DNA of 38,327 nt from an uncultured Porphyromonadaceae bacterium (GTDB lineage: Bacteria; Bacteroidota; Bacteroidia; Bacteroidales; Muribaculaceae), in assembly GCA_947176585.1 (NCBI GenBank), contig CAMWRI010000008.1, positions 1-38,327 of the forward strand, written 5' to 3'. The translations under genes were made by a program, and so were the position numbers. Under the pieces are notes generated by a model. The model saw only the letters and a program-made list of their open reading frames with translations, made no database searches and was not told the origin of the DNA. This document shows positions 1 through 38,327 of the stretch, piece by piece. The number at the start of each line of letters is the position of its first letter. The stretch's first letter is position 1.

Positions 1-1
1 A

Positions 2-643
2 CTTATTACGCAGCTGTTTAAAGATGATCCCACGGATTGGAATGCGGTCGGTGGAGCTGCTGCAAGAGGAACTGTTGTCGGAGGAGTCACCGGAGCAACC
101 CTTGGCCTCGGCACTCCCGCAGCCATCGCCGCAACCACCGCCGCGAATGTGGCAGGAGGAATGGCTGACCGTGCCGTTCAAGGTGAAGAAGTTCTTTCCA
201 CTGAAGATATTGTTACGGATGCAGCCGTAGGCGCAGCTTCCGGCGCAGTGGGGGCGGCAGTAGGAAAGGGAGTAGAAAAAGCCCTTGACAAAGCAAGTCC
301 TGCCGTGAAAGGAAAAATCGGGGAGGCCGTGACTAAATATAAATATAAAGCTAAAGGCTATGACGTAGCACAAAGTCCTCATAGGGTTTCCACTGGAAGA
401 ACAACTAAAACCGGGCGTGAAGAAAAAGCTCATTTCGATTTTTTACTTAAGAATGAGAAAACCGGAGATATTATAATCCGTGAAAGTAAATTTAATATGT
501 CCGGCAAAACGCCCAACCAAATCCGAGCATGGAATAAATGCGATTATCCAATTGATATTGACCGCACAACAAGTACCGATATTGGCAGCTGGGTACGCAA
601 TACCTCTCTATTATACCCAGCGTTGGCTCCTGAAAAAAGATAA
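2..643 (+). CDS. C-terminal end of Rhs-family polymorphic toxin (5' truncated by window edge)
   Basis: Frame is open from nt 2 (LITQLFKDDPTDWNAVGGAAARGTVVGGVTGATLGLGTPAAIAATTAANVAGGMADRAVQG...), a Gly/Ala-rich pre-toxin segment, then a lower-GC C-terminal domain with ...GREEKAHFDFLLKNEKTGDIIIRESKFNM... (E/D...ExK pattern). Followed by an immunity-like ORF and an orphan Rhs-core cassette. Confidence 0.75.
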   Translation, partial: LITQLFKDDPTDWNAVGGAAARGTVVGGVTGATLGLGTPAAIAATTAANVAGGMADRAVQGEEVLSTEDIVTDAAVGAASGAVGAAVGKGVEKALDKASPAVKGKIGEAVTKYKYKAKGYDVAQSPHRVSTGRTTKTGREEKAHFDFLLKNEKTGDIIIRESKFNMSGKTPNQIRAWNKCDYPIDIDRTTSTDIGSWVRNTSLLYPALAPEKR

Positions 644-658
644 TAAAACTTACATAAT

Positions 659-1330
659 ATGAATAACAAAAAGAAAGAAGCAAATAAAAAAATCTATAAA
701 GGCAAGGTAACTACTAAAGAAAAAAATATCGCCAAACGCGAACTTTTTTTTGAAGTATTGTTACCCCTACTTGAAGCACAAGGATTCACGAGAGATCTAC
801 AAATCCCGTTTATATGGGATAGTGATTGGGGATGGTCTCCGGGCGCTGCCGGCTACTGCTATGAACTGGTCAGAATACAGGCTAATTATTTTGAATTTTT
901 AGATGTATATATACCCAGTTCTAACATCAGCAGGCAATTCCAAATACATCTACAAATACTTGAAATTAAATCCGATAATAACTTTACAAAAGGCACTCAC
1001 ATAACTCGAGAAATGAAGTTAAATATAATGAATAGTAAAAAAAATCTACTTTTAAGTCCTTCATTCAGCATTTACGGGATGAGAAAGCCAAAATTTGCCA
1101 AACCCTCTTACATGTTAAAGAGATTCTTTACAAGAAGAGGATATAGAAAACGTATTGACCAACTTAAAAACGACTTAATAAAGGATTTTACGAACATTCA
1201 ACCTATCATAAATAAATGGCTGGAAATCCAGAATCCAAATATAATTGACTTAACGCAAATGGAGATTAAGAAAACGGCTTTTTTAATCAATGGGATTCCC
1301 AGGCCTGATGTTCCTATACAAAATAAATGA
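659..1330 (+). CDS. Hypothetical protein, candidate cognate immunity protein for the Rhs-CT at 2-643
   Basis: 223-aa AT-rich ORF 15 bp downstream of the toxin stop; soluble, lysine-rich; position typical of immunity genes. No family recognised with certainty. Confidence 0.6.
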   Translation: MNNKKKEANKKIYKGKVTTKEKNIAKRELFFEVLLPLLEAQGFTRDLQIPFIWDSDWGWSPGAAGYCYELVRIQANYFEFLDVYIPSSNISRQFQIHLQILEIKSDNNFTKGTHITREMKLNIMNSKKNLLLSPSFSIYGMRKPKFAKPSYMLKRFFTRRGYRKRIDQLKNDLIKDFTNIQPIINKWLEIQNPNIIDLTQMEIKKTAFLINGIPRPDVPIQNK

Positions 1331-2367
1331 CAATGACTGATTATAAATATATTATAAGCAAATCCACATATATGCCTGCGCGTTTTCAGCGCAACACCTA
1401 CTTCCCCGGCGGCTACTTCGACGCCCGCGGCGCCGTGCACTACCTCCACAACGACTACCAGGGCTCCGTGGTACTCGTCACCGACAGCGCCGGCACCATC
1501 GAGCAGCGCAACACCTACTACCCCTACGGAGAGCCGCACCGCACACCCGCAGGCCAGCCCCGCCTCTATGCCGGGAAAGAGCGCATGACCGTAACAGGCG
1601 AATACGACTACGGCGCCCGCCAGCACTTCGCACCCGCCCTCCTCTGGAGCGTTCCCGACGCTATGGCAGAGAAATTCTACCCAATCTCACCATACGTATT
1701 CTGCAACGGTAATCCGATTGCAAATGTAGATCCGGATGGATTGTTCCCGATTTATTCAACTGACGGAAAATTCCTTGGGACAAACGAGAATGGAATGACC
1801 GGGGATTTCTATATTATCAATGAGCAGGATTATGATATAAACATGACCGATGATAAGCTTAAAGAATTAGCTATCGACCCAAACACCCTTGATGAAGAAA
1901 CAATTGGCAAGATAAAATCACATTACAAAACTCTACCAGATCGCCCCGACTACGACGGCTATCTAACACTTTCTGAAGCCAACGAATGGTATCGAAACGG
2001 AAATGGAGAACCCTTATATGTGGATATTCGTAAAATTGGTTTATACGATATATTATTCTCCTTGCCAGAGAATGGAGCATACGTAAATCTTCTAACTAAG
2101 GGACTTAATCCTATAGATGGTTTAGTGTATGGGCATATCTATCTTAAGCCACAACAAAATGGCTCAGTAAAGGCTAATCCAGATACATACGATTTTGACA
2201 TGCATTCAGGTACATCTTTTTTGACACGCGTGCGTAATGTAGAAACTATAATCGGCAGTATTGTGGCTGGCCGCGGTACTCCTTATCAAATAAAATTTTA
2301 CAACGAAACGAAATTTACATCACCACCCAAATGGCTAAAACGGATAAAACAGTTATTAAATCATTAA
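1327..2367 (+). CDS. Orphan/displaced Rhs core fragment with a distinct C-terminal toxin domain
   Basis: Contains Rhs-core sequence ...GGYFDARGAVHYLHNDYQGSVVLVTDSAGTIEQRNTYYPYGEPHRTPAGQPRLYAGKERMTVTGEYDYGARQHFAPALLWSVPDAMAEKFYPISPYVFCNGNPIANVDPDG, then a different CT (...DGYLTLSEANEWYRNGNGEPLYVDIRKIGLYD...). The start codon overlaps the upstream stop (ATGA). Confidence 0.75.
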   Translation: MTMTDYKYIISKSTYMPARFQRNTYFPGGYFDARGAVHYLHNDYQGSVVLVTDSAGTIEQRNTYYPYGEPHRTPAGQPRLYAGKERMTVTGEYDYGARQHFAPALLWSVPDAMAEKFYPISPYVFCNGNPIANVDPDGLFPIYSTDGKFLGTNENGMTGDFYIINEQDYDINMTDDKLKELAIDPNTLDEETIGKIKSHYKTLPDRPDYDGYLTLSEANEWYRNGNGEPLYVDIRKIGLYDILFSLPENGAYVNLLTKGLNPIDGLVYGHIYLKPQQNGSVKANPDTYDFDMHSGTSFLTRVRNVETIIGSIVAGRGTPYQIKFYNETKFTSPPKWLKRIKQLLNH

Positions 2368-2756
2368 CGCATCTGTGTTTTGTATTATTCATGATACTAT
2401 TTTCGTGCTCTATTGATGACTATGATAATTACGTGGTTGATTTAGGTGGAGGATACAAGTATATTGTCGAATCCCGCTTAATACATAGCATTTCGGGATG
2501 TAACAGAATTGATATACCTCCTCAAATTGAGCAATGCAAATATGGCAAGCGCTTTATACTGGTGAAACAGCGTCCCGATACATACTCCTATTCGGACTAC
2601 AAGGGGGTGGAGAAGGGATGCTATAAAATGGGAATTGACACCCCATATTACTGGATCATCGACAAGCAGGAACAAATTCATTTCGGGCCGATATCGTACG
2701 ATGAATACCTGCATATAAGCGACTCGCTCAATATTCCCGTACTTCTTGAAAAATAA
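2331..2756 (+). CDS. Putative lipoprotein, candidate immunity protein (DUF3997-like) for the orphan Rhs-CT
   Basis: Overlaps the 3' end of the toxin by 37 bp; N-terminal hydrophobic stretch followed by Cys (LCFVLFMILFSC^SIDDYD), lipobox-like; mature part VVDLGGGYKYIVE...IPPQIEQCKYGKRFILVKQRPD resembles DUF3997. Start codon uncertain (2331 or 2391). Confidence 0.6.
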   Translation: MAKTDKTVIKSLTHLCFVLFMILFSCSIDDYDNYVVDLGGGYKYIVESRLIHSISGCNRIDIPPQIEQCKYGKRFILVKQRPDTYSYSDYKGVEKGCYKMGIDTPYYWIIDKQEQIHFGPISYDEYLHISDSLNIPVLLEK

Positions 2757-2985
2757 GCGCGGAGGTAATATGCGGATTAATAACTATATCTACAGCTAAG
2801 GCACTATGGCGCGCACCACCCGGGTGAGCCGCAGCGGCATCATCGACATGGACGCCGAACAGCCATACAAAATAAAGAAAGCGCTCAGATAAAACAGCTT
2901 TCGTTCCTTCTGTAGCTTGTGTTCTTTTGTTTATCTTCATTCCCCAATGCGCTTCCTCATCAGCTGCGTGCGCTGAGGTAAGGCA

Positions 2986-3768
2986 TTATTTGCGGCCGGG
3001 CCGTGAGCCGAGGCCGTAGAAATATTGGCCTTTGCGGAGTGTCTTGCGGCCATAGGCCACCGCGTGTACGGGGCACACGTTGTAGCAGCCCAGGCAGAAG
3101 GCACAGTCGCTGCCCCAGCAGGGCCGGCCGTCGTCATCGGGCTCGATATTTGCCATCGGGCACGCGCTCATGCACTTGCCGCAGGCGATGCAGGCATCGG
3201 TGTGGCGGAAAGGCCGCGGCGACATCTCCACGCGCACAAACCATGGATATACCACCCGCGTTTTCAGGCGGGGCCACGAGCCTCGCACCACATCGTCGGT
3301 GCCGTCCGCGTCGAGCTCCGCGGCCACCTGCTCCACTCGCGCCGGCATCGCGGCAAGTTTCTCATCGGCCAGCGAGGGGGCATCCACGTCGAAGCCGCTC
3401 ATGGTGGTGTAGGTGTTGGGCATCTGCACACTGAAAGCACGCCGCGCCTGCCAACCGCGGGCGCGCACGGCGGAGCGCCACATCGAGGCGCAGTCGCCTA
3501 TATCGTCGCCGCAGGTGGTCACCATCACATGCGGCACGTCGGTCGCACCCTCGAGCCGCACACGCCTCATGAAGCGGAGCACCACGGGCGGCACGCCCCA
3601 GCTGTAGGTGGGAAAAGCCCACACCACGCGGCGCCCCGTCACGGCAATTTCCGGCGTATCGTTGCGTAGCAGCCGCGCATCGAGGCGCACCGTTTCATCA
3701 CCGGTAATCTCGGCCAGCCGAGTGGCCACGGCCGCGGTGTTGCCACAGCCCGAAAACAGGATAATCAT
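2986..3768 (-). CDS. EFR1-family flavodoxin/ferredoxin (N-terminal flavodoxin-like, C-terminal 2x[4Fe-4S])
   Basis: MIILFSGCGNTAAVATRLAEI... flavodoxin-like start; C-terminal CIACGKCMSACPM...CAFCLGCYNVCPVHAV ferredoxin motifs. Confidence 0.85.
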   Translation of the reverse strand: MIILFSGCGNTAAVATRLAEITGDETVRLDARLLRNDTPEIAVTGRRVVWAFPTYSWGVPPVVLRFMRRVRLEGATDVPHVMVTTCGDDIGDCASMWRSAVRARGWQARRAFSVQMPNTYTTMSGFDVDAPSLADEKLAAMPARVEQVAAELDADGTDDVVRGSWPRLKTRVVYPWFVRVEMSPRPFRHTDACIACGKCMSACPMANIEPDDDGRPCWGSDCAFCLGCYNVCPVHAVAYGRKTLRKGQYFYGLGSRPGRK

Positions 3769-4856
3769 TTGCCGCGCGTGTTACGGATAGTCACCTGAGT
3801 GGCTCCGAAGCCGTACTCCCTGAACGACGCATCCTGCACGTCGTGGCCCTTGTAGCGGTGCGTGAGCTCCTTGGCCAGAGCCTGACGCAGCACACCGTTG
3901 CCCTTTCCGTGGATAAACACGATGCGCGTGCCCGGGTGGCGCAGATTCTCGTCCATCACGCGGCGGAAGTGGTCCACCTGGGCGTTGAGAATATCGGCGT
4001 TACTCAGTCCGCGCATATCATCGAAAAGCTCGGCGGCATGCAGGTCCACCTCAATCACTCCCGGGCGTGCCTTCGCCGCCTCGGGGCGAGTGCGGCGCAC
4101 GGGGCGGTCGGCCCGGCGCTTCTCGGCCATAGCCTTCTCCAGTTGAGCGGGGTCCACGCGCAGAGGGCGCGAGGGCCGGTCGGCCCGCACCACATCGAGC
4201 GCTATCACGGGATTGTCGAAATACTCATTGCGCACGAAGCAGTGCAACTTGGCAAAGCGCGTGGTGTCGAGATTGAACTCCACCTGTGCCGGGGTCTTGA
4301 GCCGGAAGCCGCGGTCGGTTTTATACGCGCAGTACTGCACCGCGAGGCGGTCCATCTCCGGCAGCATCTCGCGGGTGAACTCGCCCGCAAACACTTGCAT
4401 ATTGGGCTCCACGGTGCCTCGGTAGCGCAAGGTCCAGAGCTCGTCGCCATCGGCGCGTGTGGCTATGGAATAGTCGAGCCAATAATTGGAATCGTTCACG
4501 AGATAGGCCTCGAACGCGCTTTGGCTCAGATTCTTGAGATTCACGGCTTCAAATCCCAGCACCACGTCGAGTGTTTCGCCGTCGGGCGTTTCCTCCACGG
4601 GCATCTGCGGCTCCGGCTCGGGTTGCTGGCGAGGTTGCGGAGCAGCAGGCTCGGCCGGCCGCGGCTGCGGAGCGCTCATCGTGCCGGGGCGCGGAGCGGG
4701 AGCACCGGCCGGGGTCACGACCACACATTCGCGCAGCAGCACAGGGGTCTCGAATCCGTCTTCATCCACGTAGGCCATATTGCCGGAGATGCGCACCACG
4801 ATGCCTCCGCCCACGGAGTTGAGGTAGCGCACGGTATCACCAATTTTAGGAGTCAT
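3765..4856 (-). CDS. DUF2027 / Smr domain-containing protein
   Basis: N-term MTPKIGDTVRYLNSVGGGIVVRI...; C-term Smr domain VIEVDLHAAELFD...RIVFIHGKGNGVLRQALAKEL (HGxGxGxLR-type motif). Confidence 0.88.
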   Translation of the reverse strand: MTPKIGDTVRYLNSVGGGIVVRISGNMAYVDEDGFETPVLLRECVVVTPAGAPAPRPGTMSAPQPRPAEPAAPQPRQQPEPEPQMPVEETPDGETLDVVLGFEAVNLKNLSQSAFEAYLVNDSNYWLDYSIATRADGDELWTLRYRGTVEPNMQVFAGEFTREMLPEMDRLAVQYCAYKTDRGFRLKTPAQVEFNLDTTRFAKLHCFVRNEYFDNPVIALDVVRADRPSRPLRVDPAQLEKAMAEKRRADRPVRRTRPEAAKARPGVIEVDLHAAELFDDMRGLSNADILNAQVDHFRRVMDENLRHPGTRIVFIHGKGNGVLRQALAKELTHRYKGHDVQDASFREYGFGATQVTIRNTRGK

Positions 4857-4875
4857 ATTTTTGCTTATTTTAGCG

Positions 4876-4883
4876 CAAAATTA
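4876..4883 (-). promoter_or_regulatory. Candidate Bacteroidetes -7 box TAATTTTG for the Smr gene
   Basis: CAAAATTA on + strand = TAATTTTG on - strand, matching TAnnTTTG, just upstream of the 4856 start. Confidence 0.5.
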
Positions 4884-4906
4884 CGGTTTATATCGCAAAA
4901 AATCTC

Positions 4907-4914
4907 TAATTTTG
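4907..4914 (+). promoter_or_regulatory. Candidate Bacteroidetes -7 box TAATTTTG for the AlbA_2 gene
   Basis: TAATTTTG matches TAnnTTTG, 23 nt upstream of the ATG at 4938. Confidence 0.5.
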
Positions 4915-4937
4915 TCTTGTTTTCACATTTATTAATT

Positions 4938-7900
4938 ATGGAAGAATATATTGTAGACCAATGTTATGATTTTCCGGTCGACATCTCGGCCGATATTAAT
5001 GAAGATTTTTTTAGGATTCTGCTGAACGACGGCGTGGAGTTGCGCCTACCCAAGTTTCTGTATCAGAGAGGCAAGCCATTGCCGTCCACCATTTATTGCA
5101 GAGTGAAAATGATACGCGACGGGCTTCCCGTCCTTAGCCATGTGCCGGCGCAGCACGTGCACAGGCTGTACGGGGACCGCGACTGGGCCCACGAAAGCTA
5201 CGACTTCAAGGTCACGCATCTGCCGCAGGCAAAGGACGGCCCTTACGAGCTTGTCGACAGCAACGGCATTATCTTCCGCCTCGTCGACAACGACGCCCGC
5301 CTCACCCTGGGCCAGAAAGTGCGCTGCCGCTTCGTGCGCCTCACCGAGCGCAACTTCATGATCGTGCGCGACTATGCCGAGGATGCCCTGCAGTACCTCA
5401 CTGTCGACGACATCCTGGGGCAGCTCAATCTCTCGCCCGTGCTCGTGCGCTTCCTCCACACCTTCCTGCAACGCATCGACGCCATGGCGCGGGCCCGGGC
5501 CGAGATGCGCGAGATGCGCGCCGGATGGGCCATGACGGCCATGCAGGGCCTGCGTGCAGGAATGGCCGACCTCTTCGCCACGGCCCGTGTGCCACGCAAT
5601 GCCCGCGCCCTGCGGGCTATGTTCGGTGCCCTGCGCGATGCCGCGCTCATGCTGCTCGAAGACAGCGAATTCCTGCGCAACAGCTCCGGCGACACGCGCG
5701 CCGGAATGCAGCGCCAGCTCACGGAGACCGCCGAGAGCGTGGACCCATACCTGCGTGCAATATCGCTGCTCACCCAGGGCACCGACCAGAGCTATATCAT
5801 GGGCCTCATGGAGAAACTGCGCAAGAGCGGCTATCTCTACCACCCCAAGCTCCAGTTCGGCACGATGATGGCAGTGTTCCGTCTCAAGCCGGCACTGATA
5901 AAGAAAGCGCTCAGCAGCATCTACGACGCCGTGATGCAGTGGCAGCTCAACACCTGGACCGTCGAGCCATTCCGCAGCGCATTCGTGGAGCAGTTCGAGA
6001 TCTACGTGGAGGATGCGCGCCATCGCATCGACGAGCTGCCGCAGCCCGAGACGCAGGCCGACTTCGACAACCTCGAGAACGTGCTCACGGCCATCGCCCT
6101 GCAGCTCCACATAGCCGACGCCGACACATACGAGGCCTACAGCCTGAACCGCTCGCGCCTCTACCGCTACGCTGCCCTGGCACGGCCCCGCTCCGCCGAG
6201 GCGCTTCTCGACAAGGCCCTCTACTCGCTGCTGGGCGGAGGCACGCACCACCTGGAATTCGGCTACGACAGCATCAAGAACTACACACTCATGGTCACGG
6301 CCCTCTCCACGCCACTGCATGAGGCCCAGAAACAGATTTCGGGCACTCGCGTGCTCCGTGCCGGCCACGTGGCCGTGGAGCTTTCATCCGACGGCCTCAC
6401 AGTGCGCCGCACCGACGACTCCGATACCCGCCCCGTGCTGCCCAACGGTTCCATGACGTGGCTCACGCCGCAGATCTACCTCGAGGGTGTGGAGCAGCTG
6501 AGCGCCGCCAAGCTGCGCAAATACCAGGCTCATCAGGAACTGTGGAAGCAGATCGAACTGGCCCTGCTCGAAGAACGCGCAGCACCCGCATCCGCCGAGC
6601 GACGTCGCAGGGCCGAGCCCGGCGACGAAGTGGAGATTCGCGTGATATCCGCCGAGGCGGACCGCTTCGGATCAAATCCGCGGCTGCTCTGCGAGATTGT
6701 AGACCCCTGCTTCGAGCGCGACAAAGGCTACCTCTACCGCTCCGACATCGTGGACTACAAGGTGAAGAATTTTGACCCGCGGTGCTACACCGGCACAAAC
6801 GGCAAGCCCCTGAGCTTCTGGGCCGAGGTGAAGGAATGCGACGAAAACGGGCGCTATCTTTTCTCGCTCAAGGAAGCGGCGGACCAACTGGTGCGAACCG
6901 AACTGGCAAACCGCACCGACGAGATGCTGGCCGTGATCACCGTGGCCGGAGCCAACCGCTACAGCGCCATAGGCGACCGTGGCTTCGGCTTCTTCATCGA
7001 GAAGAGCTACGGCTTCGAGAACCTCCAGCCGCAGACATACGTGCGCGTGCGCCTCACCGACATCCCCGTGGAGGGCAATCTATTGGCCGAAATCGTGGAC
7101 TACGCCCACGACGGGGAAACCGTGAGCAAAGACGACACACTCGTGTTTCTCATGCGCCAGCTCGGTGCCGAGAACGACACCGAGGCCGACGACGAAATCA
7201 TGCGCGACTCCGACGAGCTGCTGGGCGTGGACGAGCTCATGGAGATAGTGGAGATGCTGCGATTCCGTGCTCTGGCCACTCCGCAGCTCCTTGCAGCCGT
7301 GGATTATCTGGGGCTCGCACGGGTGCTCGCACTGGTGGCCGGCGACGAGCGCACCGCGCGTATGCTCCACACCCACATGGCACTTCTGGGTCAGCACCAG
7401 TTCTATGCCGACAACACCCGGATCGACACCGAGAGCCTCGACGCTCTGTCGGGTGCAGTCAAGGAGCATCCGCTGCTCGAGCGCATATTCTCGCGCCTGT
7501 GCATAGTGGCTTGGCTGGGCGACCCGGACAGCATAGAGCGCCTCGCGCCCTACGTGAATTCGCCGCGCAACGAGCTCGAAGGAAAGCTCGCGCGCCTCGT
7601 GAGCAGCTACAACATGCTTGCCTCCGGCGGCCTTGAAGACACCGAAAACCTCAAGTTCATCAAAAAGCGCATAGCCAGCCTGCTGGGCGTCAACACCGAG
7701 GCGCAGCACCTCAAGCACTACGGATCCGAATCGCAATACGTGGAATTCAAGAGCTCCATCGTGTTTCCTGCGCTGCGCAAGGGCGAGACCTTCACCGGCC
7801 CCGACCCCGACCGCCAGCATCAGGAAATCCTCGAGATCATCGCCGGCTTCCTCAACTCCACCGGCGGCACGCTCTTCCTGGGTGTCAACGACCAGCACTA

Positions 7901-8963
7901 CGAGAAGGGCCTGGCCGACGATCTGGCCTACCTCTCGAAGTTCAAGAACATTCGCTCGCTCGACAATCTCTGCGTCCACATCGACAATCTCGTGCGCAGC
8001 AGCTACGACCTGGGCTCCACCGTGGGCAACTACGTGCACGTCTCGGTCGACGAGGAATCCGAGCGTGGCGTGATCATAATCAAGGTAGACCCCAGCCGTC
8101 GCCCCGTGCTTCTCGGCGGCAGCATATTCGTGCGCCAGAGTTCGTCCACGGTGCCCATGCTCGACGAGAGCCGCACCATATTCATGGCCGACCGCGCGCG
8201 CCGCTACGACGAGATGATGCGCATAGCCGGTCTCGAACTGGGCGACGACAACGACGACGCCGACGAAAACGCCGAAACGGCCCCCAAGCCCGAAACGGTG
8301 ACACCCGTGGACGTGGACGAGGCCGAGGAGCATGTCGATTCCATAGCCACGTCGGCCTGGCGCAGCAACGTGCTCCACTCCTACGAAGACGGGTTCAGCA
8401 CCCCTGCTTACTACATCTATTTCAACGACAAGGGAGAGATCAAATACTCCAACTCCGATATGTACTGCGACACCGAAAAAGATTGCACGCTGGCCCTGAC
8501 GGTGAGCCCCGACGACGTAGACCTTGGCGGCTTCCTGGTTATGGCTTTCGCCGGCGAGCGCGTGGCGAAAGTGCCGCTCAGGGAAATCTTTGAGAAGCCC
8601 GAGAAAACGGAGTTGCGCTACTGGGACGGTGCGCCGCTGGAATTCGCCTCGATTGCGCGGCCGGGCGACGGCCTTATGTGTGTGCTCGCCGACAGTAACG
8701 ACGGCCTGAGCGCACGTTGTCTGCCCATCGACGATATCGAGGAGAGCCGCCTCACCGCCCAGCCGCCGCGCATCCTCTCGATGCCCGTGGCCTATGCCTA
8801 CCGCTGGGGACAGGTGGCCGCATCGGCCATGCCCCATCTCTCCAACTATATGGCCCACAACCTCAGCCAGCGCCAGATAGGCTACACCCTGCGCACCCGC
8901 GCCGGAATGCCTGCTACCGAATCAATTGTAAAAACCCTGTTCGCCTCCTGCAAGCCAGAATGA
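4938..8963 (+). CDS. Large (1341 aa) AlbA_2 / Schlafen-type putative ATP/nucleic-acid-binding domain protein
   Basis: Start taken at MEEYIVDQCYDFPVDISADINEDFF (4938) rather than the ORF-track start 3843. AlbA_2 signature: SQYVEFKSSIVFPALRKGETFTGPDPDRQHQEILEIIAGFLNSTGGTLFLGVNDQHYEKGLADDL. Confidence 0.82.
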   Translation: MEEYIVDQCYDFPVDISADINEDFFRILLNDGVELRLPKFLYQRGKPLPSTIYCRVKMIRDGLPVLSHVPAQHVHRLYGDRDWAHESYDFKVTHLPQAKDGPYELVDSNGIIFRLVDNDARLTLGQKVRCRFVRLTERNFMIVRDYAEDALQYLTVDDILGQLNLSPVLVRFLHTFLQRIDAMARARAEMREMRAGWAMTAMQGLRAGMADLFATARVPRNARALRAMFGALRDAALMLLEDSEFLRNSSGDTRAGMQRQLTETAESVDPYLRAISLLTQGTDQSYIMGLMEKLRKSGYLYHPKLQFGTMMAVFRLKPALIKKALSSIYDAVMQWQLNTWTVEPFRSAFVEQFEIYVEDARHRIDELPQPETQADFDNLENVLTAIALQLHIADADTYEAYSLNRSRLYRYAALARPRSAEALLDKALYSLLGGGTHHLEFGYDSIKNYTLMVTALSTPLHEAQKQISGTRVLRAGHVAVELSSDGLTVRRTDDSDTRPVLPNGSMTWLTPQIYLEGVEQLSAAKLRKYQAHQELWKQIELALLEERAAPASAERRRRAEPGDEVEIRVISAEADRFGSNPRLLCEIVDPCFERDKGYLYRSDIVDYKVKNFDPRCYTGTNGKPLSFWAEVKECDENGRYLFSLKEAADQLVRTELANRTDEMLAVITVAGANRYSAIGDRGFGFFIEKSYGFENLQPQTYVRVRLTDIPVEGNLLAEIVDYAHDGETVSKDDTLVFLMRQLGAENDTEADDEIMRDSDELLGVDELMEIVEMLRFRALATPQLLAAVDYLGLARVLALVAGDERTARMLHTHMALLGQHQFYADNTRIDTESLDALSGAVKEHPLLERIFSRLCIVAWLGDPDSIERLAPYVNSPRNELEGKLARLVSSYNMLASGGLEDTENLKFIKKRIASLLGVNTEAQHLKHYGSESQYVEFKSSIVFPALRKGETFTGPDPDRQHQEILEIIAGFLNSTGGTLFLGVNDQHYEKGLADDLAYLSKFKNIRSLDNLCVHIDNLVRSSYDLGSTVGNYVHVSVDEESERGVIIIKVDPSRRPVLLGGSIFVRQSSSTVPMLDESRTIFMADRARRYDEMMRIAGLELGDDNDDADENAETAPKPETVTPVDVDEAEEHVDSIATSAWRSNVLHSYEDGFSTPAYYIYFNDKGEIKYSNSDMYCDTEKDCTLALTVSPDDVDLGGFLVMAFAGERVAKVPLREIFEKPEKTELRYWDGAPLEFASIARPGDGLMCVLADSNDGLSARCLPIDDIEESRLTAQPPRILSMPVAYAYRWGQVAASAMPHLSNYMAHNLSQRQIGYTLRTRAGMPATESIVKTLFASCKPE

Positions 8964-9703
8964 AACCGCTGTTCTCTATCATAACGGTGTGCCGAAACGC
9001 CGCCGACACCATCCTCCCCACCATCGAAAGCGTGGACGCACAGACGTGCCGGCTGTACGAACATCTCGTCGTGGACGGCGCCAGCACCGACGGCACCCTC
9101 GACCTGCTTGCCGCGCATCCCTCCGGGCTCCGCTCCGTCATGAGTGGCCGCGACAAAGGCATCTACGACGCCATGAACAAGGGCCTGGCCCACACCTCCG
9201 GCGAATACATCATGTTTCTCAACGCCGGCGACTCCCTGCACTCGCCCGACACACTGCAGCTCTATGCCGATGCCATTATGGCCAACGACTATCCCGGCGT
9301 GGTGTACGGCCACACCGATATCGTGGACAGCGACCGCCGTCGCCTGGGACCGCGCCACCTCGACGCACCCGATGAACTCACCCTCGATAGCTTCGCCCAG
9401 GGTATGCTCGTGTGCCACCAGGCCTTTGTGGCATACCGCCGCGTGGCTTCGGCCTTCGACACCCGCTGGAAATACTCGGCCGACTACGAATGGTGCATCC
9501 GCTGCCTCCAGCACTCGCGCCACAACGTGCACATCCCCGCCGTGACCGTGGATTATCTCGCCGAAGGCACCACCACGGCACACCGCCGCCGCAGCCTCTG
9601 GGAGCGCTTCCGCATCATGTGCTACTACTACGGCACGCTGCCCACGGTGCGCCGCCACTTCGGATTCATTTCGCGCGCCATGAAGCGCGGCAGCATAGGA
9701 TAA
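8960..9703 (+). CDS. Glycosyltransferase family 2
   Basis: MKPLFSIITVCRNAADTILPTIESVDAQTCRLYEHLVVDGASTDGT...; ATGA overlap with upstream stop. Confidence 0.92.
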   Translation: MKPLFSIITVCRNAADTILPTIESVDAQTCRLYEHLVVDGASTDGTLDLLAAHPSGLRSVMSGRDKGIYDAMNKGLAHTSGEYIMFLNAGDSLHSPDTLQLYADAIMANDYPGVVYGHTDIVDSDRRRLGPRHLDAPDELTLDSFAQGMLVCHQAFVAYRRVASAFDTRWKYSADYEWCIRCLQHSRHNVHIPAVTVDYLAEGTTTAHRRRSLWERFRIMCYYYGTLPTVRRHFGFISRAMKRGSIG

Positions 9704-9707
9704 CGCC

Positions 9708-10007
9708 ATGATAATCCACAACATCACCTACTGCGTGGACAAAGCGTTGGCTCCCGCGCTCCTGGAATGGCTTCGGGGCACCTATATCCCACGCGCCGAG
9801 GCCGAGGGGCTCGAGGTGCAGGCTCTCGCCCGCGTGATATCCAATGCCGACCCCGCCGCCGACAGCTACGCCCTGCAGCTGCTCGCGCAAGGGCCGCGCG
9901 ACGTGAAGCGCTGGGCCGACGGCACCGGGGCAGCACTCGACAGCGAAATGACTGCCCGGTGGGGCGAACGTTGCCTGAATTTCGCCACAAATCTCCAGGT
10001 GCTATGA
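9708..10007 (+). CDS. DUF4286 family protein
   Basis: 99 aa, MIIHNITYCVDKALAPALLEWLRGTYIP...; typical length and N-terminus of DUF4286 proteins of Bacteroidetes. Confidence 0.8.
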   Translation: MIIHNITYCVDKALAPALLEWLRGTYIPRAEAEGLEVQALARVISNADPAADSYALQLLAQGPRDVKRWADGTGAALDSEMTARWGERCLNFATNLQVL

Positions 10008-10588
10008 ACGTGCCCGCTCCCGACGATATGCGCCGCTGGCAGCGCGTGATAATCGGTATCGACCCCGGCACAAACGTGATGGGCTACGGCGTGCTGGGCC
10101 TCGCTTCCCGCACGCCCGAGGTAATCGACCTGGGCGCAATCAAGTTCAAGACCACCGAGAGCCACTATCTGCGGCTTCGGCGCATCCACGAGAGCGTGAC
10201 GGAGCTCGTGGCCCGGTTCCTGCCCGACGAAATGGCCATCGAGGCACCCTTCTTCGGCAAGAACGTGCAGTCGATGCTCAAGCTGGGGCGCGCCCAGGGC
10301 GTGGCAATGGTGGCCGCGCTCTCCCGCGACGTGCCTATCACGGAGTATGAGCCGCGCAAAATCAAGATGGCCATCACCGGCAACGGCGCCGCCAGCAAGG
10401 AGCAGGTGCAGGAGATGCTGCGCCGTATCCTCAAAATAGATCGCTCCGCACTGCCTGCCCAGCTCGATGCCTCCGACGCCCTGGCCGTGGCGCTCACCCA
10501 CTTCTACGAGAGCTCGCGGCCGCAGAAAACCGCCGGACCAAGCTCCTGGAAGGAATTCATCGCCCGCAACCCCGACAAAGTGCGATAG
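10004..10588 (+). CDS. ruvC: Crossover junction endodeoxyribonuclease RuvC
   Basis: VIIGIDPGTNVMGYGVL..., MAIEAPFFGKNVQSMLKLGRAQGVAM, DASDALAVALTHFY motifs. ATG at 10004 (ATGA overlap). Confidence 0.95.
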   Translation: MNVPAPDDMRRWQRVIIGIDPGTNVMGYGVLGLASRTPEVIDLGAIKFKTTESHYLRLRRIHESVTELVARFLPDEMAIEAPFFGKNVQSMLKLGRAQGVAMVAALSRDVPITEYEPRKIKMAITGNGAASKEQVQEMLRRILKIDRSALPAQLDASDALAVALTHFYESSRPQKTAGPSSWKEFIARNPDKVR

Positions 10589-10668
10589 CTTTTCACATAT
10601 TTTTGGCAAATTTATTCATACATGCCATAAATTATCAATGTTTCACGCGCCGATAAGGAAAAAAGTTG

Positions 10669-10676
10669 TAAATTTG
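10669..10676 (+). promoter_or_regulatory. Candidate -7 box TAAATTTG upstream of the nhaC-type gene
   Basis: TAAATTTG matches TAnnTTTG, 12 nt upstream of the ATG at 10689. Confidence 0.45.
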
Positions 10677-10688
10677 CAGTCGCAAAAA

Positions 10689-12167
10689 ATGAACAACGTA
10701 TTTTTCCCTCAATCGGGTGCCTTGCGCCGCCCCTCGCCGGTGCTCTCGCTGCTACCCATAATATTTCTTCTCGTAATGCTCGTGGGCATCATCGCAAGCG
10801 GCGGTGCCGAGCTTATCAACACCTACAGCCCCGCGATTCTCCTTAGCGCGGCCGCACTGAGCCTCCTGATCGGTCGCCTGAGCCGAAGCTACTCGGCGCG
10901 CTCGCTGCGCACCGGCTTTCAGCGCAGCGCCGTGCAGATTCTCCCCGCCGTGCCCATGCTGCTGTGCATAAGCATGGTGGCCACCACATGGATGCTCAGC
11001 GGAGTAGTGCCCACCCTCATCGTGTATGGCCTGAACATCATCAATCCCACCTACTTCCTTGTCATCACCTGCGTGGTGTGCGGGGCCGTGTCGGTGCTCA
11101 CCGGAAGCTCGTGGAGCACCATAGCAACCATAGGTGTGGCCTTCATGGGCATAGGCACCGTGCTGGGCTACTCGGTGGCCTGGATAGCCGGCGCAATCAT
11201 TTCCGGCGCTTATTTCGGCGACAAGATGTCGCCGCTGAGCGATACCACCGTAGTGGCATCCTCGGCATGCGGGGTCGACTTGTTCAAGCACATCCGCTAC
11301 ATGATGCTCACCTCCATGCCCGCCATGGCCGCGGCACTGGCTGTATATGCAGTGGTGGGCCTGTGGAGCGACCACGGCGACGCGGCGAGCGCAAGCGAAA
11401 TCACAGGCGCGCTTCATTCCACCTTCAATATCTCGGCATGGACCCTCGTGATTCCGGCCGTGACCGTAACGCTCCTCGCACTCCGCGTCCCCACCCTTTG
11501 GGTACTGGCAGCCGGCGCAGCCACCGGCACAGCGGGAATATTCCTGTTTCAGCCCCACCTGCTTCCCCTGCTCGAAGGCAATGCCGGCCACATAGCCGGA
11601 ATAGCCCGCACGCTGTGGCAGGAAACATCCCTCAGCACCGGCTCCGAGCTGCTCGACTCACTCGCCGGCACCTCCGGCATCACCGGTATGCTGCCCACAA
11701 TAGCCCTTGTGCTCAGCGCCATGATTTTCGGTGCCGTGATGATAGGCACCGGCATGATTGGATCAATCACCGAGGCATTCACCCGCAAGCTATCGCGCCG
11801 CGGTTCCATCGTGGGCACCACCGTGTGCAGCGGCCTGTTTCTCAACTCCTGCACCGCCGACCAATACCTGTCGCTCATAATAGGCGGCAACATGTATCGC
11901 AACGTCTACCGCCGCGCCGGCCTTGAGCCCCGCCTGCTCAGCCGCACTATGGAAGACAGCGTCAGCGTCACATCGGTGCTTATCCCCTGGAATTCCTGCG
12001 GCGTCACGCAGAGCGCCGTGCTGGGAGTAGCCACCATAGTCTACCTCCCCTGCTGCATCTTCAACATAATGTCGCCTCTGATGTCGATTGTCCTCGCCCT
12101 CACCGGCTTCCGCATCCACAGCTCCCGCCGCGCCTACTCTGTGCCCGCACAATCCACTACCTGCTGA
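10689..12167 (+). CDS. NhaC-family Na+/H+ antiporter
   Basis: Multi-TM protein; GSSWSTIATIGVAFMGIG..., GAYFGDKMSPLSDTTVVASSACGVDLFKHIRYM, NSCTADQYLSLIIGGNMYR motifs. Start chosen at MNNVFFPQSG because the -7 box lies between this and upstream candidate starts. Confidence 0.9.
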   Translation: MNNVFFPQSGALRRPSPVLSLLPIIFLLVMLVGIIASGGAELINTYSPAILLSAAALSLLIGRLSRSYSARSLRTGFQRSAVQILPAVPMLLCISMVATTWMLSGVVPTLIVYGLNIINPTYFLVITCVVCGAVSVLTGSSWSTIATIGVAFMGIGTVLGYSVAWIAGAIISGAYFGDKMSPLSDTTVVASSACGVDLFKHIRYMMLTSMPAMAAALAVYAVVGLWSDHGDAASASEITGALHSTFNISAWTLVIPAVTVTLLALRVPTLWVLAAGAATGTAGIFLFQPHLLPLLEGNAGHIAGIARTLWQETSLSTGSELLDSLAGTSGITGMLPTIALVLSAMIFGAVMIGTGMIGSITEAFTRKLSRRGSIVGTTVCSGLFLNSCTADQYLSLIIGGNMYRNVYRRAGLEPRLLSRTMEDSVSVTSVLIPWNSCGVTQSAVLGVATIVYLPCCIFNIMSPLMSIVLALTGFRIHSSRRAYSVPAQSTTC

Positions 12168-12171
12168 AGAA

Positions 12172-12951
12172 ATGACAATCAACCTGTTATGGACTGGAGG
12201 ACTCGATTCCACATTCCGTCTCGTGGAACTTGCACATGAAGATGTGGAAATACGGCCATTCTACATTGTCGACACCACGCGTGGATCTATCAGACAAGAA
12301 ATGAATGCCATGGCAAAAATTTTATATCTGTTGCGCCAAAAAACCTTTGTAAAAGCAGTTGTTCGGGACATAGAATTCATTCACGACACTGATATCCGAC
12401 CGGACAAACAAATCACCGATGCGCACAGCTTTTTTGTAGCGTACAATAATTTGGGATCACAATACGATTACCTTGCAAGATTCGCCCGTCAAAATAATCT
12501 CAAGCTCGAAATAGGTCTTGAAGGCAATCAACTTTCAAAGGTAACATCCGTATTGAATAACTTTGGCTCTCTTTCTGTCGCCTCCTATACCCATCCAGCT
12601 TCTTCGCCGGACCATCCACTGACTTATTTTTATGTGGACGCTTTGAAAAGCCACAATAATACCGCTGTTCTGTTCAGAGATTTAATATTTCCCGCACACC
12701 TCTTCTCGTTGCAAAAAGTGGATGAGGCAAAGATTCTGAAAGACTGGGGATGCATGGATATAATGAAAGCCACATGGTTTTGCCACCGTCCGATATTAGG
12801 CTATCCATGCGGTCATTGCAATCCATGCAAAGATGCATTAAACGAAGGCATGTCATGGCGCGTTCCTATGACAGGCCGCCTCCTTTACTCCGCAAAGCGG
12901 CTCTTATCAAGAATTTACGGCAGAATTAGGAATATCCGAGCGGGTAAATAG
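12172..12951 (+). CDS. PP-loop ATPase, QueC-like (7-cyano-7-deazaguanine synthase superfamily / adenine nucleotide alpha hydrolase)
   Basis: N-term NLLWTGGLDSTFRL PP-loop; C-term CHRPILGYPCGHCNPCKDAL resembles the QueC zinc-binding cysteine cluster. Noticeably lower GC than neighbours. Confidence 0.7.
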   Translation: MTINLLWTGGLDSTFRLVELAHEDVEIRPFYIVDTTRGSIRQEMNAMAKILYLLRQKTFVKAVVRDIEFIHDTDIRPDKQITDAHSFFVAYNNLGSQYDYLARFARQNNLKLEIGLEGNQLSKVTSVLNNFGSLSVASYTHPASSPDHPLTYFYVDALKSHNNTAVLFRDLIFPAHLFSLQKVDEAKILKDWGCMDIMKATWFCHRPILGYPCGHCNPCKDALNEGMSWRVPMTGRLLYSAKRLLSRIYGRIRNIRAGK

Positions 12952-12956
12952 TGCGT

Positions 12957-14813
12957 TCAATCCTCCACCGGAGTGCCTTTCATTTCATCCGCGGGGATGG
13001 TGGAGGCGTTGCCGTCGCGGGTGGCCACATAGTGGGGCGACATGATTTCCACACCGGCTTCGTTGAACACGTCCTGGATGTTGCGGTGCAGTTCCGACAT
13101 TATCAGGGCCATCCTGTCGGCATCCTTTATATAGGCGTTGATCTGATAGCAGGGATAATAGTCCTGCAGATCAGTTTCGAGCACGAAGGGTTTGGGATCC
13201 TCAAGCACGCCGGGGGTCATGCGGGCGGCATTGATCAGCAACTGGTGCACGAGGCGCCACGGAGCGTCATAGCCGATGGTCACGGTGGTGTGGATAATGA
13301 GGCCGAAGCGGCGCGCCGAGGCGCTGTAGTTCACCGTGTGGGACGACATTATGAAAGAGTTCGGTATCGTCACCACTTCATTCTTGGGTGTGCGCAGGCG
13401 CGTCACGAAGGGTGTTTTCTCAATCACATTGCCGGTGGTGTCGTCGAGCTTGATACGGTCGCCCAGCTTGAACGGTCGCATGTAGGTGATCACAAGTCCG
13501 GCTATGATATTGCCTATCACCGTGCTTGATCCCAGCGATACGATGAGACCCACGAACACCGATATACCCTGAAACACGCCCGAGTCAGCACCCGGCAGAT
13601 ATGGATAGACCATGGCTATCATGAACGCATAGAGCAGAAAGCGCACGATATTGAACGTGGGGCGAGCCCAGTCGGGATAGAAGCCGTTGATTTTCAGCTT
13701 CTCGCTCTCAATCTCCCCTGCGATGTAGCGCAGGCCCTTTATCAGATATCTGATGCACAGCCATATCACCACGATAATAAACAGATTGGGAATATAATCC
13801 ACGATCGACACGAGCACCATACGCACGGGCTCGAGAATATAGTGCAATATGGTCAATGCCAGTTTTTCCGTTTGCGGGAATATTGCGAAGAGAATGGGCA
13901 CGCTGAACATCAGCTGCGTGAGCAGCACGAGATAGCGCAGGATGTTGCAGAAGAATATGAGAATCCGCCCCAGACGGCGCTTGTCGAGCAATTCGTAGTC
14001 GCGTATAATCACCGGCTTGAGCTTCTGCTGCTTGAAGCGAATGAGATAGCGGCGCAGCTTGCGGAACAGATAATTGGTGAGCCGGAACAGCAGATACTGC
14101 ACCACCACCACGAGAACAAACAGAGCGGCACGCGACAGAATTTCCAGGAAGGTGCGTCCGCGGTGCATACTCTGCAGCTTCGCAGCGAGCACGGGCACGT
14201 ACCCTGCGGCGAGTTCCGTGCGTGTGGTGCCTTCCCACATCGCATCGAGATCCGATACGGTGTGGAGCACTTTGTGGCCGCACATTATATCGGTGTAGCC
14301 TTCGTTTTCGAGCGTGCGCAAAGTGTCGCCGCGCATGTTTTTGTCGCGGCTGCACCGGAGCATGGCATCAGCCAGCATTGCGGCGCGTTCCGAGGCGGTG
14401 TAGCCTCCGCGGTTGGCATACAGCACCATGAGGGTGTCGCCCTCCACCACCACGGGTACGCCGGGAGTGATAGCCCGGAGGGAGTCTATGCGATGCCGCT
14501 GATCGGCCAGCTTCAGGGAATCGGCGGTGCGGTGCTCATTGCGCACATTATCGATCTGCGCGAGCAGCATGAGCTCGTTGTTGGTCATCTCGCGCAGTCT
14601 CTGCTCGAGCTCGGCCATGCGCGCGGAGTCGCGCGAGAGACGCTCCCGCATGGCTGCAGGAGAATCCTCCGCGGCCTGCATGCTGTCTCGGTCGTTCTCG
14701 GTGAGTACGGTGCGTATGAGATTTTCGGCACGCTGTATGAGCTGCGCGCGGGCCGAGCCGGAGCCACCCAGCAGGAGCAGCAGGGCGATGAAGTATGCTG
14801 ATATGTTTTTCAT
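12957..14813 (-). CDS. MscS-family mechanosensitive ion channel with N-terminal extension
   Basis: C-terminal ...VGLIVSLGSSTVIGNIIAGLVITYMRPFKLGDRIKLDDTTGNVIEKTPFVTRLRTPKNEVVTIPNSFIMSS... MscS core; signal peptide and coiled-coil-like N-terminal region. Confidence 0.93.
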   Translation of the reverse strand: MKNISAYFIALLLLLGGSGSARAQLIQRAENLIRTVLTENDRDSMQAAEDSPAAMRERLSRDSARMAELEQRLREMTNNELMLLAQIDNVRNEHRTADSLKLADQRHRIDSLRAITPGVPVVVEGDTLMVLYANRGGYTASERAAMLADAMLRCSRDKNMRGDTLRTLENEGYTDIMCGHKVLHTVSDLDAMWEGTTRTELAAGYVPVLAAKLQSMHRGRTFLEILSRAALFVLVVVVQYLLFRLTNYLFRKLRRYLIRFKQQKLKPVIIRDYELLDKRRLGRILIFFCNILRYLVLLTQLMFSVPILFAIFPQTEKLALTILHYILEPVRMVLVSIVDYIPNLFIIVVIWLCIRYLIKGLRYIAGEIESEKLKINGFYPDWARPTFNIVRFLLYAFMIAMVYPYLPGADSGVFQGISVFVGLIVSLGSSTVIGNIIAGLVITYMRPFKLGDRIKLDDTTGNVIEKTPFVTRLRTPKNEVVTIPNSFIMSSHTVNYSASARRFGLIIHTTVTIGYDAPWRLVHQLLINAARMTPGVLEDPKPFVLETDLQDYYPCYQINAYIKDADRMALIMSELHRNIQDVFNEAGVEIMSPHYVATRDGNASTIPADEMKGTPVED

Positions 14814-14830
14814 GATGCAGTCTTATTCCG

Positions 14831-14838
14831 CAAAGATA
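14831..14838 (-). promoter_or_regulatory. Candidate -7 box TATCTTTG for the mscS-type gene
   Basis: CAAAGATA on + strand = TATCTTTG on - strand, 17 nt upstream of the start. Confidence 0.5.
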
Positions 14839-14916
14839 GCAGAAAACTTCCTATTGCACGGCATTTTATAGATTTTTTTATAGAACCAATTATATCGCAG
14901 CCTTGTTTGAATATGC

Positions 14917-15696
14917 ATGAACGGAGTATTTGCAGGGCTTTTACTGCCCTTTCTCGGCACCACGCTCGGAGCGGCCTGCGTTTTCCTGATGAAGGAAGCG
15001 ATGCCCGGGCGCATGCAAAAAACGCTCACGGGTTTTGCCGCCGGAGTGATGGTGGCCGCCTCGGTGTGGTCCCTGTTGATCCCGTCGATCGAAATGACGG
15101 GCAAGGAGGGCATCATGAGCATCATTCCCGCATTGGTGGGATTCCCCGCGGGCATATTGTTTCTGCTGATTCTCGACGAGATTATCCCGCACCAGCATAT
15201 CGACAGCAATCAGAGCGAGGGCCCGAGAGCGCGCATATCACGAACGGCCAAACTGGTATTTGCCGTAACGCTTCACAATATTCCGGAAGGCATGGCGGTG
15301 GGCGTGGCGCTCGCAGCGGCGATCGAACACAGCTCTTATCTGTCCATGGCCGGTGCCCTGGCCCTGTCGCTGGGCATCGCGATACAGAACTTCCCGGAAG
15401 GAGCCATCGTGTCGATGCCTCTGAGAAGTGCCGGAAACAGCAAGAAAAAATCCTTCCTCATGGGCACTCTGAGCGGTGCCGTGGAGCCCGTGGCCGCCGT
15501 TATCACCATTCTTCTGGCCTCCATCGTGCTTCCGATTCTGCCATACCTGCTGTCGTTTGCTGCGGGAGCGATGATGTATGTGGTGGTGGAGGAGCTTATT
15601 CCCGAGACTCAGGAAGGACGACACTCCAACATGGGCACAATCGGATTCGCCCTCGGTTTCATGCTCATGATGGTGCTCGACGTACTCCTCGGATAA
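14917..15696 (+). CDS. ZIP family metal transporter
   Basis: Multi-TM; VTLHNIPEGMAVGVAL and IAIQNFPEGAIVSMPL signature repeats. Confidence 0.93.
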   Translation: MNGVFAGLLLPFLGTTLGAACVFLMKEAMPGRMQKTLTGFAAGVMVAASVWSLLIPSIEMTGKEGIMSIIPALVGFPAGILFLLILDEIIPHQHIDSNQSEGPRARISRTAKLVFAVTLHNIPEGMAVGVALAAAIEHSSYLSMAGALALSLGIAIQNFPEGAIVSMPLRSAGNSKKKSFLMGTLSGAVEPVAAVITILLASIVLPILPYLLSFAAGAMMYVVVEELIPETQEGRHSNMGTIGFALGFMLMMVLDVLLG

Positions 15697-15704
15697 AACA
15701 ACAT

Positions 15705-15744
15705 ACAGCAAGAGGCTGCGCCCGCGGGCGCAGCCTCTTGCTGT
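15705..15744. terminator. Bidirectional hairpin terminator (perfect 40-bp palindrome)
   Basis: acagcaagaggctgcgcccg|cgggcgcagcctcttgctgt, 20 bp + 20 bp self-complementary, between two convergent stops (15696 and 15760). Confidence 0.85.
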
Positions 15745-15759
15745 GTGTGGCCTGAAAGC

Positions 15760-18729
15760 TCAGATGATGGCCTTGTAGACCTGACGGAAGAGCTCCGGAC
15801 GGATGTTGAGCTTGTTGAAGGCAGAGTTGTCGCGGGTGGGATTCACGCGATTGGTGAGGAAGATGAAAATCAGATCCTGCTCGGGATCCACCCAGAACAC
15901 CGTGCCCGTGAAGCCCAGATGTCCGTAGACGGCGGGGCCCGCTTCGTCGCATGTGGGCGAATTTTCGGGATTCTCCACGTCGGGCTTGTCAAAACCCAGA
16001 CCGCGGCGGCAGGTGGGACTCTTGCTCTTGGTGAAGAGATCTACGGTGGCTTGCGAAAGTATTCGCTTGTCGCCGTAAGTGCCGCCATTGAGCCACATCT
16101 GGCACACTTTGGCAAGATCATCGGCGCAGGCGAATACACCGGCGTTGCCGCTCACTCCGCCCAGCATTGCAGCCGTCTCGTCGTGCACGTAGCCGTGCAC
16201 CGTCTGGCGGCGCAGGAAGGTGTCGTTTTCGGTGGGCGCAATCTTTTCGAGGGGATGCTTGGAGAGGGGGCGGTAGCATGCGGTGTAGGCACCCAGAGGA
16301 GCCCACACGCTGTCGGTCATGAACTGCTGATGGGGCTGCCCCGTGAGGCGCTGCTCCATATCCATGAGCAGGCAGAAGTTGAGGCAGCTGTAGGTATAGT
16401 TCTTATTGGCACGCAGCGGCGAGTGGTAGATGCGGTTCATCAGGGTGTCGATAGTGGCCTGCCCCACATACAAACCTTTTGCTGCCTCGATATCGAAGCC
16501 TGGCTCCGAGGCCTTGCGGGTGATGTCGGAGCGCAGGCGAGCTGCGTCGTTGCCATAGGCGCGGTTCTGAATCTTTATGCTATGGGCGGCGTCCTTCTTG
16601 CCTGAGATCAGACTGCCGGTGTAGCTCTCGGGATCGAACATCGCATCATGCACGGCCAGCGATGGACGGAGACCCGACTCGTGGTAGAGGAGCTGCTTGA
16701 CTGTCACATCGGCCTTGTCGGACTCGCGCAGGCCGGGAATGTGCTTAGAGGCGAGATCATCAAGGTTGAAGAGACCCATGTCGTAGGCCTTCATCACGCC
16801 GGGGAGCGTGCCCAGGGCTTTCGACACGGAAGCGAGATCGTAGACGGTGGAGTGCGTCACCTCGGGACCGCCCTTGGTGGTGTGGCCGTAGCTGCGGCTG
16901 TGCACGATATCGCCCCCGCGGGCCACGAGCACCTGGCAACCGGGAAAAGCGCCTGTGCGCAGTCCCACGCCCACAATACTGTCGATGCTGTCGGAAAGCG
17001 AGGCGCGCAGGCCCTTGGCCTCTGGCACCGTATAGCCCAGGCGGGTCTTTCGCAGGTCGATGCCGGCGCCCTTGGGGAAAAGGCCTTTCACGGCCACCGG
17101 CAGGCGCCCGTCCACGTTGATTCCGCCGAACACGGCCTGGGCGGCATATTCGCGAGTGAGAGGGGTGTCGTCGTAGGCCAGCACCACGGCTGCGGCGCCC
17201 TTGATGGCGGCATCGTAGCGCGCCATACGGTAAGGATTCACGAAGAACACTTCCACGAGGCCCTGCGTGCCGCGCAGCATTGCGGCGGCCTCGCGTGCCC
17301 ATGGTTTGTCGGTGAAGATGGCCGCAATCACCACGTCGTGCTTGCGTATGGAGGCCACGAGGGATGCCGTGAGGCGCGAGGTCTCCTTGACGGTGAAATT
17401 CTCCACTGCCGCATAGCGCGAGCACATGTCGGCAAATTCATTATCTGCGGGAGCACCAATGTTGACCACGGCGATGCTCCTCTTGTCGAGATCGCCCAGG
17501 GGCAGGATGCCGCCGTCGTTGCGGAGCACAGTCATCGTGGCTGCCGATAGCAGGCGGTTCACACGGTCGGCACGATCGCTGTTGATCTGAGCCGAGAGGC
17601 GATTGATATCGGCATCCACGGGTTTGAGGTCGTTGAGTCCCAGCAGGTATTTGTAGCGCAACACGCGCTTGCAGCGCTGCTCTATATCGGCGGCGGGGAT
17701 GCGTCCGGCCACCACTGCGGCCTCCACGGCCTCTATGTCGCTGATAGTGCGGAAACCCGAGAGAAGCACATCGGCCCCGGCTTCGAGAGCGAGGATGCAG
17801 TTGTTCTTGCCCGTGACCTGCGCGCCCTTCATGTCGAGGGCATCGGTGTAGATCAGGCCGTCGAATCCCAGACCGTCGCGCAGCAGGCCTGTGGTGAGCT
17901 TGCGCGAAAGCGACGCAGGTGTGCCCGAGGGATCAACAGATGGCACGGAGATATGCCCCACCATCACGCCGGAGCATCCGGCATCCACATAGCTGCGGAA
18001 CGGCACGAGGTCCACGCTGTCGAGCAGGGCCCGGGTGTGATTCACCTGAGTGTAGGCCTTATGGGAATCGGTGGCTGTGTCGCCATGTCCGGGAAAGTGC
18101 TTGGCCACTGCCTGCACGCCTCCGTCCTCGAGGCCCTGGGAATATGCCAGACCCAGGGCTGCCACACGCTCCGGGTCCTCGCCGAACGAGCGATGACCGA
18201 TCACGGGATTGGAAGGATTGGAATTCACATCCATCACCGGGGCAAAATTCACATGTATGCCCAGCAGACGGCACTCACGCGCCATCTCGCGGCCATATTG
18301 ATATAGCAGGCGTTCGTCGCGCACGGCACCGAGGCCCATATTGCGGGGGAAGCGCGGCGTATCGTCCACGCGCATCGATAGGCCCCACTCGCCGTCGAAA
18401 GTCATGAGCACGGGCACCTTGGCGAGGCTCTGCACATAATTGGTGAGCGACGCGTACTGCTCGAGATTACCCTCGCTGAAGAGCAGACCGCCCACACCTG
18501 CCTCGGCATAGCGCTTGGCGGCCTGACGGGCATCGGCGCGCCGCGGGTCGATTTTGGGACAGAAGAGCTGGGCCACCCGCTGGCGGAGCGTGAGAGTGCT
18601 GTACACCGAGTCCACCCACTTCTCGCAAGCTCGGGTATCGGCGCGGGCCACAAGATTCGGGCGCACGGCCACGGCGGCCAGCGCAGCCACCGTGAGTGCG
18701 GCCACAGGGAGAATGAATTTGAGTTTCAT
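15760..18729 (-). CDS. Glycoside hydrolase family 3 (NagZ-like) fused to serine beta-lactamase-like hydrolase
   Basis: Signal peptide; GH3 N-term domain with VAKHFPGHGDTATDSHKA (NagZ-type motif); C-term serine hydrolase with DLASVSKALGTLPGVM (SxxK) and YSCLNFCLL (YxN). Confidence 0.92.
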   Translation of the reverse strand: MKLKFILPVAALTVAALAAVAVRPNLVARADTRACEKWVDSVYSTLTLRQRVAQLFCPKIDPRRADARQAAKRYAEAGVGGLLFSEGNLEQYASLTNYVQSLAKVPVLMTFDGEWGLSMRVDDTPRFPRNMGLGAVRDERLLYQYGREMARECRLLGIHVNFAPVMDVNSNPSNPVIGHRSFGEDPERVAALGLAYSQGLEDGGVQAVAKHFPGHGDTATDSHKAYTQVNHTRALLDSVDLVPFRSYVDAGCSGVMVGHISVPSVDPSGTPASLSRKLTTGLLRDGLGFDGLIYTDALDMKGAQVTGKNNCILALEAGADVLLSGFRTISDIEAVEAAVVAGRIPAADIEQRCKRVLRYKYLLGLNDLKPVDADINRLSAQINSDRADRVNRLLSAATMTVLRNDGGILPLGDLDKRSIAVVNIGAPADNEFADMCSRYAAVENFTVKETSRLTASLVASIRKHDVVIAAIFTDKPWAREAAAMLRGTQGLVEVFFVNPYRMARYDAAIKGAAAVVLAYDDTPLTREYAAQAVFGGINVDGRLPVAVKGLFPKGAGIDLRKTRLGYTVPEAKGLRASLSDSIDSIVGVGLRTGAFPGCQVLVARGGDIVHSRSYGHTTKGGPEVTHSTVYDLASVSKALGTLPGVMKAYDMGLFNLDDLASKHIPGLRESDKADVTVKQLLYHESGLRPSLAVHDAMFDPESYTGSLISGKKDAAHSIKIQNRAYGNDAARLRSDITRKASEPGFDIEAAKGLYVGQATIDTLMNRIYHSPLRANKNYTYSCLNFCLLMDMEQRLTGQPHQQFMTDSVWAPLGAYTACYRPLSKHPLEKIAPTENDTFLRRQTVHGYVHDETAAMLGGVSGNAGVFACADDLAKVCQMWLNGGTYGDKRILSQATVDLFTKSKSPTCRRGLGFDKPDVENPENSPTCDEAGPAVYGHLGFTGTVFWVDPEQDLIFIFLTNRVNPTRDNSAFNKLNIRPELFRQVYKAII

Positions 18730-18742
18730 TATGCTATAATTG

Positions 18743-20257
18743 TTATTTCACCACCTTGACACGGCGTTCGGTCGAGGGGTTGATTGTTTCGTTGCGTGCG
18801 CGCATGTAGTCCATGAGATCGTAGTAGATCACATTGGGGCTCTGTGCCACCTTGGCCCCGCGCGTGAAAGGTTTCATATAGTCGCCGCCGGAGCTCAGAT
18901 AGTCTATGGTGGCCAGGCGGTAAGTGGCATCGGGATCAAGAGGCTTGCCGTTGATTTTCACGTTTGAGGCCTTCTTGGTGGTGGTGTTGACGGTGGCGGT
19001 GACGTTGCTGCTCACACCCTGTCCGCCGAAAGCCGCCGTGACGTCGAATGCGTCCATAAGGTCGGAGCCCTTGATGTCGATCACGTCGATGTAGTTGTAG
19101 AACGGCATCATCATAATTATCTGGCCCTCGGTGATGTCGCCCTGGGGCAGCGAGCGGCGCAGGCCGCCGCGGTTCATGATGGCCAGATCCACGCCGGGGG
19201 CAAGCTCGTTGCCACGGTGCAGCACAAAGTCGGTGACGTAGTTGAGCAGTTCGGGGCTACCCTGCGGCAGGGGGATGGCCGAAGTGGCCACGCGCACTGC
19301 ATTAAGCGAGTCGACCCCCTGACGATAGCTTGCTATCATTTCGGCAAGATCCGCATTGACACGGCTGTCGAGGCGACCGTCCACGCTGATATAGCGCGAC
19401 GAGGGGCGCAGAGTCTCCAGATCGAGTTCCACAATACCCAGATTACGAGCGCCTTTGCCTGTCTGCGCCACAAGGATGGTATCGCCTGCAGCGTTCAGGA
19501 GCCGGCCCATCTCGCGTCCTTTGGCGGTGGCGGGGTCGATCACGGTGTGGCTGTGTCCGCCGATAATCACGTCTATATCGCGCGATGAGGCGGCGAGAGT
19601 CACGTCGTCGATATCGTCGCTCACCTTATATCCGATGTGGGTGAGAGCCACAACGGCGTCGCAGTGCTCCACATTCTTCAGCCACCACGCAGCGGCATTT
19701 GCCGATGCTATGGCATCATGATACTTCACGCCATCGTAGGTTCCTACCCTGGCCAGTCCTTCGGGGTCGCGGTTGATACCTATGAATCCTATGCGGCGGC
19801 CGCCCACTTCCTTTATAGTATATGGCTTGAAGAGCTTGCCCACGAGGCGGGTGCCGCGCATGTCGTAGTTGGTGTTGATGAGCTCGGCATCCGACATTGC
19901 CATCCAGTGCGCCATACTGTCGATACCGTTGTCAAACTCATGGTTGCCCAGGATGCGCAGGTCGTAGCCCAGAGCGTTGGACACTCTTTCCTCCACCTCA
20001 CCGCCGAAGATGGTGAAGAACAGGCTGCCCTGCACCATGTCGCCGGCGTCGATGAGCAGCGTGTGCGGCTCGTGGGCCCTTACGCTGTCGATCACGACTT
20101 TGCGGCGAAGCACACCGGCCATATCGTCGTCGTCGAAAGGATCGATCTGCGAATGGGTATCGTTTGTGTGCATCATTACTAACTTCTCGGCCGCGGCCGG
20201 CACTATGGCCGCGGTGGCAAGGGCGCTCGCGAGGAGCAATCTGGAGGCGAATCTCAT
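18743..20257 (-). CDS. 5'-nucleotidase / metallophosphatase (UshA-like), secreted
   Basis: Signal peptide; LVMMHTNDTHSQIDPF, GDMVQGSLFF, LGNHEFDNG, GGHSHT metallophosphoesterase motifs; 5'-nucleotidase C-terminal region (YNYIDVIDIKGSDLMDAF). Confidence 0.93.
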   Translation of the reverse strand: MRFASRLLLASALATAAIVPAAAEKLVMMHTNDTHSQIDPFDDDDMAGVLRRKVVIDSVRAHEPHTLLIDAGDMVQGSLFFTIFGGEVEERVSNALGYDLRILGNHEFDNGIDSMAHWMAMSDAELINTNYDMRGTRLVGKLFKPYTIKEVGGRRIGFIGINRDPEGLARVGTYDGVKYHDAIASANAAAWWLKNVEHCDAVVALTHIGYKVSDDIDDVTLAASSRDIDVIIGGHSHTVIDPATAKGREMGRLLNAAGDTILVAQTGKGARNLGIVELDLETLRPSSRYISVDGRLDSRVNADLAEMIASYRQGVDSLNAVRVATSAIPLPQGSPELLNYVTDFVLHRGNELAPGVDLAIMNRGGLRRSLPQGDITEGQIIMMMPFYNYIDVIDIKGSDLMDAFDVTAAFGGQGVSSNVTATVNTTTKKASNVKINGKPLDPDATYRLATIDYLSSGGDYMKPFTRGAKVAQSPNVIYYDLMDYMRARNETINPSTERRVKVVK

Positions 20258-20284
20258 GATTTCCGTAAATTATGAAAATATATG

Positions 20285-20292
20285 CAAAGATA
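20285..20292 (-). promoter_or_regulatory. Candidate -7 box TATCTTTG for the 5'-nucleotidase/GH3 operon
   Basis: CAAAGATA on + strand = TATCTTTG on - strand, 27 nt upstream of the start at 20257. Confidence 0.5.
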
Positions 20293-20648
20293 CGGTTTTT
20301 TCCCCACACTTTGCCGCGCGGAGATTACGAAAAAAACATAATGAGATGTCAATATTGTGAATTGAGCATAAAAAAAGGAATAGATGATGCAGGGGCACTC
20401 CATGGCGCGCCCCCGTATCAGGACGAAGATCAAACGGCAGCAGGGCCATCAAGGCGGTTTGGGGAGGGACGTTTTCCGAAGCTGCGAGGAAGCGCTATTG
20501 TCGAAACATGCGGAAGCGGCCCCAAGGTTCAGGGCATGTCGCGCGGACGGCGGGTTGAAAGGTGAAACATGTGGATAAGATTGTAGATTTAATGGGTTTG
20601 ACAAATAGGGTTGATTATCTCGGGATGTGTGTAAAATCCCGGCCGGGG

Positions 20649-20680
20649 AACGTCCTGAGCTCAGGGGCGTTTTTTATTTT
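20649..20680 (+). terminator. Candidate rho-independent terminator in the 20.26-20.87 kb intergenic region
   Basis: AACG-T-CCTGAGCTCAGG-GG-CGTT stem followed by TTTTTATTTT. Confidence 0.5.
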
Positions 20681-20686
20681 ACGATG

Positions 20687-20694
20687 CAAAGTTA
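20687..20694 (-). promoter_or_regulatory. Candidate -7 box TAACTTTG with no downstream CDS until 20257
   Basis: CAAAGTTA on + strand = TAACTTTG on - strand, matching TAnnTTTG. Confidence 0.35.
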
Positions 20695-20851
20695 CGAAGC
20701 AATCAAGTACCGAGTTCCTATAATCGCGCACATGAAGACGCGATTCACGGAATTCAAGCCTTATATATCTGAACATCAGCGTGCAACAAAATACATTTTT
20801 TTGAAAAAAAACAAAATGAGCATGGGGCGCGGTGGTTTTGCGAAAAAATCG

Positions 20852-20859
20852 TACCTTTG
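20852..20859 (+). promoter_or_regulatory. Candidate -7 box TACCTTTG for glycerate kinase
   Basis: TACCTTTG matches TAnnTTTG, 8 nt upstream of the ATG at 20868. Confidence 0.5.
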
Positions 20860-20867
20860 TCACATAT

Positions 20868-21869
20868 ATGATAATAATCGCACCGGACAAATTCAAAGGC
20901 ACGCTCTCGGCTTCGGAGGCCGCGCGCGCCATCTCCCTGGGCCTCGCCGACGCGGGTGCCGACGGGTCAATCGAGATATGCCCTATGGCCGACGGCGGCG
21001 AGGGCACTGCCGAAATCCTCGAACCGCTTCTGGACGACGGCGAATATATCGTTGAGTCATACGCCTATACGGGGCCGCAATGCTATGGGCGCACACCCGC
21101 CATGCAGCGATCGAGCTATGCCCTGGGCGCAGCCATCAAACGCGGCGCCGACACGTACGTGGCCATCGGGGGTACGGCATGCTGCGACGGCGGTGCCGGT
21201 ATGCTCCAGGCCCTGGGCATGAAAGCCTACGACGCCACGGGAGCGCTGATAGAAAAGCCGCTGACCCCGGAGCTACTGCACACGGTGCGCCGCGTGGATT
21301 TATCGGGGCTCAGCCGCTACAGCGGCCATCTGATGGGCGTGGCGGATGTGGGTGCTTCGCTGCTGCCCTCACTGGGGCGCATGTCGGCCCTCGACTTCGC
21401 CGCCCAAAAAGGCTTCAAGCCGTCGCAGATGCAGCGTCTGAGGCAGGGGCTGGAGCACTGGGCCAGACTCACGGGCGGCAATCCGGCAGCCGAATTCACC
21501 GGTGCCGGCGGCGGCATCGGCTATGCCCTGTCGCTGGTGCCCGACACCCGCCTCGTGATGGGTTCCGAACTGGTGCTGAGCAAGCTGTCGCTTCCCCTCC
21601 ACCGCGCGAGGCTGGTGATAACCGGCGAGGGATGCGTGGATAGCCAGACGTCGATGGGCAAGGTGGTGGCCACCGTGGCACGCCACGCCTATAAGGCAGG
21701 AGTGCCGGTGCTGGCAGTGGGCGGCCGTGTGGAAGGCTGGCATCCTTTCGCCACGCTGGCGGTGTGCGGGCCTGACGACCCCGTGCCCGCCACCACCGAG
21801 CAGGCCTTCAACGACCTGCGCCGCGCCGTGGCGGATTTTTTCAAGAACTACGACACAGAAGCAAGATAA
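20868..21869 (+). CDS. Glycerate kinase
   Basis: MIIIAPDKFKGTLSASEAARAISLGL...PMADGGEGTAEI; start trimmed from 20832 because the -7 box lies downstream of that start. GlxK-type family. Confidence 0.93.
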   Translation: MIIIAPDKFKGTLSASEAARAISLGLADAGADGSIEICPMADGGEGTAEILEPLLDDGEYIVESYAYTGPQCYGRTPAMQRSSYALGAAIKRGADTYVAIGGTACCDGGAGMLQALGMKAYDATGALIEKPLTPELLHTVRRVDLSGLSRYSGHLMGVADVGASLLPSLGRMSALDFAAQKGFKPSQMQRLRQGLEHWARLTGGNPAAEFTGAGGGIGYALSLVPDTRLVMGSELVLSKLSLPLHRARLVITGEGCVDSQTSMGKVVATVARHAYKAGVPVLAVGGRVEGWHPFATLAVCGPDDPVPATTEQAFNDLRRAVADFFKNYDTEAR

Positions 21870-21874
21870 CTATT

Positions 21875-23095
21875 ATGGATATCGAACTCATCCTCATCAA
21901 CATCTCCGGCTCCGACCGCCCCGGCGTGACATCGGCGCTCACAGAAATCCTGGCCAAATACGATGCGCGCATCCTCGACATTGGCCAGGCCGACATCCAC
22001 CACTATCTATCGCTGGGCATCCTGATAAGCACCAGCGGGCGCTGCAGCGGCGACATAATGAAAGACCTCCTCTTCAAGGCCTATGAGCTGAACGTGCGCA
22101 TCCGCTTCACTCCCATCACCGAGCAGGAATACAACGACTGGGTGCAGCGCCAGGGCAAGAACCGCTGGATCATAACCACGCTGGGACGCCGCCTGAGCGC
22201 GCGCCATATAGCGCTGGTATCGGCCGAGATCGCCGAGCAAGGACTGAACATCGACAGCATACAGCGCCTTACGGGACGCATGCCGCTGAACGAAGACGAC
22301 GAGCCGCTGTCGAAGAGCTGCGTGGAATTTTCGGTGCGTGGTAATCCCCGCGACGTGGCGGCGATGCAACGCCGCTTCATGCAGATATCGGCCGAGAACG
22401 GATTCGACATATCGCTGCAGCAGGACAATCTGTTTCGCCGCTGTCGCCGCCTGGTGTGCTTCGACATGGACTCCACGCTGATAGAGACCGAGGTGATCGA
22501 TGAGCTGGCGGAACGCGCGGGAGTGGGCGACCAGGTGCGTGCAATCACCGAGCGCGCCATGCGAGGCGAGATAGACTTCTGCGAGAGCTTCAAGGAGCGC
22601 GTGGCCCTGCTCAAGGGCCTGGACGAAAGCGTGATGCAGGAAATCGCCGAAAACCTGCCCATCACCGAGGGCGTGGGGCGCCTCATGGAAGTGCTCAAAC
22701 GCACGGGCTACAAGACAGCCATCCTTTCGGGCGGCTTCACCTACTTCGGCAACTATCTCAAGCGCAAGTTCGGCATCGACTATGTATATGCCAACGAGCT
22801 TGAAATCGCCGACGGCAAGCTCACGGGACGCTACGTGGGCGACATAGTGGACGGCAAGCGCAAGGCCGAGCTGCTGCGCATAATCGCGCAGGTGGAGAAT
22901 ATCAATATCGCACAGACGATAGCCGTGGGCGACGGCGCCAACGATCTTCCGATGCTGGCCACCGCCGGCTTGGGCATAGCCTTCCACGCCAAGCCCAAGG
23001 TGAAGCAGACGGCCAAGCAGAGCATTTCCACGATTGGCATCGACGGAGTGCTGTATTTCCTGGGATTCAAGGACTCATTCATCACGGCGCAATGA
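21875..23095 (+). CDS. serB: Phosphoserine phosphatase (ACT domain + HAD)
   Basis: N-term ACT-like region; LVCFDMDSTLIETEVIDELAERAG, AILSGGFTYFGNYLKRKFGIDYVYANELEI, AVGDGANDLPML. Confidence 0.96.
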   Translation: MDIELILINISGSDRPGVTSALTEILAKYDARILDIGQADIHHYLSLGILISTSGRCSGDIMKDLLFKAYELNVRIRFTPITEQEYNDWVQRQGKNRWIITTLGRRLSARHIALVSAEIAEQGLNIDSIQRLTGRMPLNEDDEPLSKSCVEFSVRGNPRDVAAMQRRFMQISAENGFDISLQQDNLFRRCRRLVCFDMDSTLIETEVIDELAERAGVGDQVRAITERAMRGEIDFCESFKERVALLKGLDESVMQEIAENLPITEGVGRLMEVLKRTGYKTAILSGGFTYFGNYLKRKFGIDYVYANELEIADGKLTGRYVGDIVDGKRKAELLRIIAQVENINIAQTIAVGDGANDLPMLATAGLGIAFHAKPKVKQTAKQSISTIGIDGVLYFLGFKDSFITAQ

Positions 23096-25386
23096 AACGG
23101 GCCGGAGTGATAATTCTGGCCGCTGTCCTTGCCCTGGCCGCCGGCGCGAGGCAAAGCGTGGGCCTGGTGCTGAGCGGGGGCGGCGCCAAGGGCATCGCCC
23201 ATATAGGCGTGATCAAAGCCCTGGAGGAGCACGACATAGCCATCGACTACGTGGCCGGCACCTCGATGGGCTCAATCATAGGTTCGCTATATGCCATGGG
23301 CTATACGCCCGACGAGATGCTGGAGCTGGTGACGTCGAAATCTTTCGGCTACTGGAGCACCGGCACTATCGACCCGGCACTGTCGTACTACTTCAGCGCC
23401 CCGCCGGTGTCGCCGGCGATGTTCAGTTTCAACGTGGGACGCCGCGACACCGCCGAAGCCGTGCCCGCAAGCCTCATATCGCCCCTGCCCATGAACTTCG
23501 AGTTCATGCGCCTGTTCTCGCCCTACACGGCCGCCTGCGGCGGCGACTACGACCGCCTGATGGTGCCTTTCCGCTGTGTGGCCAGCGACGGGAAGGCCAA
23601 GCACAAGGTGGTGATGCGCAGCGGCGACCTGGGCCGGAGCGTGCGGGCCTCAATGAGCTTTCCGGGCGTGTTCCAACCCACCGAGATAGACGGCACCTTA
23701 CTCTACGACGGCGGTATCTACGACAACTATCCTCTGGACGTGATGCGCGATGAATTCGCTCCCGACATAATGATAGGCGTGAACGTGGGAAGCACCGACA
23801 GCGGACCGCAGACCTCGCTTCTCGACCAGATAGAACAGCTGATCATGGCCCCGGATCAAGCGGATATTCCGGCCGACATGCTCGTGAACCTGCGCCTCGA
23901 TCTCGACCGATTCGGGCTTCTGGACTTCCAGCGGGCCGAGGAAATAAGCCGCATAGGCTATGAATTTGCGAAGGCGAGAATCGACACGATATGCAGCCGC
24001 GTGACGGCCCGCATGCCTGCCGTGGCCCGCGAGGTGCGCCGCAAGGCGTTCAAGGCCCGAGTGCCGGAGCTACGCTTCGACAGCGTGCATATCTCGGGCG
24101 GCACAGCGCAGCAAAACCGCTTCATGCATCATCTTTTCGAGCAGCGCAGACATGCTGCCGGCACCGACACCTTCGGCGTGGCCACCGCACGCGATGCCTA
24201 CTACCGCGCCATCTCCACCGGCCGCATACGCGACATGCGCCTGATAGCCCACCGGCCTGACTCGGCCCGCTATTTCGGGCTGAACGCACGCGCATGGCTG
24301 CAGAGCAATGCCAAGGCCTCGGTGGGCGGTTATCTCACATCGTCGACCAACAGCTACCTGTATCTGGCCGCCCACATATCATCGCTCAGCTTCCACAGCA
24401 TGGAAGCGGGCGCCCAGGCATGGATCGGACAGAGCTACATGGCGGGCGCCGTGGATGCACGCATCTACACACCCACCCGCATGCCCATGGCAGTGGGGCT
24501 GGAGGCGGTGGCATCGAGGCGCAACTACTACGAATCGGCCGCAGCCTTTTTCGACAACCGCCTGCCGGTCTACGTCACAGGCAAGGATTTTTTCGGACGT
24601 CTGAAGCTGTGCATGGCAGCAGGCCGGAGCGGCACTTTATATGCTTTCGGCGGCGTGGGTAATCTGCTCGACTATTTCTACCGCGACAACAGCATAGGCA
24701 ACTTCTCATACGGCCGAGACCGCAGTTCCTACGTGCTGTGGCAGGCCGGCGCCACCTACCGCCGCTCTACCCTCAACGCCGAGAATTATCCCGTGGAGGG
24801 CTTCGCCCTATCGGCACGCGCCATGGCAGTGGGAGGCAGCATGAGGCACCATGAGGCACTGTCGGGCCTCACCGCAGAGTCGTCGTCGCCCCTATGGGTG
24901 CAGGCAGAGGCACGCGTGCGGCGATATTTCACACCCTCCCACCACTTCAGCATGGGCGTGGAGGGGCACGCCATGCTATCCACGCGCAAGCTCGCCCGGA
25001 GCTATAACGCAGCCATTACGGCGGCACCGGTATTCGAGCCCACTCCGTCGAGCGCCGATGCATTCCGCGCATCTTTCCGCGCCAACAGTTTCCTGGGAGC
25101 CGGCCTTGTGCCCATATACCGCTACAACGACGCATTGAGCGCCCGCCTCGGGCTGTACGGTTTCCTGCCCTTGCGCAAAATATGCGAGGATAGCGCCGGC
25201 TCCACGGCCTATTATGGCCGCTGGCTGCGCGACCCCGAATTCCTGGGCGAAGCGGCCATATCATACAAGCTCCCCTTCGCCGCCATCACCGGATGGTGCA
25301 ACTACACCACGGGCTACACCGCCGGGTGGCACGTGGGTATATCCTTCGGCGTTTATCTCACAGCTCCAAAATTTCTACAGTTATGA
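23092..25386 (+). CDS. Patatin-like phospholipase with C-terminal outer-membrane barrel-like region
   Basis: GLVLSGGGAKGIAHIGVIKALEEHDIAIDYVAGTSMGSIIG (GxSxG), LYDGGIYDNYP (DGG); POTRA-like and beta-rich C-terminal half. Confidence 0.9.
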   Translation: MKRAGVIILAAVLALAAGARQSVGLVLSGGGAKGIAHIGVIKALEEHDIAIDYVAGTSMGSIIGSLYAMGYTPDEMLELVTSKSFGYWSTGTIDPALSYYFSAPPVSPAMFSFNVGRRDTAEAVPASLISPLPMNFEFMRLFSPYTAACGGDYDRLMVPFRCVASDGKAKHKVVMRSGDLGRSVRASMSFPGVFQPTEIDGTLLYDGGIYDNYPLDVMRDEFAPDIMIGVNVGSTDSGPQTSLLDQIEQLIMAPDQADIPADMLVNLRLDLDRFGLLDFQRAEEISRIGYEFAKARIDTICSRVTARMPAVAREVRRKAFKARVPELRFDSVHISGGTAQQNRFMHHLFEQRRHAAGTDTFGVATARDAYYRAISTGRIRDMRLIAHRPDSARYFGLNARAWLQSNAKASVGGYLTSSTNSYLYLAAHISSLSFHSMEAGAQAWIGQSYMAGAVDARIYTPTRMPMAVGLEAVASRRNYYESAAAFFDNRLPVYVTGKDFFGRLKLCMAAGRSGTLYAFGGVGNLLDYFYRDNSIGNFSYGRDRSSYVLWQAGATYRRSTLNAENYPVEGFALSARAMAVGGSMRHHEALSGLTAESSSPLWVQAEARVRRYFTPSHHFSMGVEGHAMLSTRKLARSYNAAITAAPVFEPTPSSADAFRASFRANSFLGAGLVPIYRYNDALSARLGLYGFLPLRKICEDSAGSTAYYGRWLRDPEFLGEAAISYKLPFAAITGWCNYTTGYTAGWHVGISFGVYLTAPKFLQL

Positions 25387-26144
25387 ATATAGCAGTAATA
25401 GGAACCGGCCACATGGGCGCGCCCATAGCCCGCGCGCTGTGGCAGGCCGGATGCATAGTGGCCGTGCACAACCGCACGGCAGCCCGCGCGACGGCGCTTG
25501 CCGCCGATTGCCCCGGAATGCGCGTAGCCGACAATATCCCGGAGGCCGTGCGTGGTGCCGATATGGTGATTCTGGCCGTGAAGCCCCACCTTATCATCTC
25601 CATCATGCAGCAGGCACTTGCGGTGGCCCCGGAGGCCGTCATGGTGAGCCTCGCGCCCGGCATCCCGCTGGAACAGCTTGAGAAAGCCGGAGCCGCACGC
25701 GTGCTTCGCCTGATGCCCAACGTGGCCATCGCCTGCGGCGAGGGAATGAGCTTTATATGCCACAACGCAGAGGGTACGGCCGCAGCCGGGAAACTCAAGG
25801 ATGCGCTTGCGCCCACCGGTGAAGTGGCCATCGTGGAGGAACGCCTTTTCGAGCCGGCCATGGCCGTGGCCTCATGCGGCATCGCATTTGCTCTGCGATA
25901 TGTGCGCGCGGCCACCGAAGGCGCAGTGGCACTGGGTATCGCACCCGCCGACGCCACCGGCTATATAGCCCGCACCCTGCGCGGGGCAGCTGCCCTGCTC
26001 GAAACTCCGGACGCACACCCCGAGGATTTGATCGACAGTATAACCACCCCCGGCGGAGCCACAATCCGCGGCCTCCTGGCCATGGAGCAGGCCGGATTCT
26101 CGGCCGCCGTAGCCGCCGGCCTCTTAGCCTCCTGCAAGCGATGA
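25383..26144 (+). CDS. proC: Pyrroline-5-carboxylate reductase
   Basis: MNIAVIGTGHMGAPIARAL..., VILAVKPHLI, RLMPNVAIACGEGMSFIC, SITTPGGATIRGLLAME. Confidence 0.94.
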   Translation: MNIAVIGTGHMGAPIARALWQAGCIVAVHNRTAARATALAADCPGMRVADNIPEAVRGADMVILAVKPHLIISIMQQALAVAPEAVMVSLAPGIPLEQLEKAGAARVLRLMPNVAIACGEGMSFICHNAEGTAAAGKLKDALAPTGEVAIVEERLFEPAMAVASCGIAFALRYVRAATEGAVALGIAPADATGYIARTLRGAAALLETPDAHPEDLIDSITTPGGATIRGLLAMEQAGFSAAVAAGLLASCKR

Positions 26145-26476
26145 ACAAGGCAATACTGATGGGCAACGTGGGCGCCGATCCCAAGATGCGCTACGTGCAG
26201 ACACGCCTCGTGGCCGAGTTTTCCCTCGCCACCAACGAACCGGCCTACACCACCCCTGCCGGCGTTCAGATTCCGGAACGCACGGAGTGGCATAACATAG
26301 TGATGTGGGACGCCAACGCCGAATTTGCCGAAAAATACATACGCAAAGGCTCACGCCTGCTGCTTGAGGGCAAAATCCGCACGCGCGTGTGGGAAGACCG
26401 CAACGCCATCAAGCACACCACCACCAGCATCTACGTGGACTCCTTCGAGCTCCTGCCGCGAGGCCCGCAGGGCTGA
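26141..26476 (+). CDS. ssb: Single-stranded DNA-binding protein
   Basis: MNKAILMGNVGADPKMRYVQTRLVAEFSLATNEP...TEWHNIVMWDANAEFAEKYIRKGSRLLLEGKIRTRVWED. Confidence 0.94.
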   Translation: MNKAILMGNVGADPKMRYVQTRLVAEFSLATNEPAYTTPAGVQIPERTEWHNIVMWDANAEFAEKYIRKGSRLLLEGKIRTRVWEDRNAIKHTTTSIYVDSFELLPRGPQG

Positions 26477-26525
26477 GGGCTATCGGGCTCACACAATAAC
26501 GCTACCTACCCTACATCCCTGAAAA

Positions 26526-27515
26526 ATGACACCCCCTCCCTTTTCAGTATCGGCATATGCAATAAATCTAATCGCGGATATAACCGCGTTATTGGAGAGA
26601 TACAATATCGCCTTGGATGAAGACCACAGTTTAAGGTTACGTAAAGCCAACCGCATAAAGACCATCCATTCTTCACTGGCTATCGAAGGAAATACTCTCA
26701 CTGTAGATGAGGTGCGCGATATCATAAATGGCAAACACATAGTTGCACCCATCCGCCAGATACAAGAGGTAAAAAATGCCATTCGCGTTTACGACATGTA
26801 TTCCAGCCTAAATCCGTTTGACGAAGTGGATTTACTGAAAGCACACGGTATTATGATGGAAGCCTTGGCAGAGGATGCGGGACGGTATCGCGACCGCGGC
26901 GTAGGGGTATTTGGCGAAAAGGGCCTCGTTCATCTTGCTCCACCGCCGCACCGCGTTCCCGAATTGATGCACAACCTGTTTTCATGGCTGAAAGAATCCA
27001 AAGATCATTTGCTGATACGTTCATGTGTGTTTCACTATGAATTCGAATTCATCCACCCGTTTTCGGACGGCAACGGACGTACCGGTCGCCTGTGGCAATC
27101 AATTATTTTGGGCCGTTTGAATCCGATATTTGAGCACCTGCCCGTTGAAAATATGGTATTTGCCAATCAGGAGGCCTATTATAATGCTATTTCCCGGTCT
27201 TCCGAGGAGGGACAGTCAGGGCCTTTCATCGACTTTATGCTCAATGAGATTCTAAACGCTCTCCAAAACAGCAGAAAAGAGATAGCACCCAATAAAGTAT
27301 CCAATAAAGTACCCAATAAAACCGAAGCCACCATTCTGCAACTGCTACAGCACAATCCGTGGTTGACACGCGCCGAACTTGCAAAAAAAATCGAAATGTC
27401 GGACAGCGGTATCAAGAAAGCCCTTGCCAACATGAAGGCTGCGGGGTGGATCGAACGTTTCGGCAGCAATAAATCCGGCCGGTGGATTGTAAAATATAGT
27501 ATTGACAGTAAATAG
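26526..27515 (+). CDS. Fic family protein (AMPylator-type Fic core + C-terminal winged-helix)
   Basis: HPFSDGNGRTGRLWQ Fic motif; N-terminal inhibitory-type motif SLAIEGN; C-terminal TEATILQLLQHNPWLTRAELAKKIEMSDSGIKKALANMKAAGWIERFGSNKSGRW winged HTH. Confidence 0.94.
   Translation: MTPPPFSVSAYAINLIADITALLERYNIALDEDHSLRLRKANRIKTIHSSLAIEGNTLTVDEVRDIINGKHIVAPIRQIQEVKNAIRVYDMYSSLNPFDEVDLLKAHGIMMEALAEDAGRYRDRGVGVFGEKGLVHLAPPPHRVPELMHNLFSWLKESKDHLLIRSCVFHYEFEFIHPFSDGNGRTGRLWQSIILGRLNPIFEHLPVENMVFANQEAYYNAISRSSEEGQSGPFIDFMLNEILNALQNSRKEIAPNKVSNKVPNKTEATILQLLQHNPWLTRAELAKKIEMSDSGIKKALANMKAAGWIERFGSNKSGRWIVKYSIDSK
27288..27323 (+). repeat. In-frame 12-bp tandem repeat (about 3 copies) in the Fic linker
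   Basis: cccaataaagta tccaataaagta cccaataaaacc, encoding PNKV-SNKV-PNKT. Confidence 0.8.
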
Positions 27516-27523
27516 ATAAGACC

Positions 27524-28690
27524 ATGAGCTATTCAGGAATTAAAGAAGCCATCGACACTTTCGATATGACAAGTTATATCGAACAATACCAACAAGCTGA
27601 AGAATATCGAAAAGATTTCGTGAAACGTTTTTCTCTTGACAGAATACGAACAATGGAAATTGATGAATATGTTCAAGGCAAGAGAATAACCGATGATAAT
27701 TTTTGTTATGAATTGGAATGGAAACTTGGTTCTTTAGGTCATATCAATGGCTCCCCAATCAAAAAATTCGGCATCTTCTATAGTCAAAGGCGCAATCAGT
27801 ACGAGGCTACAAGATTATGGAAAAGAAATACCATAAAGGAGTCCATGCTGGCTTTGCGCCATGAGCTTGCTACTTTAATAGAAGCAGGTGAATGTGGTGA
27901 TATGGAGTTGATCCGAAAGGCCCCTTTTTCACGGATGTTTAAAGGGAAAATTCTTGCCACTTATTATCCTGAGAAGTACTTAAGCGTTTTCAGCCTTAAG
28001 CATATCGAATATTTCATTCATAAACTGGGACTTGACCATCTCGTTAAGCCTGATTTTGACATTTTAGACAAACGGTGTATTCTCGTGGGCTTCATGAGGA
28101 GCGATCAGAGAATGAACGCCTGGCCGCTCCATGCTTTCGCACATTTACTTTACAACTATTATCCAAAAGCACCGAAAGGGCAAGTGGATAATTCGACTGA
28201 AACGCTCAAAATTGATTCTATAGCAGGCGATTTTATCTCACTGGAAGACAAGCCGTCTAACCTCCGAAGCGGGAAAGCTGATTATGAGCTTATATCCAGA
28301 AACAATGCTGCATTGGGAGAGCGTGGAGAATATATCGTCATGGAGTATGAAAAAAGCAAACTGAAAGACAGCCACATAAAAAAAGAGCCCGAACATATTT
28401 CAAAAAAAGATGATTCATGTGGCTACGACATCAAATCGTTCGATAATTCCGGTGAGGAAATATTCATTGAAGTAAAGACTACTAATAGTTTGCCAAACGA
28501 TTTCAGGATCTTCATCACCTCAAATGAATTTGAAACTGCGCGAAAGCTTGGCAACAAATATCACCTGTATGTAGTTTTCAATCCAAACAGTTCAAATCCA
28601 AAAATTTACGACATTGGTAATCCTTTTATTGAGGAAGGGAAGGCTAAACTTATACCTGTAACGTACAAATTGCATTTACAGAAGCTCTGA
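27524..28690 (+). CDS. DUF3883 (PD-(D/E)xK-like) domain-containing protein
   Basis: C-term GERGEYIVMEYEKSKL...DDSCGYDIKSFDNSGEEIFIEVKTTNSLPNDFRIFITSNEFETARKLGNKYHLYVV is DUF3883-like. 8-bp gap from the Fic stop. Confidence 0.82.
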   Translation: MSYSGIKEAIDTFDMTSYIEQYQQAEEYRKDFVKRFSLDRIRTMEIDEYVQGKRITDDNFCYELEWKLGSLGHINGSPIKKFGIFYSQRRNQYEATRLWKRNTIKESMLALRHELATLIEAGECGDMELIRKAPFSRMFKGKILATYYPEKYLSVFSLKHIEYFIHKLGLDHLVKPDFDILDKRCILVGFMRSDQRMNAWPLHAFAHLLYNYYPKAPKGQVDNSTETLKIDSIAGDFISLEDKPSNLRSGKADYELISRNNAALGERGEYIVMEYEKSKLKDSHIKKEPEHISKKDDSCGYDIKSFDNSGEEIFIEVKTTNSLPNDFRIFITSNEFETARKLGNKYHLYVVFNPNSSNPKIYDIGNPFIEEGKAKLIPVTYKLHLQKL

Positions 28691-28695
28691 TTAAA

Positions 28696-28725
28696 CTCGA
28701 TTAATAAGGATTATTCTCGATTAAT
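28696..28725. repeat. Two direct copies of CTCGATTAAT (20-bp period) in a regulatory/terminator-like region
   Basis: CTCGATTAAT at 28696-28705 and 28716-28725; the second forms palindrome CGATTAATCG (28718-28727). Confidence 0.6.
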
Positions 28726-28748
28726 CGGGAGATTAAATAAAAAATTCG

Positions 28749-28756
28749 TATTTTTG
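28749..28756 (+). promoter_or_regulatory. Candidate -7 box TATTTTTG for the TPR operon
   Basis: TATTTTTG matches TAnnTTTG, 28 nt upstream of the ATG at 28785. Confidence 0.5.
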
Positions 28757-28784
28757 CATAAAATACCACAGTTGTGTACTGTCT

Positions 28785-31763
28785 ATGAAACGAATCACAA
28801 TATTATCGCTCATTGCGGCAGCCTCGGCACTGGCTGCGCAAGCCGGCGTGAACAGTCCCGGCAGCAACGGCTATATAGCACGAGGCCTGGAGATGCTCGA
28901 CGCCCGCAACTACACGGGAGCAATCGACCAACTGGGACATATCGACCGACAGGGTCTCACGCCCGAACAGCTTGAGGAAGTGGACTGGGCGCTGGCCCGT
29001 GCGGCCTTCGGCAACAGCGGGGCTGCATCCATCACGCATTTCAAACGTTTTCTGGCCGTCTACCCCTATTCCATACACCGGCAGGAGGCACTGATGCGTG
29101 TGGCCGACTGCCTTTTTACCCGCAGCTATCCCGATGCGCTGGCTGAATATAGAAAAGTGGACCGCGAAGCTCTAAACCTCTCGCTGCGCGAAGATCTCGA
29201 CTACCGCATGGCCTACTGCCTGATGCAGGTGGGAGACCTCGACGAGGCCGACACTCTCTTTGCCGGGCTGCTGCGCACCAAGGAATACGGCGCTGCCGCA
29301 CGCTTCTACCGCGGCTATCTGGCTTATGCGCGAGGCAACTACGGCGAGGCCGAGCAACAGCTCGCGGCTGCATCGTCCAACGTGGCGCCGGGCAATATGG
29401 CGCCCTACTATCTGGCGCAGATCTATTATCGCAATAAACGCTACGACAAAGCACTGAACGAGGCCCGCAACCTACTGCGGCGAAACGACGCCCCTGCAGC
29501 CTTCCGGGCCGAGGCGGAGCGTATCGCAGGCGAATCGCTATTCTGCCTCGACCGTCCGGACGAGGCGATTCCCTATCTGCGCCGCTATCTCGCATCCACC
29601 ACGGAGCCTCTGCCATCGGCGCAGTATATCCTGGGACGCGCGGAGTATGAGGAAGGCGACTTCGACAATGCCATAGGTCATCTGAAAGCGGCCACCGACG
29701 ATACCGATGCCATGGCTCAGAGCGCCTATCTCTATATAGGACAGGCCCTGATGCACACGGGCGACACCCGCGCGGCGCTCCTGGCTTTTGATCAGGCCGC
29801 CGGCATGGACTATGATCCCGAAGTTCAGGAAACGGCGTTCTACAATTATGCCGTGGCGGGGTTGCAGGGAGGCCGCGTGCCCTTCGGCAGCTCAGTGGCC
29901 ACGCTTGAGCAGTTCCTCACGCGCTACCCCTCGAGCCCGCGCGCCTCACAGGTGCAGGAATATATCGTGACCGGTTATCTCACCGACAATGACTACGACC
30001 ACGCGCTGGCCAGCATCAACCGCATGAACCGACCGTCGAACCGCGTGCTGGGAGCCAAGCAACACATCCTCTACACCCTGGGCTCGCGCCAGCTGGCGGC
30101 CGGCGACGGTGCCTCGGCCCTGCCCATGCTGCGCGAGGCCGACGCTCTTGCATCCTATGCATCGCCCGAGATGGCCCGCGAGAACCGTCTGGCCCTGGGC
30201 GAGGCCCTCTACCGAACGGGCGACTACGACGCAGCCGCCACAGCTCTGCTCGACTATATCCGCCGTGCGCCCGCAAAGGCAGAGAATATGCCTGTGGCCC
30301 GCTACGACCTGGGCTACACGCGCTTTGCGCAGAAACGCTACGCTGATGCCGCCACTGACTTCGAGCATGTGACCGATGCTCCGGGCACGCTCTCGCCACA
30401 GGTGGTGGCCGATGCTTACAACCGCCTGGCCGACACCTACTACTACCGCTCGGACTTCGACAATGCGGAGAAGTATTACGACAAGGCATATACCACTTAT
30501 CCCGCTGCGGGCGACTACTCGTTGTTTCAGAAGGGCGTGATGCAGGGCTATCGCCGCAATCACCGCGCCAAGATAGCCACACTGGCGCAGATGATGGAGC
30601 GCTTCCCATCGTCGGCGCTCGTGCCGGATGCCATGCTCGAAACTACAGAAAGCCAGATACAGACCGGAGCGAACGACGACGCCATAGCCATGTACCGCAT
30701 GCTCGTGGCCACTTATCCGGGCACCTCGCAGGGCCGTAAAGGGCATCTGCAACTGACACAGACACTACTCAACTCCGGCCGACGCAAGCAGGCCGTGGAG
30801 ACTTATAAGGAAATAATCACGGGCTACCCCACCAGCGGCGAGGCAATCGAGGCTTCGGAGGCACTCAAGCGACTTGCAGCCGAGGACGGCACGCTCGATG
30901 AGTACATGAATTTCCTGGCCGGAGTGGACAACGCTCCCAAGATGGACATCGCCGAGGCCGACAAGCTGAGCTACGATGCCGCCGACCGCGCTCTGGTGGC
31001 TGACGGAAACGCGGCCCGCATGGAGAAATACCTGGCCGATTTCCCCGAAGGCGCCTACCGCGCGCGTGCCCTCGAGGGTCTGATGCAGCATTATCTCGCC
31101 ACCGGGAAGAGCGCCGAGGCGTACCGCTGCGCTACCGCCCTGATCGACGGATATCCCGACAACGCCGCCACTGAAAGCGCGCTGGTTGTGAAAGCGCAGG
31201 CCGACTACGAAGCCGGCCGCGGCGAATCGGCCCTGCGCGCATGGAAGCAGCTGGAGCAACGCGCATCCACGGCGTCGCGCCTGAACGCGGCCCGTATGGG
31301 CATAATGCGCGTGGGCCGCGAGACAGGCGACTTCGAGCTGGTGCTCCGCGCAGCAAATGATCTGCTGGCATCCTCCACGCTGGGTGCCGAGAACCGCAAC
31401 GAGGCCATTTTCTCCAAGGGAAGCGCACTCGAGGCCACCGGGCGACGCGCCGAGGCCCGCGAGCAATGGCAGGCTATAGCCGGCGACACGGACGACATCT
31501 ACGGCGCCAAGGCCGCATATTATCTGGCCCAGAGCCTGCTCGACGACGGCAAAACAGCAGAAGCCCGCGCAGCCGCCGACGCCATCACCGGCAGCGGCAC
31601 CCCGCACGCCTACTGGCTCGCCCGCGGATTCATCGTGCTCAGCGACGTGTATGCCGCCGAGGGCAAGACTTTCGAGGCGCGCGAATATCTCAAGGCGCTG
31701 CGCGACAACTATCCGGGCACCGAAACAGACATTTTTGAAATGATTGACAGCCGACTGAAATGA
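28785..31763 (+). CDS. Secreted tetratricopeptide repeat protein (992 aa)
   Basis: Signal peptide MKRITILSLIAAASALAAQAG; many TPR/Sel1-like repeats (e.g. AYNRLADTYYYRSDFDNAEKYYDKAYTTYP). Confidence 0.9.
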   Translation: MKRITILSLIAAASALAAQAGVNSPGSNGYIARGLEMLDARNYTGAIDQLGHIDRQGLTPEQLEEVDWALARAAFGNSGAASITHFKRFLAVYPYSIHRQEALMRVADCLFTRSYPDALAEYRKVDREALNLSLREDLDYRMAYCLMQVGDLDEADTLFAGLLRTKEYGAAARFYRGYLAYARGNYGEAEQQLAAASSNVAPGNMAPYYLAQIYYRNKRYDKALNEARNLLRRNDAPAAFRAEAERIAGESLFCLDRPDEAIPYLRRYLASTTEPLPSAQYILGRAEYEEGDFDNAIGHLKAATDDTDAMAQSAYLYIGQALMHTGDTRAALLAFDQAAGMDYDPEVQETAFYNYAVAGLQGGRVPFGSSVATLEQFLTRYPSSPRASQVQEYIVTGYLTDNDYDHALASINRMNRPSNRVLGAKQHILYTLGSRQLAAGDGASALPMLREADALASYASPEMARENRLALGEALYRTGDYDAAATALLDYIRRAPAKAENMPVARYDLGYTRFAQKRYADAATDFEHVTDAPGTLSPQVVADAYNRLADTYYYRSDFDNAEKYYDKAYTTYPAAGDYSLFQKGVMQGYRRNHRAKIATLAQMMERFPSSALVPDAMLETTESQIQTGANDDAIAMYRMLVATYPGTSQGRKGHLQLTQTLLNSGRRKQAVETYKEIITGYPTSGEAIEASEALKRLAAEDGTLDEYMNFLAGVDNAPKMDIAEADKLSYDAADRALVADGNAARMEKYLADFPEGAYRARALEGLMQHYLATGKSAEAYRCATALIDGYPDNAATESALVVKAQADYEAGRGESALRAWKQLEQRASTASRLNAARMGIMRVGRETGDFELVLRAANDLLASSTLGAENRNEAIFSKGSALEATGRRAEAREQWQAIAGDTDDIYGAKAAYYLAQSLLDDGKTAEARAAADAITGSGTPHAYWLARGFIVLSDVYAAEGKTFEAREYLKALRDNYPGTETDIFEMIDSRLK

Positions 31764-33466
31764 AAAAGACCGCATACATCCTGCTCTTTGCCGCAGCATC
31801 GGCATCGGCACAGAACCTGAGCACCGAAATCACCGTGGACCGCACCGTGGTGCCGGCAGAGCGCGCCGCCGCGCGACCCGCATCGGTGCATCCATCGATC
31901 GCATCGGCGGCCATCGAGCCCGTGCGCCTCGACATGGCCGAATACACAGGCTCGGGCACAGTCACGCGCTCGGCATCCGTTCTGGCTCCAGCAGCATGGG
32001 CAGATACTTTCGCCCTATCGCCCTACCGCGGCTACGCCTCGCTGGGATATTTCCCGGTCTATAACCTCGCTTTCTCGGCCGGCTACGACATCCTGCGCAC
32101 CCACGACACACGCCTGGGCTTGTGGGGGCAATTCGACGGCACATCCTACAAAGACCCGAACTGCAACGGCTTCCCCGAAAAGATCGGATATAATATTGGC
32201 ACGGTGGGAGCCAACTTCGACCACCGCTTCGGCCACAAAGGCGTGCTCACCACATCCGCATCCTACGGTTTCGGCGGAATCACATCGCCGGTGGGCGACC
32301 CGTACCGCTCGCTGGGCATGGCCGACGTGGACGTGGCATGGTATGGCCGCGCGGGACGCATAGGTTATCACGCAGATGCTTTCCTGCACACATTCAGCTT
32401 CTCGCCACGCAAACTTATCGACGGAACAGGAGCTCGCCCTGACGGCACAGAGCTGCGCTACGGCCTCTCGGCCGGCGTGATCGGTCGCATAGGCAACGGC
32501 CTCAATCACAGCCGCCTGGGCCTCGAGATAAAGGCCGACATGCTCGCGCGGCCTGCGGTGCCAGCCGGCGACTATATAAATCAGATATACCCTGCGAGCA
32601 CCATAGGCCTAATCACGGCCACGCCCTACTATGCCTTCGGCGGCTCCACCGGCGCCGCAATGCGTCTGGGTGCCCGCGTGGATATTTCCACCGGCGGCGA
32701 GGGCAAGACGCTCCACATCGCCCCGGACGTGATGCTCAGCTACAACGCGCGCGCATTCTCCATATATGCCCGTGCCGGAGGCGGCGAGGTGCTCAACACC
32801 AATCGATCGCTTTTTGAAATCACGCCTTTCGCCCCCACGGGAATGCGTACGGGACGCAGCCACGTGCCCGTGACTGTAGACGCCGGAGTCAACATCGGCC
32901 CCTTTGCCGGCGCATCATTTGAAGTATTCGCAGGCTGGGCAAAGGCAAACGACTGGCTGATGCCTTTCGGCTACTATTATTCCGAGAGCGGCGCTGCGCC
33001 CTACAGTCCGTCAGGCTGCGAGTTCGTGGCCGTAGACCTGAGCGGCGTGCGTGCCGGCATCCGCGCGGCCTACGACTGGCGCGACGTCGTGAGCGTGAGT
33101 GCATCGGCCGAATTCGCTCCCGGCAGCGGCAAAGGAGCCTGGTATCTCTGGCGCGATCGTGCCAAGACTGTGGTGAAGGCGGATGCTGCCGTGCGCCCCA
33201 TCGACCGTCTGGAACTCAAGGCATCCTATGAGCTCCGCTCCGGAAGACGCTCGCAAAGTAGCTTAAGCACCAATGAAGGCTCCAAGTGGCTGACCCTCGA
33301 CATGAAGAGCGTGAGCAACCTCAGTTTCGGCGCGCGCTACAGCATAAGCGACGCAATCGACGTATTCGCCCGGGGCGAGAATCTGCTGGGCAAACGTACG
33401 GAAATCATTCCCGGGGTGCCCTCGCAGGGTGTGCACGGGCTCGTGGGCGCCGCCTTTAAATTCTGA
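31760..33466 (+). CDS. Outer-membrane beta-barrel protein (TonB-dependent-receptor-like, plug not evident)
   Basis: Signal peptide; repeated beta-strand patterns and C-terminal ISDAIDVFARGENLLGKRTEIIPGVPSQGVHGLVGAAFKF, ending in aromatic F as in OM barrels. Confidence 0.8.
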   Translation: MKKTAYILLFAAASASAQNLSTEITVDRTVVPAERAAARPASVHPSIASAAIEPVRLDMAEYTGSGTVTRSASVLAPAAWADTFALSPYRGYASLGYFPVYNLAFSAGYDILRTHDTRLGLWGQFDGTSYKDPNCNGFPEKIGYNIGTVGANFDHRFGHKGVLTTSASYGFGGITSPVGDPYRSLGMADVDVAWYGRAGRIGYHADAFLHTFSFSPRKLIDGTGARPDGTELRYGLSAGVIGRIGNGLNHSRLGLEIKADMLARPAVPAGDYINQIYPASTIGLITATPYYAFGGSTGAAMRLGARVDISTGGEGKTLHIAPDVMLSYNARAFSIYARAGGGEVLNTNRSLFEITPFAPTGMRTGRSHVPVTVDAGVNIGPFAGASFEVFAGWAKANDWLMPFGYYYSESGAAPYSPSGCEFVAVDLSGVRAGIRAAYDWRDVVSVSASAEFAPGSGKGAWYLWRDRAKTVVKADAAVRPIDRLELKASYELRSGRRSQSSLSTNEGSKWLTLDMKSVSNLSFGARYSISDAIDVFARGENLLGKRTEIIPGVPSQGVHGLVGAAFKF

Positions 33467-33472
33467 TTTCAG

Positions 33473-34207
33473 ATGTTCAACTTTTTCAGTAAAAAAGAAA
33501 CGCCGCGGCTGTGGTTCAGCACCGATATCCACTGCCACGTGCTCCCCGGCATCGACGACGGCTCGGCATCCGTTGAGGAGTCGATGCAGCTGATAGAGCG
33601 CATGCAGAGCTGGGGAATATCGCGCATATTCGCCTCGCCGCACGTGACACGCACCACCTTCGAAAATACTCCGGAGACAATAGCCGCCGCACGGGAGGCC
33701 CTGCAGGGCGCACTCGACGCCGCCGGCAATACCCTCGTGCTCTCCAACTCGGCCGAGTACCGCCTGGACGACCTCTTCGACGAGCACCGCAGCCGCGGAA
33801 CACTCCTCACCCTCCCGGGCAACCGCCTGCTCATCGAAAATTCGTTCATGCAGGAGCGCATGGATATCGAGCAACTGATATTCGACCTGCAGATGGCCGG
33901 CTACGTGCCCATACTCGTGCACCCCGAGCGCTACCACTACTACCGTACTGCGCCCAAACGCTACCGCACCCTTCACGATGCCGGCGCACGGTTCCAGATC
34001 AATCTGCTGAGCCTCGCGGGCCATTACGGGAAAGACGAGAAACGCAGCGCCGAACTCCTGATAGAGCAAGGACTGGTGGACTACGTGGGTACCGATCTGC
34101 ACCACGCACCGCACGCCGACAGTATCGAGGCCTATCTGGGGTCCCGTGACTTCCGCCACCATGCCGCCGCACTGCAAAACACAATAAAGAACGATGCGAT
34201 ACGCTGA
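33473..34207 (+). CDS. CpsB/YwqE-type tyrosine-protein phosphatase (PHP family)
   Basis: STDIHCHVLPGIDDGSASVEESMQLIERM, FASPHVTRTTFENT, VPILVHPERYHYY motifs. Confidence 0.92.
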   Translation: MFNFFSKKETPRLWFSTDIHCHVLPGIDDGSASVEESMQLIERMQSWGISRIFASPHVTRTTFENTPETIAAAREALQGALDAAGNTLVLSNSAEYRLDDLFDEHRSRGTLLTLPGNRLLIENSFMQERMDIEQLIFDLQMAGYVPILVHPERYHYYRTAPKRYRTLHDAGARFQINLLSLAGHYGKDEKRSAELLIEQGLVDYVGTDLHHAPHADSIEAYLGSRDFRHHAAALQNTIKNDAIR

Positions 34208-34769
34208 CCTTGCACCAAAAATCATCTCAGCCGCCGAAGCGGCAGCCGTGTTTGCCCGCGGCGGCGTGATCGCCTACCCCACCGAGACCGTGTGGGGCAT
34301 AGGCTGCGACGCCACGCGCAGCGACGCCGTGCGACGCATCTTCGAAATCAAGCACCGCGCCGAGGCCAAGGCTCTCATCACTCTTGTGCAGAATATAGCG
34401 ATGCTCGAGCGCTGGGTGGACGATATCCCCGAGGTGGGCTACCAACTGCTTGAGGCCGCCGTGCATCCACTGACCATCGTGTACGACTCTCCGCGCGGCC
34501 TCGCGCCGGAGCTGCTGGCTCCCGACGGCTCTGCCGGAGTGCGCGTGGTGCCTCTGCCGCTGTTCGGCAGCTGGCACAAGCCCATAGTTTCCACATCGGC
34601 CAACATCAGCGGACAGCCTGCGCCGCGGCGCATCGAGGAGCTCTCGCCCGAGATAGTGGATGCCGTTGATGCCATAGTGGATCCACGCGACGCTCCTGCC
34701 GCCGCCGGACGGCCATCCACAGTGATCAAGCTATCGGCCGGAGGCCTGTTCAAGATTCTGCGCCCATGA
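34194..34769 (+). CDS. L-threonylcarbamoyladenylate synthase (TsaC/YrdC/YciO family)
   Basis: GGVIAYPTETVWGIGCDATRSDAVRRIFEIKHR..., IVSTSANISGQPAP. Confidence 0.93.
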   Translation: MRYADLAPKIISAAEAAAVFARGGVIAYPTETVWGIGCDATRSDAVRRIFEIKHRAEAKALITLVQNIAMLERWVDDIPEVGYQLLEAAVHPLTIVYDSPRGLAPELLAPDGSAGVRVVPLPLFGSWHKPIVSTSANISGQPAPRRIEELSPEIVDAVDAIVDPRDAPAAAGRPSTVIKLSAGGLFKILRP

Positions 34770-36139
34770 CCACTACCACACGCCTGCGGCTACGCTACGC
34801 GCTCAGCGATTATCTGCTCCTGAACCTGGGATGGTGCATCTTCAATCTGGTGCGCTACCGCTCGCTGCCGGTGGACTGGCCCGGTACGGCCAGCTTCATG
34901 CTCTCCGGCACGGTGCTTCTGGGGCAGCTGCTCGTGCCGCTGCTGGGCGTGGGTCTATACGTGGTATCAGGCTATTACAACCTGCCGCGCAACAAGAGTC
35001 GTGTGGACAACGTGCTCAACACCGCGGCCGTATCAGCCGTGGCAGCCCTGGGCATCTACTTCGCCGTGCTCGTGAACGACGACATCCCCGAACGCCTGCT
35101 CAACTATCAGCTGCTGGCCATCCTGTGGCTCCTGCTTGCAGTGCCGGTATATGCCGGGCGCCACATCATCACGGCGCGCGACAAACGGCGCCTGCTGGCG
35201 GGAGGGGCTATCCCCGCCGCCATAGTGGTGGGCTGCGGCGAGAGGGCCCGAGAGGTGGCGCGGCGCACACAGCGGCGCACAGCGGGCAATTCGTTCCGCG
35301 TGGTGGCGTTTGCCGGCAGCGGCGAGGGATGCATCGACCTGGACCGTGCCGAGGCCATGGTGCGCGACGGGGAGGTGAGAGATATCATCGTGGCCGACGA
35401 GCATGCATCCATTCCGGCCCTGCTGGGACGCTTCGTGCCCCTGGGCTGCAACCTTTACATGCCGGCCGACTCCGCCAACGTGCTCACCCACCGGCCGCGC
35501 GTGCTCTCGGTGGTGAACGAGCCACTCATCAACATCAGCGCCCCCGGAATGAGCCCTGCCACAACAAATCTCAAGCGCCTGGGCGATGCCGCGGTGAGCG
35601 CCGTGGCCATGATCGTGCTGCTGCCCGTCTACGCCGCCATAGCCGCCGCCGTGAAGATCGACTCGCGCGGCCCGGTGCTCTACCGCCAGGAACGCGTGGG
35701 GCTGCACGGACGCATCTTCCGCATCATAAAGTTCCGCAGCATGCGCCCCGATGCAGAGGCCTCGGGACCGTGCCTGAGCAGCGACGGCGACCCGCGTATC
35801 ACCCGCGTGGGCGCTTTCCTGCGCAAATACCGCCTGGACGAGCTGCCCCAGCTCTGGAACGTGCTCATGGGGCAGATGAGCATAGTGGGCCCGCGCCCCG
35901 AGCGGCCCCACTTCGAACGCCTCATAGCCGAGCGCGCCCCGGAGATGGCCCTGCTCCACACGGTGCGCCCCGGCATCACATCGTGGGGCATCGTCAAATA
36001 CGGCTACGCACGCAACGTCGACGAAATGGTGGAACGCCTGCCCTACGACATCCTCTACGTGGAAAACGCGTCGCTGGGCCTCGACATGCGTATTCTTCTT
36101 CACACCATCAACACCGTAATCACCGGAAAAGGCATATGA
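34766..36139 (+). CDS. Undecaprenyl-phosphate sugar phosphotransferase (WcaJ/bacterial sugar transferase)
   Basis: N-term TM helices; [33 protein letters not shown]..., [30 protein letters not shown]. Confidence 0.94.
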
Positions 36140-38010
36140 CCACCACATCACAACCGCAGGGAGCCGACAGCTACGGACTCACCGACGATGACGAGGAACT
36201 GGGAGCAGGCGCTCCCCCCGAGACTGACTGCCACGGCCTCCACGCAGCCCTCATGCGCTTCATCCAATGGCGCGAGCGCCACATCAAGGAGAAGAACTTC
36301 GTGCTGGTGCTGGCTCTCTTCGTGGGTATCTTCGCAGGCCTGGCCGCGATGGTGCTCAAATGGCTCATCCACACCATAAGCGGACTGCTCACCACCCATA
36401 TCAATATCGCACGTGGCAACTATCTCTACATCCTGCTGCCGGCCATAGGCGTGGTGCTGGCCGCCCTCTACGTGCGCTATGTGGTGAAGGACAACATCAG
36501 CCACGGCGTCACCCGCGTGCTCTATGCCATTTCGCAGAACAAGAGCCGCCTCAAGCGCCACAACATCTACACCTCGGTGGTGGCATCGTCCGTGACCATA
36601 GGATTCGGCGGATCGGTGGGTGCCGAGGGCCCCATCGTCTACACCGGCGCCGCCATAGGCTCCAACCTGGGCTCGATGTTCCGCCTCTCTCCGCGCATCC
36701 TGATGATACTCGTGGGATGCGGCGCCGCCGCGGGCATCGCAGGCATCTTCAAGGCCCCCATCGCAGGCATGCTTTTCACGCTCGAGGTGCTGATGCTCGA
36801 CCTCACCACCGTGAGCGTGATGCCCCTGCTCATCGCCTCCATCACCTCCGCCACCATCGCCTATGCCTACACGGGCTACGACTTCGAGTTCTTCTTCGTG
36901 CAGAGCGATGAATTCCATGTGGCCAAGATTCCCTTCGCCATCGTGCTGGGAGTGGTGTGCGGCATGGTTTCGCTCTACTTCACCCGCGCCATGAACATGA
37001 TGGAGACCTTCTTCAGCCGCTTCCGCAACCGCTGGCTGCGCACGGCCGCCGGCTGCACCATCCTCTCGGGGCTGGTGTTTCTTCTGCCGCCGCTCTATGG
37101 CGAGGGCTACGGCTCCATCAACTGCCTGCTCAACGGCGATCCCTCGTCGATCGTGAACGGCTCCATATTTTATGGCGAAGGCAACGAAACGTGGTTCATC
37201 GTGCTCTTCATAGGCATAATCATCCTGGCCAAGTCTTTCGCCACCTCGGCCACCAACGGCGCCGGAGGCGTGGGCGGCACATTCGCGCCATCGCTCTACG
37301 TGGGATGCATGACGGGCTTCCTCTTTGCATTCGTGGCCAATATGATTGGCTTCGACACGGTGCTCAGCACCAAAAACTTCGCCCTCATCGGTATGGCCGG
37401 CGTGATGGCCGGCGTGATGCACGCCCCGCTGATGGCGATCTTCCTCACCGCCGAACTCACCGGTGGCTACGACCTGTTTCTGCCCCTGCTGGTGGTGAGC
37501 ACCATCGCCTACGGCACAATAAAATTTTTCGAGCCATACAGTATCTACACCATGCGACTGGCCAAGCGCGGCGAACTGCTCACCCACCACAAGGACAAAG
37601 CCGTGCTCACACTGCTTAAGATCGACAACGTGATAGAAACCGACTTCCTTAGCGTGCGCCCAGAGATGTCGCTCAAAGATATGGTCGACACTATCGCCCG
37701 CAGTTCCCGCAATCTCTTCCCCGTAGTGGACGGCGAGGGCAAGCTCAAGGGCATCGTGGTGCTCGACGAGATACGCAACATCATGTTCCGCCCCGACCTG
37801 TACCGCAAGATGTACGTGAGCAAATTCATGTCGATGCCGCCGGCGCGCATCGAGGTGGGTATGAGTATGGACCGCGTGATGAAGATTTTCGACGACACCG
37901 GTGCCTGGAATCTACCCGTGGTGGATAATGGCCGCTACGTGGGTTTCGTGAGCAAAAGCAAGATCTTCACCTCCTACCGCCGCGTGCTGCGCCACTTCAG
38001 CGAAGACTGA
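36136..38010 (+). CDS. ClC-family chloride channel/transporter with C-terminal CBS domains
   Basis: GFGGSVGAEGPIVYTGAAIGSNLG, KSFATSATNGAGGVGGTFAPSLYVG; C-term CBS pair (TDFLSVRPEMSLKDMVDTI... FMSMPPARIEVGMSMDRVMKIF). Start trimmed to MTTTSQPQG at 36136 (ATGA overlap). Confidence 0.93.
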   Translation: MTTTSQPQGADSYGLTDDDEELGAGAPPETDCHGLHAALMRFIQWRERHIKEKNFVLVLALFVGIFAGLAAMVLKWLIHTISGLLTTHINIARGNYLYILLPAIGVVLAALYVRYVVKDNISHGVTRVLYAISQNKSRLKRHNIYTSVVASSVTIGFGGSVGAEGPIVYTGAAIGSNLGSMFRLSPRILMILVGCGAAAGIAGIFKAPIAGMLFTLEVLMLDLTTVSVMPLLIASITSATIAYAYTGYDFEFFFVQSDEFHVAKIPFAIVLGVVCGMVSLYFTRAMNMMETFFSRFRNRWLRTAAGCTILSGLVFLLPPLYGEGYGSINCLLNGDPSSIVNGSIFYGEGNETWFIVLFIGIIILAKSFATSATNGAGGVGGTFAPSLYVGCMTGFLFAFVANMIGFDTVLSTKNFALIGMAGVMAGVMHAPLMAIFLTAELTGGYDLFLPLLVVSTIAYGTIKFFEPYSIYTMRLAKRGELLTHHKDKAVLTLLKIDNVIETDFLSVRPEMSLKDMVDTIARSSRNLFPVVDGEGKLKGIVVLDEIRNIMFRPDLYRKMYVSKFMSMPPARIEVGMSMDRVMKIFDDTGAWNLPVVDNGRYVGFVSKSKIFTSYRRVLRHFSED

Positions 38011-38327
38011 ACGCAGTCCCGGGCGGTGCCGGCTTATTCACAATTTTCTTTGCACCTCGGCGGTTGCCCATCAAGCTGAAGGTTGAGGTCGGGAAAAGAG
38101 AAGTCCAGAACTTGCTAAATTGTTGTTTACAACCAATCTCGGCTGCGTTCGGCATAGGTGGAGCAAGCTCCCCTCTGCTCTCACTGGCACGAGAAGTTTC
38201 AGCGAAGTTATGGACCTTATGAAGGTTGCGAAAAGACGCAGTTATCGGTGTTTCGAGAAAAGTAAGTCCAGATTTTCTTCTGTAAAAGATTTATCACATG
38301 CTTTCTTGTGGTCTGCATCATATATTG

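What the first reader, a model, noticed from the sequence alone, without database searches (positions are those of the whole stretch)
26526..28690. Low-GC two-gene Fic + DUF3883 module inserted between core genes: candidate defense or toxin system
The two genes are 8 bp apart, AT-richer than all neighbours, and sit between ssb and a TPR operon. The Fic protein has a canonical HPFSDGNGRTGR site, a SLAIEGN inhibitory-type motif and a C-terminal winged helix. The partner has a C-terminal DUF3883 domain (GYDIKS...EIFIEVKTT, PD-(D/E)xK-like). Its N-terminal half (FKGKILATYYPEKYLSVFSLKHIEYFIHKLGLDHL...) resembles, by eye, the N-terminal regions of McrB-type restriction proteins but has no NTPase. 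A stand-alone Fic/nuclease-like pair could be an anti-phage or toxin-regulator unit in which AMPylation controls the nuclease-like partner; this mechanism is speculation.
Basis: partly seen in the sequence, partly recalled or inferred. Interest (0 to 1): 0.68.

Follow-up and report, generated by a model that had tools for sequence, protein, structure and literature searches.

The report
Chance-neighbour Fic and PD-T4-1-type genes
Two low-GC genes that look like a new two-part bacterial defence system are more likely two independent, already known kinds of single-gene module sitting side by side: a self-inhibited Fic (AMP-transferring) enzyme and a relative of the anti-T4 nuclease-like protein PD-T4-1.

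Summary
Window 26526-27515 encodes a 329-aa Fic protein and 27524-28690, 8 bp further on, a 388-aa protein ending in a NOV_C/DUF3883 domain. Both are far poorer in GC (0.46, 0.39) than their neighbours (0.60-0.66).

The proposed two-gene system is not supported. The DUF3883 protein matches PADLOC's PD-T4-1 along its full length (E=1.4e-62); PD-T4-1 is an experimentally selected anti-T4 locus. Its relatives occur in many phyla, several beside restriction-modification genes. In 38 such loci no Fic motif lies in the flanks, and none of the Fic relatives examined has a DUF3883 gene beside it. In the host genus, Fic orthologues occur in 12 of 49 genomes, alone and with different neighbours each time; the DUF3883 gene was found only here. 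The Fic carries its own class II inhibitory motif, so no partner need restrain it. A sister species keeps a scar of both genes at the same place, so the juxtaposition is real but lineage-specific.

Best reading: two separate known modules side by side. One new hint: the PD-T4-1 N-terminal domain is shared with McrB-like ATPases, and its model weakly resembles HhH-GPD DNA glycosylases.

The parts
26526..27515 (+). fic gene, 329 aa: class II-type Fic with [S/T]xxxE[G/N] inhibitory motif SLAIEG (about residues 50-55), active-site HPFSDGNGRTGR, PNKV/SNKV/PNKT linker repeats, C-terminal winged helix
27284..27320 (+). three 12-bp tandem units (CCCAATAAAGTR type) coding the Fic linker; the same repeat is preserved in the scar of sister genome G023
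27524..28690 (+). PD-T4-1-type gene, 388 aa
27524..28180 (+). N-terminal helical domain (residues 1-219), shared with N-termini of McrB-like AAA_5 proteins; AlphaFold pLDDT 92.7, pTM 0.89
28325..28612 (+). C-terminal NOV_C/DUF3883 domain (residues 268-363), PD-(D/E)xK-like; E269, E276, D302, E316 and K318 conserved in at least 90% of 27 homologues
28651..28692 (+). 3' end of the PD-T4-1-type gene, 88% identical to a 42-nt remnant upstream of the TPR gene in sister genome G023

Best explanation
The two genes are independent single-gene modules that came to lie side by side in one lineage. The second is a member of the PD-T4-1 family of anti-phage proteins. I infer that its N-terminal domain recognises phage DNA and its C-terminal PD-(D/E)xK-like NOV_C domain cuts it, as a defence needing no partner. 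The first is a solitary class II-type Fic enzyme: its own N-terminal SLAIEG helix blocks productive ATP binding until a signal releases it, and it then adds AMP to a cellular target. It may act as an abortive defence like SoFic, or as a regulator. Shown here: both homologies, their independent distribution, the conserved residues, the scar. Inferred: DNA recognition and cutting, AMPylation, defence.
For: PADLOC PD-T4-1 matches residues 6-385 of the partner, E=1.4e-62, and E. coli/Salmonella DUF3883 proteins at E~1e-204; direct BLASTP of the window protein with the E. coli one is 26% over 338 columns, E=8e-29. 0/38 such loci have a Fic motif nearby, 30 of them with at least 1.1 kb on both sides, and no Fic-relative locus has a DUF3883 motif. 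Fic is in 12/49 congeneric genomes, each time among different ordinary genes; the PD-T4-1-type gene is full length in 1 of 37. In the wider phylum the two families occur in 4/395 and 15/296 other genomes, and the one genome seen with both (G176) has them on different contigs. GC differs between the two genes, 0.463 against 0.386. Neighbours of PD-T4-1-type genes include type I and II restriction-modification, McrB-like, ApeA and Piwi genes. The C-terminus resembles Hjc resolvases, Foldseek probability 0.97 but E=0.1.
Against: The genes are 8 bp apart on one strand and probably co-transcribed, and the pair is old enough to predate the split from sister genome G023, whose scar holds a Fic-linker repeat followed by the 3' end of the partner gene. 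A lineage-specific functional link is therefore possible. The E. coli protein that fits the PD-T4-1 model is only about 26% identical, so the same phage specificity cannot be assumed. No assay was possible.
Confidence: 0.82

Rival explanations
1. A genuine two-gene system: the Fic AMPylates the nuclease-like partner and keeps it inactive until infection.
For: 8-bp spacing, same strand, shared low GC; present together in the ancestor shared with G023.
Against: No co-occurrence in 38 partner loci or in any Fic-relative locus; Fic orthologues persist alone in the genus; the Fic has its own inhibitory motif.
Confidence: 0.07
2. A toxin-antitoxin module with Fic as toxin and the DUF3883 protein as antitoxin.
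For: Gene order and spacing; E. coli SoFic has an antitoxin gene directly downstream (PMC12249575).
Against: That antitoxin, AS1, is 47 aa while the partner is 388 aa and belongs to a family found without Fic elsewhere; Fic orthologues lack it; an inhibitory motif lies within the Fic itself.
Confidence: 0.04
3. Both genes are cargo of one decaying mobile element, acquired together but with no common function.
For: Both are foreign in GC and codon use; the contig ends in G023 and its scar show an unstable interval; in G024 the ssb-TPR interval holds other genes; the closest partner homologue, L015, lies by a fragment that reads by eye like a tyrosine recombinase end.
Against: No integrase, transposase or flanking repeats were found around the pair; the Fic alone is spread through the genus and the two genes differ in GC.
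Confidence: 0.2

Closest known systems
PD-T4-1 (Vassallo et al. 2022, PMC9519451; PADLOC PDLC04021)
   Same: Full-length match of both domains; NOV_C/PD-(D/E)xK-like C-terminus; relatives found near restriction-modification genes
   Different: About 26% identical to an E. coli protein that fits the model; in a Bacteroidales-type genome; phage range unknown; a Fic gene lies directly upstream
SoFic (PADLOC PDLC03963; EcSofic, PMC12249575)
   Same: Fic domain, inhibitory helix motif and C-terminal winged helix in one protein of similar length
   Different: 55.7 bits against NCBIfam's 550-bit SoFic cut-off; no small AS1-like antitoxin gene downstream; closer to PDB 4rgl, E=4.8e-75
McrB-like AAA_5 restriction proteins
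   Same: N-terminal domain is homologous (PD-T4-1 model E~1e-28 on L048 and L053)
   Different: No NTPase here; the domain is joined to NOV_C instead
Other single-gene PD-(D/E)xK defences of the same screen (e.g. PD-T4-8 with DUF4263, related to Shedu)
   Same: Nuclease-fold domain in a one-gene system (from the literature, PMC9519451, PMC10952713)
   Different: Different domain family; no match to DUF4263 in the searches run here

Membership tests
PD-T4-1 | Full-length sequence homology to the PD-T4-1 model | tested here: met
   residues 6-385 on profile 10-377/383, E=1.4e-62; an E. coli protein fits the same model at 1.7e-204
PD-T4-1 | C-terminal PD-(D/E)xK-type domain with conserved D...ExK | tested here: met
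   PF13020 E=1.3e-23; D302, E316, K318 conserved in at least 90% of 27 homologues; Foldseek Hjc probability 0.97 though E=0.1
PD-T4-1 | Works as a single gene | tested here: inconclusive
   Context only: no Fic motif in the flanks of 38 homologous loci
PD-T4-1 | Protects against phage | not testable with these tools
   Needs plaque assays
SoFic | PADLOC SoFic profile, Fic motif, winged helix | tested here: met
   E=6.1e-44; PF02661 and PF13412
SoFic | NCBIfam SoFic equivalog cut-off | tested here: not met
   55.7 bits against 550; hence SoFic-like, not filed as SoFic
Class II Fic | [S/T]xxxE[G/N] inhibitory motif N-terminal to the Fic core, and HxFx(D/E)GNGRxxR | tested here: met
   SLAIEG and HPFSDGNGRTGR read in the translation; the motif rule is from general knowledge
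Conserved Fic-DUF3883 two-gene system | The genes are recurrent neighbours in other genomes | tested here: not met
   0/38 and none in the reverse test; only a scar in sister G023
Fic toxin-antitoxin modules with a separate small antitoxin gene (FicTA, VbhTA, SoFic-AS1) | Small antitoxin gene beside fic | tested here: not met
   about 50 bp upstream (after ssb) and 8 bp downstream, no small gene in either

The most novel reading that the evidence does not exclude
The N-terminal domain of the PD-T4-1 family, shared with McrB-like ATPases, is a glycosylase-like, non-excising reader of modified phage bases (such as the glucosylated hydroxymethylcytosine of T-even phages) that hands DNA to the Hjc-like nuclease domain. 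Basis: its confident model (pLDDT 92.7, pTM 0.89) finds mostly HhH-GPD DNA glycosylases in the PDB (43 of the 50 listed: EndoIII, OGG1, MutY, Ogg2, Mag1). Each match is weak on its own (best E=0.42, TM up to about 0.4) and profile-profile comparison found no sequence homology.
Probability: 0.15. Interest if true: 0.5.

Novelty: new member of a known kind. Interest (0 to 1): 0.22.

Why it matters
It keeps a spurious 'Fic-nuclease' system out of candidate lists, and places a divergent PD-T4-1 homologue in the chromosome of a Bacteroidales-type genus. The useful lead is for PD-T4-1 itself, for which I found no mechanism in the papers searched: its N-terminal domain is also the N-terminus of McrB-like ATPases, which suggests a (modified-)DNA reader and makes its mode of action directly testable.

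Tried and rejected
Viral-contig scan with the partner protein: 4 pattern hits, none confirmed. Phage records: only C-terminal matches. PDB sequence search for the partner: nothing, and with profiles nothing convincing. hhalign of the N-terminal family against same-phylum Nth and Ogg alignments: no support, probability about 0.1%, so the glycosylase resemblance stays a structural hint. Selection on fic: dS saturated; dN 0.18-0.23 against three orthologues, and four further rows were read on the wrong strand and are void. Tree of 27 homologues: the window protein groups with a Bacteroides MAG, with Bacillota nearby, but several forks are weak, so transfer is not demonstrated. Papers linking DUF3883 to Fic: none relevant. 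Papers on Brig-type glycosylase defences do not mention PD-T4 systems or DUF3883.

Full report
Observation. The host is a 2.4-Mb genome in 185 contigs, Bacteroidales-type by gene content and relatives (inferred). GC is 0.463 for fic and 0.386 for the partner, against 0.60-0.66 for flanking genes, and codon usage differs strongly from three neighbours. The two genes also differ from each other, which argues, weakly, against one common recent source.

What the second gene is. Pfam sees only the C-terminal NOV_C (DUF3883) domain, but PADLOC's PD-T4-1 model covers the whole protein, E=1.4e-62. The same model fits an E. coli and a Salmonella DUF3883 protein at about 1e-204, and the window protein aligns to the E. 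coli one over 338 columns at 26% identity, E=8e-29. PD-T4-1 is one of 21 loci selected experimentally for phage protection (PMC9519451; PD-T4-1 itself is treated in its figures, which are not held), and a review lists a PD-(D/E)xK domain for it (PMC10952713). Among 27 homologues E269, E276, D302, E316 and K318 are conserved in at least 90%. An AlphaFold model of the full protein (pLDDT 82.6) finds Hjc Holliday-junction resolvases at the top of a PDB Foldseek search, probability 0.97, but E=0.1. A PD-(D/E)xK nuclease reading is therefore likely, not proven.

The N-terminal half. The PD-T4-1 model matches the first ~230 residues of 880-970-aa proteins whose remainder has AAA_5 ATPase domains, E about 1e-28 (L048, L053), and the domain aligns across both kinds. 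So it is a module joined either to an McrB-like ATPase or directly to a nuclease domain. Modelled alone it is confident (pLDDT 92.7, pTM 0.89). Its PDB matches are individually weak (best E=0.42), yet 43 of the 50 listed are HhH-GPD DNA glycosylases from several families. Many of these are entries of the same few proteins, so they are not independent. Profile-profile comparison with Nth and Ogg alignments gives nothing. I report this as a hint only. DNA glycosylases that excise modified bases of T-even DNA are known as defences (Brig1, PMC11078745), which is why the hint is worth a test.

What the first gene is. A Fic protein with a complete catalytic motif and the [S/T]xxxE[G/N] inhibitory motif of class II enzymes (class rule from general knowledge). 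The closest solved structure is 4rgl, E=4.8e-75. It resembles SoFic by PADLOC (6.1e-44) but is far below NCBIfam's SoFic cut-off (55.7 against 550 bits), so I do not file it as SoFic. E. coli SoFic is toxic and has a 47-aa antitoxin gene downstream (PMC12249575); no such small gene is present here.

Is it a pair? Of 38 PD-T4-1-type loci (genome collections, a plasmid record and an E. coli chromosome filed among plasmids), 30 with at least 1.1 kb on both sides, none has a Fic motif in the flanking DNA; and no Fic-relative locus examined has a DUF3883 motif, while the positive controls are found. The test uses motif patterns and would miss a degenerate Fic. In the genus, Fic orthologues occur in 12 of 49 genomes, each among different ordinary genes where the surroundings were read, whereas the full-length PD-T4-1-type gene was found in 1 of 37. 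In the phylum samples the two families occur in 4 of 395 and 15 of 296 other genomes; one genome has both, on different contigs. Neighbours of PD-T4-1-type genes include type I and II restriction-modification, McrB-like, ApeA and Piwi-domain genes: a defence setting without Fic. No background rate was measured for that enrichment.

History of the site. In sister genome G023 (ssb 98% identical in protein) the sequence upstream of the TPR gene holds a remnant: 33 nt of the Fic linker repeat (94%) followed at once by 42 nt of the end of the partner gene (88%), in the window's order. The repeat is almost confined to fic genes in this genus: outside G023, in 6 of 7 genomes that have it, it lies inside fic. 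So the two genes probably stood here, in this order, before the species split, and were largely deleted in G023; contig ends there limit the reading. In G024 the ssb-TPR interval carries other genes.

Mechanism. Most likely each works alone: the PD-T4-1-type protein recognises and cuts invading DNA; the Fic is silent until its inhibitory helix is displaced, then AMPylates a target. Recognition, cutting and AMPylation are inferred. A regulatory link between them cannot be excluded in this one lineage (about 7%). The finding is a new member of known kinds, of low to moderate interest.

Noticed in passing
1-2756: A second low-GC stretch (GC about 0.38-0.44) whose ORF at 1327-2367 reads by eye like an RHS/YD-repeat core with a variable C-terminal tip, with small genes beside it; Pfam found nothing except a sub-threshold DUF3997.
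   Followed up: partly
27284-27320: 12-bp tandem repeat coding PNKV in the Fic linker, varying among congeneric fic genes and nearly exclusive to fic in the genus, with one stray copy in G465:C123:6382.
   Followed up: partly
L048, L049, L053 (and L050-L052): McrB-like AAA-type proteins whose first ~230 residues are the PD-T4-1 N-terminal domain: a module shared between a single-gene nuclease-like protein and ATPase-type restriction proteins.
   Followed up: partly
L025:6275-7948, L012:5035-6711, L028:6242-7915: A ~558-aa protein (no Pfam match in the two copies scanned) lies directly upstream of, or one gene from, PD-T4-1-type genes, with an AAA_5/MTaX1 protein and a DNA methylase (L025) or a Piwi-domain protein (L012): possibly an uncharacterised defence component.
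   Followed up: no
L027, L029, L037: Nearly identical PD-T4-1-type genes in genomes labelled Lactobacillus and Clostridium (branch lengths near zero): a recent transfer or mis-binned contigs.
   Followed up: no
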